Assembly (NCBI RefSeq): GCF_014117425.1
Contig: NZ_CP059725.1
Span: forward strand, 992,001-1,056,000
Direction: 5' to 3'
Length of the DNA: 64,000 bases
Source: Bartonella sp. HY038
GTDB taxonomy: Bacteria; Pseudomonadota; Alphaproteobacteria; Rhizobiales; Rhizobiaceae
The notes under the pieces are model-generated. The model was not told the DNA's origin. It searched no databases and saw nothing but the letters and a program-made list of their open reading frames with translations. Made by a program: the position numbers and the translations under genes. Below are positions 1-64,000 of this stretch, piece by piece; position 1 is the first letter of the stretch, and each line of letters opens with the position of its first letter.

Positions 1-702
1 TAAAGGCTTATCTTTTTTAGGGGCTTTAATTGGATAAATTTCGGGATCACCTTGCGCTAAAGCTTGGCAATGCGAGTTGATAGGACACAAAAAACAGCTT
101 GGTCTCTTCGGGCTGCATAGGCTTGCACCAAGATCCATCATCGCTTGAGCAAAATCCCCCGGCCTATCATTGGGGGAAATAAGCGCCATTTTTTCACGGA
201 TCAATGGTTTTGCAGCAGGAAGCGGCGTTGATATGCAAAAAAGGCGGCTGATAATACGCTCGATATTGCCATCGACCACAGCTTCATTTTGATTAAAGGC
301 AATGGCAGCTATGGCAGCGCTGGTATAATCGCCAATGCCGGGTAGTTTTTTCAAATCATTTATAGTGCTGGGAAATATGCCATTATAATCCTCAACAACC
401 CTATCGGCGCAAGCTTTTAAATTGCGTGCACGAGAATAATAGCCAAGGCCTGCCCAAGCTTTTAAAACATCATCAAGTGATGCGGCGGCCAAATTTTCAA
501 CCCTTGGCCATTTTTGTATAAATTTGATAAAATAGGCTTTTACTGCTTCAACGGTTGTTTGTTGCAGCATCACTTCCGATAGCCAAATCTTATAGGGATC
601 AGGTTTTAAACCATTTTGTACGTCTTTGGGGCTAATACGCCAAGGCAGCACGCGATGGTGCCTATCATACCAATCCAATAATTGCTTTGCATATATTTCC
701 AT
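1..702 (-). CDS. mutY: A/G-specific adenine DNA glycosylase MutY, 3' end missing
   Basis: Base-excision repair enzyme that removes adenine mispaired with 8-oxoguanine or guanine. Translating the minus strand from the ATG at 702 gives the HhH-GPD glycosylase core: an early LPWR motif, the EVMLQQT segment, the helix-hairpin-helix LPGIGDYT with the following catalytic region VVDGN, and the 4Fe-4S ligands in the spacing C-X6-C-X2-C-X5-C. The C-terminal 8-oxoG-recognition domain lies beyond position 1, so the gene is incomplete here. No strong Shine-Dalgarno is visible, but no other in-frame ATG lies close upstream. It sits downstream of parE on the same strand, separated by a hairpin, so it probably has its own promoter or depends on read-through. 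Confidence 0.95.
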   Translation of the reverse strand, partial: MEIYAKQLLDWYDRHHRVLPWRISPKDVQNGLKPDPYKIWLSEVMLQQTTVEAVKAYFIKFIQKWPRVENLAAASLDDVLKAWAGLGYYSRARNLKACADRVVEDYNGIFPSTINDLKKLPGIGDYTSAAIAAIAFNQNEAVVDGNIERIISRLFCISTPLPAAKPLIREKMALISPNDRPGDFAQAMMDLGASLCSPKRPSCFLCPINSHCQALAQGDPEIYPIKAPKKDKPL

Positions 703-735
703 AGCATCGATATAGGTGAGATTAGAACCAATTGA

Positions 736-770
736 AAGATGCGCAGCTGCTTTTGTCAGCTGCGCATCTT
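736..770 (-). terminator. 14-bp perfect hairpin between parE and mutY
   Basis: Arms at 736-749 and 757-770 are perfectly complementary around a 7-nt loop. On the minus strand the hairpin follows the parE stop (818) and is followed only by a short CTTTC tract, so it is a plausible but weak Rho-independent terminator for parE, placed before the mutY start at 702. Confidence 0.65.
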
Positions 771-817
771 TATTAAATAGCGATAGTTTGACCATTATTT
801 ATGGGCAGCCTTGCCAA

Positions 818-2980
818 TTAAATGTCAAGACTTTCTGTATCGGCAAAGGCTGCATTTTCTTGGATGAAGCGAAAACGCGCTTCTGGCTTAGTGCCCATAA
901 GGTCACTTACGGTTTCTTTGGTCGCTTCAACACTTTCATCATCAATTAAAACCCGCAAAAGTGTGCGTTTTGCTGGATTCATGGTTGTTTCTTTAAGCTG
1001 CTCGGCACGCATTTCACCAAGACCTTTAAATCGACCTATTTCAATTTTGCCACGGCCAGTAAACTGAGTTTTCATAAGTTCATCCTTATGAGCATCATTG
1101 CGCGCATAGGCAACATTGCCGCCTTGGCTAATACGGTAAAGGGGCGGCACCGCAAGATAGAGATGGCCGCCTGTTACAAGGGCTGGCATTTCTTGATAGA
1201 AAAATGTCATAAGCAGAGAAGCAATATGGGCGCCATCAACGTCAGCATCGGTCATAATAATGATGCGCTCATAGCGCAAATCTTCTTCGCGATATTTAGA
1301 GCGCGTACCGCAGCCAAGTGCTTGTATCAAATCTGCAATAAGCTGGTTAGCTGTTAATTTATCACGGCCGGCACTTGCGACATTCAAGATTTTTCCGCGT
1401 AATGGTAAAATTGCCTGATTGGCGCGGTTGCGTGCTTGCTTAGCAGAACCGCCAGCCGAATCTCCTTCAACTAGGAATAGTTCAGCGCCAAGGGCAGAAT
1501 TTTGGGTGCAGTCGGCAAGTTTGCCGGGTAGTCGTAATTTGCGCACCGCGGTTTTGCGATTGATTTCGCGTTCTTGGCGGCGGCGCAAGCGTTCATCGGC
1601 ACGTTCAATCACCCATTCAAGCAGTTTGGTCGCTTCTTGTGGGGAACTTGCAAGCCAATGGTCGAAAGGATCGCGTATGGCATTTTCAACGATGCGCTGG
1701 GCTTCTGTGGTTGCTAGGCGATCTTTGGTTTGTCCAACAAATTCTGGCTCGCGAATAAAGACGGAAAGCATGGCAGCTGCTGAAATCATCACATCTTCAG
1801 TTGTGATGATTGAAGCGCGTTTATTGCCAATGAGTTCTCCATAGCCTTTTAGGCCGCGCAAAAGGGCAATTCGCAAGCCTGCTTCATGGGTGCCGCCTTC
1901 GCCTGTTGGAATAGTATTACAATAGGAATGGACATAAGCATCCCCGCCATACCAAGCCACTGCCCATTCAACCGAGCCATGACCACCGCGTTGATCGGTT
2001 TTTCCTGAAAATATTTCTTGGGTTACTTTAAAATCTTTACCAAGAGAGTTACCAAGAAAATCTTTTAAACCGCCGGGAAAATGAAATACTGCCTTTTCAG
2101 GTATTTCCTTATTCGGATCCAAAAGGCTTGCATCGCAATTCCACCGAATTTCCACACCGCCAAAAAGATAGGCTTTCGAGCGTGCCATGCGATAAAGGCG
2201 CTCTGGTTCAAAATGAGCCTTGGGGCCAAAAATATCAGCGTCGGGGTGAAATCTGACGCGCGTACCACGGCGGTTATGAACTTCACCAAGGTCTTCCAAG
2301 CCACCAAGGGGAAGCCCACGCGAAAAACGCTGGCGATAAAGGCGGCGACCACGGGCAACTTCAACCTCGCAATCATCGGAAAGTGCATTAACAACCGAAA
2401 TACCAACGCCATGCAAACCGCCTGATGTTTCATAGGCTTTGCCGTCAAACTTACCGCCAGCATGAAGTTTGGTCATAATAACTTCAAGGGTTGATTTACC
2501 CGGTACTTGTGGGTGATTTTCAATTGGAATACCGCGACCATTATCAGTAACCGACAAATAGCCATTGGCATCAAGGGTTACATCGATAAAATTAGCGTGC
2601 CCAGCAACCGCTTCATCCATCGCATTATCAATAACTTCAGCAAAAAGATGATGAAGGGCTTTGGAATCTGTACCACCAATATACATGCCGGGCCGTAGGC
2701 GCACAGGCTCCAAACCTTCAAGCACACGAATGGCTGACGCATCATAGGCTTGTTCTGCTTTGGTGTCATTGGTGTTAGAAAGCGGTAAACTACTCATAGA
2801 TGTTTCCAATTTGGATGGTTCAGATTTATCTGTCGCAGAAATAACTGATTTTGATGTTGTCGGTTCGCTAGTTGCAATAAGTGTATCGTTTTCTCTATGT
2901 TCTTGTAAAGTTCTTATATTGTTTTTACTCAAATCTTGCGAGAAAGTAGCGAAAAGGTCATCGTCTTTTTTATCGGTCAT
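818..2980 (-). CDS. parE: DNA topoisomerase IV subunit B (ParE)
   Basis: ATPase subunit of topoisomerase IV, the type IIA enzyme that decatenates daughter chromosomes together with ParC. The 720-residue product has the GHKL ATPase fold: EVIDNAMDEA (residues 115-124), DNGRGIP (146-152) and the ATP-lid segment SGGLHGVG (186-193). A transducer domain follows, then a TOPRIM domain from about residue 499 with the catalytic Glu of LVEGDSAGG (E505) and the DxD metal site (D578, D580, D582). ParE rather than GyrB is indicated by the short C-terminal part without the long GyrB insertion, and by overall resemblance to alphaproteobacterial ParE. Residues 1-78 are a low-complexity Ser/Thr/Asp-rich extension before the conserved domain. 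An AGAAAGA ribosome site precedes the ATG at 2980. Confidence 0.93.
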   Translation of the reverse strand: MTDKKDDDLFATFSQDLSKNNIRTLQEHRENDTLIATSEPTTSKSVISATDKSEPSKLETSMSSLPLSNTNDTKAEQAYDASAIRVLEGLEPVRLRPGMYIGGTDSKALHHLFAEVIDNAMDEAVAGHANFIDVTLDANGYLSVTDNGRGIPIENHPQVPGKSTLEVIMTKLHAGGKFDGKAYETSGGLHGVGISVVNALSDDCEVEVARGRRLYRQRFSRGLPLGGLEDLGEVHNRRGTRVRFHPDADIFGPKAHFEPERLYRMARSKAYLFGGVEIRWNCDASLLDPNKEIPEKAVFHFPGGLKDFLGNSLGKDFKVTQEIFSGKTDQRGGHGSVEWAVAWYGGDAYVHSYCNTIPTGEGGTHEAGLRIALLRGLKGYGELIGNKRASIITTEDVMISAAAMLSVFIREPEFVGQTKDRLATTEAQRIVENAIRDPFDHWLASSPQEATKLLEWVIERADERLRRRQEREINRKTAVRKLRLPGKLADCTQNSALGAELFLVEGDSAGGSAKQARNRANQAILPLRGKILNVASAGRDKLTANQLIADLIQALGCGTRSKYREEDLRYERIIIMTDADVDGAHIASLLMTFFYQEMPALVTGGHLYLAVPPLYRISQGGNVAYARNDAHKDELMKTQFTGRGKIEIGRFKGLGEMRAEQLKETTMNPAKRTLLRVLIDDESVEATKETVSDLMGTKPEARFRFIQENAAFADTESLDI

Positions 2981-3060
2981 ATTCTTTCTGCTTCTTCTAT
3001 CATGCTGAATAGCTCAATTCTCTTAGCAATTTTAAAACAAAATTGCGATAGCGTTGGCGT

Positions 3061-3795
3061 TTATTGTTTATCAATATCACCAAATATCTCGGCAAAAGTT
3101 TTTGCGAGGGCATTATCAACATCATCCATGGTGACAGGTAAGCCTAAATCTACAAGGCTGGTTACACCATGATTGGCAATGCCGCAGGGGACAATGCCTG
3201 AATAATGGGTGAGATCAGGTTCTACATTAATGGCAAGACCATGAAAACTTACCCATTTTTTTAATCTGATGCCAATCGCGGCAATTTTATCTTCCGCAGG
3301 CTCCCCAATAATTGTTGATGGACGCTCCGGTCGCACAACCCAAACGCCAACGCGATCTTCACGCCTTTCGCCCTTAATATTAAATTCTGCCAAAGTGTCT
3401 ATAATCCATTGCTCAATAGCTGCAACAAAGGCTCGAATATCCTCGCGGCGTTTTTTTAAATCAAGCATAATATAGACAATACGTTGCCCGGGGCCATGAT
3501 ACGTATATTCACCGCCGCGCCCTGCATCATAAACAGGGAAGCGATCAGGTGCAATCAAGTCGTTAATATTGGCGCTGGTGCCGGCTGTATAAAGCGGTGG
3601 ATGCTCAACGAGCCAGATCAATTCTCTTGCATTATCGCTGCGAATAGCTTCTGCACGTTTTTGCATGAAGTCTAAGGCAAATTGATAATCCGTCAAGCCG
3701 CTTTCAATGCGCCATTCAACCGGCGAATTGTCAATTTGTGGCTTAAAGCTGTATTTAATATCGTTACGAAAACTGGGGCGTATATTTTGCGTCAT
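3061..3795 (-). CDS. lipB: Lipoyl(octanoyl) transferase LipB
   Basis: Transfers octanoyl from octanoyl-ACP to the lipoyl domains of 2-oxoacid dehydrogenases and the glycine cleavage H protein, the first step of endogenous lipoate synthesis. The 244-residue product shows the family signature [12 protein letters not shown] (residues 93-104), the catalytic Lys in KIAAIG (K170) and the catalytic Cys in PCGI (C204). The length is usual for Rhizobiales. It lies upstream of parE on the same strand with an 80-bp gap and diverges from gmk, sharing a roughly 210-bp intergenic region. Confidence 0.96.
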
Positions 3796-4005
3796 GGCTC
3801 TTATTTATGATGTTCCTGTTAAGAATGCCAGTGTAAATATCAGTTACGCTTGCTTTTTAGGGAAAAAATTGGCTAATCTTATGGCATTTCCAGCAAAGAT
3901 TGATTCAAGTTTTGTGTTTGGACAATACGCCAAAATAAAGAATTTAGAGCACAATATTGCTTTAACAAAAAATAAATGTGCTCTAACAAAAAGAAAAGGC
4001 AAAAA

Positions 4006-4677
4006 ATGACATTACCTCAAGATACAGCAACCAAAGTTGATAAAGCAATTGAACGCCGTGGTTTAATGCTGGTATTATCATCGCCATCAGGTGCGGGTAA
4101 ATCAACCATTACGCGTCTCTTGCGCGAAGACCCAGAAATGAATTTGGCACTATCTGTCAGTGTTACAACGCGTCAACGCCGCCCAAGCGAAGCTGATGGT
4201 GTTCATTATCATTTTATTAGTGTAAAAGATTTTGAGCGCCGCCGTGATAATAATGAGCTTGCCGAATGGGCAGAAGTGCATGGCAATTATTATGGCACGT
4301 TACGCGATAGTGTTGAGCAGGTATTGTCGCAAGGTAATGACATGCTTTTTGATATTGATTATCAAGGAGCAGCGCAATTACAAGAAAAAATGCTTGATGA
4401 TGTTGTTTCAATTTTCATTTTGCCACCATCAATGAAAGAATTAATGGCGCGTTTGCATCGGCGCGCAGAAGATAGTGAAGATGTTATCACTATGCGGCTT
4501 GAAAATGCTCGCAAGGAGATAGCTCATTGGAACTCATATGATTATATCATCGTCAATGAAGATCTTAACATTTCGCTTACTGCAGTAAAGTCAATTATTG
4601 TTGCTGAACGATTAAAGCGCGCGCGCCGTCCTGGTATGCAAAATTTTATTGATTCACTCATAACAGAAGAAATTTAA
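4006..4677 (+). CDS. gmk: Guanylate kinase
   Basis: Phosphorylates GMP to GDP with ATP, in the cytoplasm. The P-loop SGAGKST is at residues 28-34, and the GMP-binding region contains the typical [19 protein letters not shown] segment. The ATG at 4006 is chosen because AAAAGG lies 6 nt upstream and it begins the usual length (223 aa); an in-frame ATG 30 nt earlier would only add a Lys-rich stretch overlapping that ribosome site. In many Rhizobiales gmk follows yicC and mltG; here neither is adjacent and the upstream neighbour is the divergent lipB. Confidence 0.96.
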
Positions 4678-4694
4678 ATAATCATAATAAATAT

Positions 4695-4738
4695 AAAACC
4701 GCGCTATACTTGTAATAAACAAGAATAAACGCGGTTTT
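4695..4738 (+). terminator. Terminator after gmk
   Basis: Arms AAAACCGCG (4695-4703) and CGCGGTTTT (4730-4738) are perfectly complementary, with a second short TTGT/ACAA pairing inside. The structure starts 18 bp after the gmk stop and its 3' arm ends in a T run. Confidence 0.8.
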
Positions 4739-4752
4739 CATATACTCAACAA

Positions 4753-4835
4753 GCTTTCATGATACGCAAACACTTATGAAAGCAATAAACTCCGGTACGC
4801 AGTACCAAATCCGGAGTGTGAAAGCAGCTTTAAGC
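4753..4835 (+). other. Consecutive small hairpins upstream of cobQ
   Basis: The 320-bp gap between gmk and cobQ carries two further structured stretches after the terminator. GCTTTCAT (4753-4760) pairs with ATGAAAGC (4776-4783). ACTCCGG (4789-4795) pairs with CCGGAGT (4811-4817) around an inner GGTAC/GTACC helix. The rest, to 4997, is AT-rich and shows nothing else. The B12-box consensus of cobalamin riboswitches is not present. Confidence 0.4.
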
Positions 4836-4997
4836 AACCTTCGATTAGGATAAATAAAGCAATTGTGTTAATTCGAAGTTATCAATTGCTTAAATATTTA
4901 TGAATTTTGCATTTTATTGCATGGGAAATGCACTTTTTTGCCATATTTTATAGGTGAAGAGTTTTTGTGTTTTTCAAATTGATAATAGGAATGACAT

Positions 4998-6482
4998 TTG
5001 ACACGCGCAATCATGTTACAAGGCACCGGATCAGATGTGGGGAAAACTGTTCTGGTTGCCGGTCTTTGCCGTGCACTTTACTTGCGTGGCATTAAAGTTG
5101 CGCCTTTTAAGCCGCAAAATATGTCAAATAATGCCGCTGTTGCTAATGATGGTGGTGAAATTGGCCGTGGGCAGTGGTTGCAAGCCATAGCCGCAGGTCT
5201 TGAGCCGTCAATCCATATGAATCCAGTATTATTAAAGCCGCAAAGCGAAACTGGTTCGCAGGTTATAGTGCAAGGCAAGTTAACTACAACCGCACAAGGG
5301 CGTGATTATCAGGCTTTAAAAAAACAATTAATGCATGCGGTTTTAGATTCTTATCAAAAATTGCAAAAGACTGCTGATTTTATCATTGTTGAAGGGGCAG
5401 GATCACCAGCAGAAATTAATTTGCGCCAAAATGATATTGCTAATATGGGCTTTGCCGCTGCCGCCAATGTACCGGTGATTCTGGTTGGCGATATTGATCG
5501 CGGCGGGGTTATTGCTTCCATTGTTGGAACCCATACAATATTAGACCTAAAAGACCGCAATTTAATTGCTGGTTTCTTAATAAATAAATTCCGTGGTGAT
5601 TTGAGCCTTTTTGATAAGGGCATTGCAGCAATTCAAAATTTTACTGGCTGGCAATCCTTTGGGATTGTACCTTGGTTGAAGGCTGTTGCCAATCTTCCAG
5701 CTGAAGATTCCGTCATTTTAGATCGGGATTTTCACCAAGCAAGTGCTGCTAAATCTCATGCAAAAATAAAACATGCAAAAATAAAAATAGTGGTGCCGAT
5801 TGGTCGCCATATTGCCAATTTTGATGATCTTGATCCTTTAAAGTCGGAGGATGGGGTTGATCTTATTTTGCTTAAAAACGGTGCGCCAATACCAAGTGAT
5901 GCGGATATTATTTTACTGTTAGGGTCCAAGGCAACACTTGCCGACATGCGATTTTTTCATGAAAATGGCTGGGCTAAATCTATACAAGATCATGCAGCAA
6001 GGGGCGGTCATGTCATTGGTATTTGTGGTGGCTTGCAAATGCTTGGCCAAATTATTGAAGACGCAGATGGCGTGGAAGGTAAAGCAGATAAAATTGCTGG
6101 TTTAAAATTATTGGATATTGCCACTAAAATGACCAAAACCAAAACAACACGCAATGTTAGCGGCATTCATAGCACCTATAATTGCTCGGTTCAAGGCTAT
6201 GAAATTCATCTTGGTGCGACTTTAGGCAATGATTGCTTGAATAGTTCTATTTATCTTGGTGGGCAACAAGATGGCGCCGCAAGTCGTGATGGAAAGATCT
6301 GGGGCACTTATTTGCATGGAATATTTAATCAAGGTGTTTTTCGCTCAAAGTTTTTAAGCGGTTTTGGTGCGCTGTCTCAAGGCGTATCACAACAAAGCAT
6401 TATTGATGATGCCTTAAATGATATTGCCGCAGAGCTTGAAAGGGCCGTAAATATTGACCAATTATTGGCTGTTGCTCGTTAA
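4998..6482 (+). CDS. cobQ: Cobyric acid synthase CobQ
   Basis: Amidates the b, d, e and g carboxylates of adenosylcobyrinic acid a,c-diamide, using glutamine and ATP, late in cobalamin synthesis. The N-terminal dethiobiotin-synthetase-like domain has the P-loop GTGSDVGKT (residues 9-17) and KPQNMSNNAA. The C-terminal class I glutamine amidotransferase domain has the nucleophile Cys343 in GICGG and His440 in GTYLHG. The chosen start is a TTG at 4998, which gives the family's usual MTRAIMLQGTGSDVGK beginning; an ATG at 5013 would remove five conserved residues. TAGGA lies about 10 nt upstream. No other cobalamin genes are in the window. A short Lys/His repeat (KSHAKIKHAKIK, about residue 252) interrupts the linker. 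Confidence 0.95.
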   Translation: MTRAIMLQGTGSDVGKTVLVAGLCRALYLRGIKVAPFKPQNMSNNAAVANDGGEIGRGQWLQAIAAGLEPSIHMNPVLLKPQSETGSQVIVQGKLTTTAQGRDYQALKKQLMHAVLDSYQKLQKTADFIIVEGAGSPAEINLRQNDIANMGFAAAANVPVILVGDIDRGGVIASIVGTHTILDLKDRNLIAGFLINKFRGDLSLFDKGIAAIQNFTGWQSFGIVPWLKAVANLPAEDSVILDRDFHQASAAKSHAKIKHAKIKIVVPIGRHIANFDDLDPLKSEDGVDLILLKNGAPIPSDADIILLLGSKATLADMRFFHENGWAKSIQDHAARGGHVIGICGGLQMLGQIIEDADGVEGKADKIAGLKLLDIATKMTKTKTTRNVSGIHSTYNCSVQGYEIHLGATLGNDCLNSSIYLGGQQDGAASRDGKIWGTYLHGIFNQGVFRSKFLSGFGALSQGVSQQSIIDDALNDIAAELERAVNIDQLLAVAR

Positions 6483-6682
6483 AGCTGGACGCATTTTTGA
6501 AAATGTCCAATGGCATATTAGGTTTTAAATGGCCAATGACGTCGAATATTGCCAAGAATTTGTGCTTTTATTGGCGATAAACAATGACAAATATTGCACT
6601 TATTGCCATAGGCATGTATAGGATCTAATAAATTTATCTTTATCAATTTAGTGAAGAATACCAGAATATCAGGAGATATGGC

Positions 6683-6970
6683 ATGTCGGTCGATTTGTCG
6701 ACAGTGAAACGGGTAGCCAATTTGGCACGTATCGCTTTAAGTGAAGACGAAGCTCAAGCAATGAGTGAAGGTCTAAATTCCATTCTGGGATTTGTTGAAC
6801 AATTAAATGAAGTGGATGTAACTGGTGTTGAACCGATGACATCAGTCGCACCAATGGCACTTGTTATGCGTGAAGATGTTGTAACCGATGGTAATAAGGC
6901 GAGCGATATTGTTGCCAATGCTCCACTTACTGAGGATAATTTTTTCCTTGTTCCTAAAGTTGTTGAATAA
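6683..6970 (+). CDS. gatC: Asp-tRNA(Asn)/Glu-tRNA(Gln) amidotransferase subunit C
   Basis: Small scaffold subunit of the GatCAB complex that converts misacylated Glu-tRNA(Gln) and Asp-tRNA(Asn) to the correct amides. The 95-residue product matches the family throughout: [12 protein letters not shown] at the start, the [11 protein letters not shown] helix, the [11 protein letters not shown] turn, and a C-terminal stretch ending [15 protein letters not shown] lies 6 nt before the ATG. gatA follows after 100 bp on the same strand; gatB is not in the window. Confidence 0.96.
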
Positions 6971-7070
6971 AGACATCAAAGCCGGATTTTTTCTAACTGA
7001 TCAATCTGATTTTATATGATGTAAAACGATTGTATCCCTTATAGTTAGACCTCGAAAAGAGAGATTTACT

Positions 7071-8552
7071 ATGACTGATTTAACCGCTCTAACCATTGCA
7101 GAAGCACGCGACCGTATGAAGGCGGGCGATTTTTTGCCAAGCGAGCTGACAAAGGCTTATATTAGCAATATTGAAGCTGCAAATGAAACATTTAATGCCT
7201 ATGTTACCGTTACGGCTGATAAAGCGCTTGATATGGCAAAGGCAAGTGACGAACGCTTGCAAAAAGGCGAGGGACGTGCGCTAGAGGGTATTCCTCTTGG
7301 TATTAAAGACCTATTTGCCACTTATGATATTCATACACAAGCGTGTTCCAACATTCTTAAAGATTTTAAACCGCGTTATGAATCAACGGTTACCAGTAAT
7401 CTTTGGGATGATGGCGCGGTAATGCTTGGCAAACTCAATATGGACGAGTTTGCGATGGGGTCGTCAAATGAAACATCTTTTTATGGCCCAGCAATTAATC
7501 CATGGCGTAAAAATGGCTCAACTGATGCTTTAGCGCCGGGCGGTTCATCTGGTGGTTCTGCTGCTGGTGTTGCTGCTCAATTATGCGCTGGTGCAACTGC
7601 AACCGATACGGGCGGCTCTATTCGTCAGCCTGCTGCCTTTACAGGTACCGTTGGCATTAAGCCAACCTATGGTCGTTGCTCGCGCTTTGGTGTGGTTGCT
7701 TATGCTTCGTCACTTGATCAGGCAGGCCCAATTGCAAAAGATGTACGTGATGCTGCTATTTTGCTAAAATCCATGGCATCTTATGATCTTAAGGATTCAA
7801 CATCGGTTAATATTGCAGTGCCAGATTATGAAGCCGCTCTTGGCCGTTCAGTCAAAGGTATGCGAATTGGTATTCCAAAAGAATATTATGTTGATGGCAT
7901 GTCGCCTGAAATTGTTGAGTTGTGGAATAAGGGCAAGGAATGGCTTAAAGCTGCTGGTGCAGAAATTGTTGACATTTCTCTACCCCATACCAAATATGCC
8001 TTGCCAGCCTATTATATTGTAGCACCAGCGGAGGCATCTTCCAATCTTGCTCGTTATGATGGTGTGCGTTATGGTTTGCGCGTGCCGGGCAAAGATATTC
8101 AGGAAATGTATGAAAATAGCCGTTCTGCTGGTTTTGGTACTGAAGTAAAGCGCCGTATCCTTATCGGTACTTATGTGCTTTCATCGGGCTATTATGATGC
8201 TTATTATCTTAAAGCTCAAAAAGTACGTAGCCTTATCAAAAAAGATTTTGATGATTCATTTGCTGCAGGCATTGATGCAATCCTTGCACCTGCAACACCA
8301 ACTGCAGCCTTTGCCATTGGTGATGAAAAATTGAAGGCTGATCCGGTTGCTATGTATCTAAATGATATTTTCACTGTAACGGTTAACATGGCTGGTCTTC
8401 CAGCTATTACTGTACCTGCTGGGCTTTCTAATGATGGTTTGCCATTATCATTGCAATTGATTGGTCGCCCCTTTGGTGAAGAAACCTTGTTCCAGCTTTC
8501 GCATGTGATTGAACAGGCAACGGGTCATTTTCTACCAACCAAATGGTGGTAA
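7071..8552 (+). CDS. gatA: Asp-tRNA(Asn)/Glu-tRNA(Gln) amidotransferase subunit A
   Basis: Glutaminase subunit of GatCAB; releases ammonia from glutamine for transfer to the misacylated tRNA. The 493-residue protein carries the amidase signature with the Ser-cisSer-Lys triad: Lys79 in GIPLGIKD, cis-Ser159 in GGSSGGS and nucleophile Ser183 in DTGGSIR. Length and spacing match the family. AGAGAG precedes the ATG by about 8 nt. It is followed at once by a strong bidirectional terminator shared with the convergent glyoxalase gene, so gatC-gatA is a complete unit. Confidence 0.97.
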
Positions 8553-8563
8553 TAAAGAGATTA

Positions 8564-8593
8564 AAAAAGGCCTTAAGTTTTTAAGGCCTTTTT
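8564..8593. terminator. Bidirectional terminator between gatA and gloA
   Basis: Perfect 13-bp arms (8564-8576 and 8581-8593, core AAGGCCTTAA) flank a 4-nt loop, with A and T runs at the outer ends. It is 11 bp after the gatA stop and 35 bp before the end of the opposing gloA. Confidence 0.92.
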
Positions 8594-8628
8594 CTTTATA
8601 AGGTACAAGCTTTATCCTGCAATAATCT

Positions 8629-9069
8629 TCACCAAGTGCCAGTGTTTTTCATCGAAAGCCAAGGCTCCATGGGTTCTAGGCTCTTACCCTTTTGCAATAT
8701 TTCAATTGAAATATTATCAGGGGATTTAACAAAGGCCATGTGGCCATCACGTGGTGGGCGGTTAATCGTTATGCCATTATCCATTAGGTTTTGACAAAAT
8801 TGATAAATATCGTCAACTTCATAAGCTAAGTGGCCAAAATTGCGTCCGCTATCATATTCTTGATCATCCCAATTATAGGTAAGTTCCAATTCTGGCGAAT
8901 TATCAGCCATAGCATCTTCACGATCATCTAATGCGGCAAGAAACACCAGCGTAAAACGACCTTCTTGGTTTTCTTTTCTATGGGTTTCAGATAAGCCGAA
9001 TAATTTTTTATAAAAATGCAAGGATTGTTCTAAATCGCGCACGCGCACCATTGTATGAAGATAACGCAT
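8629..9069 (-). CDS. gloA: Lactoylglutathione lyase (glyoxalase I)
   Basis: Isomerises the hemithioacetal of methylglyoxal and glutathione to S-lactoylglutathione, a detoxification step. The 146-residue protein is a two-module VOC fold: [19 protein letters not shown] at the start with the first metal ligand (His5), ELELTYNW with Glu, [10 protein letters not shown] with the second His, and SIEILQ with the last Glu. The set H/E/H/E implies a Ni/Co-type enzyme like that of E. coli. The sequence around AALDDREDA is slightly longer than in the minimal form. It is convergent with gatA, and AGGAG lies upstream of its ATG at 9069. Confidence 0.93.
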
Positions 9070-9330
9070 AATCGGCTCCTTTATTAGATCACATTGTTAG
9101 TTTATCCAAAATGGATGAAAGTTGACATCCACCATTCATCTTTTTTTAAAAAACAGAGTCAAATAGCGCCAACCCTATAAAGGTTGTGATCTAAATGGGA
9201 AAATACAAGGGGAGGTCTTGCTAGAATGGTTAACATAGATGTTATCTTAATATAAGAGAATCAAAACGCATCGAGCCATATTTTCTTGAATTGATTTTTC
9301 ATGAAGCGATCTCGGGCAGGAAATGACGCG

Positions 9331-9924
9331 ATGAAAGAAAAGCAACATTCTGATGACTTAAAGCAATTGCTAGATAAGATTGAGCCTATCTCAAACGAGA
9401 TGGGTGAAATGGCTACTGCGCAAGTTACTGGGAAAATCAAATGGTTTGATATTTCTAAAGGATATGGGTTTATTACGCCCGATATTGATGGAATATCAGA
9501 CATTTTATTGCATGTTAATGTTTTACGCGAAGGTGGCTTTCAAACAGCGCTTGAGGGAGCGCTTGTTCAATGTACAGTAAAACAAGGCGAGCGTGGGTTG
9601 CAATGTGTAGCCATTATTTCTATTGATATGACGACGGCCGTTCATCCTGCAGAATTACCACAAAGAACGCGGGAAATTGTTATTCCAACCAGTGGCTTGG
9701 AGCGCGCTATCGTTAAGTGGTTTAATCGCAATAAAGGCTTTGGCTTTTTATCACGCGGCGAGGGGACCGAGGATATTTTTATCCACATGGAAACATTGCG
9801 CCGCTATGGCTTGGCTGAATTGCGTCCAGGGCAAGTGGTGCTAGTGCGCTTTGGTAATGGTAGCCATGGTTTGATGGCGGTGGAAATCCACCCTGATAAT
9901 CCAGTGACGTTTCAAACCCATTAA
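9331..9924 (+). CDS. Cold shock protein with two CSD domains
   Basis: Nucleic-acid-binding protein with two cold-shock domains in 197 residues. The first CSD starts VTGKIKWFDISKGYGFITPD and carries RNP1 (KGYGFI) and RNP2 (ILLHV). The second starts AIVKWFNRNKGFGFLSRG and carries KGFGFL and IFIHME. A Pro/Thr-rich linker joins them. Double-CSD proteins of this kind are common in Rhizobiales, where they are annotated as CspA-like. The ATG at 9331 is preferred over an in-frame ATG at 9301 because AGGA lies 9 nt before it and none before the other. The region 9070-9300 upstream is an AT-rich spacer shared with the divergent gloA. Confidence 0.9.
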   Translation: MKEKQHSDDLKQLLDKIEPISNEMGEMATAQVTGKIKWFDISKGYGFITPDIDGISDILLHVNVLREGGFQTALEGALVQCTVKQGERGLQCVAIISIDMTTAVHPAELPQRTREIVIPTSGLERAIVKWFNRNKGFGFLSRGEGTEDIFIHMETLRRYGLAELRPGQVVLVRFGNGSHGLMAVEIHPDNPVTFQTH

Positions 9925-10013
9925 TAGGCCCATTAATTATGCATTATTGTCTTTGTTATCATTAAATAACAGGGACAATGATCAGGGGATGATTTTTTAA
10001 GACGGGGGTTTAC

Positions 10014-10286
10014 ATGTATAAAAGCATTCTTATGCTTGCTGGGGTTTTGATGCTTACGGGTTGTTTAACCCTAAGTGGAAATTATCATATTATCGAAATT
10101 GATGCCAAGGGCAATGAAGTTCCTTCCAAGTTGCACCTTTTTGCGCAAGGAAGGGGAATTTATACTATTCGTAATGCCTATTGCGCTACAAAGCCCAATG
10201 CTATTTTGCGCATTATCAATGACGATACTGGGCAAGAATTGAAGAGCGAAAGTCCTTATCGGTGCGGTAAACGTATTTTTAATTAA
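10014..10286 (+). CDS. Small predicted lipoprotein, function unknown
   Basis: A 90-residue protein with a hydrophobic signal segment and a lipobox LTGC at residues 14-17, so it should be lipidated and anchored in an envelope membrane. The mature part of about 74 residues has a Cys pair (YCAT and YRCGK) that could form a disulfide in the periplasm. I do not recognise the family. It stands alone between the cold shock gene and yqgE on the same strand. No clear terminator follows; a poor AT-only hairpin is all that is visible. Confidence 0.7.
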   Translation: MYKSILMLAGVLMLTGCLTLSGNYHIIEIDAKGNEVPSKLHLFAQGRGIYTIRNAYCATKPNAILRIINDDTGQELKSESPYRCGKRIFN

Positions 10287-10566
10287 TAAAAAAGGCATAG
10301 CTTTTATTTAAGTTTAAAAAGAGAAAATCGGGTATAATAAGTGGCAAGGAATTTTTCTCGCCTATTATTGGTTGAAATTGCACATAGGGGGGCATCCTCC
10401 CCTGTGACTGCAATGGGCCTAAAAGCCGCCGCCACCATTATTATTACAAAATTTATATGGAATGTATAATTTTTATTGCAATCATTATTACAAGAAAGTT
10501 TGTTAATTTACTGTAATTTTAATATTTCCTCTTGTTATTCTGAAAATAAGCCATAACCTTAACTAT

Positions 10567-11169
10567 ATGGCAAACATTAATCTTGATCCTCATTCACATA
10601 ATTATCTTAACGGTAAACTTATCGTCGCTATGCCCCATATGGCCGATGAACGGTTTGCACGCGCCGTTATTTATATCTGCGCCCATTCACGAGAAGGCGC
10701 AATGGGTATTATTTTAAATCAGGCGCAAAATTATACTTTTCCAAGCCTTCTGATGCAGCTTCGCCTGATTGATGAGGCGGCAGCTAGTCTTTTGCCACAA
10801 TATTTATGGGATTTACCAATTCGCCAAGGTGGCCCCGTTGATAGAGGGCATGGCTTTGTTTTGCATTCTGATGATTATTGTAGTGATAGTACTATGCCTG
10901 TCTCTGAAGATGTTGGCTTGACTGCAACAGTTGATATTTTGAAGGCTATTGCTCAAGGGCGCGGTCCTAAAAAATCCTTGGTGGCACTTGGCTATGCAGG
11001 TTGGAAAGAAGGGCAATTGGAAGATGAGATTATTGATAATAGCTGGTTGATTGCGCCATGCTCTCAGTCATTGATTTTTGATGGTGCACTTGATGGGCAA
11101 TATCATCGTATTCTTGCATCAATTGGTGTTAATCCTATGCATTTGGTAGGACAGGTGGGAAATAGTTAA
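10567..11169 (+). CDS. YqgE/AlgH family protein (UPF0301)
   Basis: A 200-residue protein of the UPF0301 family. It shows the family's N-terminal GKLIVAMPHMADERFARAVIYICAHS, the GAMGIILNQ segment, RQGGPVDRGHGFVLHS in the middle and ALGYAGWKEGQLEDEI near the C-terminus. The biochemical role is not established; the Pseudomonas homologue AlgH was linked to alginate regulation. It is cytoplasmic by sequence, with no signal or membrane segment. It appears monocistronic, with 640 bp of non-coding sequence following. Confidence 0.9.
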   Translation: MANINLDPHSHNYLNGKLIVAMPHMADERFARAVIYICAHSREGAMGIILNQAQNYTFPSLLMQLRLIDEAAASLLPQYLWDLPIRQGGPVDRGHGFVLHSDDYCSDSTMPVSEDVGLTATVDILKAIAQGRGPKKSLVALGYAGWKEGQLEDEIIDNSWLIAPCSQSLIFDGALDGQYHRILASIGVNPMHLVGQVGNS

Positions 11170-11812
11170 CCTTTCATACTGCTCGTTCAATGCGCTATAA
11201 TCTGTTGATTTTTAAAATTAAACTTTGCTGCCGAGTGCATATCTTAATTCATCTTTGACTAAATCTATTTAGATATCGGGCTGATAATGGCAAAAAGATA
11301 TTTAAAGAAAGATTTAGATATTTTGATGAAAAGGTTTCGCCGTAAGGTGCAAGTCGCTAGCTTGTAGAGATTATCATTGCAAAAAATGCTATTGATATAA
11401 ATGCTTATTATCTTTTACGGGCTACTTTATATTAATGATATCAAGATGGTGTAGTGCTTATCTTATGAAATATTATAAAGATAAAAATGACGGTAATCAT
11501 AGGTTGAAATAGGGTTTTTGCTATTCTTATGTTTTGAAATGACACTGTTTGATAGTGTATCTGTACTTGGTATGGCAAAAAATAGGAGGGGATAATAATT
11601 TTATATTTTATCAAATATTCTAAAATAATTTAGCCCAAGGAGGGCGGCACTTTAGATCAAGCTATGCAATTCGTTTTATTAATCTATTAATTTAAAAAGC
11701 AAAATAGATAAACAAAATTAAGGGTGCAACACTGCACCCCAATGTTAATACAACTGTATTAGGCTAATGAGATCACCAGACTTATGATCTTTAAGCTCTG
11801 ATTTTTATAAAC
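11170..11812. other. 643-bp intergenic region
   Basis: Strongly AT-rich spacer between yqgE and the convergent NDUFS4-like gene. Apart from the terminator at 11722-11739 it holds only very short open frames, for example a 26-codon Lys/Arg-rich frame from 11287 without a ribosome site. No RNA gene is recognisable. Confidence 0.5.
11722..11739 (-). terminator. Terminator of the NDUFS4-like gene
   Basis: Perfect 7-bp arms GGGTGCA/TGCACCC around ACAC. Read on the minus strand the hairpin follows the stop at 11813 and is followed by TTAATTTT. Confidence 0.7.
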
Positions 11813-12118
11813 TCAATGGGTCCAAGGCGCTTTTCTGTCTGACTTAAAATTATCAGAATAAGAAACATTCGCTCTATTTGGCTTATGGGCAGGTTCCACC
11901 CGATAAGCAATGCCTTCAGCCTTAGCATAAGCAATAGCATCTTCTAACGTGTCAAATTGCACACGCAATTGGCTTTTCATGTCGGCAGATGAAGTATATC
12001 CCATTAAAGGATCAATCATCTTGGCCTGTTCTGGCTCATACTGCAAAATCCAATAACCTGTTTTAGCTTGGCCCGACTGCATTGCATTTTTTGCAGGACT
12101 ATAGATACGAGCAACCAT
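11813..12118 (-). CDS. NDUFS4-like NADH dehydrogenase (complex I) accessory subunit
   Basis: A 101-residue protein matching the ETC complex I subunit conserved region (mitochondrial NDUFS4, 18-kDa subunit). It has MVARIYSPAKNAMQSG at the start, YWILQYEP, the MGYTSSADMKSQLRVQFDTLEDAIAYA core and a C-terminal AHKPNRANVSYSDNF. Such homologues are known accessory subunits of alphaproteobacterial complex I, at the membrane-bound enzyme's peripheral arm. The ATG at 12118 is preferred over the GTG at 12124 because GAAGGG lies 9 nt before the ATG but only 3 before the GTG. It is a stand-alone gene, away from any nuo operon. A CHCC zinc protein with the same kind of association is at 46895-47146. Confidence 0.9.
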   Translation of the reverse strand: MVARIYSPAKNAMQSGQAKTGYWILQYEPEQAKMIDPLMGYTSSADMKSQLRVQFDTLEDAIAYAKAEGIAYRVEPAHKPNRANVSYSDNFKSDRKAPWTH

Positions 12119-12124
12119 ATTCAC

Positions 12125-12512
12125 TTACCCTTCAATTTCAATTCAATTATTGAAAGCATATTATATAGAACACTATGCCAGAAAAAGAATAAAATAACCA
12201 TCAAGATTATTTTATAACTTCCAATGCTAAGAATTTTGATTCTTAATCACGGCCATGGCATTCTTATCAACTTTAGTTAAGCGATACAGCCCACAATCAA
12301 TTATTGCAATTAAAATAATTCTAACATGGGTTGGAAATGAAACATTTACGCTTTAGCCCCATAGATAATCAAATAGGGAATAATAAAAAGTTGTTTTGGG
12401 GATTAATAAAATTAGAAGACTTTTTTGGACAAAATATCTAGTATCTAGTAAATTTTTTTTGAAAATATATTTTGCTTGATATTTAATTCTGCCAAATTAC
12501 TATTTAAAGTAA
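12125..12512. other. 388-bp intergenic region
   Basis: AT-rich spacer between the NDUFS4-like gene and tRNA-Pro, both on the minus strand. It must hold promoters for the NDUFS4-like gene, but no motif stands out and no open frame is credible. Confidence 0.5.
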
Positions 12513-12589
<77 letters not shown>

Positions 12590-12961
12590 ACTTTTGTTTA
12601 AGAGTTGGTGTGTCTCTCAAGCGTGTTTGCTGTCTAAAAGGTTTGCTTTGAAAGTGCAAGTCCTTTTTTTAGTTTTTTTAAAAAAAATGTCTTTTTTTTT
12701 ATTTTTTTATGAATTCTGCCGTGGCTGTGGAAAAAAGTTGGCAAAAAAACTAAAAACTAAAATCTATTATGCGCTTGTTTGAAAATTATCGGCCAAATTT
12801 TAAAATATGCCCTGCAATTTTAACTTGGCAATTGACTATTTTCCTATGAGCGAAAACCGCCTCAATAAAATATCGACAACTATTTATAATAGTTGCTGCA
12901 TTATATCGGGCTTTAAATATCATGATTCTTGCAGCGACTTTATGAATTGAGGATTTTGAAA
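12590..12961. other. Intergenic region with poly-T tracts
   Basis: Spacer of about 370 bp between tRNA-Pro and the DUF7000-like gene. It contains long T and A runs at 12660-12710 and no convincing frame; a 62-codon frame at 12594 is an Lys/Phe-rich product of the homopolymers. Confidence 0.5.
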
Positions 12962-13456
12962 ATGACAGATATTAATAAAATAATTGCAGCCTATAGTGAG
13001 CAATTAAAAAATCCGCAAATTAAAGCCGCATATCAATATCTAATAAAGTTTATGATGCGCCTTAAAGGACTTTTTATAAGGGCCGAAGGTGAAAATTTTA
13101 CGTTTGGTAATGTGTCACCTGGCTATATGGACTATAGCTATTTTCCGTTTTACAACGCCTTGGTAAAGCAGCATGGCTTGCGCTTTGGCATTGTGCTCAA
13201 TCATCAAAATATGGCCTTTGAGCTATGGCTGATGGGGCAAAATATGATGATACAAAAGAAGTTTTGGCGCCTTTTTAAAACCAGCCCATGGATGCAAAAT
13301 TATAGCACGATGCCACGCTATAGCGCTTTGGAAGTCCAGCTTTTGAATCAGCCTGATTTCAACCATGAAAAAGAGTTGATGGAGAATATCTTACAAAATG
13401 CTTTGCAGTATATAGGTGAGATTCTGGTTTTCATTGAATCTAATACCCAAACGTAA
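12962..13456 (+). CDS. DUF7000-like protein, function unknown
   Basis: A 164-residue soluble protein. The layout recalls the DUF7000 family: an N-terminal helical region (KMTDINKIIAAYSEQL) followed by KFMMRLKGLF, then FGNVSPGYMDYSYFPF, a strand pair GLRFGIVLNHQNMAFELWLMGQN, and a C-terminal acidic helix (ENILQNALQYIGEIL). The family assignment is from memory of its pattern. GAGGA about 9 nt upstream and the loss of 11 unconserved residues favour the ATG at 12962 over one at 12929. It lies alone before a strong terminator shared with ctrA. No function is known to me. Confidence 0.75.
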   Translation: MTDINKIIAAYSEQLKNPQIKAAYQYLIKFMMRLKGLFIRAEGENFTFGNVSPGYMDYSYFPFYNALVKQHGLRFGIVLNHQNMAFELWLMGQNMMIQKKFWRLFKTSPWMQNYSTMPRYSALEVQLLNQPDFNHEKELMENILQNALQYIGEILVFIESNTQT

Positions 13457-13491
13457 AAAGCCCTTACCTCTTATAGGAGGTAAGGGCTTTT
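13456..13491. terminator. Bidirectional terminator between the DUF7000-like gene and ctrA
   Basis: Perfect 15-bp arms (13456-13470 and 13477-13491, core GCCCTTACCTC) around a 6-nt loop with A/T outer runs. It begins at the stop of the plus-strand gene and ends 25 bp before the ctrA stop. Confidence 0.95.
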
Positions 13492-13516
13492 ATATGCAGC
13501 AATCAAATCTTAAAAT

Positions 13517-14218
13517 TTAAGCGGTTTCACGCAAGATTTCACCATTAGGTTCACGCAAAACATAACCGCGCCCCCAAACAGTTTCAATATAATTTTGACC
13601 ACCAGAAACAGCATCAAGTTTTTTGCGCAATTTACAAATGAAAACGTCAATAATTTTTAATTCTGGCTCATCCATACCACCATAAAGATGGTTTAAGAAC
13701 ATTTCCTTGGTAAGGGTAGTGCCTTTACGCAAAGACAAAAGCTCAAGCATTTGATATTCTTTACCGGTTAAGTGAACGGGAAGACCAGAAATTTCAACTG
13801 TTTTTGCATCAAGGTTAACAATAAGGTCGCCTGTTGCAATCACGGATTGTGCATGGCCTTTAGAACGGCGTACGATTGCATGAATGCGTGCAATAAGCTC
13901 ATCCTTATGGAAAGGTTTGGTCATATAATCATCTGCACCAAAGCCAAGACCACGAACCTTATCTTCAATGCCGCCCATGCCAGAAAGGATAAGAATTGGT
14001 GTCTTAACCTTTGACAAGCGCAATGTGCGCAATACTTCATAACCCGACATATCTGGCAAATTCAAATCAAGCAAAATAATATCGTAATCATATAATTTGC
14101 CGAGATCAACGCCCTCTTCGCCCAGATCGGTAGTATAGATATTGAAGCTTTCTGACTTCAACATTAACTCGATGCTATGGGCTGTTGCATTGTCATCTTC
14201 AATCAACAATACGCGCAT
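13517..14218 (-). CDS. ctrA: Cell cycle response regulator CtrA
   Basis: OmpR-family response regulator that controls cell cycle, division and envelope genes in alphaproteobacteria. It is activated by the CckA-ChpT phosphorelay. The 233-residue product has a receiver domain with acidic pocket Glu7/Asp8/Asp9 and phospho-acceptor Asp51 (LLDLNLPD), Lys in TKPF, and a C-terminal winged-helix DNA-binding domain with [12 protein letters not shown] and WGRGYVLR. It is near-identical in pattern to Brucella and Caulobacter CtrA. The ATG at 14218 follows AAGGGAAA; an upstream in-frame ATG at 14263 would add 15 residues absent from the family. A GANTC site and TTAACCAT motifs lie in its upstream region. 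Confidence 0.97.
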
Positions 14219-14902
14219 AATAATTTCCCTTTTCCGCAACCACGAATCGGCCGCCTCGAACAAAACATTGGGTCAATTTTTAAAATGACCCCTCAATTGA
14301 AAAAATTAACCATAAAATACAAGCAACTATTGCCCTTATTTTATCTACTTTTGGCAGCACGCGGAACTGTCGTTGCCTTGTTTGTTAATTTGCCGAAAAA
14401 TGGTTAACAAATTGTTATCCAGTAATGCAAGTCCTTAAAAAAAATTATCTGCGATTAACTTTCCTTAAAAAAACATAAATAAAAAAAATCATATATTTCA
14501 GTAAATTAAAGTGATAACTAATAAATCACTCCTAAAATGACATTTACTAAGTAATTAATATCTTTATTAAAAAACAATGAATTATAGTAAAGACTATTTT
14601 CATAATAAAATTTTGCATTGTCCCTTTAAGTATCGATTATATAGCAATTTTAAGGGCGGGCATTAATGACATGTCAGCCCGTTCACTCATCAATAACACC
14701 CCTCCAATATAATTTCACAGCATTGCCACATTTTTTTTGGTTGTTTACCTCCCTTTAAGTCTCGCCTTTTATATTCATCTCAATCAAATATTTTGCAAAA
14801 ATTTTGCTGTAAGGCTTAGCTTTTTATTTGAGCATTTTTATTTTGAGGGTATTTCACATGATGAAGTTTCATAGGCTTCTTCATGATAGAGGGAGTTTAT
14901 GT
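14219..14902. promoter_or_regulatory. Divergent ctrA / fliJ-like control region
   Basis: This 684-bp AT-rich region holds several regulatory-looking sites. GAATC, a CcrM-type GANTC methylation site, is at 14244-14248, 26 bp upstream of the ctrA start. A 22-bp near-perfect palindrome GGGTCA...TGACCC is at 14270-14291. Two TTAACCAT octamers, the common CtrA half-site, are at 14306-14313 (plus) and 14400-14407 (minus). A TTAA-N6-TTAA pair at 14455-14468 is one base short of the TTAA-N7-TTAA consensus. Autoregulation and methylation control of ctrA are established in Caulobacter; applying them here is inference. No gene is seen. Confidence 0.6.
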
Positions 14903-15289
14903 ATGAAGCCGCGTGAAACGATTGTTAGGCTAAAACTATTCCAAGTGCGTGAAAAGCGTCGACAAATTACCCAACTTGAAACCATGGCATTTGAGTTTCA
15001 ACGCATGGCTAATGAGCTTGAAACGCAAATCGCCAATGAAGAACGCAAAGCGGGCATAACCGACCATAACCATTTTGCCTATCCAACTTTTGCGGCAGCA
15101 GCGCGGCAAAGGCGTGAAAACCTATTAAACTCGGCTAATGATTTGAACATACAAAAAGCCGCAGCTCTTATTGCTTTGCAAGAAGCAGAGGCGGAACTTG
15201 CTAAGGCGCAAGCGATTGAGGTGCGCGATGGTAGTTCTACTCTTGAGGAAACAATTAGCTTTGTTCAACGACGTTCGATGATTGGTTAA
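14903..15289 (+). CDS. FliJ-like coiled-coil protein next to ctrA
   Basis: A 128-residue, mostly helical protein starting MKPRETIVRLKLFQVREKRRQITQLETM. It continues through a coiled coil (FEFQRMANELETQIANEERKAG), a conserved HFAYPTFAAAARQRRENL, and a second Ala/Glu-rich helix. In Rhizobiales this protein divergent from ctrA is usually annotated as flagellar export protein FliJ, a cytoplasmic chaperone-escort component of the flagellar type III exporter. No other flagellar gene is in the window, so the flagellar role is not supported by context. The ATG at 14903 follows AGAGGGAG; an earlier frame start at 14828 would add a non-conserved stretch. Confidence 0.8.
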   Translation: MKPRETIVRLKLFQVREKRRQITQLETMAFEFQRMANELETQIANEERKAGITDHNHFAYPTFAAAARQRRENLLNSANDLNIQKAAALIALQEAEAELAKAQAIEVRDGSSTLEETISFVQRRSMIG

Positions 15290-15635
15290 TATTCTACCAT
15301 CATAAGTTCTATAATTAAAATTCCATTGATTGCAAATTATTTGCGGATTGCTATTCGCAAATAATTTGTTGGTAAAATCATGCGATTAATGCTGATAAAC
15401 TTGAAGTTTTAGAAGTAAATAAAATTAAGATAAATAAAGCTTGGGGGAACAAGGCGTAAGGTGTCATTTTCCTGTCATATAACTTGCCTATGCAGCAGCA
15501 AGTGAGCATTTATCAGAGTAAAAATAACATTTTCACTAAAGATAGATATGCAATGAAGTTTTATTGCTTCAATTTAATTGAATGCTCAAAACTATGCCTT
15601 AGCTTTTTGCTTTGCAATTGACCAATAGGTGATTA
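15290..15635. other. Intergenic region with a 13-bp hairpin
   Basis: A perfect inverted repeat (15333-15345 and 15356-15368, core AAATTATTTGCG) with a 10-nt loop starts 43 bp after the fliJ-like stop and is a possible terminator without a strong T run. The rest, up to the mgtC start, is AT-rich and shows no gene or recognised riboswitch. Confidence 0.5.
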
Positions 15636-16352
15636 ATGAGATTTGCTGAAACTTTTTCACTCTTACCATTTCTTGACACCGCTGTTTGCCTGTTAACAGC
15701 TTTTGTACTCGGTACATTAATTGGTGCAGAGCGCCAATATAGGCAAAGAACTGCAGGTTTACGCACCAATGTGCTTGTTGCAGTAGGGGCGGCCGCTTTT
15801 GTTGATCTTGGCCATCGTTTGGCAGGCAATGCTGAAGCTGTAAGGGTCATTTCCTATGTTGTTTCTGGTATCGGCTTTTTGGGTGCTGGTGTCATCATGA
15901 AAGAAGGCATGAATGTACGCGGGTTAAATACCGCTGCAACTCTTTGGTGTTCGGCGGCTGTTGGTTCTTGTGCGGGCGGCGATATGCTTGCAGAAGCAAC
16001 ATTGCTCACCTTTTTTGTGATATTCGGCAATACAGTATTAAGGCGGCTTGTTAATCTTATCAATCGTATTCCACTAAACGAGGAAACAGGCGAAGCAACC
16101 TATGAAATTCGCTTAACGGTTAATCGCGATGCAGCACCAGAGCTGCGTGAAAAAATGGTAGACCTGTTGGAAAAGGCACAATATCCAGTAAGTGACGTTG
16201 AAATTTATGATCTATCTGGCGATAGGGTAGAGCTGATTGCAACTCTGGTAAGCACCGCCATTGATAAGGATGAAATTGAAGCGGTGGTTAACTTGCTTGA
16301 AAAAGAACGCAATGTACACCATGCCAATTGGGAAAGCAGTACCCGCGAATAA
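15636..16352 (+). CDS. MgtC/SapB family membrane protein
   Basis: A 238-residue inner-membrane protein of the MgtC/SapB family, associated with growth at low Mg2+ and intracellular survival in several pathogens. The N-terminal half has four to five hydrophobic segments with family motifs GTLIGAERQYRQRTAGLRTN, GIGFLGAGVIMKEG and VRGLNTAATLWCSAAVG. The C-terminal half is a soluble ACT-like domain. AGGTGA lies 5 nt before the ATG. It is monocistronic, ending at a terminator shared with the opposing DUF1476 gene. Whether it acts in Mg2+ adaptation or has another MgtC-family role cannot be told from sequence. Confidence 0.9.
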   Translation: MRFAETFSLLPFLDTAVCLLTAFVLGTLIGAERQYRQRTAGLRTNVLVAVGAAAFVDLGHRLAGNAEAVRVISYVVSGIGFLGAGVIMKEGMNVRGLNTAATLWCSAAVGSCAGGDMLAEATLLTFFVIFGNTVLRRLVNLINRIPLNEETGEATYEIRLTVNRDAAPELREKMVDLLEKAQYPVSDVEIYDLSGDRVELIATLVSTAIDKDEIEAVVNLLEKERNVHHANWESSTRE

Positions 16353-16395
16353 AGACCAAGAACTGCGACAAGCCAACAACGCCAGTAGAAATGAA

Positions 16396-16432
16396 AAAAA
16401 AACGCAATACCAATATTGATATTGCGCTTTTT
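16396..16432. terminator. Bidirectional terminator between mgtC and the DUF1476 gene
   Basis: An A run and ACGCAATA (to 16409) pair with TATTGCG-c-TTTTT (16420-16432), a stem with one bulged base. It lies between two convergent stops. Confidence 0.75.
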
Positions 16433-16460
16433 AAATATAGATTGGTTTAAAATAAATATA

Positions 16461-16775
16461 CTAAGTAAGAGACTTAACGGCTTCTTCTAAAAGCACAAAC
16501 ATTTTTTCACGCAATTCATCTTCGCTGACAGCAACATTTGCGGCTTTAAAATCTGCCATAACTTTTTCAACAACATCATTATCACCTGGCTCTTTCAAAT
16601 CAGAAATAACAACTTCTTTAGCATAAGCATCTGCATCTGCACCGGCTTTACCAAGCTTTTCAGCTGCCCATAAGCCAAGCTGACGATTGCGGCGTGCTTC
16701 AGCTTTGAATCGCAAATCAGCATCATGAAAAAATTTATTCTCTAACGCTTCACCGCGTTCACTCATACCACTCAT
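16461..16775 (-). CDS. DUF1476 protein (ATP synthase zeta-type inhibitor)
   Basis: A 104-residue protein of the DUF1476 family, whose Paracoccus member is the zeta subunit that inhibits F1-ATPase. It shows the expected N-terminal ERGEALENKFFHDADLRFKAEARRN, the LGLWAAEKLGK motif and YAKEVVISDLKEPGD, followed by a four-helix acidic C-terminus. GGAGGG at 16781-16785 lies just upstream of the ATG at 16775 and inside a longer in-frame reading from 16793, so it decides the start. It acts in the cytoplasm on membrane-bound F1. The gene is convergent with mgtC and divergent from purC. Confidence 0.9.
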   Translation of the reverse strand: MSGMSERGEALENKFFHDADLRFKAEARRNRQLGLWAAEKLGKAGADADAYAKEVVISDLKEPGDNDVVEKVMADFKAANVAVSEDELREKMFVLLEEAVKSLT

Positions 16776-16975
16776 TGCACCCTCCGAATTCATGGCAACA
16801 AAGAAACTTCTTTAACTACTTGCCGTATAAAAGCGTAACAATCAAGGCGCAATTGTTAAAAACTGTTGTCAATGTTGTTTTTTCTACAATCTTAAGGCTG
16901 CGCATGATTGAGATTCTTTGCGATTTGCTATAGTGAGCTTAAATAGTTTATTTCAATATAGTGAAGAGAGTTGCC

Positions 16976-17740
16976 ATGAACCGTCGTCGTCGCATTTATG
17001 AAGGTAAGGCCAAAATTCTTTATGAAGGGCCAGAACCAGGAACGCTCATCCAGTTTTTCAAAGATGATGCAACAGCATTTAATGCTAAAAAGCATGAAGT
17101 GATTGATGGTAAAGGCGTTCTTAATAATCGTATTTCTGAACGTATATTTACACTGCTAGAAGAAATAGGTATTCCTACCCATTTCATCAAAAGTATTAAT
17201 ATGCGTGAACAGCTCATTCATGCGGTTGAAATAATTCCCCTTGAAGTTGTTGTTCGCAATATTGCCGCGGGTTCTTTTTCTAAGCGTTTAGGCATTGAGG
17301 AAGGCACACCATTACCAAGCCCAATTATTGAGTTTTATTTCAAAAAAGATGAACTTGATGATCCAATGGTTTCAGCAGAGCATATTTTTGCTCTTGGCTG
17401 GGCAAGCCCTTCTGAGCTTGAAGAAATTATGGCGATTGCAAGCCGTATCAATGATTTCCTTAGCGGACTTTTCATTGGCATAGGCATTCGTCTTGTTGAT
17501 TTTAAAATGGAATTTGGTCGCCTTTGGGAAGGCGATATGATGCGCATTGTCCTTGCTGACGAAATTTCCCCTGATTCTTCGCGTCTTTGGGATGTTAATA
17601 CCAATGACAAACTGGATAAGGATCGTTTCCGCCGCGACATGGGTGGCCTCGTTGAGGCTTATCAAGAAGTTGCTCGTCGTCTTGGCATCATTAACGAAAA
17701 TGAAGCACCGCGCCCTAAAGGTCCGGTATTGGTGAAATAG
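16976..17740 (+). CDS. purC: SAICAR synthetase PurC
   Basis: Phosphoribosylaminoimidazole-succinocarboxamide synthase, joining aspartate to CAIR with ATP in purine synthesis. The 254-residue protein begins with [21 protein letters not shown], has the nucleotide site region [24 protein letters not shown], and the signature LVDFKMEFG followed by [21 protein letters not shown] lies 9 nt before the ATG at 16976; a GTG at 16961 would add five residues. It is the first of a purine gene run on the plus strand: purC, purS, purQ, purL. Confidence 0.97.
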
Positions 17741-17938
17741 CTCACCAGCTCTTACTGACATGAATTTATAGGCTTTTATTTTCACTTAAATGAGCCATTT
17801 ATTTGCCTTTATATAGGCTTTGTTGCACCTTTAGTGAAAATATAGCCTATAAATGCTATTCTTATAATTCCATTGGTTATTAAATCTCTTATGTGCGTCA
17901 ACAAGCCATAAATCAGCCAAGTAGAAAGATTACAAGTT

Positions 17939-18178
17939 ATGAAAGCCCGTGTCACCGTTACCCTTAAAAACGCTGTTCTTGACCCACAGGGAAAAGCTAT
18001 TGTTGGTGCCTTGGAAGCACTTGATTTTAGTGGTGTTAACTCTGTTCGCCAAGGCAAAGTCTTTGATATTGAACTTGCAACCAATGACAAAGCCGTTGCC
18101 CAAAGCGAATTGCAAGCCATGTGCGAAAAACTATTAGCCAATACTGTTATTGAAAATTTCACCATTGAGATTTTATAA
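17939..18178 (+). CDS. purS: Phosphoribosylformylglycinamidine synthase subunit PurS
   Basis: Small structural subunit of the PurSQL complex, which makes FGAM from FGAR. The 79-residue product has the compact PurS fold: MKARVTVTLKNAVLDPQGKAI, then GALEALDFSGVNSVRQGKVFDI and a C-terminal CEKLLANTVIENFTIEI. Its length is typical. It lies 198 bp after purC and 149 bp before purQ on the same strand, so the purine genes are a loose cluster with long spacers rather than a tight operon. Confidence 0.95.
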   Translation: MKARVTVTLKNAVLDPQGKAIVGALEALDFSGVNSVRQGKVFDIELATNDKAVAQSELQAMCEKLLANTVIENFTIEIL

Positions 18179-18327
18179 TTTCAAAGCAAATTGCCTATAA
18201 TGCAAGCTGCTTAGACCGCCAGTTTATTATATTATCGGCAATTTTAAGATCATAATTTGTGCTGCACTTTAGCTTAAAATCCGCTTATACCAGAAAAGTG
18301 CTCTTGGTTATCTTCAAGGATTTGCAA

Positions 18328-18996
18328 ATGAAAACGGCTGTTATCCAGTTACCAGGCTTAAATCGCGATCGTGATATGATCACCGCTTTGAGCGATATTT
18401 CAGGCACCAAACCAATCACTGTTTGGCAAACAGAAACAACCATTCCTGATGTTGATTTAATCGTTATTCCGGGCGGTTTTTCTTATGGTGACTATTTGCG
18501 CTGTGGTGCAATTGCTGCACGCATGCCGGTTATGCAAGCAATTAAGGAAAAAGCCGCTAAAGGCGTTAAAGTTCTCGGCGTATGCAATGGTTTTCAAATT
18601 TTGCTTGAGGCGGGTCTTTTACCGGGTGCTTTAATGCGCAATACATCGCTTAAATTTGTTTGTCGCGAAGTAAAGCTTGAAATCGCCAATGCAAATACAG
18701 CTTTTACAACCGGCTACCAACAAGGGCAAATTATTCGCTGTCCCGTTGCCCATCATGACGGCAATTACTTTACCGATAGTGAAAGCCTAAAGCAGCTTGA
18801 AGATAATGGTCAGGTAGTTTTACGCTATGCACAAAACACTAATCCTAATGGTTCACTCAACGATATTGCTGGGATCATCAATAAGCAAGGTAATGTGCTT
18901 GGTATGATGCCGCATCCTGAAAATCTTATTGAAAAGGCCCATGGCGGCGATGATGGACGCGCCTTTTTTGCTGGCGCTTTAGGTATTGCAGCATGA
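18328..18996 (+). CDS. purQ: Phosphoribosylformylglycinamidine synthase subunit PurQ
   Basis: Glutaminase subunit of PurSQL. The 222-residue class I amidotransferase has the oxyanion motif [13 protein letters not shown], the nucleophile Cys86 in GVCNGFQ, and the His-Glu pair in HPEN (H196, E198). The ATG at 18328 follows AAGGA; the frame is open upstream to 18259 but without similarity. Its stop overlaps the start of the next gene, a lipoprotein, by the tetranucleotide ATGA, which implies translational coupling. Confidence 0.97.
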
Positions 18997-19394
18997 AATT
19001 CATAAAGGAAACCATAGTACTTGGAGTGTGTTTGCTAGGTGTTTCAGCCTGTTATAGGGTTACTCTACCTGTTGAGCCACCGGTTTTTAACAGCCAACAT
19101 GCAGCTTTACCAACCATGGAGCACATTGCTTTAACCGCTAATCGCTGCTGGTTTAAATCAGGGGATAATGCATTCAAGGCCTATCGCCTTGCGCCTGAAT
19201 TACAATCCTATAGTGGCAAGCCCCGTATTTTGCTTGTTGCTTATAACAGACCAACTGATCGGCCACTTTTGGTGGTGGAAGCCATGGGCAGCCCTGCACA
19301 AGTTGCGCATTACGGTCCGCTAATGGACAGTAATTTAAGCAGCAGAATAACAGATAATATCAAACGCTGGACTGCTGGCGACAATAAATGTTGA
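18993..19394 (+). CDS. Predicted lipoprotein coupled to purQ
   Basis: A 133-residue protein with a signal peptide and lipobox GVSAC (Cys20), so probably membrane-anchored and periplasmic. The mature part has [10 protein letters not shown] and [21 protein letters not shown], with a terminal Cys. I do not recognise a family, but the pattern suits a small conserved alphaproteobacterial envelope protein. It overlaps purQ by 4 nt, an unusual position for an envelope gene inside a purine cluster. The frame ends in a tandem duplication of about 18 bp (AATGTTGAACGAATAAAA) covering the stop codon region, 19385-19422. Confidence 0.75.
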
Positions 19395-19610
19395 ACGAAT
19401 AAAACGAATGTTGAACGAATAAAATCAACCAAGCCTTATATAAAATGAAATGGGTTTGGTTGAAATAGATCAAGAGCCAACAGATTATATGAAATACCCT
19501 TTAAAAGGTAAACATAGCAAGCTGTTGTAAGGACAAACATTAATAGATAGTTTGATTGGCTAGACCAACAATTATTTATTATCACTTAGGGAATACGGAG
19601 CCCAAACCTG

Positions 19611-21818
19611 ATGAGCCTTGGCAATGATGTTGCAATAACCCCTGAACTTATCGCAGCGCATGGATTGCAGCCTAATGAATATGCCCGTATTATCGAGCTT
19701 ATCGGCCGTGAACCAAGCTTTACTGAACTTGGCATTTTTTCCGCTATGTGGAATGAGCATTGCTCATATAAATCATCAAAAAAATGGCTACGTACCCTGC
19801 CTATTGATGGTAATTGCGTCATCCAAGGGCCGGGTGAAAATGCTGGCGTTGTCGACATTGGCGAGGGCGATTGTGTGGTTTTCAAAATGGAAAGCCATAA
19901 TCACCCATCTTATATTGAGCCATATCAGGGCGCAGCAACCGGCGTTGGTGGTATTTTACGTGATGTTTTCACCATGGGTGCGCGTCCTGTAGCTGCCATG
20001 AATGCGCTGCGTTTTGGTGAGCCAAGCCATCCGCGCACCAAACACCTTGTTTCTGGTGTTGTTTCAGGTGTTGGTGGCTATGGTAATGCCTTTGGGGTTC
20101 CAACCGTTGGCGGTGAAGTTAATTTTGATAAAAGATATAATGGCAATATTTTGGTCAATGCTTTTGCAGCAGGTATTGCCAAAACCAATGCGATTTTTTA
20201 TTCTAAGGCTGAAGGTGTTGGGCTTCCCGTTGTATATCTTGGCGCCAAAACTGGCCGTGATGGTGTTGGAGGCGCAACTATGGCATCTGCCGAGTTTGAC
20301 GATTCGATTGAAGAAAAACGTCCCACAGTACAAGTTGGCGATCCATTTACTGAAAAATGCTTGCTTGAAGCTTGCCTTGAATTAATGGCAACCGGCGCAG
20401 TGATTGCTATTCAAGATATGGGAGCGGCGGGTCTTACCTGCTCAGCCGTTGAGATGGGCGCTAAGGGTGATCTTGGTATTGAGCTTAATCTTGATCTTGT
20501 GCCAGCCCGCGAAGCAAATATGACCGCTTATGAAATGATGCTATCAGAAAGCCAGGAGCGTATGCTCATGGTGTTGCTGCCAGAAAAAGAAGCTGAAGCT
20601 GAAGCAATTTTCAAAAAATGGGGCCTTGATTTTGCAATTTGTGGTAAAACCACGGATGATCTTCGTTTCCGCGTCCTTCATCAAGGTGTTGAAGTTGCCA
20701 ATTTGCCAATTAAAGAGCTTGGTGATGAAGCGCCAGAATATGATCGTCCTTGGGTGGAACCAAAGCTTCCAACTGCACTAAATGATAACGAAATTGCTGA
20801 CCAAGGCGATTTCGGCAGTGATCTTTTAAAATTGTTAGGCTCACCTGATTTATCGTCACGGCGCTGGGTTTATGAACAATATGACACCTTAATCCAAGGC
20901 AATAGCCTTGTTTGCCCTGGCGGCGATGCCGGCGTCATTCGTGTTGACAGTAATGATAAACGCGCACTTGCATTTTCATCTGATGTCACCCCACGCTATT
21001 GTGAAGCCTCTCCATATGAAGGGGGCAAGCAAGCCGTTGCTGAATGCTGGCGCAATATTACTGCAACAGGAGCAACGCCCCTTGCTTCAACCGATAATTT
21101 GAATTTTGGCAATCCTGAAAAGCCTGAAATTATGGGGCAGTTGGTTTTTGCCATTAAAGGCATTGGTGAAGCTTGTAATGCACTTAATTTTCCAATCGTT
21201 TCGGGTAATGTGTCGCTTTACAATGAAACCAATGGTGAAGCTATTTTGCCAACACCGACCATGGCGGGCGTCGGCATTATTGCTGACTGGGCGCATATGG
21301 CCACTATTGGCGGCATGCAAGCGGGTGATATATTATTGCTCATTGGCGGTGATGGTCGCCATCTTGGCCAATCGATTTATTTGCGCGATATTTTAGGGCG
21401 CACGGAAGGCTTACCGCCTAAGGTTGATCTTTCTGTAGAAAAGCGAAATGGCGATTTTGTTCGCTCGCTTATAGAAAAAAGCTTGGTCACAGCATGTCAT
21501 GATATATCCGATGGCGGCTTGGCAATTAGCCTTGCTGAAATGTGCATCAAATCTGAAAAAGGTGCAAAGGTAACGCTAGGCAATGGCACGCGGGTTAGTG
21601 AGTTATTTGGTGAGGATCAAGCGCGCTACGTAATAGCAATTAACCCTGAAAATCTTGATGATATTACTAATCGCGCTTATTTAAACGGCATTGAACTGCG
21701 CCAACTTGGCCAAGTTGAAGGATCGATGCTTGATATTGCTAATTGCTTCAGCCTGTCGGTTGAACAATTAAACAATTGCTTTGAAGGTTGGTTCCCTGAC
21801 TTTATGGGACAAGAATAA
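19611..21818 (+). CDS. purL: Phosphoribosylformylglycinamidine synthase subunit PurL
   Basis: Large ATP-dependent subunit of PurSQL. The 735-residue protein is of the small PurL type, as expected with separate PurS and PurQ. It starts with [16 protein letters not shown], has the family's [41 protein letters not shown], and two AIRS-like halves with PTVGGEV and the later [18 protein letters not shown] lies about 10 nt upstream of the ATG. A strong terminator follows, separating it from bolA. Confidence 0.97.
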
Positions 21819-21828
21819 GCCATTGCTG

Positions 21829-21869
21829 AAGCCTCAATTGAATTAGATATTCATTTGAGGCTTTATTTT
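21829..21869 (+). terminator. Terminator after purL
   Basis: AAGCCTCAA (21829-21837) pairs with TTGAGGCTT (21855-21863), with a further TGAAT/ATTCA inside, followed by TATTTTTT. It starts 10 bp after the purL stop. Confidence 0.9.
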
Positions 21870-21978
21870 TTAAGATAGCTTTTTAAAACAAGCAATGTTG
21901 TTGGTACTGCCATAGTGATTTGACATTTAACTAACAGCCATTATATTATTGTAACAATTCAAAATAGGAGAATTTCTC

Positions 21979-22212
21979 ATGGCAATGGACGCGCATGCGA
22001 TTGAAAAGCTCATTCGCGAGGGCATACCTGATGCCAAAGTAACTATTCGCGATCTTGCTGGCGATGGTGAACATTATGCTGCTGAAGTTATTGCGGAAAG
22101 CTTTCGCGGCAAAAGCCGTGTTGCGCAGCATAAAATGGTATATGATGCATTGCAAGGCAATATGGGCGGTGTATTGCATGCCCTTGCATTGCAAACCAGT
22201 GTGCCAGAATAA
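21979..22212 (+). CDS. BolA family protein
   Basis: A 77-residue class II KH-like protein. It shows the BolA pattern AIEKLIREGIPDAKVTIRDLAGDGEHYAAEVIAESFRGKSRVAQHKMVYDAL. BolA proteins partner with monothiol glutaredoxins in Fe-S cluster handling, and grxD is the next gene, 172 bp downstream on the same strand. It corresponds to the BolA paralogue next to grxD in Rhizobiales, rather than the stress-morphogene BolA itself. AGGAG precedes the ATG by about 8 nt. Confidence 0.92.
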   Translation: MAMDAHAIEKLIREGIPDAKVTIRDLAGDGEHYAAEVIAESFRGKSRVAQHKMVYDALQGNMGGVLHALALQTSVPE

Positions 22213-22384
22213 TTTGCGTTATTATTAAGTTAAATCGCATATTCTTTAAAATGACTATGGTTAAGTAAAAGAAACTTACCATATAAAAAGTTAAATATTA
22301 AATCACGCAAGGTTGCTTTTTAATGGTAAAGCACTTGAAATAATGCAGCTATTAGCCCCAAAGCTGCGCAGGAAGGATTATAGA

Positions 22385-22717
22385 ATGACCGGCATGAATG
22401 ATTTCATTGATAATGAAGTTAAGAGCAATGATATTGTACTTTTCATGAAAGGTACGCCCGGCTTTCCACAATGTGGTTTTTCAGGCCAAGTCGTTCAAAT
22501 TCTCGATTATCTTGGTGTTGCCTATAAGGGCGTAAACATTCTCACATCTGACGAATTGCGCCAAGGCATTAAGGAATATTCCAATTGGCCAACAATTCCT
22601 CAGCTTTATGTTAAGGGTGAATTTGTTGGCGGTGCTGACATCGTGCGTGAAATGTTCCAACAGGGTGAACTTAAAACATTATTGGAAGATAAAGGCATTA
22701 GCGTACAAAACGCTTAA
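22385..22717 (+). CDS. grxD: Monothiol glutaredoxin (Grx4/GrxD type)
   Basis: A 110-residue monothiol glutaredoxin with the active site CGFS (Cys30) after [10 protein letters not shown]. It also has the glutathione-binding [19 protein letters not shown] region. Such proteins carry or transfer Fe2S2 clusters together with BolA. The ATG at 22385 is preceded by AAGGA about 8 nt upstream; the frame is open from 22313 but those residues are not conserved. A terminator follows. Confidence 0.95.
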
Positions 22718-22732
22718 ATTGTTTTATATTGA

Positions 22733-22780
22733 AAAAAAGGGGGACCATTCCTTGAGATTGGTTCCCCTTTTTTATTGTTT
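22733..22780 (+). terminator. Terminator after grxD
   Basis: An A run and GGGG(G)ACCA pair with TGGT(T)CCCC and a T run, around a 12-nt loop. It begins 16 bp after the grxD stop. Confidence 0.9.
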
Positions 22781-23090
22781 ATATATTATTGAATTAGAAC
22801 TTAACTAGCCATATGCGTTATATGGGTACCTCTCACGGCCGTGTCTTTTTGGAGGCGGCTATTGGGTTGAATAAAGCACTCTATGATAGTTCATTTTGAT
22901 ATTCTGGATGCAGACCCAAAAAATAGCATTGTTATTATTAGTGTCATATCCATTGAAGTTCTGGGCTTGCTTAAAGGTGTAGGTTAGGCATAAATCAAAC
23001 AAGGCTTGATTGAAAATATAGGGTTTCATTAAGCCGTTGTTTGTTTTCCTGCCGCGTTTTCACTTTATTGGTTCTACCACCCTAAGACTA
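22781..23090. other. Intergenic region, possible coding remnant
   Basis: A 28-codon frame (22813-22899, product beginning MRYMGTSHGRVF) looks coding-like in composition but has no ribosome site and no family I recognise. It may be a gene remnant. Nothing else is seen. Confidence 0.35.
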
Positions 23091-24305
23091 CTATTTTAAA
23101 AATTTTGGTTTTAAGCATGAAAAACCTTGGCCGGGTTGCATAGCTTCATGCATGAAAAGCGTACGCAAGGGCGAAAACTGTCGCAAAAGCTCAAGGCCAC
23201 CACTGCGCACCATTTGCACGGGCAGAAAATCTGATAATAAAGCACGGTTAAGCAAGTGCACAAAGCCAGTACGCGCCCAAATGTCGGGCTTGCGGTGACG
23301 GTTATAATCGCTGATTGCATTGTCCGAGCCGGGATCTTCGAGGTTTTTTGCTGCGGCATTTGTCAAATCAACAACATCGCGAATTCCAAGGTTTAAACCT
23401 TGTGCGCCAATAGGCGGGAATACGTGCGCAGCCTCACCAATAAGGATTGTTCTATTACGGGCAAAATATTTAGGCACTGCGCCGCCCATTGGCCATGCTT
23501 GCACGGGTGTTTCAATGGTTACTTTACCAAGCATTGAGCCCATTTTTTCTTCAATTTCTTTGGCTAAAGCCTCTGGCCCAAGGCCTAATAGTCTATTAGC
23601 TTTTTCGGGCTTTTGCACCCAAACGAGGCTCGATTTATTGCCAGGTAATGGCACTTGCGTAAACGGCCCTTCACTGGTGTGAAATTCGGTTGAGGTGTTT
23701 AGGTGTGGTAATGGGTGTGAAAAGCTTAAAATGACGGCAGTTTGTGGATAAGCCCATTGCCGTGTTTCAATGCTGGCAGCTTCTCTTGCTGCCGAGTTTC
23801 TTCCATCTGCTGCAACTAGCAATTGGGTGGTAATCACATCACCATTATCAAGGGTAACCTGCACTCCATTATCTAAATGTTCATAATGGGTGACATGGTT
23901 TGGTAATTGTTTTATTTTTTCGCACTGCTCCACCGCAGTTTTTAAAGCAGCATTCAGTGAAATATTAGGAATGTTAAAGCCAAAAGCTTGCTCGTTAATT
24001 TCACTTGCACGGAATGTTACACAGGGCGAGCGAATAAGCCGCTTGGTGCCATCAATGATCCGCATGGTAGCAAGTGGGGCAGCTTTGCTTGCCAAATCTT
24101 GCCAAATGCCAATTTCATCAAGCTGTTTAATGGCTGGCATCATAAGTGCGGTGGTGCGCATGTCATTTTGGTCGGTGCTTGGACCAATTAGCAAAATATT
24201 ATCAAAATGTCCCGCCAATTTAAGTGCCGCAAACATTCCAGCAGGTCCCGCGCCAACAATGGCGATTTTGCTTTTGGTGTTGGGAGAAATATCGGCATCT
24301 TGCAT
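23091..24305 (-). CDS. UbiH-type FAD-dependent hydroxylase
   Basis: A 404-residue flavoprotein monooxygenase of the UbiH/UbiF/VisC family, likely acting in ubiquinone ring hydroxylation. The N-terminal Rossmann fold is VGAGPAGMFAALKL. A DG motif, VAADGRNSAARE, lies near residue 168, and the FAD ribityl-binding GEAAHVFPPIGAQGLNLGIRD lies in the C-terminal third. Which ring position is hydroxylated cannot be said; Rhizobiales often use fewer hydroxylases than E. coli. It stands alone, divergent from pcs with a 335-bp spacer. Confidence 0.88.
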   Translation of the reverse strand: MQDADISPNTKSKIAIVGAGPAGMFAALKLAGHFDNILLIGPSTDQNDMRTTALMMPAIKQLDEIGIWQDLASKAAPLATMRIIDGTKRLIRSPCVTFRASEINEQAFGFNIPNISLNAALKTAVEQCEKIKQLPNHVTHYEHLDNGVQVTLDNGDVITTQLLVAADGRNSAAREAASIETRQWAYPQTAVILSFSHPLPHLNTSTEFHTSEGPFTQVPLPGNKSSLVWVQKPEKANRLLGLGPEALAKEIEEKMGSMLGKVTIETPVQAWPMGGAVPKYFARNRTILIGEAAHVFPPIGAQGLNLGIRDVVDLTNAAAKNLEDPGSDNAISDYNRHRKPDIWARTGFVHLLNRALLSDFLPVQMVRSGGLELLRQFSPLRTLFMHEAMQPGQGFSCLKPKFLK

Positions 24306-24640
24306 GACAGCATCCTTTTCATTTCATTATTTTGGCAATCTATCATTTATTTTTTGCAATAAAAAGCAAAGATTGACGGAGCTTTTGTCCAATGGGCATA
24401 TTTTATATAGATATTTTGTGCCACATTTATCATAAACACCTATATTAGCGCGCTAATGCCGTAATCACACCATTCGAGACTATTTTGATTTGATTGTGTT
24501 ATAAAACCTTAGTTTTGCACTTGATAAGCTGTTATACAAGGTGGTGCCTTTGATTAAAAAATGAATATTGGTTGCTTTATTACAATTCTTTGTTGTAGCT
24601 CTTTCACTTTAATACTATTAAAAGTGCAAGATCCGCTTTT
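24306..24640. other. Divergent spacer between the UbiH-type gene and pcs
   Basis: 335 bp of AT-rich sequence that must hold promoters for both genes; no specific operator or RNA motif is recognised. Confidence 0.45.
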
Positions 24641-25441
24641 GTGGATGGATTAAACAGGGATGATGCTCGCGTGAAAAATAGTTTTTCTGAAAAGATAAAA
24701 GATGGCAAAGAACGCCTATTGGCAAAAAAGGTAACTATGCCACAGGCGCGAGCCTTTTCGGTACATCTTTTAACTGCATCGGGATCATTTTTAGCTTTCT
24801 TATCGCTTGTTGCAGCGTCTGAAAAACAGTGGACAGCTATGTTTTTCTGGTTGGGGCTTGCTTTATTTGTTGATGGGATTGATGGCCCGATAGCAAGAAA
24901 ACTGGACGTAAAATATGTTTTGCCGACTTGGTCTGGCGAATTATTGGATAATATTATTGATTACGTCACTTATGTGCTTATTCCTGCCTTTGCGCTTTAT
25001 CAACGCGGCTTCATGGGCGAGGGGCTATCATTTTTATCAGGCGCGATCATTGTGATTAGCAGTGCAATCTATTACGCCGATACCGCAATGAAGACAAAAG
25101 AAAATTTCTTCAAAGGCTTTCCTGTTGTTTGGAATATGGTGGTGTTTGCGCTTTTCGTGCTAGAGCCCGGTGAGTGGGTGGCTTTTGGTGTTGTTGTGTT
25201 TGCAGCGGTTTTATCCTTTGTGCCGATATATTTTCTCCACCCAGTTCGGGTTGTGCGCCTGCGGCCGTTAAATTTAAGCGTCTTTTTAGCGTGGTGTGGC
25301 TTTGGTGTTGTTGCATTGTTTTATAACCTTGAAGCGCCTTATTGGACAAAGTTAGGTCTGATGATTACCAGTATTTATATTTTTGGTATTGGTTTTATTT
25401 TGCAGCTTTTTCCAAAATTTGGACTTAGGTCAAAATCATAA
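24641..25441 (+). CDS. pcs: Phosphatidylcholine synthase
   Basis: CDP-alcohol phosphotransferase that condenses choline with CDP-diacylglycerol to make phosphatidylcholine, using choline taken up from the host or environment. The 266-residue protein has about eight hydrophobic segments and the family motif variant DGIDGPIARK...SGELLDNIIDY. The following stretches ARAFSVHLLTASGSFLAF and FPVVWNMVVF match Pcs of Brucella and Rhizobium. The start is uncertain: the ATG at 24641 has no ribosome site, while a GTG at 24671 has AGGGATG upstream; the conserved part starts only about 34 residues in. Confidence 0.92.
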   Translation: MDGLNRDDARVKNSFSEKIKDGKERLLAKKVTMPQARAFSVHLLTASGSFLAFLSLVAASEKQWTAMFFWLGLALFVDGIDGPIARKLDVKYVLPTWSGELLDNIIDYVTYVLIPAFALYQRGFMGEGLSFLSGAIIVISSAIYYADTAMKTKENFFKGFPVVWNMVVFALFVLEPGEWVAFGVVVFAAVLSFVPIYFLHPVRVVRLRPLNLSVFLAWCGFGVVALFYNLEAPYWTKLGLMITSIYIFGIGFILQLFPKFGLRSKS

Positions 25442-25954
25442 GCATTTTTGCGGAGGATGAAGTTTTGCAGTGTTGGAAGTCATATACAATAATATTGACG
25501 GTTAATTACGCCTATTTTGCAAAATTGCAATAAAACTGATTTGTTACATTGCGTGATCAACTATATGATTCATTTAGGTGATTTTAAAAAATGCTCGTGT
25601 TTGTGGGTAAATTTTGGCAATTTATTCAACTTTTTTAAATTATATGATAACATTTTAGCTTAAGGCTCCAAAGGGATAAATATTAACTATAATTTAAAGC
25701 GAAAATAGAGTTTTTTAGCTGATTTGTCTTAAAAATCAATTGCTTATATTAGGGTTTTAAAGGTATCAGTCAAAGCATTGTTGATAAGCGTGAAAGCGTG
25801 CTTGCTACCACTAATCGCAATATGTTACCAAATTGTAACATTATTTGATTTAAACAATTTGTGTCTATGCGGCTAGTTTCTGGTTGGTCGTCAACAAAAC
25901 CTCATCGCTAGGGTTTGCGATTTGGTTGCGGTTTCATTACAGAGCGGACGAAAC
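25442..25954. other. 513-bp intergenic region upstream of rlpA
   Basis: AT-rich. A short frame follows GGAGG at about 25451 but stops after 11 codons. No terminator for pcs and no recognisable operator or RNA is seen. Confidence 0.45.
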
Positions 25955-27064
25955 ATGAAGCAAAAATTACGAAAATTATCTCAAAGCTCCGCATCAACAG
26001 CGGTTAAGCTTACAGGGTTTGTTGTGTTGGTAGCTGGTTTGACAGCTTGTAATTCTACAGGTCCGCTATTTCCAAGCGAGAAAGAATTAGTACGTACAAC
26101 ACCTGTTAAAGATGTAGAATATGGTGCACCGCTACCTGGTGTAAAAATTTTTCAAAATGCCGAAGCCCAAATAGCTCGCAAAGCAGGGCGCGTTTTTGTT
26201 GGAAAGCCTTATAAGGTTAATGGTCAATGGTTTTACCCTAAGGCTGAAATTGGTTATAGCAAAGTAGGGCGCGCTTCTTGGTATGGCGCAGGATTCCACG
26301 GCCGTAAAACGGCAAATGGCGAAATCTTTGATATGAACCATTTGACTGCCGCTCATCCTACTATGCCTTTGCCAAGCTATGCAAGGGTTACCAATTTAAA
26401 AAATGGTGCATCAGTCATTGTACGGGTTAATGATCGTGGGCCTTTTGCTCATAATCGTTTGATTGATCTTTCTAAAAAAGCCGCTGAGACTTTGCATTTT
26501 GCAAATCGTGGTGTTGCTGATGTTAAGGTTGATTATATCGGGCCAGCACCTGCGCAACCCCGTAAAGACGGTTATTTATTGGCTTCCTATCGTGGGCCAA
26601 ATCAAAACGCAAACTCTGCCGCTGCCTTTGTTGCAATTGAAGATAATCACAAGAATAACGAAGCTGAAAAAGCCGTTAAAGCTGTGGTAAAAGATAGTTT
26701 TGATTTGTCAGAAGCAAAGCCTGCTCTTAATTTAGCGCCGCGTTTAACCTCTGCCTATGTTGAAGAATATATTGCATCAGGACGCAACAGTGATATTTTT
26801 GCGCAAATTTTGCGTGATGAAGGTGCGTATTCACACGCTAAACAAGAATTTATTACTTTGGGCAATTTTGCCAATAAAAACGATGTTAATGAAATTGCTC
26901 AAAAGCTCAAATCTTTTGGTGATGTTAAGTTTGTTGAAGATAAAGACCAAAATGGCAATGTAATTTACTCTGCTAATCTCATGGTAAAAAACAATCTTGA
27001 TGAAGCACTTGATGCTGCATGGTCAGCCGGTGCAAATGATGCGTTTATCGTGAGAGATCATTAG
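25955..27064 (+). CDS. rlpA: Septal ring lytic transglycosylase RlpA family lipoprotein
   Basis: A 369-residue lipoprotein. The signal peptide ends in a lipobox GLTAC. A double-psi beta-barrel domain follows with the RlpA signature ASWYGAGFHGRKTANGEIFD, LTAAHPTMPLPSYARVTN and VRVNDRGPF near residues 105-170. The C-terminal 80 residues (FITLGNFANKNDVNEIAQKL onward) look like a SPOR domain, which binds denuded septal peptidoglycan. The catalytic role is established in Pseudomonas aeruginosa RlpA, not here. ATG 25955 follows GGACGA; an in-frame ATG at 25922 would place 11 extra residues before the signal peptide. Confidence 0.92.
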   Translation: MKQKLRKLSQSSASTAVKLTGFVVLVAGLTACNSTGPLFPSEKELVRTTPVKDVEYGAPLPGVKIFQNAEAQIARKAGRVFVGKPYKVNGQWFYPKAEIGYSKVGRASWYGAGFHGRKTANGEIFDMNHLTAAHPTMPLPSYARVTNLKNGASVIVRVNDRGPFAHNRLIDLSKKAAETLHFANRGVADVKVDYIGPAPAQPRKDGYLLASYRGPNQNANSAAAFVAIEDNHKNNEAEKAVKAVVKDSFDLSEAKPALNLAPRLTSAYVEEYIASGRNSDIFAQILRDEGAYSHAKQEFITLGNFANKNDVNEIAQKLKSFGDVKFVEDKDQNGNVIYSANLMVKNNLDEALDAAWSAGANDAFIVRDH

Positions 27065-27116
27065 GTTCTTGTAATACAAAACTTGGTTTTATGTTAAGTA
27101 ATTACTAAAATTATTT

Positions 27117-27150
27117 AAGGCTGCGCGTCAAAGGACGCGCAGCCTTTATT
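27117..27150 (+). terminator. Strong terminator after rlpA
   Basis: Perfect 13-bp GC-rich arms (27117-27129 and 27134-27146, core GGCTGCGCGTC) around AAAG, followed by TATT. Confidence 0.93.
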
Positions 27151-27248
27151 ATTGTTTGAATTTAAAAAATATTAATAATGCCTCGCTAAGAATGGTGAAA
27201 TATCGACTTTTAGATAAAATTGTACGACATGATTGGGACTATTGGGGT

Positions 27249-28472
27249 ATGAAATTAATAAGCAAAAATTTTACCAATCATTTATATCGGCGATTTTTCA
27301 TCGCTATTTCGCTATTTTTGGTTTGCTTTTGGCTTGTTTTTTTAAGCATGCCAGCTTTTTCAGCTATAACGGGCAAAGATTTTGAAACAAGTGCGGCGCA
27401 GGCATTATTGGTAGATAAAGAAACTGGAAGTGTTTTATTTGAAAAACAAGCCAATAGTCGCATAGCGCCTGCTTCACTTGCCAAATTGATGAGCGCAGAA
27501 GTTGTTTTACATGCACTTAAGCATAATAAAATTTCATTAGATGATGAATATATCATTTCCGAAGATACGTGGCGGCGCGGCGGTGCACCATCACGTACAA
27601 CCACAATGTTTGCGGCGGTAAAAAGCAAGGTAAGTGTTAATAATTTGTTGCAGGGCTTAATTGTCCTACAAGCCAATGACGCGGCCCTTGCATTGGCTGA
27701 AGGTGCATTTGGTAGTGAAGAAGCTTTTGTTAATAAAATGAATGAGAGAGCGGCGGAAATTGGTCTTAAAAATAGCCATTTTGTCAATGCAACTGGCCTA
27801 CCGCAAGACGGGCAATATACCACACTTAAAGATTTGGCATTGCTTGCTGCTTATTTAGAAAAAGAATATCCTGATCAGATAGCGCTATATAGCCAGCCAG
27901 CCTTTGAATGGAACAAAATATTTCGGCGTAACCGCAATCCGTTAGTGGGGGCCAATATTGGCGTTGTTGGCATGGCTAATGGCTTTACGCAGGGGCAGGG
28001 CTATTCGATTTTCTTATCAGTTGAAAAAAATGACCGTAAGTTATTTCTTGCACTTGCTGGTGTGTCCAAAGAAAAAGAGCGCAATGAAGAGGCAATACGT
28101 ATTATCACTTGGGCAATGAATGAATTTGTAAGTCGTCTCGTTTTTGATAAGGGTGAAAACATCGGGCAAGCCAAACTATTTGGCGGCGACAATACCACGA
28201 TTGGCCTAAAGGTTAATGAAGTCGTTGCTGTCTTGATACCAAAAACTAAGATAAAACAAGTAGAGGCTAAAATTAGCTATGAAGGGCCAATTACGGCACC
28301 GGTGGAAGCCAATAAACAAGTTGGTTTGGTTAAAATTTTGCTTAATGGTGATAATATTCTTGAACGGCCAGTATTTACGGGGGAAACTGCGACAGAGGCA
28401 AGCCTAACCCAAAAGGCAAAAAATTCGCTTTATGAGCTTTCCATTGGTTGGATTAGGGCTTATTGGAATTAA
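27249..28472 (+). CDS. DacF-like D-alanyl-D-alanine carboxypeptidase with altered motifs
   Basis: A 407-residue serine-type D,D-carboxypeptidase (peptidase S11/PBP5 family) with a signal/anchor segment at residues 14-38. The family shape is clear: ASLAKLMSAEVV, WRRGGAPSRTTTMF, KNSHFVNATGLPQDGQ, and a C-terminal beta domain with VGLVKILLNGDN. The SxxK motif is intact (Ser76, Lys79). The usual SxN reads QAN (141-143) and the usual KTG reads ANG (243-245), both of which normally shape the active site, so activity is doubtful. The ATG at 27249 follows GGGG; a TTG at 27156 opens the frame further. tmk and holB follow on the same strand, as in other Rhizobiales. Confidence 0.88.
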   Translation: MKLISKNFTNHLYRRFFIAISLFLVCFWLVFLSMPAFSAITGKDFETSAAQALLVDKETGSVLFEKQANSRIAPASLAKLMSAEVVLHALKHNKISLDDEYIISEDTWRRGGAPSRTTTMFAAVKSKVSVNNLLQGLIVLQANDAALALAEGAFGSEEAFVNKMNERAAEIGLKNSHFVNATGLPQDGQYTTLKDLALLAAYLEKEYPDQIALYSQPAFEWNKIFRRNRNPLVGANIGVVGMANGFTQGQGYSIFLSVEKNDRKLFLALAGVSKEKERNEEAIRIITWAMNEFVSRLVFDKGENIGQAKLFGGDNTTIGLKVNEVVAVLIPKTKIKQVEAKISYEGPITAPVEANKQVGLVKILLNGDNILERPVFTGETATEASLTQKAKNSLYELSIGWIRAYWN

Positions 28473-28542
28473 TTGGTTCTTACTCTTTTATATTTAAAGT
28501 TTAATCCATCAAAAGTCTTTAAGGAAATGAAGGAATAGTATT

Positions 28543-29196
28543 TTGCAGCAAGGTTTTTTTATTTCTTTTGAAGGTGGCGAAGGTGCAGGTAAATCAACGC
28601 AAATAAAACGCCTTGCAAAAGCACTTGAACAAAAGGGCTATGATTTGGTCATTACCCGTGAGCCAGGTGGCACAGCAGGCGCAGAGGCGGTGCGCTATGT
28701 ATTGCTAAGCGGTTATGGCGAAAAATATGGTGCTTCGCTTGAAGCAGCCTTGTTTGCCGCTGCAAGAGCTGACCATATTGATGTTTTGATCGAGCCGGCA
28801 TTAAAATCTGGTAAAATTGTGCTATGTGACCGCTTTATTGATTCAACCCGTGTTTATCAGGGTGCTGCTTCACCGCAACTTGCTACAACGGTTGATGCAC
28901 TTGAACAGGCCGCAATAAAAAACATACGGCCCAATATTACTTTTATTCTTGATTTGCCGGCAGAAGTGGGCTTAGCACGAGCAAATTCACGCCGTAGTGC
29001 AGATAGTGCGGTTGATCGGTTTGAAAAAGATGATGTCTTAATTCATGAAAATCGCCGTCAGGCATTTCTTGATATTGCACAAAAAGAGCCAGATCGCTGC
29101 GTGATTATTGATGCAGAGGGCGATATAGACCAAATTGCCAATGAAATTTTGTCTAATGTCGAGCACAAATTACATCAAACACAATTATTAAAATAG
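28543..29196 (+). CDS. tmk: Thymidylate kinase
   Basis: Phosphorylates dTMP to dTDP. The 217-residue protein has the P-loop EGGEGAGKST (residues 9-18), the DRX motif in CDRFIDSTRVYQG, and TREPGGTAGAE. The only in-frame start near the conserved N-terminus is a TTG at 28543, with AAGGAA about 9 nt upstream, so the gene uses a TTG start. It is followed after 78 bp by holB, a usual Rhizobiales order. Confidence 0.96.
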   Translation: MQQGFFISFEGGEGAGKSTQIKRLAKALEQKGYDLVITREPGGTAGAEAVRYVLLSGYGEKYGASLEAALFAAARADHIDVLIEPALKSGKIVLCDRFIDSTRVYQGAASPQLATTVDALEQAAIKNIRPNITFILDLPAEVGLARANSRRSADSAVDRFEKDDVLIHENRRQAFLDIAQKEPDRCVIIDAEGDIDQIANEILSNVEHKLHQTQLLK

Positions 29197-29274
29197 GGTT
29201 TTTGCTTCATGAAAGTATTAAGCTATTATAGTAAGCGTTGAAGGCATTTTCGCCGCGTGACATTTGAGGTTAAA

Positions 29275-30372
29275 ATGAACGACATTGTTAGTATTCCACA
29301 ATATGATGATATTGATGGAATCATCAGTCCTGCACAAAATACTTTCTTTGTCGGTCATGAGGCGCAACGTGCGTTTCTTGCGCAAATGCTGGACGAAAAC
29401 CGCTTGCATCACGCGCTATTAATGGAAGGCGCAAGGGGCATCGGTAAGGCAAGTCTTGCCTATCGCCTTGGTTATATTTTATTGGCAAAAAACATTGCTG
29501 CCGATAGTATAATGGCGCAAGATCTTCGTGATATTATCAATGATGACGCTGCAATAAATTTTGAAAATAAAAATATTTGGCGCAAAATTGCCCAAGGTGC
29601 TCATCCTAATCTTTTGCATATATCACGGGCGTTTGACCCTAAAACACAAAAATTTCGTGGGGCAATCACTATTGATGATATTCGTAAGATTACCCATTTT
29701 TTACAGCAAACTTCGTCTAATAATGATTGGCGCATTGTCATTATCGACTCTGCTGATGATATGAATAGAAATGGTGCTAATGCGCTGTTAAAAACTTTGG
29801 AAGAGCCACCAAAGCGCACTATTTTTATGCTTATTTCCCATAATGCTGGGCGACTTTTGCCCACCATTCGTTCGCGTTGTCAGGCAATTATGTTTAAGCC
29901 ATTGGATCATAATGATTTACAAGTGGCATTAGGTCACGCTGCAGGTTTTGATAATGGATCTGCACAAATGCAAGATAATGACGAATTAATTGCCAATTCT
30001 GAAGGAAGCGTTCGTAAGGCGGCTTTAATGCTAGCTTATGGCGGGCTTGATATTATCCATGCAGTTGAAGATATTTTAAACAATAAGGTATTTTCAGTTG
30101 ATGGTGCTTTTAAGCTTGCCAGCGTGTTATCTGCCAAAGATGCCGAAGTGCAATTTTCGTTTTTTATTGATTATGTGCTTGATCGTGTGGCGCAATTGTC
30201 GCGTGATAAAGCCATTGGTGGCGATTTAGTAACGGGTGAAAAACTATCACAATTCTGGAATGAGATTGAGCAACAAATACGTGATGCCACTGCCTATAAT
30301 CTCGATAAAAGGCAATCTATCCTTGTTCTCTTGCAAAAACTACATCAAAATTTGAACGACTGTTTGGGTTAA
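29275..30372 (+). CDS. holB: DNA polymerase III subunit delta'
   Basis: Clamp-loader delta' subunit. The 365-residue AAA+ protein has GHEAQRAFLAQML, a Walker-A-like GARGIGKASL, the sensor-1 region ALLKTLEEPPKRTIFMLISHN and the SRC motif RSRCQAIMF. The zinc-binding Cys module of E. coli HolB is not evident. GAGG lies 7 nt before the ATG at 29275; a GTG at 29257 is further upstream and less likely. It ends the dacF-like/tmk/holB run. Confidence 0.93.
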   Translation: MNDIVSIPQYDDIDGIISPAQNTFFVGHEAQRAFLAQMLDENRLHHALLMEGARGIGKASLAYRLGYILLAKNIAADSIMAQDLRDIINDDAAINFENKNIWRKIAQGAHPNLLHISRAFDPKTQKFRGAITIDDIRKITHFLQQTSSNNDWRIVIIDSADDMNRNGANALLKTLEEPPKRTIFMLISHNAGRLLPTIRSRCQAIMFKPLDHNDLQVALGHAAGFDNGSAQMQDNDELIANSEGSVRKAALMLAYGGLDIIHAVEDILNNKVFSVDGAFKLASVLSAKDAEVQFSFFIDYVLDRVAQLSRDKAIGGDLVTGEKLSQFWNEIEQQIRDATAYNLDKRQSILVLLQKLHQNLNDCLG

Positions 30373-30671
30373 TCATAGAATTATATTATCTTTTTAGGTG
30401 ACAAAGGCAAAATCTAGCATTATGTCTTTAAAGAAAAGGCGATAATGTTTCTAATCTTGTCTCGTCAGATAATCATGATAAAAATCATCGCTGACCTTAG
30501 TTGAAAAACTATTCAATATTGATTGAAAAGATTATGCCAAGGGTTGCAAAAACAATAGGAAGATAACAGCAATAAGGCTTGTTCACCCAATTTTGTAGCC
30601 ATTTTAAAATATTGCAACCATTCGGGCCGCTATTTGAGCGTGCGCCGTAAGATAATGAAGACTGAAGTTAA
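30373..30671. other. Intergenic region before metG
   Basis: 299 bp, AT-rich, no gene or clear hairpin. It probably contains the metG promoter. Confidence 0.4.
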
Positions 30672-32219
30672 ATGCGTGAAAAATATTATATAACGACACC
30701 AATCTATTATCCTAATGGCGAGCCACATATTGGCCATGCATATAATGCTATTGCAACCGATAGTATGGCGCGGTTTCAGCGCCTTGACGGCAAGGATGTT
30801 TTTTTCTTGTCGGGCACGGATGAGCATGGTTTGAAAATGCAGCAGACAGCGGAAAAATTGGGCATCACTCCGCAGGAATTGGCCGATAAAAACTCAGCCG
30901 TTTTCCAAGAAATGCTAGCATCATTGAATATTTCTAATGATGATTTTATCCGCACCACCCAAAAACGCCATTATGACGCTTGTCAGACCTTATGGAAAAT
31001 TTTGGAAGATAATGGTGATATTTATCTTGATACCTATGCTGGCTGGTACTCGGTTCGTCAAGAAGCCTATTATGATGAAAAAGATACGATCGTTGGTGAA
31101 GATGGTATTCGCCGCGAAACAGAAGTTGGTTCACCAGTTGAATGGAACGAGGAAGAAAGCTATTTCTTCCGCTTGTCAAAATATCAAGATAAATTGTTAG
31201 ATTATTATGAAAAGCACCCTGAATTTGTTGGGCCCAATGAGCGGCGCAATGAAATTATGAGCTTTGTGCGCTCTGGCTTGCGTGATTTATCAGTTTCGCG
31301 GACCAATTTTTCTTGGGGTGTTCCAGTACCGGGTAATTCTAAACATATCATGTATGTTTGGCTTGATGCGCTTACCAATTATTTAACCGCAACAGGCTAT
31401 CCAGATCCAAATGCGCCGCGTGCTGGGTTTTGGCCAGCCAATGCACACATTATCGGCAAGGATATTGTTCGCTTCCATGCTATTTATTGGCCAGCTTTTT
31501 TAATGTCTGCTGGTATTGAATTGCCTAAGCGGGTTTTTGCCCATGGCTTTTTGCTCATGCGCGGTGAAAAAATTTCAAAATCGGTTGGTAATGTCATTGA
31601 TCCTTTTGCAATTACTGCGCAATATGGCGTTGATTCCATTCGTTATTTCCTCTTGCGTGAGGTATCCTTTGGCCAAGATGGCGTTATTAACAATACCGCG
31701 ATTATCAACCGCATTAATGCCGATCTTGCCAATGACCTTGGCAATCTTGCCCAGCGCTCTTTATCAATGATTGCTAAAAATTGCGATGGAAAAGTGCCAA
31801 ATAAGGGTGAGTTATTAGCGCAAGATAGTGAGATTTTAGATAAGGCTAGCGAAGTGGTTAACACTGCTCGTGACGCAATGGCAAAGCAGGCGCCGCATTT
31901 GGCGTTAACAGCTATTTTTGCGGTCATTTCTGATGCTAATCGCTATTTTGCGGGTGAAGAGCCTTGGGCTTTGCGCAAAACGGATCCAGCACGTGCTGAT
32001 ACTGTCCTTTATGTAACCGCTGAAATATTGCGCCGTGTGGCAATTCCTTTGCAGGCCTTTATGCCCGCATCAATCGACAAATTGCTTGAACTTTTAAACA
32101 TTGGCGAAGATCATCGTATGTTAAGCGATGTTGCAAGCCAGTGGATTGCGCCGGGAACTGCATTGCCAAGTCCAAGCGGTATTTTCCCACGTTATAAGCT
32201 TGAAGAGCTTGAGGGTTAA
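30672..32219 (+). CDS. metG: Methionyl-tRNA synthetase
   Basis: Class I aminoacyl-tRNA synthetase that charges tRNA(Met). The 515-residue protein has [17 protein letters not shown] with the HIGH box at residues 19-22, [11 protein letters not shown], and the KMSKS loop in the form KISKS ([10 protein letters not shown]). The usual four-Cys zinc knuckle is missing, as in the short MetG form of alphaproteobacteria. It also lacks the C-terminal tRNA-binding (EMAP-like) domain. tatD follows after 3 bp, then an MBL hydrolase, forming a three-gene operon. Confidence 0.97.
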
Positions 32220-32222
32220 ATT

Positions 32223-32996
32223 ATGTTGATTGATAGCCATTGTCATCTCGATTTTGATGATTTTGCTCCCGAGCTTGATGAGGTAATAGAACGCGCTCAT
32301 CAAGCTGGTGTTAAGCGCATGGTGACAATTTCTACCCATGTGCGCCAATTTGATCGGATCATTCGCATTGCCGAAAAATATGAGCATGTTTTTTGCTCCG
32401 TAGGGACGCATCCCAATAGCGCCCATGAAGAACCCGATATTACCGCAGAAGACCTATTGGCATTAACTAGCCATGAAAAGGTGGTTGCGATTGGTGAAGC
32501 TGGTCTTGATTATCATTATGACTATGCAACACCACAGCAACAAAGAGCGAGCTTTCTTCATCATATTGATGCAGCGCGACGCAGTGAATTGCCATTGGTC
32601 ATTCATTCCCGTAATGCCGATGAAGATATGGAAGCGATTTTGCGTGAAGAAATGGCAAAGGGAAAATTCAAGTTTATTTTGCATTGCTATTCTTCTGGTA
32701 TGCAATTGGCAAAGGCAGGCATTGAGCTTGGCGGCTATTTATCTTTTTCAGGAATATTGACCTTTAAGGGCGCACCAGAAATTCGCGAGGTTGCAAAAAT
32801 TGTGCCGTTGCAGCAATTATTGGTAGAGACCGATGCGCCTTACCTTGCGCCAGTTCCTTATCGTGGCAAGCGCAATGAGCCTTCTTATGTGGTGAAAACG
32901 GCGGAAGTTTTGGCCGAGCTGCGCTCTCTTAGCTATGAAGAATTGGCTGAAATTACAACCGATAATGCATTTCGGCTTTTTTCAAAAATGCTGTGA
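32223..32996 (+). CDS. tatD: TatD family metal-dependent deoxyribonuclease
   Basis: A 257-residue TIM-barrel hydrolase. It has metal ligands in IDSHCHLDF (HxH), the Glu of GEAGLDYHYD, the His of VIHSRNADED, the HCYSSG segment and ETDAPYLAP. TatD proteins are Mg2+-dependent 3'-5' DNases, with roles in repair and DNA turnover. It is coupled to metG by a 3-bp gap and to the following MBL gene. Confidence 0.93.
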   Translation: MLIDSHCHLDFDDFAPELDEVIERAHQAGVKRMVTISTHVRQFDRIIRIAEKYEHVFCSVGTHPNSAHEEPDITAEDLLALTSHEKVVAIGEAGLDYHYDYATPQQQRASFLHHIDAARRSELPLVIHSRNADEDMEAILREEMAKGKFKFILHCYSSGMQLAKAGIELGGYLSFSGILTFKGAPEIREVAKIVPLQQLLVETDAPYLAPVPYRGKRNEPSYVVKTAEVLAELRSLSYEELAEITTDNAFRLFSKML

Positions 32997-33014
32997 TTGG
33001 TTAAACAAAATAGG

Positions 33015-33836
33015 ATGACTGAAATATCTGCAAAAGATAAATTGCGATTTACCATTTTAGGCTGCGGTTCCTCGCCAGGGGTGCCGCGACCAAATGGTGA
33101 TTGGGGTTCTTGCGATCCCTTAGAGCCTAAAAACCTCCGCTATCGCACCTCGCTATTGGTAGAGCGTGTTAGCGCAATGGGCACAACCAGCATTGTCATT
33201 GATACAGGGGCTGATTTTCGCTCTCAAGCCATTGATGCTGGCATCACCAATCTTGATGGCGTGGTTTATACCCATCCCCATGCAGATCATATTCATGGCA
33301 TTGATGATTTGCGCACTTTTGGCATTGCACAAAATAAGCTAATTGATATTTATAGCGATGCTGCCACGTTAAATCGCTTACATGAAGCCTTTGACTATTG
33401 TTTTAAAACACCAACGGGGTCAAACTATCCACCCATATTACGCGCCCATCAAATTGGCCCCTATGATCATTTTAAAATTAATGGGGCAGGGGGTGAATTA
33501 GAGTTTCAAACCCATTTGCAAACCCATGGCGATATTCACTCGCTTGGTTTTCGTATGGGGAATGTCGCTTATTGCACCGATGTGAGTGCCTTTCCTGAAG
33601 AAAGTTTAACTAAGCTATTTGATCTTGATGTGCTTATTATAGGTGCTTTGCAATATCAACCACATCCAAGCCATTTTTCACTTTCGCAGGCTTTGGATTG
33701 GATTGATTATTTGCGGCCAAAACGTGCCATATTAACCCATATGCATATTTATCTTGATTATCGCACTGTTTTGCGCGAAACGCCAGATTATGTCGAGCCA
33801 GCCTATAATGGCTTGCAATTTGAGGTTGATTGTTAA
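33015..33836 (+). CDS. MBL-fold metallo-hydrolase (PhnP-like)
   Basis: A 273-residue metallo-beta-lactamase fold protein. Its metal-binding motif HPHADHIHG matches HxHxDH, with a later Asp in YCTDVS and a His-containing HMHIYLD. The N-terminal LGCGSSPGVPRPNGDWGSCDP recalls PhnP/RNase Z-like phosphodiesterases. The substrate is unknown; a cyclic phosphodiester is only a guess from similarity. The start is uncertain: the ATG at 33015 is favoured by homologue length, while a TTG at 32997 begins directly after the tatD stop. It is last in the metG-tatD operon. Confidence 0.85.
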   Translation: MTEISAKDKLRFTILGCGSSPGVPRPNGDWGSCDPLEPKNLRYRTSLLVERVSAMGTTSIVIDTGADFRSQAIDAGITNLDGVVYTHPHADHIHGIDDLRTFGIAQNKLIDIYSDAATLNRLHEAFDYCFKTPTGSNYPPILRAHQIGPYDHFKINGAGGELEFQTHLQTHGDIHSLGFRMGNVAYCTDVSAFPEESLTKLFDLDVLIIGALQYQPHPSHFSLSQALDWIDYLRPKRAILTHMHIYLDYRTVLRETPDYVEPAYNGLQFEVDC

Positions 33837-33959
33837 GTCTCACCTTTTAGCGTTGCCAATAGTGCCACAAAGCCTTGTAGCTTTGATAAAGACAGTTTGA
33901 TTGTTTCACAACTGTAATGGGCAGCATTTTATAGAATTAAAGATTTATTTTAGACATAA

Positions 33960-33986
33960 AAAAACACGGCTAAAAGCCGTGTTTTT
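33960..33986. terminator. Terminator between the MBL gene and rpmG
   Basis: Perfect 11-bp arms AAAAACACGGC/GCCGTGTTTTT around a 5-nt loop. It lies 19 bp beyond the rpmG stop on the minus strand and can also serve the plus-strand MBL gene. Confidence 0.92.
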
Positions 33987-34004
33987 AAACATAATTTATA
34001 AAAA

Positions 34005-34172
34005 TTACTTGATCTTTGTTTCGCGAAACTCAACGTGTTTTCTTACGATTGGATCATATTTGCGCTTTGTCATCTTATCGGTCATTGTACGGCTGTTCTT
34101 TGTTGTTACATAGAAAAAGCCGGTTTCTGCCGTCGACAAAAGCTTGATTTTGATTGTATTAGCTTTAGCCAT
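34005..34172 (-). CDS. rpmG: 50S ribosomal protein L33
   Basis: A 55-residue ribosomal protein, translated from the minus strand: [20 protein letters not shown], then a TKNSRTM segment and a basic C-terminus ending ETKIK. This is the L33 form lacking the zinc-binding Cys residues. AGGA lies about 10 nt before the ATG. It is a single gene between two hairpins. Its length is standard. Confidence 0.96.
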
Positions 34173-34207
34173 AATAGAGAATCCTGTCTATTTGAATCAC
34201 CACACCG

Positions 34208-34259
34208 CCTGAATGACCCGTGGCCTAAGACGATTTTGTCGCGACAATAAGCATTCAGG
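34208..34259 (-). terminator. Hairpin after the MFS gene
   Basis: CCTGAATG (34208-34215) pairs with CATTCAGG (34252-34259) and encloses the 12-bp palindrome TTGTCGCGACAA. It starts 9 bp beyond the MFS stop on the minus strand. It has no good T run, so termination is tentative. Confidence 0.45.
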
Positions 34260-34267
34260 ATAAAAAG

Positions 34268-35443
34268 TCAAGAGCGTGTTAACCTTACAACCAATCTTAT
34301 TACAACTAAAGCGACATAAAGACCGAAAAAAAGTGCCATTGCCATGGAAAAACCGGTTACGGGAAAGATTTCCATAGCTTGTCCAATGATCGATGGGCCA
34401 ATTAGCATGCCAATACCATAGCAAAAAATGAAAGCGGCATTGGCGGCAGCAAGATCGCTGCCTTTGAGTCTTGCGCCCAATTGGGCAAGGCCAATGGTAT
34501 AAAGGCCAGCTGATACACCACCTAACACAAATAAAACCGCCCCAAGTAAATAATATTGGTGCATGATGAATGGCACGAGTAAAGTGCCAATAAGGCCAAT
34601 AGTTGCGCAACCAGCCAAAGCATAGCGGCGGTCGGGCAATCGATCGCTAATCATGCCAATTGGTACCAAAAGCAGCACATTGCCTAAAGCAAGCAGGGTT
34701 AAAAAATGTCCAGCTTGTGCTTCACTATAGCCCAAATTTAATGAAAATGGCGCGATTAAGGTAACCGCACCCAATTGAACTGCACCATAAACCAGCACCG
34801 CCATGGTTGATGTTGGCACTTTGAAAATGAATGGCAAAAATGGCACGTGTTCGCTGTCTTTGAAATTAGGGCTTAATTTCCATGCTGACATAATGGGAAT
34901 GCTGGCAAGGGCAATAAGCAAGCACCCAATACCAAACGGTAAAAAGCCTTTGCTGCCAACATAGGAAAACAAAATTGGCCCTAGCGAAAAACCAAAACCA
35001 AAAGTCGCCGCGTAAATGGCAAGAATCGCCCCACGCCTTGCTGGTGGTGCTGAACTATTGACCCAAAATTCTGATAGAATGAACATAATCGTCATAGCAA
35101 AATGCAAGGTAAAACGTAAGACAAACCAAACCCATAGGCCTTGAAAGCAATAAAACCCTAAAAAGCTTAAAGCGCCAACAATAAGCATGACTAAAATCGG
35201 TTTGATAACGCCAAACTTTAGCGCGATTCTTGATGTACAAGCTGCAGCAATAATGGTGGCCAGACCGCCAATCGTGCCGCTATAACCAATAATACTTTCA
35301 GAAATACCATGATCCAACATCATTGCTGAAATAAGGGGCGTTCCAAGGCCAATTGCTATACCTACCGCAGCAATTGTCGCTATCGCCGCAATGATTGCCC
35401 GCATGGCATGGTTTTCGCTTTGGCTATCCGTTTCAAAAGTCAT
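34268..35443 (-). CDS. MFS transporter (YcaD-like)
   Basis: A 391-residue major facilitator superfamily protein with about 12 transmembrane segments, of the YcaD/CynX-like type. Recognisable points are the first helix with IAIGLGTPLIS, loop 2-3 SRIALKFGVIKP, FWVNSSAPPARRGAILAIYAATFGFGFSLGP and the cytoplasmic MISDRLPDRRY after helix 8. The substrate cannot be read from sequence. Its ATG shares one base with the stop of the upstream Nudix gene, so the two are translationally coupled. Confidence 0.88.
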   Translation of the reverse strand: MTFETDSQSENHAMRAIIAAIATIAAVGIAIGLGTPLISAMMLDHGISESIIGYSGTIGGLATIIAAACTSRIALKFGVIKPILVMLIVGALSFLGFYCFQGLWVWFVLRFTLHFAMTIMFILSEFWVNSSAPPARRGAILAIYAATFGFGFSLGPILFSYVGSKGFLPFGIGCLLIALASIPIMSAWKLSPNFKDSEHVPFLPFIFKVPTSTMAVLVYGAVQLGAVTLIAPFSLNLGYSEAQAGHFLTLLALGNVLLLVPIGMISDRLPDRRYALAGCATIGLIGTLLVPFIMHQYYLLGAVLFVLGGVSAGLYTIGLAQLGARLKGSDLAAANAAFIFCYGIGMLIGPSIIGQAMEIFPVTGFSMAMALFFGLYVALVVIRLVVRLTRS

Positions 35444-36141
35444 CAGCTAAATCGAACCTTTCTATAATGTCTTCCCCTCGCGCTATAATATAGCGTAACT
35501 GGATGACATTGCTTTAACGCCATGTTGGGCGTTATGCAATCTTTTGTATCTTCGATGATTTGTTTTGTGATGTCATGAATTTTGATGTTTGGCGGCGAAA
35601 ACAAATCAACCCATTGTAAATCGGATAATTCGCTTGATGGCTGCATTTCATCAATATTGCTGATATTTTCTGCAAAGGTTAGAAAAAAACGTGTGTCAAA
35701 CCGCCTAATATGCCCAGTTGGGGTAATTGCCCTTGCAAAATAATGTAACGCAGATGGGTTAGGCAGCAGTTGTTGATTTTGAAAAATGCGCCAAGCAGAA
35801 TTTATGCTTTTTCTTAACGGAGCCTTGGATTTTACGCCAATAAGAAGCCCTGTTTCTTCTTGTGTTTCCCGAATGGCACATAATGCCAAAGCATTTGCGT
35901 GTTTTTCTGTAAAATGTTTTTTTTCACTGCGCATCAATTTTATATCACGCTCATGAAGTGACGTAGAGTAAAGATGGCTAAAATCAGCACGATCCATTTT
36001 GCCGCCGGGAAAAACATAAAAATCCGGCATAAATTTATGCGCTTCATGGCGTTTTCCCATCAATACAAATGGCTTGCCATCTATAGCTTTTAATATCAAT
36101 AATGTTGCCGCGGATTTGGGTTTTAAAATATGTTTTGTCAC
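35443..36141 (-). CDS. Nudix hydrolase
   Basis: A 232-residue Nudix protein. GGKMDR begins the Nudix box, and REXXEEXGU is present as RETQEETGLL, but about 40 residues (including LHERDIKLMRSEKKHF) separate them, so the box is split by an insertion as in the NUDT19-like group. The N-terminal VLMGKRHEAHKFMPDFYVFPGG and the C-terminal WVDLFSPP are typical. The substrate is unknown; a CoA or nucleoside diphosphate derivative is possible. It is coupled to the MFS gene downstream. Confidence 0.85.
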   Translation of the reverse strand: MTKHILKPKSAATLLILKAIDGKPFVLMGKRHEAHKFMPDFYVFPGGKMDRADFSHLYSTSLHERDIKLMRSEKKHFTEKHANALALCAIRETQEETGLLIGVKSKAPLRKSINSAWRIFQNQQLLPNPSALHYFARAITPTGHIRRFDTRFFLTFAENISNIDEMQPSSELSDLQWVDLFSPPNIKIHDITKQIIEDTKDCITPNMALKQCHPVTLYYSARGRHYRKVRFS

Positions 36142-36341
36142 TATTACTTCACTTGAAAAGACACAAAATTGTTATGCTAGTATAGCTAGGTTTAGCACTA
36201 TCAAGCATTGTTAATAATAAAACTTTTTTTAATATACAATTTTCCTTTATGTCTATATCGTTTACTTTAAACAAAAGACGGGTTCTTCAAATTTAATTAA
36301 AAGCATATTTTATATCATCTGTAACACTAATAAAGTGAGAA

Positions 36342-37307
36342 ATGATTATGCATAAAATATTAAAATTTTTTCAGATTTTTTCTATTATTGCTCTTGTTCT
36401 TGGTGGAACTATGACAAGCAATGCGCAAGAAAAATGTGAAATTTATTATCTTCCAACATTTGTTAAGTTAGATTTTGATAGTTTAAAACATATAAGTATG
36501 CATGAATTTATAAATGGAGAATTTCATTATTTAACTGTAGCGAGGAATGTGCAATATTTTGCTCCTTTGCCGCCGGAGTCGTTAAGCGCGCCGGAACTTC
36601 AAGCGGATAAACAAATCCTATCCTTAGCAGATGATGTGCAAGATATTTATTGGTTATATAGTATTGCTTCCTCAGCCGACGTTAAAACCTTTTTCTCTGG
36701 GCGGGATTCTGACTTTGCACCTTATATCTTAAGAGCTTTAAAACGCCAAAATTTGGATGATATGGCACAGCAGTTTGCTGTAGCAATGGAAGCTTTTGGC
36801 AATCGCTATCAAGGTTTTGATGCAAGCAAAAAAAGCATTGAAAACTTTCCAATTCCGGTTCGCGAGGCAGAGTTAGATGAAATTTTTCTTAAAATGATGG
36901 CGGCTTATGATAATAGTGCAGAAGGGCTAAAATATAAGGAGGCTGTATTAAAACAGCGAGAATTAACCAAGAAAATGGATGGCGATAAGATTAGCTATCA
37001 ACGCCGTAATATGATGGAATATAACCTTTTTTATCAACAGCATCCACAAACTTTCGCAGCACAAAAATTGTTAGATGGTTTTCCAAGCCAAAATGAAATT
37101 TATAAAGCAATTCATGACAAAATTTGCAATAATCCACATTTAAAGAATTGGTATTTAACCACCTATAACGCCCAAACCGATAGGGCTCATTTGTGGTTTA
37201 TACAGCATAAATTAATTACTAGAAAAAATGATCTAGGCCCGCGTGAAAGTTGGCCAATTTATTACCAAAATATCTTTTCGCTTTATTTATTTCAAATTGA
37301 AATTTGA
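36342..37307 (+). CDS. DUF4375/DMP19-like exported protein, cut by TGA
   Basis: First of three tandem paralogues. The 321-residue open frame begins with a signal peptide (residues 1-29) and a conserved KCEIYYLP. A first helical DUF4375-like domain follows (DDVQDIYWLYSIAS...DSDFAPYILRALKRQN...AMEAFGNRY), then a linker, then the start of a second such domain (RESWPIYYQNIFSLYLF). It stops at TGA 37305-37307, where the third paralogue has Ser (FSNGG here replaced by stop-NGG). The frame stays open beyond the TGA for the expected remainder (37308-37619), so the gene is a nonsense allele. The family assignment is by pattern only. The role is unknown, and the protein would be periplasmic. Confidence 0.8.
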   Translation: MIMHKILKFFQIFSIIALVLGGTMTSNAQEKCEIYYLPTFVKLDFDSLKHISMHEFINGEFHYLTVARNVQYFAPLPPESLSAPELQADKQILSLADDVQDIYWLYSIASSADVKTFFSGRDSDFAPYILRALKRQNLDDMAQQFAVAMEAFGNRYQGFDASKKSIENFPIPVREAELDEIFLKMMAAYDNSAEGLKYKEAVLKQRELTKKMDGDKISYQRRNMMEYNLFYQQHPQTFAAQKLLDGFPSQNEIYKAIHDKICNNPHLKNWYLTTYNAQTDRAHLWFIQHKLITRKNDLGPRESWPIYYQNIFSLYLFQIEI

Positions 37308-37619
37308 AATGGCGGCATAAGTCAATATTTTGATAATTCTTCATCTGAAGATTTTCCTAACCTTCTAAAGGCGTTAAAATCATCCAATCTTGATGACATC
37401 ATTCCTATTGTATTGGAAGCTAAATCTCTGCATGACAAATTCGAGCAATTAAAACAGAAATATAATACAAGCTCTCCCCAAGATTTTATAAAAGTGTACG
37501 AATTACTGCGGCAACCTTTGGCTGAATTTGAATCTAAAATTGATGTTGATGAGTTGGATGACAAAATTGATGATGCGTCTCTTAAACTTGTTTTGGATAA
37601 TAAGCTTATTTCACCGTAA
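37308..37619 (+). pseudogene. In-frame remainder of the first DUF4375-like gene
   Basis: Directly after the TGA at 37305-37307 and in the same frame, 103 codons continue as NGGISQYFDNSSSEDF, then LLKALKSSNLDD, EAKSLHDKFEQL and an acidic C-terminus with VDELDDKIDDA. This is the second half of domain 2 and matches the C-terminal part of the third paralogue (NGGFYQYFDHN, LLEAFKRLNLQN, KAKSLFEMVNKL). One base change (TCA to TGA) would account for the stop. It has no start of its own before codon 36. Confidence 0.85.
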
Positions 37620-37632
37620 TTTGGAGTAAACA

Positions 37633-38736
37633 ATGGGCTTCGACGCACCAAAAGAATGCACAATTTATTATGTGCCAAGGGACAAAACAGCCACTTTCGA
37701 TGATTTGAAGAATTTGAATTTTGATGAAACTATTCGAATTATATTTCATGATTTAGAGCATGAGCTTTTTACAGCGTATTTGGCAGCCTATAGATCTTTT
37801 GATAGAAGTAAAGCATCATTAAATAATTATAAAAGGTTAAGTGACGCTTTTTTTAAGCGGCCTGTTTATGAGCAGGACCTGTATTGGTTATATTGCATAG
37901 CTAGCCATCATAGCATCATTGACTATTTCCAATCATTAGCTTCAGATTTTGCGCCATATACACATCAGGCCTTAATTCGATTAAATATGCCGGAAATAGC
38001 TGATATATTTTATAAAATGATGCAAGTTTTTGGTAGCCGATATAGTGGTTTTAATCACAGGAATCGTAATCTAATAGGATTTTCGCAGGAGGATTCAGAT
38101 AATCTCCTAATTACCGGCAGTGAAGAAATGACCAATGATGTCATTGAGGAAGAAATTCGCAAGGCAGTTACACCTAGTGTTTTACAGGCATTTCCATGCT
38201 CTCAGCAACTCTATCATGCTATGCGATATTATATTTGTGTCAGTGCAGAGGCAAGAAATTGGTACGAAAAGCGGGTTGAAATTATTTCTGATAAGCAACG
38301 AGCCATCTGCTTAGTTCAAAATCTATTTAGCTTTGAGGAAAATTTAGGGGATTGGCAAAATTGGCCGCCGCCTTACCGATCTTTATATCTAATTGAAATA
38401 TTTTACACTGAAATTGTGCATGGCAGCCTTGGTCAGTATATTTATAATCAAAAAGGTGAAACCGTATTGGCGTTGTACAATGCATTGCGCCAAAACGGTC
38501 TTGATGAATTGGCTAAATTTATAGGCGATGCAAAGGAGCTTTATGAGCAATCACTTCAAAAAATTAGTAGATTTTATGTTGAGCGCGATAAAGACAAAAT
38601 AATATATTTTCATGATATCATGAAAACAGCACCTTTTTGCAATTTTGCCAAGGAAGTAAACATCCATGATTTATTGGATAAGCTCGACGATGCGATGACA
38701 GTCATTGCCCGTAACCATAATATTCTTCCACGTTGA
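37633..38736 (+). CDS. DUF4375/DMP19-like protein without signal peptide
   Basis: Second paralogue, 367 residues. It has the same layout: ECTIYYVPRDKTATFDDLK, first domain (EQDLYWLYCIAS...SDFAPYTHQALIRLN...MQVFGSRYSGF), linker, second domain (WPPPYRSLYLIEIFYTEIVHGSLGQYIYNQ) and an acidic tail DLLDKLDDAMTVI. The second domain's NGG is HGS here. It has no signal peptide. An in-frame TAA lies 6 nt upstream of the ATG and GGAG about 9 nt upstream, so the start is firm and the protein should be cytoplasmic. This implies loss of the export signal relative to its two neighbours. Confidence 0.85.
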   Translation: MGFDAPKECTIYYVPRDKTATFDDLKNLNFDETIRIIFHDLEHELFTAYLAAYRSFDRSKASLNNYKRLSDAFFKRPVYEQDLYWLYCIASHHSIIDYFQSLASDFAPYTHQALIRLNMPEIADIFYKMMQVFGSRYSGFNHRNRNLIGFSQEDSDNLLITGSEEMTNDVIEEEIRKAVTPSVLQAFPCSQQLYHAMRYYICVSAEARNWYEKRVEIISDKQRAICLVQNLFSFEENLGDWQNWPPPYRSLYLIEIFYTEIVHGSLGQYIYNQKGETVLALYNALRQNGLDELAKFIGDAKELYEQSLQKISRFYVERDKDKIIYFHDIMKTAPFCNFAKEVNIHDLLDKLDDAMTVIARNHNILPR

Positions 38737-38819
38737 CAATATCTTTGCTTTTTGGTTGGGGGGCGGTTGGTATTGTGTGAAAATTTGGAAATTCCATGTA
38801 AGGACGAAAGAGGTTCACA

Positions 38820-40028
38820 TTGAAAATTTTAAAAATATTAACACGTTTGCTTGCTGGGGCAGTCATTACAAGTGGCGGCAATTCCACTGCAATAGCCAAA
38901 GAATGCACCGTTTATTTTGATCCCAAAGGCGATGCCATTACCTTTGATGATCTAAAATATATTAGCCTTGATGAGGTGTTAAATTCTAAGTTCCTCATTT
39001 TAACCTGGGACATGCATGGCTATCATGTAAATCCTAGCTTTTACGATAGCAAATCCTCGCCGGTTGATAAAATATTGGCTTATCCTGACGATGTACAAGA
39101 TCTTTATTGGTTGTTTGTTTTCTTGCGTTATCAAACCGTGGTCAATTATTTTCAAAGTAATGATTCAGATTTTGCCCCCTATATTGGGCGCGCATTACAG
39201 CGGCAAAATATGGAGGATGCAGCACGCCAATTCCAGTCTGCTATGGACGCTTTTGGCAGCCGTTATCAAAAATTTGACCTATCAGAAAAAACCATTAAGC
39301 ATTTTATTATTCCGGCAACACAGGCTGAACTTGATCAGGCCTTTTTAAAAAAATTAGATGCTATGATGGGTGAGGAAGCCCCAGATGGTTATAAAAAAAT
39401 GCATTTAGACCAACGTAAGCAAGACAGAAAATTATTAGGTGGTGGCCCTGAAAAAGATACATTAGGCTATGCAGCGCTTTATGCAACGCATTCTGATGTC
39501 TTACAAGCAAAAGATAAGTTAAGGGATTTTCCAAAGCCTATCGCTATTTATAAGGCATTGCGCGATGATATTTGTCAAAATGACCAGCTTCATGATTGGT
39601 ACAAAAACATTGTTCAATCGATGACAGAAAAGGATCGCATGAATATTTTGGCTGAAAATTTATTTCTTCTTCAAGATAGGTTTGGCACAAGAGAAAATTG
39701 GCCAAGCGTTTATCGTGATATTTTTGCACTCAATTTATTTTCGGCACAATTTTCAAATGGCGGATTTTACCAATATTTTGATCATAATCCAAATGAAGTT
39801 CCAGCATTGCTTGAAGCGTTTAAAAGGTTAAATTTACAAAATCTTGAAGCTGATTTGCAAAAAGCAAAATCCTTATTTGAAATGGTAAATAAGCTTTCTC
39901 CTAACGAGTTAGAAAATGGTAATCCATTAGATGATTTTGAGGATAAGCTCGATTTTACTAAAATTCTTGACGAAGTTGATGGTGCGATGCTGAAGCTAGC
40001 AAAAGAGAATAACATTCTACCTCAGTAA
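38820..40028 (+). CDS. DUF4375/DMP19-like exported protein, intact
   Basis: Third and most complete paralogue, 402 residues. A signal peptide spans residues 1-26 (hydrophobic LLAGAVITSG, cleavage near AIAK). ECTVYFDPKGDAITFDDLK follows, then domain 1 (DDVQDLYWLFVFL...DSDFAPYIGRALQRQN...AMDAFGSRY), a linker rich in Lys/Asp, and domain 2 (RENWPSVYRDIFALNLFSAQFSNGGFYQYFD, LLEAFKRLNLQN). The acidic tail is FEDKLDFTKILDEVDGAML. The NGGFYQYF motif is the best match to DUF4375. The start is a TTG at 38820 with GAGG about 7 nt upstream. Function unknown. Confidence 0.87.
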   Translation: MKILKILTRLLAGAVITSGGNSTAIAKECTVYFDPKGDAITFDDLKYISLDEVLNSKFLILTWDMHGYHVNPSFYDSKSSPVDKILAYPDDVQDLYWLFVFLRYQTVVNYFQSNDSDFAPYIGRALQRQNMEDAARQFQSAMDAFGSRYQKFDLSEKTIKHFIIPATQAELDQAFLKKLDAMMGEEAPDGYKKMHLDQRKQDRKLLGGGPEKDTLGYAALYATHSDVLQAKDKLRDFPKPIAIYKALRDDICQNDQLHDWYKNIVQSMTEKDRMNILAENLFLLQDRFGTRENWPSVYRDIFALNLFSAQFSNGGFYQYFDHNPNEVPALLEAFKRLNLQNLEADLQKAKSLFEMVNKLSPNELENGNPLDDFEDKLDFTKILDEVDGAMLKLAKENNILPQ

Positions 40029-40052
40029 TTCTATCGCTTATCAGCGTTTTAA

Positions 40053-41096
40053 TTATTGGGCAATTATGCGGCTTTCATTTGCAACTTTAGCCAATTGGTT
40101 GATTGCTTGTTCTAAACTGAGTACATTGGTGTAACCAATAATTAAGCCATATTTATCTGGTTCACCTTTATACCAATGAGATAGGGGAGATACCTTTAAC
40201 CCGTGTTGCTGCCATAATTGTGCTAGCTCTTGATCTTTGCTGCCTCGTTTAAGGTAAGCAATTATGTGCATGCCACCATCGGTTAATTCTATATTCAAGA
40301 TATCACCTAAAACTTGCTTTAATGCAGCCTCCATAATAACGCGGCGTTGTTGATAAAGCGTACGCATTTTTTTAATATGGCGATAAAAATGGCCTTCACT
40401 CATAAATAAAGAAAGTGCTTTTTGGGTAAAAAGCGGCATACCACTTTCATAGATGTTACCAATTTGCATAAATAGCTTTATTGTTTCTTTCGGCATAACG
40501 ATATAACCAGCTCGCAAGGCAGGCATTATGGTTTTGCTAAAGGAACCAGTATAAATAACTCTATCATGGGCATCGATACTCTTTAATGCGCTAATTATTT
40601 TTCGTTTAAAGTGAAATTCGCCATCATAGTCATCTTCAATAATCCAACTTTTTTTATTAGAAGCCCATTCTAATAGTCGCTGTTTTCGTGGTAAAGACAT
40701 TGAAACAGTTGTTGGGCTTTGATGGGTCGGTGTGACAAGCGCAAATTTTGCATCACTATGATGCTTTAATAGATAGTCTGTGTTTAGCCCCTTATCATCT
40801 ATTGGAATATAATGAAGTTTTGGGATAATAAGTTTGAGGAATTGGGCCGCAATAAAATATCCCGGATTTTCAAAAAGAACCGTATCATTAGGTGTGGATA
40901 GTACCGCAAAAATAAGCCGCAAGCTGGCGCGGTAACCACTTGTTATAAAAATTTGCTCGGGCGAGCAGTTAAGCCCGCGAGAGATATTAAGATAGCTGGC
41001 AATATTCTCTCTTAATGGCTGATAGCCCATAAAAGGTGGCATGATAAGATCATTTTCATCCATATTACGGGCAGCTTTTTTCAAAGTAAAAGCCAT
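40053..41096 (-). pseudogene. MocR-type regulator, aminotransferase part (frameshifted)
   Basis: The 347-codon frame is the aminotransferase-fold half of a MocR/PdxR-type regulator. It has the family's PLRENIASYLNISRGLNCSPEQIFITSGYRASLRLI, NPGYF, TPTHQSPT and the PLP-lysine region GSFSKTIMPALRAGY. It starts inside the C-terminus of the wHTH half in a different frame. The join is at about 41081-41096, where the minus strand has an A6 run followed by a T-rich stretch; a single-base shift would make one protein of about 460 residues. It is divergent from the GNAT operon it probably regulates. Confidence 0.85.
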
Positions 41097-41434
41097 TTTT
41101 TATAAGGAAAGCTTTCAAGGGCTGGAATTCCAAGGCGCAAATGCTTGGGCTGTAAGTTGCTTTTTTGTGCAAATTCACTCTTTGCGCCATTAGTGTTGCT
41201 ATTTAAAGCAACTTCAATATTAAGTTCTGGGTTCACAAAGGTGCCTTTAGCGCCTTGGCTTACCAAATAGCCTTCCCCAACAAGTATTTCATAAGCGGAT
41301 TCTACAGTTTTACGCGCGACATTCAATCCACTTGCTAAAACTCTAATCGATGGTACGCGATCGCCCGCTTTAAGATTGCCAATACTGATTTCATTTCGGT
41401 ACCGCTCATAAATGCTTTTGTAGCCCACAATCAT
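41081..41434 (-). pseudogene. MocR-type regulator, GntR wHTH part (frameshifted)
   Basis: The 117-codon frame is a GntR-type winged helix: IYERYRNEISIGNLKAGDRVPSIRVLASGLNVARKTVESAYEILVGEGYL, followed by VSQGAKGTFV. It runs into the conserved FPYKKW, where the aminotransferase half should follow, but ends after three more codons. The remainder is in the next frame (40053-41096). As annotated it would make a repressor-like domain without its effector-binding fold. A sequencing slip is possible. Confidence 0.85.
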
Positions 41435-41524
41435 GTCCTACCTTTTTTTGTTTATTTTGGCTCTTTCTAATATGACTTAGCAGTTTAAATTGTGCAACTC
41501 AATTTAGCTTAAACCGGAGAAATT

Positions 41525-41950
41525 ATGGAAATAACGCATTACAGCACACCAAGCGAAATATTGCAGTGCTTTGATCTAATGGCGATGTTGCGTCCAAAAC
41601 TATTAAGCAAAGAAGCTTTTATAGTACAGGTGCAACGTCAACAGCAGCAAGGCTTTGCATTGCTGGGAGTTACTAACGCTACCATGCCGCTCGCATTAGC
41701 TGGATATCGTTGTATGGAAAATTTTATCCATGGTCGATTTTGTTATGTCGATGATCTTATCACCCATCCAACTGTACGCGGGCAGGGATATGCAAAAAAT
41801 TTACTCGATAGTTTGGGTAAACTGGCCTTTGAAAAAGGGTGTCAGCGTATGGTGCTTGATACTGGATTGACGAATAAAACAGCGCAAAAATTTTACCAAC
41901 AGGTGGGCTACACAACCACTGGTTATCATTTATATCGCGATTTATATTAA
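41525..41950 (+). CDS. GNAT family N-acetyltransferase
   Basis: A 141-residue acetyltransferase. Acetyl-CoA-binding motif A is RGQGYAKNLLDSLG (about residues 91-104), preceded by the strand YVDDLITHPTV. The substrate is unknown. AAACCGGAG lies about 6 nt before the ATG. It is the first of three genes (GNAT, azoreductase, AhpD-like) with 10-bp and 2-bp gaps. It is divergent from the MocR-type regulator, suggesting that this operon is the regulator's target. Confidence 0.88.
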   Translation: MEITHYSTPSEILQCFDLMAMLRPKLLSKEAFIVQVQRQQQQGFALLGVTNATMPLALAGYRCMENFIHGRFCYVDDLITHPTVRGQGYAKNLLDSLGKLAFEKGCQRMVLDTGLTNKTAQKFYQQVGYTTTGYHLYRDLY

Positions 41951-41960
41951 AGGAAAAATT

Positions 41961-42572
41961 ATGAGATTACTTCATATTAAGGTGAGCCAAGATTTAGAAG
42001 GATCTTCATCTCGCAAAGCATCAGCGTATTTGGTGGATAAACTAAAGGCTTTACACCCCGATATTTCGGAAACAATTATTGATTTAGCCCAAAATCCACT
42101 GCCGCACTTAGATAGTGCAATGATAACGGCCATTTTTACCAAACCTGAACTGCGTAACGAGGCGCAGTGGGAGCTGCTAAAAAAATCAGATGAATTGGTT
42201 GATCAGCTATTTAACCATGAGATTTTGGTTATTTCCTCGCCAATCTATAATCTTGGATTACCATCGGTGTTAAAGGCATGGTTTGACCATGTAACACGGG
42301 CGGGTCGCACTTTTGCATTTAAATCGGATGGTACCAAAACAGGGTTGGTTCATAACTTAAAAGCCTTTTGTGTTTTTTCAACTGGAAGTATTTTTTCAGC
42401 CGGCCCCTTTGTAAGTGATGACCAGTTTACGCCATATGTGCGGGTCGCCTTGGAGTATATAGGCATTAAAGATTTAACGAATTTTCGTATTGAGGGTACT
42501 CAAGACGCAAAAACACGTGACACGGCTTTAGCCCATGGCTTGAAGCAAATTGATCATTTTTTTGAGGTGTAA
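41961..42572 (+). CDS. azoR: FMN-dependent NADH-azoreductase/quinone reductase
   Basis: A 203-residue flavodoxin-fold reductase of the AzoR family. It shows the N-terminal LLHIKVSQDLEGSSSRKAS (FMN phosphate site), SSPIYNLGLPSVLKAWFDHVTRAGRTFAF in the middle, and the STGSIFS loop. AzoR reduces quinones and azo compounds with NADH and FMN, in the cytoplasm. AAGGAAAAA precedes the ATG. It is second in the operon with the GNAT and AhpD-like genes, a set that recalls reactive-electrophile protection. Confidence 0.9.
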   Translation: MRLLHIKVSQDLEGSSSRKASAYLVDKLKALHPDISETIIDLAQNPLPHLDSAMITAIFTKPELRNEAQWELLKKSDELVDQLFNHEILVISSPIYNLGLPSVLKAWFDHVTRAGRTFAFKSDGTKTGLVHNLKAFCVFSTGSIFSAGPFVSDDQFTPYVRVALEYIGIKDLTNFRIEGTQDAKTRDTALAHGLKQIDHFFEV

Positions 42573-42574
42573 CT

Positions 42575-43054
42575 ATGTCAAATCGAGTAAATTTATTCAA
42601 AACCCAGCCAGTATTAGCAAAAGCTATGACTGAGCTGTCCAATAAAACAAGTGGTTCAAGCATGGATAAGACATTGAAGCATCTTGTTTATATCTATAGT
42701 TCCCAGCTCAATCATTGTGCATTTTGTCTCGATATGCATGTTAAAGAAGCTAAAATCGATGGCGAGCGTGAATTGCGTTTGTTGCATATTCCAATTTGGC
42801 GTGAATCTACACTGTTTTCAGAGCGGGAAAAGATAGCCTTAGAGTTGACTGAGCAACTCACTAGGCTTGGTGAAAATGGTATTGAAGACGAATTATATTC
42901 AAAAATGCAATTGCACTTTAATGACGATGAAATAGGCCAGTTAATCTTTGTAATAGCTGTGATTAATAGTTGGAACCGGCTTATGATTGCGTCCAAAATG
43001 ACGCCGGGTTCCTTAGACCACTTATATGGTTTGGATAAGGCAAATTTAAAATAA
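42575..43054 (+). CDS. AhpD-like carboxymuconolactone decarboxylase family protein
   Basis: A 159-residue protein of the AhpD/CMD fold. The redox motif CAFC (HCAFCLDMHVKEA) is intact, with the His two residues downstream of the second Cys shifted to DMH as in the AhpD-like core. The following helices (REKIALELTEQLTRLGENGI) fit the family. It is probably a peroxidase-linked thiol protein. It starts 2 nt after the azoR stop. A strong terminator ends the operon. Confidence 0.88.
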   Translation: MSNRVNLFKTQPVLAKAMTELSNKTSGSSMDKTLKHLVYIYSSQLNHCAFCLDMHVKEAKIDGERELRLLHIPIWRESTLFSEREKIALELTEQLTRLGENGIEDELYSKMQLHFNDDEIGQLIFVIAVINSWNRLMIASKMTPGSLDHLYGLDKANLK

Positions 43055-43058
43055 AAAT

Positions 43059-43088
43059 AAAGCCAGCAAGAAATTGCTGGCTTTTTTT
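43059..43088 (+). terminator. Terminator of the GNAT/azoR/AhpD operon
   Basis: Perfect 11-bp arms (43059-43069 and 43074-43084, core GCCAGCAA) around GAAA, followed by a T run. Confidence 0.95.
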
Positions 43089-43240
43089 TACACGCTATTT
43101 TTTGCTGTATTTAATATGCCTTAGTCATTAAAAACAGATAATATTGTTATACAAATATCCAAACTTTAATGCTGGGTTTAATCGGTCGGCTATAATTCAG
43201 CGCGGCATTGAATAAACCAATCACAAATTAACTGCTTAAT

Positions 43241-43267
43241 AAAAAGCCCGGTAAAACCGGGCTTTTT
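43241..43267 (-). terminator. Terminator of tig
   Basis: Perfect 11-bp arms AAAAAGCCCGG/CCGGGCTTTTT around a 5-nt loop, directly beyond the tig stop on the minus strand. Confidence 0.95.
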
Positions 43268-43268
43268 A

Positions 43269-44792
43269 TTATTCGCTTTTAGGAGCTGCTTTTTTTGCAG
43301 GAGCCTTGCGAGGAGCTTTGGCTTTTTCAGCTTTTTCTCCATCAGCTTCTTCGCTTTTAGCAGCTTTCTTAGCTGCTGGCTTTGCATCTGCGTCAGCATC
43401 TTTTTTCTTTGCTGCAGCTTTCTTTTTTGGCTTAGCTGCGGCTTTTTCTTCTTCTTCTTCAGCCGATGCAACCAATTCCTCAGGAGAAACTTTTTTGTCG
43501 GTCACATTGATCTGACTTAAAAGATGATCAATAACTTTTTCTTCAAAAATAGGCGCACGCAAATTAGCAACTGCATCAGGGGTACGACGGAAGAATTCCA
43601 TGATCTCTTTTTCTTGACCAGGATATTGTTGCAATTGTGCATAGATTGCACGCTGCAATTCTTCTTCAGATACCTTAACTTCAGCTTTTTCACCAATTGC
43701 TGAAAGTACAAGACCCAAACGCACGCGACGTTCAGCAAGCTTGCTATATTCAGCGCGGGCCTCTTCTTCTGTTGTTTCTTCATCTTCAAAACTACGGCCA
43801 GCTTGCTGTAGTTCTGTTGTGATTTGGTACCAAATATTGTTGAATTCTGCTTCAACCAAAGTTGAAGGTGTTTCAACCTTATAATCACCATCCAAGGCAT
43901 CAAGAATCTGACGCTTTACTTTTTGGCGGGTAATTTCACCATATTGGCCTTCAAGCTGTTCGCGTACGATTTCACGTAGGCGGTCAAGTGATTCAATGCC
44001 AAGTTTTTTTGCAGCTTCGTCATCAATAACAAGCGCATCAGGTGCAGCAACTTCTTTTGCTTTAATATCAAAAGTTGCAACTTTACCAGCGAGGTGAGCT
44101 GCATTGTAGTCTTCTGGGAAAGTTACAGAAATAACTTTTTCTTCGCCAGCTTTAATACCGATTAATTGTTCTTCAAAACCAGGAATGAAGCTTTTTGAAC
44201 CAAGAACAAGCTGAGTATCTTCAGCTGCGCCACCATCAAATGCAACACCATCAATTTTACCTAGAAAATCGATAGTTACGCGATCGCCATCTTCAGCGGC
44301 GCCGTCTTTTGTTGCAAAATTGCGGGTTGAAGAAAGAATGCGTTCAATTTGCTGTTCAACTTCTTCAGCAGGAATTTCAACAACATCACGAGTGATTGAA
44401 ATACCAGAAAAATCTTTAACATCAATTGTTGGTAGAATTTCATAATTGATGGTGAATTCGAAATCAGCCTTACCAGAAAGAACGTTTTCTGCGTCCTTTT
44501 CATCTTCACTCATAGTGACCTTAGGCTGAGTTGCTGAACGCTCATTGCGCTCTGCCAAGATGTTTTGTGGTGTTTGATTGAGAATTTCATTTACAACTTC
44601 TGCCATAAATGAACGACCATACATTTTACGAATATGCTCTGCAGGCACTTTGCCTGGACGAAAACCCTTTAACTGAACCTTGTCCTTGGCGTCTAAAAGA
44701 CGTTCCTCAAGCTTCGCTTTCAAATCCTTGGCTGGAACCACGATTTTAACTTCGCGCTTCAGTCCCTCATTAAGCGTCTCGGTAACCTGCAT
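43269..44792 (-). CDS. tig: Trigger factor
   Basis: Ribosome-bound chaperone and peptidyl-prolyl isomerase. The 507-residue protein has the ribosome-binding loop [17 protein letters not shown] (residues 42-58), a FKBP-type PPIase domain near residues 160-245 ([20 protein letters not shown]), and a helical substrate-binding C-terminus. The last 60 residues (after [12 protein letters not shown]) are a Lys/Ala/Asp-rich tail ([18 protein letters not shown]) that is longer than usual. The tail resembles histone H1-like and may bind RNA or the ribosome; that is a guess. Three copies of GAAATCT lie upstream (44882-44915). Confidence 0.96.
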
Positions 44793-45024
44793 TACACAAC
44801 CTTCACTTCTTTTAGAACATGCTTTAAATGCTGTTCATTTCAATCAAAATTCTGCATTAATGTAGATATTTTGCATCCAATGAAATCTATTTGCAATGAA
44901 ATCTAAGTGAAATCTTTGCTATGGAATGCAATTTGTATCAATAAATGCATCGTACCTGTAAATACAAAACTGCGGTACCCAACAAGTTGGAATACCGCAA
45001 AATTCTTTTTGTGGTCTTTTAAAA

Positions 45025-45107
45025 TGGTGCGGATGGAGGGACTCGAACCCCCACGGTCTCCCGCCAGAACCTAAATCTGGTGCGTCTACCAATTTCGCCA
45101 CATCCGC
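45025..45107 (-). tRNA. tRNA-Leu (TAG anticodon)
   Basis: The minus strand gives acceptor stem GCGGATG/CATCCGC, discriminator A and encoded CCA (45025-45027). The anticodon arm CCAGA-TTTAGGT-TCTGG puts TAG at 34-36, and the variable arm is long as required for Leu. The T arm has GGTTCGAGTCC. It is 83 nt. Confidence 0.96.
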
Positions 45108-45430
45108 ACATGCTTTAATCTACATGACCACAGCGCACGTTCCTATAGCACTCTATTTTTAACTAGCAAAGGGCAAAACGAACTTTTTTTTGAAAAAAAA
45201 TTAAAAAAATTAAAAGCAAAATAAAAACAGTGGGTTATATGTGTATAAAAATCGTGGAATTTGCTTTGGTTTGTTTGCTTTTTGATGCTTTAAGGTAAAA
45301 AAAGCGCGTTCTAAGCCTTTTAAAGCGCTATTTATGTGAATCGCTTAATTAATAATTGCTCATTTATGAATCGTTTGGGAGCCGTTACCGATCATTATTA
45401 CAATCGCTAACGGCGCCCCAGTTGCAAGTA
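45108..45430. other. AT-rich intergenic region with one hairpin
   Basis: 323 bp including near-homopolymer A/T runs at 45181-45215. GCCGTTA (45381-45387) pairs with TAACGGC (45408-45414) around an inner GAT/ATC, 17 bp beyond the stop of the minus-strand monooxygenase; it may be its terminator, though no T run follows. No gene is seen. Confidence 0.45.
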
Positions 45431-46633
45431 TTAGATATTTCTAGCATCAAAATTATAAAGCCAATCAAGGTCAGTTAAGAATTTTTCTTGCGGGCGTATT
45501 TTCATAAAAAGGTTGCGTGCCAGCGCAACTGGTCCGCTAGCATGATAAACAAAGCGATTAAAATCACCGCGTTTAGCAACTCTTGTTAATCTTTCATTGC
45601 GGGCTGTCTCATAAGTTGTAATAGCGCTCTCAAAATCCTTGTGTTTTAAAAGTGCGCTTGCAAGGGTTGCAGCATCTTCAATAGCCATGGCCGCACCTTG
45701 CGCGGCAAACGGCGTAACGGCATGGGAGGCATCACCAACAAATATTTCATTGTTAATGCCATGAAAACGCAGGCTTGGCATTTTGAATAAGGGCCAATAG
45801 GTCCAATCATCTGCCTGTTGCATAATATCTTTGATATTTTTATGCCAGCTAGAAAAATGGCTTAATAGCTTGGCTTTGTCGCCAGTTTTGCTCCAGCTTT
45901 CTCCCGGATTTTCGCCAGCGGTAATGGCAACAAAATTATAAACTTCATTTGGCTTTGCTGGATAGGTAATGAAATGACCATCGCCATGCATATAAACGCC
46001 AATGGTAGGCTTTTTATTTGCAGCCATAAAATCAGCGGGTACTTGGTCAAAGGGCAGGGTTGCACGCCAAGAAATATAACCAGAAAATTGTGATTTTTCT
46101 TTTAAATGCTTTTGGCGCAACTGGGACCAGACACCATCGCTTATGACCAAAAGATCACCATTGACCGTTGTTGTTGTCTCGCCTTGTTTTAGTGTGACAT
46201 TATAGCCTTGATCGAGTGAGCCGCTATAATCGACAATTTCATGATCTAAATAGATGTCTATAAGAGGATTTTTTAAAAGGGCGTCATAGAGGATTTTTTG
46301 CAGATTGGCGCGGTGGATGGTGACGTAAGGCGCTTTCCACCGGTTTAACGATACTTCTTTAACTGGCAGCATGCTAAGAAGATCATCTTTGCGGCCATCT
46401 CTCATCATGATGGTGTCGGGTTCAACGCCAGATTTTTGAATGTCGTCCAAAATATCAAAGTCACGCAATAGTCTTGTGGCATTGGGTGCAAGCTGTAATC
46501 CTGCGCCAACTTCTGCAAGTTTGGCAACTTTTTCATAAATTGCAATTTTATATCCGTTTTTTGCCAATGCGAGTGCGCTTGCCATGCCAGCTATACCTGC
46601 GCCTGAAATGATAATTTTGGCTTTGTCGGACAT
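45431..46633 (-). CDS. FAD-dependent monooxygenase (salicylate hydroxylase-like)
   Basis: A 400-residue class A flavoprotein monooxygenase. It shows the Rossmann GAGIAGMASALAL, the FAD-contacting GAGLQLAPNATRLL and the GD motif GDASHAVTPFAAQGAAMAIEDA. A DG-type segment VISDGVWSQLR is also present. It resembles salicylate/3-hydroxybenzoate 6-hydroxylases, so an aromatic substrate is likely, but no ring-cleavage genes are near. The start ATG at 46633 follows a spaced AGGT. It is a single gene. Confidence 0.88.
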   Translation of the reverse strand: MSDKAKIIISGAGIAGMASALALAKNGYKIAIYEKVAKLAEVGAGLQLAPNATRLLRDFDILDDIQKSGVEPDTIMMRDGRKDDLLSMLPVKEVSLNRWKAPYVTIHRANLQKILYDALLKNPLIDIYLDHEIVDYSGSLDQGYNVTLKQGETTTTVNGDLLVISDGVWSQLRQKHLKEKSQFSGYISWRATLPFDQVPADFMAANKKPTIGVYMHGDGHFITYPAKPNEVYNFVAITAGENPGESWSKTGDKAKLLSHFSSWHKNIKDIMQQADDWTYWPLFKMPSLRFHGINNEIFVGDASHAVTPFAAQGAAMAIEDAATLASALLKHKDFESAITTYETARNERLTRVAKRGDFNRFVYHASGPVALARNLFMKIRPQEKFLTDLDWLYNFDARNI

Positions 46634-46850
46634 AATTTTACCTATCTTTATTATTGTTACATATCTGCGCCAAATTTTAGATAGCCAATTGCTACTCCTA
46701 TTGGATGTTCAATCCAAAATAGAAATTTTAAATAATATATATTTTGATTGGCATGGTTTTGGCGTCACATATAAAGGACATGTGTGTTTGCAACTAGATT
46801 ACTTAAATGTAATGAGACAAACACCGTCTAAATATTAAAGTCTAATATGT

Positions 46851-46887
46851 TGAAAATCCTCAATAACCATCAAGATTATTGAGGATT
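46851..46887 (-). terminator. Terminator of the zf-CHCC gene
   Basis: Perfect 12-bp arms (46855-46866 and 46876-46887, core ATCCTCAATAA), and on the minus strand a TTTTC run follows. It lies 7 bp beyond the stop at 46895. Confidence 0.88.
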
Positions 46888-46894
46888 GATCATT

Positions 46895-47146
46895 TTAAAC
46901 TGCTGTTGCCAATGGTTGGTAAAAACAGTTTTCAGGCTTTGATTGGGTTGGGCCAAGGGCTGGGTTATAGCGATATAGGGTTGAGCAGTAAGGGCAAATT
47001 TTTTCAACATCGCCACCCATATCAAGGAAAATATGCGGATGATCATATGGCGGATTGGCGCCAATGCACATAAATTCCTTAGCTCCAATTTCAATCATTT
47101 TATACCCGCCATCGTTTTGGAAATGTGGTATATGATGATCAGCCAT
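46895..47146 (-). CDS. zf-CHCC zinc protein, NDUFS6-like complex I subunit
   Basis: An 83-residue protein of the zf-CHCC family, related to the mitochondrial complex I subunit NDUFS6. Zinc ligands are visible as Cys27 (FMCIG), His36 or His38 (DHPH), and the CPYC pair (Cys51, Cys54). The segment GAKEFMCIGANPPYDHPHIFLDM is typical. It probably binds to the peripheral arm of complex I and helps Fe-S cluster assembly, as known from yeast and Paracoccus homologues. It stands alone between a FAD monooxygenase and ppk. Confidence 0.9.
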   Translation of the reverse strand: MADHHIPHFQNDGGYKMIEIGAKEFMCIGANPPYDHPHIFLDMGGDVEKICPYCSTLYRYNPALGPTQSKPENCFYQPLATAV

Positions 47147-47510
47147 TTAAATGCTCCATTAATTGCTGTTACGATCCTATCATAGATCTGTTGATAGCGT
47201 GGCAAAAACTGTAATACCATCACTTATCTGTAATAAAAGAGATGATAATGCAAAAAAGTTATTTGCTGCTGTTATCAGAAAATATCAGCAAATAATATAA
47301 TTAACTGCCAAATGCTGCAAGCTTTTTGCTATGGGCGCTCAAAAATAAAAAAGATACAAGCTTATGGTGATATATTCGTGGCGCTTTTGGAATTTTGGAG
47401 TAAAAATATTATTGCAAGGTCGAATCGTTGAGATATACTTTAAAAGTAAAAATAATTTTGTGTAAATTTGTTTGCGATCCATTACGACTATCATCGCGGA
47501 AGGGGCTTTT
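47147..47510. other. Intergenic region upstream of ppk
   Basis: 364 bp, AT-rich. It must contain the promoters of the divergent zf-CHCC gene and ppk. No PHO-box-like repeat is evident by eye. No gene. Confidence 0.4.
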
Positions 47511-49700
47511 ATGAATACCGTAAAAAATACTGACAATAATAAGGTTGATAGTGTAAAAACTGGTGATGGAGCAATTACTTTTGATAGTGTGGAACGTTTT
47601 GTAAACCGAGAATTTTCATGGTTACAATTTAATAACCGTGTGTTGATGGAAAGTGCCAATGCGCAACATCCATTATTGGAGCGTGTGCGTTTTCTTTCTA
47701 TTTCTGCAGCAAATCTTGATGAGTTTTTTATGGTGCGTATCGCAGGACTTGCTGGGCAAGTTCGTGCAGGTATCCAAACTCGCAGCGCAGATGGGCGCAC
47801 CCCACAAGAACAGCTTGATTTCATTTTGCCAGAAGTCGATAGATTGCAAAAAAATCAACAAATGCAATTGCGTTTGCTGCGCACTGCCCTTGTTAAAGAA
47901 AAAATTGAAATTGTCCGTCCTGATAAATTAAGCAAAACGGAAAGGACATGGCTTGAAGATCATTTTAGCCAACGTATTTTCCCGGTTTTAACACCGCTTT
48001 CAATTGATCCTGCCCATCCATTTCCATTCATTCCTAATTTGGGCTTTTCCATCGCATTACAATTGTCGCGCCGAGCCGACAAATATCCGATGACTGCCTT
48101 GCTGCGTTTACCAACAGCGCTAGAGCGGTTTATTCTATTGCCGGATGAGGATCGCGGTTCGCGTTTTATCACGCTTGAGGATACGGTTGGGCTGTTTATT
48201 GGCCATTTATTCCCCGGCTATGAAGTTAGTGGTGCTGGTACTTTCCGCATTATTCGTGATAGCGATATTGAAGTTGAAGAAGAAGCTGAAGATCTTGTAC
48301 GGCTTTTTGAAAGTGCGTTAAAACGGCGCCGCCGCGGTCAGGTTATCCGTATTGAATTTGATGCAGAAATGCCGGAAGATTTACGGATTTTTGTTGCAAG
48401 TGAATTGGAAGTTCCAGAAAATCGCATTAGTGTGCTTGATGGTTTGCTGGCTTTAACCATGATTTCAGAGGTTGTAGATCTTCCACGTCCCGATTTGAAA
48501 TTTGTGCCTTATAATCCGCGTTTTCCTGAGCGTATCCGCGAGCATGGCGGCGATTGTTTTGCGGCAATTCGCGAAAAGGACATTGTTGTACACCACCCTT
48601 ATGAATCTTTTGATGTGGTTGTACAGTTTTTGCGTCAAGCCGCAACTGACCCTGATGTGGTGGCAATTAAGCAAACTCTATATCGCACATCAAATAATAG
48701 TCCGATTGTTCGCGCTTTGGTTGATGCGGCAGAGGCAGGCAAGTCGGTGACGGCGCTGGTGGAATTGAAAGCGCGCTTTGATGAAGAAGCCAATATTCGT
48801 TGGGCGCGTGACTTAGAGCGGGCTGGCGTACAAGTGGTATTTGGATTTATCGAACTTAAAACCCACGCTAAAATGTCATTGGTGGTGCGCCGCGAAGACC
48901 AGCGCCTGCGGACTTATGTGCATTTGGGAACTGGTAATTATCACCCAATCACCGCTAAAATTTATACAGATTTATCGTTCTTTACCACTGATCCAGATAT
49001 TGGCCATGATGTTGGTGGCATTTTCAACTTTATTACAGGCTATGCACGGCCTGATGAAGATATGAAAATTGCCTTTTCGCCACTAACATTGCGTTCGCGC
49101 ATGTTGCACCATATTGAAAATGAAATGCAAAATGCCCGTCAGGGCAAAAAAGCTGCCATTTGGATGAAAATGAATTCGCTGGTGGATCCGCAAATTATTG
49201 ATGCGCTTTATCGGGCAGGGCAGGCTGGCGTTAAAATTGATTTGATTGTTCGTGGTATTTGCTGCTTGCGTCCTGGGCTTCCAGGTTTTTCAGAAAATAT
49301 TCGCGCCAAATCTATTGTCGGGCGGTTTTTGGAACATAGTCGTATTTTCTGTTTTGGTAATGGCAATGATTTACCAAACGAAGATGCGATTATTTATTTC
49401 AGCTCGGCTGATATGATGCCGCGTAATCTTGACAGAAGAGTTGAGACATTGGTTCCAGTTTTCAATAAAACCGTGCATCAACAAGTTCTTTCACAAATAA
49501 TGCTTGCTAATATCATTGATAATCAGCAAAGCTTTGAAATCCTTAATGATGGCACATCGACGAAAATTCAGCGTCTTGCTGAAGAGGAAGCGTTTAACGC
49601 CCAAGAATACTTTATGACCAATCCTAGCCTTTCAGGGCGTGGTAAGTCATTACGGTCTTCAGCGCCTAAACTTATAGCTCGTCGTAGCCGTGAACGCTAA
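47511..49700 (+). CDS. ppk1: Polyphosphate kinase 1
   Basis: Makes inorganic polyphosphate from ATP, at the membrane. The 729-residue protein has the N-terminal domain starting [47 protein letters not shown]. The phospholipase-D-like catalytic part carries the autophosphorylated His in [10 protein letters not shown] (about H452). [20 protein letters not shown] and the C-terminal [16 protein letters not shown] are characteristic. The ATG at 47511 follows GGAAGGGG. ppx follows after 24 bp, the classic operon. Confidence 0.97.
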
Positions 49701-49724
49701 GAAAAACAACAAGATTGATTGATT

Positions 49725-51242
49725 ATGACACGTGCAAATGCTCAAGGTCGTCTCAAAGGGCGTAAACCAATTGCGGTTATTGATATTGGCTCAAACTCGG
49801 TAAGACTTGTGGTCTATGAAGGGTTGGTACGCTCGCCCACGGTTTTGTTTAATGAAAAAATCCTCTGCGGTCTTGGCAAGGGTTTGGCAAAAACAGGGCG
49901 ATTGGAAGACGAGTCGGTAAAAATTGCACTGGCGACCTTGCGGCGTTTTAAAGCTCTTTGTAAGCAGATTGATGTTGATAATATTCATGTGCTTGCAACT
50001 GCCGCCGCACGCGAAGCGGAAAATGGCCCACAATTTATTGAAGAAGCGGGCGAAATTTTAGGCTGTGAAATTCGTGTTTTAACCGGCAAAGAAGAAGCAA
50101 CCTATTCTGCCTATGGTATTTTATCGGCTTTTTACCAGCCTTCTGGTATTGTTGGTGATATGGGTGGCGGCAGTGTTGAATTGGTTGATGTTCATAAAAA
50201 CAAAATTGGTGATGGCGTAACAACACCTTTGGGCGGATTGCGCCTTATGGATATGTCGGATAATAATCTTAGCGAAGCGGTAAAAATAGCGCGGCGTTAT
50301 GTGCGAAAAGCCACATTATTAACCAAAGCGCGTGGGCGTAATTTTTATGCAGTTGGCGGTACATGGCGTAACCTTGCCAAGCTCTATATGAGCTTTAAGG
50401 GCTATCCTTTGCCAGTTATGCATGCCTATGAACTTATTCCAGACGAGATTGATTATTTTCTTCATCGCATAGCCAAGGGTGATATTGAAACCATCAAGGG
50501 GATTGAAACAATTTCAAAAAACCGCCGCCAATTATTGCCTTATGGTGCGGCGGTGCTTCTTGAAATTATTCATGTGATGAAGCCAGCAAAAATTATTTTC
50601 TCCGGTTCTGGTGTGCGTGAGGGCTTCCTCTTTTCATTGCTAAACAAAACAGTTCGCAATTATGATCCATTATTATCGGCAACGGAAGAAATGGCGGTTT
50701 TGCGTGCTCGTTCGCCGCGTCATGCGAAGGAATTAATGGTTTGGACTTCGCAAGCCTTTGAAACTTTGCAATTAACTGAAAGCGAAGATGAAAAGCGTTA
50801 CCGCGAGGCCATTTGCTATCTTGCTGATATTGCTTGGCGTATTCACCCCGATTATCGCGGCATGCAAGCGGCCAACCAAATTGCCTATGGTGTTTATTCC
50901 GGTATCGACCATCCAGGGCGAGTTTTTGCCGCTTTAACGGTTTTTTACCGCAATGAAGGCTTGGTGGGTGATAAAAACGCCCCAGAAATTATTAGCCTTG
51001 CAACGCCGGATATTATTTACCGCGCCAAGGTTTTGGGCGCTTTTATGCGCATTAGTAATTTATTTTGTGCATCTAATAGTGGTATTTTACCTGAAACCTT
51101 CTGGTCTATGGAAGATGGCTGCCTTTCGCTCAATATCCCACAAAAATATCAAGATTTGGTATCTGATCGCCCAATTGGTCGTTTGCAGCAATTGTCTAAA
51201 TTGGTCAATATTCCGGCGCAATATCGTATCATTAATGATTAA
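49725..51242 (+). CDS. ppx: Exopolyphosphatase / Ppx-GppA family
   Basis: Hydrolyses terminal phosphates of polyphosphate, and possibly the 5' phosphate of pppGpp. The 505-residue protein has the ASKHA nucleotide fold: AVIDIGSNSVRLVVYEG near residue 19, ATAAAREAENG, GDMGGGSVELVD around residue 145, and a C-terminal HD-like helical domain (ADIAWRIHPDYRG). The ATG at 49725 is chosen; a TTG at 49719 is possible. It is coupled to ppk1, so the pair can turn polyphosphate over. A hairpin follows. Confidence 0.95.
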   Translation: MTRANAQGRLKGRKPIAVIDIGSNSVRLVVYEGLVRSPTVLFNEKILCGLGKGLAKTGRLEDESVKIALATLRRFKALCKQIDVDNIHVLATAAAREAENGPQFIEEAGEILGCEIRVLTGKEEATYSAYGILSAFYQPSGIVGDMGGGSVELVDVHKNKIGDGVTTPLGGLRLMDMSDNNLSEAVKIARRYVRKATLLTKARGRNFYAVGGTWRNLAKLYMSFKGYPLPVMHAYELIPDEIDYFLHRIAKGDIETIKGIETISKNRRQLLPYGAAVLLEIIHVMKPAKIIFSGSGVREGFLFSLLNKTVRNYDPLLSATEEMAVLRARSPRHAKELMVWTSQAFETLQLTESEDEKRYREAICYLADIAWRIHPDYRGMQAANQIAYGVYSGIDHPGRVFAALTVFYRNEGLVGDKNAPEIISLATPDIIYRAKVLGAFMRISNLFCASNSGILPETFWSMEDGCLSLNIPQKYQDLVSDRPIGRLQQLSKLVNIPAQYRIIND

Positions 51243-51307
51243 GTCTTGATGCGATATTGATTTGTGCGCAATGGCGTTAAAAAAATATTATACATCTATC
51301 TCGTTTT

Positions 51308-51335
51308 ATCGCGTAGTTTTATAAAACTGCGCGAT
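51308..51335. repeat. 28-bp near-perfect palindrome after ppx
   Basis: Arms 51308-51321 and 51322-51335 are complementary at 13 of 14 positions, the remaining one being a G-T pair, with no loop. It may act as a terminator for ppx or as an operator for tldD, which starts 119 bp on. Confidence 0.6.
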
Positions 51336-51453
51336 ATTTGCATGAAATGACAACAGTTTTATTGCTTTGAAAAAAATTGTTAAATTTTGCTTATTTTACA
51401 AATTGTAATATGGTCTTGCTATCTTTAAAATAAGGTTTCAAGATTTAAAAAGA

Positions 51454-52878
51454 ATGGGTATTGTTATGAAGCCGTTAATTGATCAGTTTGATGTTTCACA
51501 AGAGGCGGTGGAGCAGGTTGTAAAAAGCACCTTGGAAAATGCCGATGATGGCGAGCTTTATATGGAGTATCGCGAAAGTGAAGCCTTAGTTTTTGACAAT
51601 GGCCGGTTAAAAACTGGCTCTTTTAATCAAGATCGCGGTTTTGGTTTGCGGGCTGTCGCTGGCGAAGCAACGGGCTATGCTCATTCAGGCGAATTTTCAT
51701 TAGCGGCATTAAAACGGGCAGGTGATGCGGCCAAGGCAGTATCAGCCAATCATAGCGGTACTATTGCTAGCGCACCGCGCGGTACTAACCATCATCTTTA
51801 TGGTGATGAAAGTCCGCTTGGAGCACCAAGCTTTGAAGAAAAAGTTGCTCTGCTTGAAAAAATTGATTCTTATTTGCGTCATAAAAACGGCGATGTTAGA
51901 CAGGTTACAGTATCCCTTGCTGGCTCTATCCAACAAGTGGAAATTTTGCGTGCAGATGGGCAATTACTGCGCGATACACGTCCGCTTGTTCGCCTTGGTA
52001 TTGGTGTTGTTGCCGCCCATGGCGATCGGCTTGAAAGTGGCTTTTATGGTTGCGGTGGCCGAAAGGCTTTTGAAAGCTTTATTACCGAACATAATTGGCA
52101 AATGGCGGCTGATGAAGCCTTGCGCCAAGCCTTAATTAATCTTGAAGCGGAAGATGCACCAGCTGGAACCTATGATGTGGTTTTGGCAAATGGTTGGCCT
52201 GGTGTTATGCTGCATGAAGCGGTGGGGCATGGCCTTGAGGGTGATTTTAACCGGAAGAAAACCTCTGCCTTTTCAGGGCTTTTAGGTCAGCAAGTGGCAG
52301 CAAAAGGGGTAACTGTCGTTGATGATGGTACAATTCCAGATCGGCGCGGTTCCTTAAGTATTGATGATGAGGGAACGCCATCTGGTCGCAATATATTAAT
52401 CGATGATGGTAAGCTTGTTGGCTATATGCAAGATAGGTTAAACGCCCGTTTAATGAATATGCAGCCAACCGGTAATGGCCGGCGCGAATCCTATGCCCAT
52501 GCGCCAATGCCACGTATGACCAACACTATGATGCTTGGCGGTGATGCAACGCCTGAAGATATTATCGCTTCGGTCAAAGATGGTATTTATTGTGTTTCTT
52601 TTGGCGGCGGTCAGGTGGACATCACATCGGGTAAATTTGTGTTTGAATGTACTGAAGCCTATCGCATCCATAATGGTGTTGTTGGTGCGCCCATAAAGGG
52701 TGCAACACTTATCGGGAATGGACCTGATGCGATGCACCGTATTTCGATGATTGGCAATGATCCAAAGCTCGATAATGGCATTGGTATGTGCGGAAAAGCA
52801 GGGCAAAGTGTGCCGGTTGGTGTAGGGCAACCACATTTGCGCATGAATGGCATGACAATTGGTGGTACGAAAGCCTAA
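51454..52878 (+). CDS. tldD: Metalloprotease TldD
   Basis: TldD/PmbA family zinc metalloprotease, which with PmbA (TldE) trims peptides such as microcins and is linked to CcdA degradation. The 474-residue protein has the HExxxH zinc motif HEAVGH (H254-H258) in MLHEAVGHGLEGDFN and the C-terminal GGGQVDITSGKFVFECTEAY. The partner pmbA is not in the window. The start could be the ATG at 51454 or at 51466; neither has a strong ribosome site. A perfect 16-bp hairpin follows. Confidence 0.95.
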   Translation: MGIVMKPLIDQFDVSQEAVEQVVKSTLENADDGELYMEYRESEALVFDNGRLKTGSFNQDRGFGLRAVAGEATGYAHSGEFSLAALKRAGDAAKAVSANHSGTIASAPRGTNHHLYGDESPLGAPSFEEKVALLEKIDSYLRHKNGDVRQVTVSLAGSIQQVEILRADGQLLRDTRPLVRLGIGVVAAHGDRLESGFYGCGGRKAFESFITEHNWQMAADEALRQALINLEAEDAPAGTYDVVLANGWPGVMLHEAVGHGLEGDFNRKKTSAFSGLLGQQVAAKGVTVVDDGTIPDRRGSLSIDDEGTPSGRNILIDDGKLVGYMQDRLNARLMNMQPTGNGRRESYAHAPMPRMTNTMMLGGDATPEDIIASVKDGIYCVSFGGGQVDITSGKFVFECTEAYRIHNGVVGAPIKGATLIGNGPDAMHRISMIGNDPKLDNGIGMCGKAGQSVPVGVGQPHLRMNGMTIGGTKA

Positions 52879-52889
52879 TTAAGAGATGA

Positions 52890-52926
52890 AGAGTAGTTTA
52901 ACTCTCTAATAGAGTTAAACTACTCT
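52890..52926 (+). terminator. Terminator after tldD
   Basis: Perfect 16-bp arms (52890-52905 and 52911-52926) around a 5-nt loop, starting 11 bp after the tldD stop, with ATTTG after it. Confidence 0.85.
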
Positions 52927-52964
52927 ATTTGTCTAAAAAGGTGGCGAGATAAGTCTGGTTATCT

Positions 52965-53160
52965 ATGGGGTTGAATAGGGGGAAATGAAATTAATTCAAT
53001 AGTTAAGTATTTAGAGCAAGCCTTTGTTAGCGTTTGTGGAACTAATGTAAAAAAGATAAGCCCAATCCAATTTGAAATGCGTACAAAACACTTTAAACCA
53101 AGCCAAAAGCTTTATTTTCTTTTTGTTGATAAAGACCACTTTACTTCAATTGAAAAATAA
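52965..53160 (+). pseudogene. Small unknown gene with a frameshift in a G run
   Basis: From ATG 52965 the frame stops at once (MGLNRGK-stop). Dropping one G from the G5 run at 52978-52982 gives an intact 65-residue product: NEINSIVKYLEQAFVSVCG, then KKISPIQFEMRTKHF and LYFLFVDKDHFTSIEK. The frame after the G run is open to the TAA at 53158-53160. I recognise no family. It lies 14 bp before a second unknown gene with a good ribosome site, suggesting a small operon. The 1-nt shift could be an assembly or sequencing error. Confidence 0.5.
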
Positions 53161-53174
53161 GTTTGGGAGTAGCT

Positions 53175-53705
53175 ATGGGAAATGCCAAAAGCTGGTTTAT
53201 TGTTAAATATAATTGGAATGATGTTTGCAAAGGCGAGCATCATTTTCAGCAACGCTATCTTGGTATTGGCGGTGATCTATGGCCGCAAGGAAATGCGAAT
53301 AGTCATACCGCCTATTATTCGATTTTCAAAAAAATAAGTGAAAATTGGCAATATATCAATATAGGCAACTATTATATAAATGTTTGCACATCGCTTATTG
53401 ACGCAAAAAACTATAGCCAATTTTTAGAGGCAAAATATAAAAAGCCAATCCTTATTGAAGTGTCATTAGATGATTTAGAAAAGGCTGCAGGCTATGATTT
53501 TGGCCAGCCCCACGGCGGCTATTCGTTAATAGAGACGGAGATTTTTGGCTGCCGTCGTTTTGAAGCAGCAAAAAAATATCTTAATCATCACGGTCTATTT
53601 AAAACGCGTGGTGATATAAATCAGTTTATTAGCGAATTAGATTTAACCAAAGTGGAAGATCTTGATAATTATCTTGCTGTTTCGATTAGAGAAGTTTTGT
53701 TTTAA
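53175..53705 (+). CDS. Hypothetical protein, unrecognised family
   Basis: A 176-residue protein starting MGNAKSWFIVKYNWNDVCKGEHHFQQRYLGIGGDLWPQGN. It is rich in aromatic residues (YNW, YYS, NWQYINIGNYYIN) and ends in an acidic helix (ISELDLTKVEDLDNYLAVSI). No signal peptide or membrane segment. GGGAG about 6 nt before the ATG at 53175 fixes the start. It is the second gene of a probable pair with the frameshifted small gene upstream, and is flanked by core genes. No function can be given. Confidence 0.7.
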   Translation: MGNAKSWFIVKYNWNDVCKGEHHFQQRYLGIGGDLWPQGNANSHTAYYSIFKKISENWQYINIGNYYINVCTSLIDAKNYSQFLEAKYKKPILIEVSLDDLEKAAGYDFGQPHGGYSLIETEIFGCRRFEAAKKYLNHHGLFKTRGDINQFISELDLTKVEDLDNYLAVSIREVLF

Positions 53706-53734
53706 AATTGATTATCAAAAGGCGCTTAAAGCAA

Positions 53735-53762
53735 AAAGGCGTTATTAAAAAATAACGCCTTT
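53735..53762. terminator. Bidirectional terminator between the hypothetical gene and the helicase
   Basis: Perfect 12-bp arms AAAGGCGTTATT/AATAACGCCTTT around AAAA, between two convergent stops (53705 and 53792). Confidence 0.93.
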
Positions 53763-53791
53763 GAAAAAAATGCTTTTATAAAACTATAATT

Positions 53792-55282
53792 TTAAGTTTT
53801 TAACCGTGTTGAGGTTAGCATAAAGGCTGGAATATCATCGCCAAAACCAATAATTGGGCTATTATCATGCTTTTTGCGGTTGTGGTCAGAGTGATTATTT
53901 CTTGAATGGGGTGGCTTCGTTGTTTGCATATTTTCTTTAACTTTTACCGCTTCAATTACGGGCTCTTTGCTTTGATTATTTGCCGCTTTGCTTGGCGCAT
54001 CTTTGCCTACGGTCTCATCAATTGAGGCTAATGTATCATTGGTTAAAATTGGATCTTTTGCTTTTTTATTGGTATTCTTTTTATTGCGGCCAGCTTTACC
54101 CTTATGCTCGATTTCTTCAGCTTTTTGTGGGGCAAGGGTTGAAAGATCGCCATCAAGCCAAGCGATTTCTTCCTTGTTCATTTTTTCAATAGCATCAACA
54201 TATTTCATGTCGGCTTTGGTAACAATGCTAAAGGCACTGCCTTTGCGGCCAGCTCTGCCTGTGCGTCCAATGCGATGCACATAGTCTTCAGGATGTGTTG
54301 GCACGTCAAAGTTAAAAACATGGCTGACATCAGGAATATCAAGCCCGCGTGCCGCAACGTCGGATGCAACCAAAAGTTGCAATTTACCCTCTTTGAAATT
54401 GGCAAGCATCGTCATGCGCGAGCGTTGATCCATGTCGCCATGCAAAGCACCAACGCTAAAATTATGGCGGGTTAGCGAACGGAAAAGCTCTGCCACATCT
54501 TTTTTGCGGTTACAAAATATAATCGCGTTTTTAAGCTCATCACCCTGTGCTTTAATAAGGTCGCGCAATACGGCGCGCTTATCCCAAGATTTTGGCGGCG
54601 ATTTTACTAAATATTGGGTGATTGTGCGTGCGGTTGATGATTCTTTTGCAACTTCCACGCGCTCTGGCGCATGTAAAAACTGCTCGGTCAATGTGGTAAT
54701 TTCTGGCGCCATAGTTGCCGAGAAAAACAAAGTTTGCCGTGTAAACGGAATAAGTTTACAAATGCGCTCTATATCAGGAATGAAACCCATATCAAGCATG
54801 CGGTCGGCTTCATCAATCACCAAAATTTCAACGCCAGTTAAAAGGAGTTTACCGCGTTCAAAATGGTCGAGCATACGCCCTGGTGTTGCAATTAATACAT
54901 CTGCGCCACGCTCTAATTTGCGGTCTTGATCTTCAAAAGATGTACCGCCAATAAGTAAAGCGACATTTAGGCGATGATTGATGCCGTATTTTTCAAAATT
55001 TTCAGCTACTTGCGCTGCAAGTTCGCGGGTTGGTTCAAGGATCAAAGTGCGCGGCATTCTTGCGCGTGCACGTCCTTTTTCAAGCAAGGTCAACATTGGC
55101 AGTACGAAAGAAGCCGTTTTACCTGTGCCAGTTTGTGCGATACCTAAAACATCTCGCCGTTGCAGAATAAATGGTATTGCACCAGCCTGAATTGCGGTTG
55201 GAGTTGTATAGCCAGCTGCATCAACTGCGGCCGTTACTTTTTGGGATAAACCAAGTTCTGCAAAAGATGTTAAGGAGGACAT
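53792..55282 (-). CDS. DEAD-box RNA helicase (RhlE-like)
   Basis: A 496-residue ATP-dependent RNA helicase. Motifs in order are the Q motif GYTTPTAIQAGAI, motif I AQTGTGKT, PTRELA, motif II DEAD in VIDEADRMLDMGF, SAT in FFSATM, and motif VI HRIGRTGRAG. The C-terminal 120 residues are a Lys/Asn/Ser-rich tail (KGKAGRNKKNTNKKAKD) that likely binds RNA. RhlE rather than DeaD is suggested by the short tail without the DeaD RRM; the subtype is not certain. The ATG at 55282 follows GAAGAA; a TTG at 55306 would add eight residues. AT-rich DNA lies upstream. Confidence 0.92.
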   Translation of the reverse strand: MSSLTSFAELGLSQKVTAAVDAAGYTTPTAIQAGAIPFILQRRDVLGIAQTGTGKTASFVLPMLTLLEKGRARARMPRTLILEPTRELAAQVAENFEKYGINHRLNVALLIGGTSFEDQDRKLERGADVLIATPGRMLDHFERGKLLLTGVEILVIDEADRMLDMGFIPDIERICKLIPFTRQTLFFSATMAPEITTLTEQFLHAPERVEVAKESSTARTITQYLVKSPPKSWDKRAVLRDLIKAQGDELKNAIIFCNRKKDVAELFRSLTRHNFSVGALHGDMDQRSRMTMLANFKEGKLQLLVASDVAARGLDIPDVSHVFNFDVPTHPEDYVHRIGRTGRAGRKGSAFSIVTKADMKYVDAIEKMNKEEIAWLDGDLSTLAPQKAEEIEHKGKAGRNKKNTNKKAKDPILTNDTLASIDETVGKDAPSKAANNQSKEPVIEAVKVKENMQTTKPPHSRNNHSDHNRKKHDNSPIIGFGDDIPAFMLTSTRLKT

Positions 55283-56083
55283 ATTTTCTTCAATTTTTAA
55301 GGACAAATTTTAATCTTTGTTTAAATGCGTCAAATGATCGCTAATTAATTAGCTATATAATGCAAATTAGAAAAAATAAAAGCATTATATAATTTTATTC
55401 AATCTTATCAAACTTACTTGATAAAGCCAAACGGTATTTCCATAGCTGTCTATCAAGCTTGTCATAATAATTTTTGTAATCTAGTTATTTTATGCAGTCT
55501 ATCTAGATGATTTTTTTATAATCTATCTGTGTGATGTAAAAATAAGCAAGATGTTTATTTTTCATCAAATAAGATTTAAAGCTATAAATATTACACCATC
55601 AAGACATAAATATTTAAGAATAGTTAAGCTTCTCAGATATAAAAGTCAACGAAATAATTTAATCGATTTTATAAAAGTATTTAATGTTTTTATCAAAGTT
55701 AAACACTTGCGCTTAGCAAATTGGAGAAAATATAGAAGTATAATTTTATATTTAAAATCAATTTGATATATATTTTTAATAAAGTGATTATAGGTACAAA
55801 AATTTAATTTTTTCAGTAAAGAATGTTTGTAAATTAGTGAATAATGCAATGATTCACTGTGATAGAGTAACGTCGTTAAGCACTTTGAATTGACATTATT
55901 TTTATATATCATTGGCTTATCTACTAAATTTTGCCATTGCTTGAATTGTTGCATGTCATTTATCAAGTGGATAACTAACGGCTTTTTTGAATAGTTTCCA
56001 TAAAGGGGCTGTTTTTATCTTAATAATTTTATCTACATAATTTATAGTGTTTGCAATAAATAGAATATTGGTCTGGAGTTATC
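55283..56083. other. 801-bp very AT-rich intergenic region
   Basis: The longest non-coding stretch, visibly much lower in GC than its surroundings. Two frames of 71 (plus, 55551) and 106 codons (minus, 55646-55966) overlap each other, are rich in Lys, Ile, Asn and Tyr, lack ribosome sites and match nothing I know. They are probably chance frames in AT-rich DNA. No tRNA or clear hairpin is seen. Confidence 0.5.
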
Positions 56084-56578
56084 ATGTCACTTCCTGAAAA
56101 AGCATTTCCCGTCAGCTGGGATCAATTTCATCGCGATGCACGCGCACTTGCTTGGCGTATTGCAGGGCAGGGCACTGAGTGGAAAGCCATTGTTGCTATT
56201 ACACGCGGTGGCTTGGTGCCTGCCGCCATTATTTGCCGCGAATTAAATATCCGCCTTATTGAAACCGTTTGTATTGCCTCTTATCACGATTATAGTAAGC
56301 AGGGTGAAATGGCGGTATTAAAAAACATCAGCGAAAACCTGTTAGAAAATGGCGGCGAAGGCGTATTGGTGATTGATGATTTGACCGATACCGGCAAAAC
56401 AGCTGGCCTTATCCGCAATATGATCCCAAAGGCGCATTTTGCAACGGTTTACGCAAAGCCGCAAGGCCGCCCGCTGGTTGATACTTTTGTAACCGAAGTT
56501 AGTCAGGATACTTGGATTTATTTCCCTTGGGATATGGGGCTTGCCTATCAAGAACCTATAGCAAAAGGCGGCGCCTAA
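56084..56578 (+). CDS. gpt: Xanthine phosphoribosyltransferase
   Basis: Purine salvage enzyme converting xanthine (and guanine) with PRPP to the monophosphate. The 164-residue protein has [20 protein letters not shown] and the PRPP loop [14 protein letters not shown], plus [12 protein letters not shown]. These fit the enterobacterial Gpt (XGPRT) type, about 150-165 residues long. GGAG lies about 8 nt before the ATG. It is monocistronic with a terminator 12 bp after the stop. Purine salvage complements the purine synthesis genes at 17-21.8 kb. Confidence 0.95.
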
Positions 56579-56589
56579 TTTATATTTTT

Positions 56590-56634
56590 GGCAAGGTATC
56601 CACTCGATTAGGCGTGGTTTCCTTGCCAGTATTT
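56590..56634 (+). terminator. Terminator after gpt
   Basis: GGCAAGG (56590-56596) pairs with CCTTGCC (56621-56627), with an inner CCAC/GTGG pairing, followed by AGTATTTTA. Confidence 0.75.
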
Positions 56635-57506
<872 letters not shown>

Positions 57507-57557
57507 TCTTACTTTAATATTATGGGGCTAATACCTAAAATAGCAATAAGCTATCAA

Positions 57558-57597
57558 ATGGGCTACGACTTGATTTAAACTGTAGCCCATAGTTTTT
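57558..57597. terminator. Bidirectional terminator between the Nudix gene and the unknown gene
   Basis: ATGGGCTAC (57558-57566) pairs with GTAGCCCAT (57582-57590), followed by AGTTTTTTT. Convergent stops flank it. Confidence 0.88.
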
Positions 57598-57606
57598 TTA
57601 AGATAA

Positions 57607-58683
57607 TTAATTGGCCTTGTAACCTTCCATCAGTTCAAGCACCTCGTTTTCGGTTAAATAGCGGATAAAATCAAGCTGTGTATTTTGCGCAACATGAATT
57701 TGATCCGTCATATTTTCCCAGTTGCGCTTAATCATGGATTGAACTTGATCTTCAACCGCAACCAAAACCACCTTTCCTTGCCATTTTGGCCATATATCTA
57801 CCGCTGGCTCGCCCAAAATAATCGGAAATATTTGCGGTCCTTCATCTTGCCAGTTAGACCAAGGGATCCAAGAATATAAGGATTTATGCACAACTTCATC
57901 CACCAATATAGCTGGATTGGCCTTGCCAATTTTTAATTGTTCTTGGCGCTCTGCAATAAAGGGTTGCAACAACTCAATAGCGTGAAAACCGTTTCTTATG
58001 TGGTGACCACGAACAATAAAACCAGTTTTACTGGAATGTAATAGCACAACCATGTCAGGATTGCTCATTGCCGTCATTTGGGTAAGAAAATAAAGATGGC
58101 TAATATCAATGAGATCGCTATAATAAATTTCGTAAATTTTTTCGATAAATTGTTGGTTGGCTTTAAAAGCCTCTAAATAGTCATCATGATGAATGATGCA
58201 TGCCATGATGGGAAGAATGAGCCAATTAATCGTCTCCGTAAGATCTGCTAATCGCGCTTTTTCATCACTATCAAGGTTTTCAAACTTTTCTTTAACCTGA
58301 TGCCAATTTTTTAAATCTTGCTCAAATGCGGCTTTATTTTCATTATATCGACTGTCACTTTCATTAGGCTCATTACCAATAAAAGGTTCAAACTCTGCTA
58401 AATAGTGCAATAGCAATGCGCAAGCATGGTCAAAAAATTGCGCTGGTTCCACCCTATCCTCAATAAGGCCGCCACAGGCCAAAGCAAGGGTGGCAGCATT
58501 TTCAGGCAAAACAAAATGGCTTAATTGCTCGCCTACTTGTTTAATCCATAGGGAGGGATCATCAATTTTCTTACATGCTTGTTGAAAATTTACCCAAATA
58601 GGCAGCATCTCTGGCGAGCGCACGGATTTATCAGCTTTGACCATATCCGCCAACAAGGCATCAATTCTACCTATATTCTGCAT
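57607..58683 (-). CDS. Hypothetical protein, 358 residues, unrecognised
   Basis: A soluble, largely helical protein starting MQNIGRIDALLADMVKADKSVRSPEMLPIWVNFQQACKKI. It has acidic and aromatic-rich helices (HYLAEFEPFIGNEPNESDSRYNENK) and a C-terminal VEDQVQSMIKRNWENMTDQIHV. Segments such as GFIVRGHHIRNGFHAIELLQPFI show no motif I can assign. No signal peptide. The ATG at 58683 is chosen because GGGGTG lies about 6 nt upstream and the earlier start at 58725 would overlap the palindromic repeat next door. It sits downstream of dnaE on the same strand. Confidence 0.72.
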   Translation of the reverse strand: MQNIGRIDALLADMVKADKSVRSPEMLPIWVNFQQACKKIDDPSLWIKQVGEQLSHFVLPENAATLALACGGLIEDRVEPAQFFDHACALLLHYLAEFEPFIGNEPNESDSRYNENKAAFEQDLKNWHQVKEKFENLDSDEKARLADLTETINWLILPIMACIIHHDDYLEAFKANQQFIEKIYEIYYSDLIDISHLYFLTQMTAMSNPDMVVLLHSSKTGFIVRGHHIRNGFHAIELLQPFIAERQEQLKIGKANPAILVDEVVHKSLYSWIPWSNWQDEGPQIFPIILGEPAVDIWPKWQGKVVLVAVEDQVQSMIKRNWENMTDQIHVAQNTQLDFIRYLTENEVLELMEGYKAN

Positions 58684-58713
58684 GAAACACCCCATTATTG
58701 CTAGAATTAACCT

Positions 58714-58820
58714 ATTAGAGCGCATTTCAATCTGATTGGATCAGATCGGCGCTCTAATCCATTGTTTACCTTCGTTTTTTGTCCGAAAACCGCTTCACAC
58801 TTTTTTTGAAAACGCTCTAA
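58714..58820. repeat. Rhizobiales-type palindromic intergenic repeat
   Basis: A 45-bp palindrome (58714-58758) with outer arms ATTAGAGCGC/GCGCTCTAAT and an inner core ATCTGAT-TGG-ATCAGAT. It is followed by a tail resembling GTCCGAAAACCGCTTCACAC and ending ACGCTCTAA. From memory, both the palindrome and the tail match the short repetitive elements of Rhizobiales (the RIME / Bru-RS kind). It lies between dnaE and the unknown gene, both on the minus strand. No second copy was noticed in the window. Confidence 0.7.
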
Positions 58821-58841
58821 ATAATCGTTACTTTTGCCCAA

Positions 58842-61800
58842 TTAAACCATTTCAACATCCACAACACCTTGGATCGCTTTCATTGCCGCGGCAATTTGCG
58901 GGCTTAAGCGGTAACGGCGCGGCAATAAAATTTCAATCTCGCGTTCACCGTCATCTTTTAATAAAATAAGGCTAACTTCACCATCACCAATAGTGGTTAA
59001 CTGTGTTTTGATATGCTCCACTACATCGGCAGAACGCACAAATAAACGCAGCATTTTACGAAGGCGCGCCGCCTCATCTTCTAAAGAATTAACGCTTTGG
59101 ATGCGCAGGCTCACCCCTTCGGGGCGATTTTCCGCAGCAACAGTAATCACTACCGATTGCCCCGGTTCCAGCATGTCACCAAATTGGGCAAGACCTTCAG
59201 AAAAAAGAATAGCTTCATATTGACCAGTTGAATCTGAAAATTGCACAATACCCATTTTGTTGCCAGTACGGGTTTTGCGAATTTGCTTTGTGGCAACCGT
59301 TCCAGCAAGGCGGCCAGCACTAGCCCCTTTACGTACTGCATTGGAAAATACTGCCCAATCTTGTACGCGCATTTTTTCAAGGAAGGTTTTATATTCATCG
59401 AGCGGATGAGCCGATAAATAAAATCCAACCGCTTGAAATTCGCGGTGCAGTTTTTGCGCGCTAAGCCAAGGAGTTGCTTGTGGTAACATGAGCTTTTCAG
59501 CTGGGGTATCAGCAAGGCCAAAAATATCAATTTGACCACTATTACGATCTTCAAGCACGCGATGCGAACGGGCTAGGATAGTATCAATGCCTGCCACCAA
59601 AACTTCGCGGCCAATGCCAAAACAATCAAGGGCGCCTGCACTAATCAAGCTTTCAAGGGCGCGGCGATTAACAATATGGGTATCTACGCGCTCGCAAAAA
59701 TCTTCCAAGGAAGAAAATGGCTTATTGCCGCGTACTTCAACAATATGGTCAACCGCCTGCTCACCTACGCCTTTAATGGCGGAAAGCGAATAATAAATGC
59801 AATTATCACCCACTTCAAAAATACGATAAGACGTCTGGATCGACGGCTGCACCACCTTGATGCCTAAACGCTCGGCTTCACGGCGAAAATCGTTAAGCTT
59901 ATCGGTATTATTCATATCATAAGTCATTGATGCGGCGATAAATTCAACCGGATAATGCGCCTTCATATAGGCGGTTTGATAAGAAACAATAGCATAGGCG
60001 GCAGCGTGGGATTTATTGAAACCATAATCGGCAAATTTTGCCAAAAGATCAAAAATCGTATTGGCTTGTTGTTTAGATACGCCATTTTCAATCGCGCCAT
60101 CGACAAAGCGCGATCTTTGCTTATCCATTTCCTCGCGGATTTTTTTACCCATAGCGCGGCGGAGCAAATCGGCTTCACCAAGGGAGTAGCCAGATAAAAC
60201 CTGCGCAATCTGCATCACCTGTTCTTGGTAAACAATAACGCCTTGAGTTTCTTTCACAAGATAATCAATTTGCGGATGGATCGAGGCAATTTCTTCTTCG
60301 CCATGTTTGCGCGCATTATAGGTTGGAATATTTTCCATTGGTCCCGGGCGATAAAGCGCGACAAGGGCAATAATATCCTCAATTCTATCCGGCTTCATGC
60401 CCAGCAAGGCTTTACGCATACCGGCACTTTCCACCTGAAAAACGCCAACAGTTTCACCGCGCGCCATCATTTCATAGGTTAGCGCATCATCAAGGGGAAT
60501 GTGAGAAAGATCTATTTTTATGTTTTTTCGCGCAACAAATTTAACCGCAGTTTGTAAGACTGTAAGGGTTTTTAACCCCAAAAAGTCAAATTTCACCAAT
60601 CCTGCTTGCTCAACATATTTCATGTTAAATTGGGTGACTGGCATATCCGAACGTGGATCACGATACATCGGCACCAATTGCCACAAGGGGCGGTCACCAA
60701 TAACAATACCGGCCGCATGGGTGGAGGCGTGGCGATAAAGCCCTTCTAGCTTTTGCGCAACATCAAGCAAGCGGCCAACAACTGGCTCTTTTTGCACTTC
60801 TTCTGCAAATTTTGGCTCATCTTGAATAGCTTTTGACAGCGAAACAGGATTAGCAGGATTTGATGGAACAAGCTTACTTAAGCGGTCAACCTGCCCATAG
60901 GGTATTTCAAGCACACGCCCCACATCGCGCAATACGGCGCGCGCTTGCAGCGTTCCAAAGGTGATAATCTGCGCAACTTGTTCGCGGCCATATTTACCCT
61001 GCACATAGCGAATGACTTCTTCGCGCCGATCCTGACAAAAATCAATATCAAAGTCCGGCATTGATACGCGGTCAGGATTCAAAAACCGCTCAAAAAGCAG
61101 CGAAAAGCGCAAAGGATCAACATCGGTAATGGTAAGCGCATAAGCAACCAGCGAGCCAGCACCAGAACCACGCCCTGGTCCTACGGGAATATCCTTACTC
61201 TTTGCCCATTTGATAAAGTCAGCAACGATCAAAAAATAGCCGGGAAACTGCATGCGTTCAATAATGCCAATTTCATATTCCAACCGCTTTTCATAGTCTT
61301 CAACATTATAGCCATCAGCAAGCCCTGCGGTTTCAAGTCGCCATTTTAAACCTTCTCGCGCTTGGCGGCTAAGTTCTGCAGCTTCTGCGGCAAGGGCTGC
61401 ATCAGGGTCATCCGACTGGCCAGTAAATCGCGGCAAGATCGGCTTTCTAGTTGGGGTAAAACTGTGGCAGCGTAATGCAATTTCAACGGTATTTTCAATG
61501 GCTTCGGGAAGATCTTTAAAAAGCGCAACCATTTCATCTTGCGTTTTCATATAATGATCTGGCGTTATGCGGCGGCGATCATCATTAGACACCACTTGGC
61601 CAGCGGCAATAGCCAGCAACGCATCGTGGGCTTCATAATCTTCACGCTTTAAGAAAAAGCCTTCATTGGTTGCAACAAGGGGCAATTCGCGTGCATAGGC
61701 AAGTTCCACCAGCTTTGCCTCAAGAGCACGATCATAATCGCCTTGCCGTTCAAGTTCAACATAAAGCCGATCTTTAATTGCCTTTTGCAAAAACTCAATG

Positions 61801-62327
61801 CGGTTCAAAGCCTTGTCAGGGCGATCTTCTTTAAAGGCAGCAGCAATAGGCCCATTTAAACCACCAGTTAAAACAATAATACCATCACCAATTTCATTAA
61901 GGTATTGCGCTCTAATATGGGGTGGATCTGTATCCAATTTATCAAGATATGCACGGCTTACAAGGTCAACAAGATTATTATAACCTGTATCATTGGCAGC
62001 AAGAAATACCATTGATTGAAAATCTGCAGCGGTGCGCATTTTAACTATGCGGCTATCACGCGCATCATCTTCAAAATCTACAGCTAATTGACAACCAATA
62101 ATGGGTTGAATACCCACCTTAAAACATTTTTGGGTAAATTCCAATGCGCCAAATAGATTATTGGTATCAGTAATAGCAATTGCCGCTTCATGGTCGCTTG
62201 CTGCATGAGCAACGATTTTGTCGGTTTTAAGCGCTCCTTCAAGCAATGAAAAAGCAGAATGGACGCGCAAATGGACAAACTTAGGATAAGAAAGTGATTT
62301 AGGCGTTTGTGTTGTTGTTTCACTCAC
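58842..62327 (-). CDS. dnaE: DNA polymerase III subunit alpha
   Basis: Catalytic subunit of the replicative polymerase. The 1161-residue protein has an N-terminal PHP domain (FVHLRVHSAFSLLEG), the polymerase active-site region with catalytic Asp residues in PDFDIDFCQDRREEVI (near residue 425), GPGRGSGAGSLVAYAL, the KSHAAAYA thumb segment, and a C-terminal OB-fold region (GRLAGTVATKQIRKTRTG). It is the DnaE1 type. The frame begins with a GTG at 62327, with GGATCC about 12 nt upstream; an ATG start could be a little further on. Stand-alone gene on the minus strand. Confidence 0.96.
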   Translation of the reverse strand: MSETTTQTPKSLSYPKFVHLRVHSAFSLLEGALKTDKIVAHAASDHEAAIAITDTNNLFGALEFTQKCFKVGIQPIIGCQLAVDFEDDARDSRIVKMRTAADFQSMVFLAANDTGYNNLVDLVSRAYLDKLDTDPPHIRAQYLNEIGDGIIVLTGGLNGPIAAAFKEDRPDKALNRIEFLQKAIKDRLYVELERQGDYDRALEAKLVELAYARELPLVATNEGFFLKREDYEAHDALLAIAAGQVVSNDDRRRITPDHYMKTQDEMVALFKDLPEAIENTVEIALRCHSFTPTRKPILPRFTGQSDDPDAALAAEAAELSRQAREGLKWRLETAGLADGYNVEDYEKRLEYEIGIIERMQFPGYFLIVADFIKWAKSKDIPVGPGRGSGAGSLVAYALTITDVDPLRFSLLFERFLNPDRVSMPDFDIDFCQDRREEVIRYVQGKYGREQVAQIITFGTLQARAVLRDVGRVLEIPYGQVDRLSKLVPSNPANPVSLSKAIQDEPKFAEEVQKEPVVGRLLDVAQKLEGLYRHASTHAAGIVIGDRPLWQLVPMYRDPRSDMPVTQFNMKYVEQAGLVKFDFLGLKTLTVLQTAVKFVARKNIKIDLSHIPLDDALTYEMMARGETVGVFQVESAGMRKALLGMKPDRIEDIIALVALYRPGPMENIPTYNARKHGEEEIASIHPQIDYLVKETQGVIVYQEQVMQIAQVLSGYSLGEADLLRRAMGKKIREEMDKQRSRFVDGAIENGVSKQQANTIFDLLAKFADYGFNKSHAAAYAIVSYQTAYMKAHYPVEFIAASMTYDMNNTDKLNDFRREAERLGIKVVQPSIQTSYRIFEVGDNCIYYSLSAIKGVGEQAVDHIVEVRGNKPFSSLEDFCERVDTHIVNRRALESLISAGALDCFGIGREVLVAGIDTILARSHRVLEDRNSGQIDIFGLADTPAEKLMLPQATPWLSAQKLHREFQAVGFYLSAHPLDEYKTFLEKMRVQDWAVFSNAVRKGASAGRLAGTVATKQIRKTRTGNKMGIVQFSDSTGQYEAILFSEGLAQFGDMLEPGQSVVITVAAENRPEGVSLRIQSVNSLEDEAARLRKMLRLFVRSADVVEHIKTQLTTIGDGEVSLILLKDDGEREIEILLPRRYRLSPQIAAAMKAIQGVVDVEMV

Positions 62328-62945
62328 CAGTATGGATCCTATTTTGCTTCAGGTTTTATGAATGTGGTGCTGAATATAGCTTGAATATATGGCATTTATA
62401 TCAACACATATGATAGGTGATATAAAGATAATATTTACAACTTTAAAGCCCTCTTTGCCGAAAATATGCTTCAATTAGCAGATTGTTCGTGAGCTCGACT
62501 AAAGAAGCTAAGCTTTGCTTCAAGGCTTTACTAAATAGCTTCATAATAAATTTTGTGAAACGCCAGTTAATGGCAGAGCTGTTTAAGAAAATATATAGAT
62601 TTTTAATATTTCGAGAAAAATATTTAGTTTAAAAAATATATTTGAAACAAGCAATTGTACGATGAGTTCAAATTTTTGATAGATCAATAAAAGGTAGCGA
62701 AATTAGTTTAAATAGAAATGTTTTATATTGTATTGTTTGGTAAAATAGATGGTGCCAAATAAATTTATAAAAAGACAAAAATAAAATGGCGATGTTTATA
62801 GAGTAAATATACTCAGTTAAACATTAACGCCATTTTTTCACATGAAGTGTAAAGACTATGTATCACCTTGTGGGTGGTAAAATTTATATTTTAATTATCA
62901 AATTATTAAAGATAACTTAACTCCCCCGCAGGTGTTAAAGTTATA
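62328..62945. other. 618-bp intergenic region with the mucR terminator
   Basis: AT-rich region between mucR and dnaE, both on the minus strand. AAAATGGCGATGTTTA (62783-62798) pairs with TAAACAT-TAA-CGCCATTTT (62818-62836), with an inner GAGTA/TACTC, and T runs on both sides; on the minus strand it follows mucR by about 108 bp. A weaker inverted repeat lies at 62912-62941 next to the mucR stop. Nothing else is seen. Confidence 0.6.
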
Positions 62946-63386
62946 TTATTGCTTAGCTGCCCGCTTTTTACGTTTGCGGCCTAGTCCCATTTCTTTTGCG
63001 AGTTCAGAACGCGCCATGGCATAATTAGGAGCAACCATAGGATAATTTGGATCAAGATCCCATTTTTCACGGTATTGTTCTGGGGTTAAGCCGTAATGGG
63101 TCATCAAATGGCGTTTTAATGATTTAAACTTTTTACCATCTTCAAGGCAAATAATGTAATCTTCACCAACAGAGCGCTTTGGATTAACTGCAGGCTTGGG
63201 TTTTTCAGTAACGACTTCAACAGTATTAGTTGCATCGATACTGGATAGCGCACCATGTACATTGGTGATTATTGTTGGTAATTCAGCTGCTTGGCAATCA
63301 TTATTGCTTACATATGCAGCAACGATATCAGCGGTCAATGCGATCAACATTGCCCGGTCAGTTTCATTATTATCAGAGCTTTCCAT
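62946..63386 (-). CDS. mucR: MucR/Ros family transcriptional regulator
   Basis: A 146-residue zinc-finger regulator, silencing AT-rich promoters and controlling exopolysaccharide, motility and virulence genes in Rhizobiales. The C-terminal Ros-type finger has C80-X2-D83-X9-H93-X3-H97 ([19 protein letters not shown]), the variant with Asp for the second Cys known in rhizobial Ros/MucR. The [14 protein letters not shown] segment follows and the tail is basic ([11 protein letters not shown]). The N-terminal helices ([18 protein letters not shown]) form the oligomerisation part. GGAAG lies about 6 nt before the ATG at 63386; 63428 is a longer alternative. Confidence 0.96.
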
Positions 63387-63756
63387 AAGTTCTTCCTTTT
63401 GGTCTTGTTTTATCAAGTCAAAATACAAAAATATGGCTTAATAAAAAGCCTATATAAATCTATCTGACAAGGATTTAGCTATTTGTGTTGCTAATATCAT
63501 TACATATAAAATTGTCAATCGATGTGATATCTAAATTCTATTAATTTTTATATAGGCAACGATATCGGTCTTTCAATTATATTACAATATATTTTATATA
63601 ATAAATAAGCAGATATTTTTTATTAAAAAAATGTAAGGTTATATCGCAAATATGTGATTTTAAAAAAACTGCAAATGAAATTTATATAGTTCTCCACTTG
63701 TATTGTAGTAGAGCTACTCTATTTTAAAATTAAAATTTCGACAATGGGTATTAAAA
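63387..63756. promoter_or_regulatory. AT-rich divergent mucR / msrB control region
   Basis: 370 bp, with long A/T tracts and no gene. MucR binds such T-rich sequences and represses its own promoter in several Rhizobiales; that it does so here is inference. No defined operator is visible. Confidence 0.45.
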
Positions 63757-64000
63757 GTGAATAGATTAAATAATACACACTTAAAAGTTATTAAAACTGA
63801 TGAAGAGTGGCAAGAACAGCTTACCCCTATTCAATATCAGATTACGCGCCAGCATGGTACCGAGCGAGCGTTTTCCAGTCCAGATTTTGATACGTCGCAT
63901 CCTGGCATATTCCGTTGTATTTGTTGTGGCAATGCTCTGTATGATTCATCTGATAAATATGAATCTGGTACAGGTTGGCCAAGCTTTAGCCAACCTATTA
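63757..64000 (+). CDS. msrB: Methionine-R-sulfoxide reductase MsrB, 3' end missing
   Basis: Reduces methionine-R-sulfoxide in proteins, thioredoxin-linked. The 81 residues before the right edge show EEWQEQLTPIQYQITRQHGTERAF, then SSPDFDTSHPGIFRCICCGNALYDSSDKYESGTGWPSF. The CxxC pair (CICC) is the first half of the zinc site of MsrB. The catalytic Cys, in the RYCVN-type motif, lies beyond the window. The frame opens with a GTG at 63757, without a strong ribosome site; a short ATG frame at 63744 is in another phase and stops after six codons. Confidence 0.92.
   Translation, partial: MNRLNNTHLKVIKTDEEWQEQLTPIQYQITRQHGTERAFSSPDFDTSHPGIFRCICCGNALYDSSDKYESGTGWPSFSQPI

What the first reader, a model, noticed from the sequence alone, without database searches (positions are those of the whole stretch)
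36342..40028. Three tandem double-domain DUF4375/DMP19-like proteins, two of them exported
Three adjacent paralogues share one layout: an (E/K)CxxY start, a (F/D)DDLK segment, a first helical domain with DxQDxYWL and SDFAPY, a linker, then a second domain with WPxxYR and NGGFxQYF, and an acidic tail. The second domain is close to the DUF4375 (DMP19) pattern; the first looks like a diverged copy. Genes 1 and 3 have signal peptides, which is not how the DNA-mimic DMP19 protein is placed. Such clusters of divergent copies are typical of immunity or envelope-defence genes, but no toxin gene is adjacent, so the role is open.
Basis: partly seen in the sequence, partly recalled or inferred. Interest (0 to 1): 0.72.

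Follow-up and report, generated by a model that had tools for sequence, protein, structure and literature searches.

The report
Exported double-DMP19 gene trio
Three neighbouring genes encode exported proteins built from two copies of a domain best known from a DNA-mimicking protein, and most of two of them seems to have been swapped for a distant version; the layout is real and also found in other bacteria, but its job is still unknown.

Summary

Corrections: gene 1 is cut by an in-frame TGA at 37305-37307, before its NGG motif; gene 2 lacks a leader here, though its sister-genome counterpart has one; the layout is not private to this cluster. Among 120 listed relatives, mostly Hyphomicrobium-type, all 109 of full length have a hydrophobic N-terminus and 117 of 120 end in Cys, usually with a second Cys near the mature N-terminus: a predicted disulfide staple.

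Between the two sister genomes, flanks and gene 3 differ at about 3% of bases, but 36443-38696 (most of genes 1 and 2) at 39%, with sharp edges: probable allele replacement. No toxin or secretion partner was found nearby. I read these as periplasmic binding or inhibitor proteins; the target is unknown. New variant of a known kind.

The parts
36342..37307 (+). Gene 1: 321-aa ORF, leader plus first DMP19-like domain; interrupted in the second domain
   Evidence: no Pfam hit for the ORF
36342..36428 (+). Gene 1 leader (29 codons, signal-peptide-like), nearly identical to that of the sister genome
   Evidence: cleavage point inferred by eye
37305..37307 (+). In-frame TGA in gene 1
   Evidence: the sister genome's gene has no stop inside
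37308..37619 (+). Rest of the gene 1 frame behind the stop (103 codons and TAA), with NGGISQYF
   Evidence: (DMP19 match of 44.8 bits with one TGA inside)
37633..38736 (+). Gene 2: 367 aa, two DMP19-like domains, no leader here
   Evidence: (53.5 bits)
38820..40028 (+). Gene 3: 402 aa, TTG start, leader plus two DMP19-like domains, intact
   Evidence: (47.0 bits)
38820..38897 (+). Gene 3 leader (26 codons); low model confidence there
   Evidence: cleavage point inferred by eye
38904..38906 (+). Cys29 codon of gene 3 (Cys near the mature N-terminus; present in 46 of 48 rows)
39573..39575 (+). Cys252 codon of gene 3 (interdomain Cys; 7 of 48 rows, the six gene 1-3 type rows and L057)
39696..39995 (+). 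C-terminal DMP19 domain of gene 3, residues 293-392
36443..38696 (.). Replaced block: 38.7% mismatch to the sister genome inside, 3.3% outside (34268-43054)

Best explanation
Each gene encodes, or once encoded, a Sec-exported protein made of two fused DMP19-fold helical domains. A disulfide from a Cys near the mature N-terminus probably staples the chain: to the last residue in Hyphomicrobium-type relatives, to an interdomain Cys in this lineage. I think it is a stable periplasmic binding or inhibitor protein whose tandem fold acts as a built-in dimer that grips a partner. In this Bartonella-like lineage it was duplicated into a three-gene array, and most of genes 1 and 2 was exchanged for a diverged allele by recombination, with edges just behind gene 1's leader and in the last codons of gene 2. 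In this genome probably only gene 3 still gives a complete exported protein. Shown by sequence: tandem homology, leaders, Cys pattern, sharply bounded divergence. Inferred: periplasmic location, the disulfide, the binding function, recombination as the cause, and loss of function of genes 1 and 2.
Confidence: 0.45

Rival explanations
1. Orphan immunity array: each protein neutralises one variant of a toxin that enters the periplasm, and allele exchange tracks changing toxins.
For: Three tandem copies plus a fourth elsewhere in the sister genome; genes 1 and 2 exchanged while gene 3 and flanks are not; extracytoplasmic leaders.
Against: No toxin or secretion gene next to the trio or shared between loci; no VipB in the genome; in Hyphomicrobium-type genomes one match per genome with stable neighbours. 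The search for a two-partner-secretion domain was uninformative, since nothing rang in the controls either.
Confidence: 0.2
2. Exported DNA mimics: the tandem DMP19 folds copy the charge of DNA outside the cytoplasm and block a nuclease or a DNA-uptake protein.
For: Same fold as Neisseria DMP19, which competes with DNA for NHTF and HU (PMC5722371, abstract and discussion read). Proteins of this lineage are acidic: net -11 to -20 for the complete ones.
Against: Of 109 full-length relatives the median net charge behind residue 35 is -6; 37 lie above -5 and 9 at or above zero. No mimic residues were mapped.
Confidence: 0.12
3. Decaying array without present function.
For: Gene 1 stop, gene 2 without leader, and the GntR/aminotransferase gene next door also split in this genome.
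Against: Gene 3 is intact and 92.3% identical to its counterpart with dN/dS 0.30; all three genes are open in the sister genome.
Confidence: 0.15
4. Genes 1 and 2 evolve fast by point mutation under diversifying selection, with no replacement.
For: Protein identity to the sister genome is only 46.9-49.5%.
Against: Synonymous divergence is about tenfold that of the flanks (1.04-1.41 against 0.02-0.14), dN/dS is 0.29-0.44, and the edges are sharp. Point selection on the protein does not raise dS.
Confidence: 0.05

Closest known systems
Neisseria DMP19 (PDB 3vjz, 3wur; Pfam PF14300, formerly DUF4375)
   Same: Domain family of the C-terminal half by sequence and best solved fold; the N-terminal half is a diverged copy.
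   Different: DMP19 is a chain of about 166 residues acting on the DNA-binding proteins NHTF and HU (PMC5722371). Here there are two domains in one chain with a leader and a paired Cys pattern.
Tandem DMP19/DUF4375 proteins of Hyphomicrobium-type bacteria (database names: 'DMP19 family protein', 'DUF4375 domain-containing protein')
   Same: Same length, leader, two domains, N-terminal Cys and LP-ending tail.
   Different: Single gene per genome in the nine tandem-bearing genomes found; the last residue is Cys, which this lineage has lost in favour of an interdomain Cys. About 20% identity to gene 3.
Single-domain DUF4375 proteins, for example P. aeruginosa HP1 (204 aa)
   Same: PF14300 domain.
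   Different: HP1 is reported without a signal peptide (PMC12864544, passages read); single-domain.
Polymorphic-toxin immunity gene arrays (recalled class)
   Same: Tandem diverged paralogues, allele exchange.
   Different: No toxin or delivery gene found nearby; relatives are single-copy with stable neighbours.

Membership tests
PF14300 (DMP19 / DUF4375) domain family | Match over the curated cut-off of 25 bits | tested here: met
   Gene 2 53.5, gene 3 47.0 bits; the gene 1 ORF before the stop has no hit, the frame across the stop 44.8 bits in the genome search.
PF14300 (DMP19 / DUF4375) domain family | N-terminal half belongs too | tested here: met
   By profile comparison of halves and separate hits in relatives; not by plain BLAST of the window proteins.
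PF14300 (DMP19 / DUF4375) domain family | DMP19 fold | tested here: met
DNA-mimic proteins of the Neisseria DMP19 type | Binds HU or a transcription factor in place of DNA | not testable with these tools
   Needs binding assays.
DNA-mimic proteins of the Neisseria DMP19 type | Strongly acidic, DNA-like surface | tested here: inconclusive
   Net charge only: -11 to -20 in complete proteins of this lineage; median -6, with 9 of 109 at or above zero, in relatives. No surface map.
DNA-mimic proteins of the Neisseria DMP19 type | Single-domain protein without a leader, as DMP19 | tested here: not met
   Two domains and a leader in genes 1 and 3 and in the sister genome's counterparts; that DMP19 itself lacks a leader is recalled.
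Polymorphic-toxin immunity genes | Toxin gene adjacent or conserved in the neighbourhood | tested here: not met
   Neighbours of the window and 13 clustered loci. ORF calling was crude in GC-rich loci, so a small toxin gene could be missed there.
Polymorphic-toxin immunity genes | Neutralises a toxin | not testable with these tools
   Needs assay.
Known anti-phage defence proteins (PADLOC) | Convincing model hit | tested here: inconclusive
   Four proteins scanned: two without a hit, two weak ones (oligonucleotide cyclase 18.1 bits, E 2.7e-4, for the sister genome's gene 1; Cas3 14.8 bits, E 0.0062, for gene 2), judged chance and not followed.

The most novel reading that the evidence does not exclude
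An extracytoplasmic branch of the DMP19 family: disulfide-stapled built-in dimers used outside the cytoplasm as decoys that catch nucleic-acid-binding proteins, such as incoming nucleases or DNA-uptake factors, and kept in this lineage as an allele-exchanging array because attacker and decoy co-evolve.
Probability: 0.1. Interest if true: 0.78.

Novelty: new variant of a known kind. Interest (0 to 1): 0.47.

Why it matters
The DMP19/DUF4375 family is named after one DNA mimic that acts on DNA-binding proteins. An exported, tandem, Cys-paired branch shows that the name cannot simply be carried over as a function, and it poses a compact question: what does this fold bind outside the cytoplasm? 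The sharply bounded replacement inside one gene array suggests that genes 1 and 2 change where gene 3 does not. On print: library searches for DMP19 or DUF4375 (9 papers), 'DMP19 family protein' (1 paper) and DNA mimic protein with periplasm and signal peptide (2 papers) listed no title or abstract start about an exported or tandem form. Of the nine papers, one was read in abstract and discussion, five in passages only, and three not opened; the library lacks most subscription journals, and the primary DMP19 paper was not held.

Tried and rejected
Search with gene 3 alone found only itself (1 protein of 4250 candidates), and a genome-contig scan found nothing; both understated the family. The six-row profile found two proteins. 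The nine-row profile with Hyphomicrobium-type rows found 165, of which 120 were listed. I first took the proteins for genus-specific (2 of 151 family genomes) and dropped that. The counterparts of genes 1 and 2 of the sister genome did not appear in the protein database lists, which I cannot explain.

Mobility: gene 3 has no match in the plasmid collection. For relative P0017 there is no match in phages and one in plasmids, a Variovorax tandem protein. Surveys: any match in 8 of 397 order genomes, 5 of 398 phylum genomes and 3 of 289 class genomes, own genome included; the others are mostly short single-domain stretches.
Full report
WHAT IS THERE. The window holds three same-strand genes: gene 1 at 36342-37307 (321-aa ORF), gene 2 at 37633-38736 (367 aa) and gene 3 at 38820-40028 (402 aa). 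Upstream on the other strand are NUDIX and MFS genes; downstream are a GntR/aminotransferase gene in two pieces, an acetyltransferase, a flavodoxin-like reductase and a carboxymuconolactone-decarboxylase-like gene. Genes 2 and 3 hit PF14300 (DMP19, formerly DUF4375) in their C-terminal halves at 53.5 and 47.0 bits (cut-off 25); the gene 1 ORF has no hit. A domain search of the genome reports a 44.8-bit DMP19 match there with one TGA inside.

ORGANISM. The assembly has 3,602,772 bases in 4 contigs. One other genome of the genus is held, G026. A homologue on a contig of 3,194,890 bases, the length of G026 contig 1, is named 'DMP19 family protein [Bartonella sp. HY329]', so this is a Bartonella-like lineage. 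A passage of PMC11570991 puts the strain HY038 at the root of that genus. The strain of the window itself is not established.

THE SISTER GENOME. G026 has three genes in the same place: 411 aa without a stop, 399 aa with a leader, and 402 aa. It also has an unlinked fourth copy of 413 aa with a leader, in which both halves pass PF14300 separately (67.0 and 30.6 bits). The window genome shows no counterpart of the fourth copy beyond matches to the trio and two weak matches. So the stop of gene 1 and the missing leader of gene 2 are probably losses here; an assembly error was not excluded.

A REPLACED BLOCK. Between the two genomes, gene 3 and seven flanking genes have dS 0.02-0.14 and protein identity of 92.3-99.2%. 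Gene 1 (the two pieces measured apart) and gene 2 have dS 1.04, 1.41 and 1.34 and identity of 49.5, 48.5 and 46.9%. Over 34268-43054 the best single block is 36443-38696, with 38.7% mismatch inside and 3.3% outside. Its left edge is a few codons behind gene 1's leader; its right edge is in the last codons of gene 2. dN/dS is 0.29-0.44 inside the block and 0.30 in gene 3; among the seven flanking genes it is 0.04-0.20 except for one at 0.59. So the block is not a case of runaway positive selection. In trees of the halves, genes 1 and 3 pair with their positional counterparts; gene 2 does in the C-half (94/94) and is unresolved in the N-half. The simple reading is replacement by a diverged allele of the same array. 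Which genome received it cannot be told from two genomes. A 29-base identity links the leader end of gene 1 here with the leader end of gene 2 in the sister genome.

A WIDER FAMILY. A nine-row profile found 165 homologues, 120 of them listed. The organism names given there are Hyphomicrobium, but most records have none. Of these 120, 109 have 395-440 residues and are not gene 1 type; all 109 have a hydrophobic N-terminal segment by a crude hydropathy test. 117 of 120 end in Cys, and 109 of 120 also have a Cys at positions 40-110. Of the 11 without both, eight are short records (287-342 aa), P0067 and P0111 have aberrant tails, and P0003 is a gene 1 allele of this lineage. In the 48-row alignment the N-terminal Cys column holds Cys in 46 rows. 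The C-terminal column holds Cys in 40. The interdomain column holds Cys in 7: the six gene 1-3 type rows and L057. The fourth copy of G026 lacks all three. Such pairing is what a disulfide would give; it was not measured. In the family of G238, called Hyphomicrobium-type because one of its contigs has the length of a named Hyphomicrobium record, 11 of 103 genomes matched, nine over most of the profile, one match each. In the order, 8 of 397 had any match, with tandem forms in G000, G238, G462 and G381. A Variovorax plasmid carries a tandem protein ending in ILPR. Other DMP19-domain proteins are more widespread: PF14300 occurs in 17 of 151 genomes of the window's family.

NO PARTNER FOUND. ORFs of 13 loci were clustered. 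Apart from one pair of ORFs in L057 and L073, the only group shared between families is the tandem-DMP19 gene; other groups are synteny within a genus. The ORF picking was crude and chose wrong frames in some GC-rich loci, so small genes may be missed. Eight window neighbours scanned by Pfam are ordinary. VipB is not found in the genome; the two-partner-secretion search was uninformative.

HOW IT MAY WORK. I commit to an exported periplasmic binding or inhibitor protein, a built-in dimer of two DMP19 folds held by a disulfide. Leaders, tandem homology and Cys pattern are seen in sequence; location, bond and binding are inferred. The DNA-mimic function of Neisseria DMP19 (PMC5722371, abstract and discussion read) is a lead only: relatives are not uniformly acidic (median net charge -6; 9 of 109 at or above zero), though complete proteins of this lineage are at -11 to -20. 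The immunity reading fits the array and the exchange but lacks a toxin.

VERDICT. The proteins are a variant of the known DMP19 kind; the unusual points are export with paired cysteines and the sharply bounded replacement across two adjacent genes.

Noticed in passing
window 36421-36449 and L010:6820-6848: 29 identical bases between the end of gene 1's leader here and the end of gene 2's leader in the sister genome: a possible trace of recombination between leaders.
   Followed up: partly
window 40053-41434, minus strand: The GntR/aminotransferase gene is split into two overlapping ORFs (347 and 117 aa), where the sister genome has one 460-aa frame: a second broken gene next to the array, or an assembly error.
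   Followed up: no
L011:5001-6242, minus strand: Fourth tandem-DMP19 gene of the sister genome, without the paired Cys, next to an exported esterase-like ORF; closer to the Hyphomicrobium-type branch in the C-half tree.
   Followed up: partly
L057:7100-7307: A tRNA-like stretch lies directly upstream of a tandem-DMP19 gene whose leader-like segment has no ordinary start codon; seen by eye, no tRNA scan run.
   Followed up: no
window 36242-36340 against L010 upstream of 5467: About 100 bases of gap in the alignment just upstream of gene 1: the sister genome is longer there.
   Followed up: no
L079:5641-6711: Variovorax megaplasmid tandem-DMP19 gene beside a site-specific integrase gene; suggests occasional mobility outside Alphaproteobacteria.
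   Followed up: no
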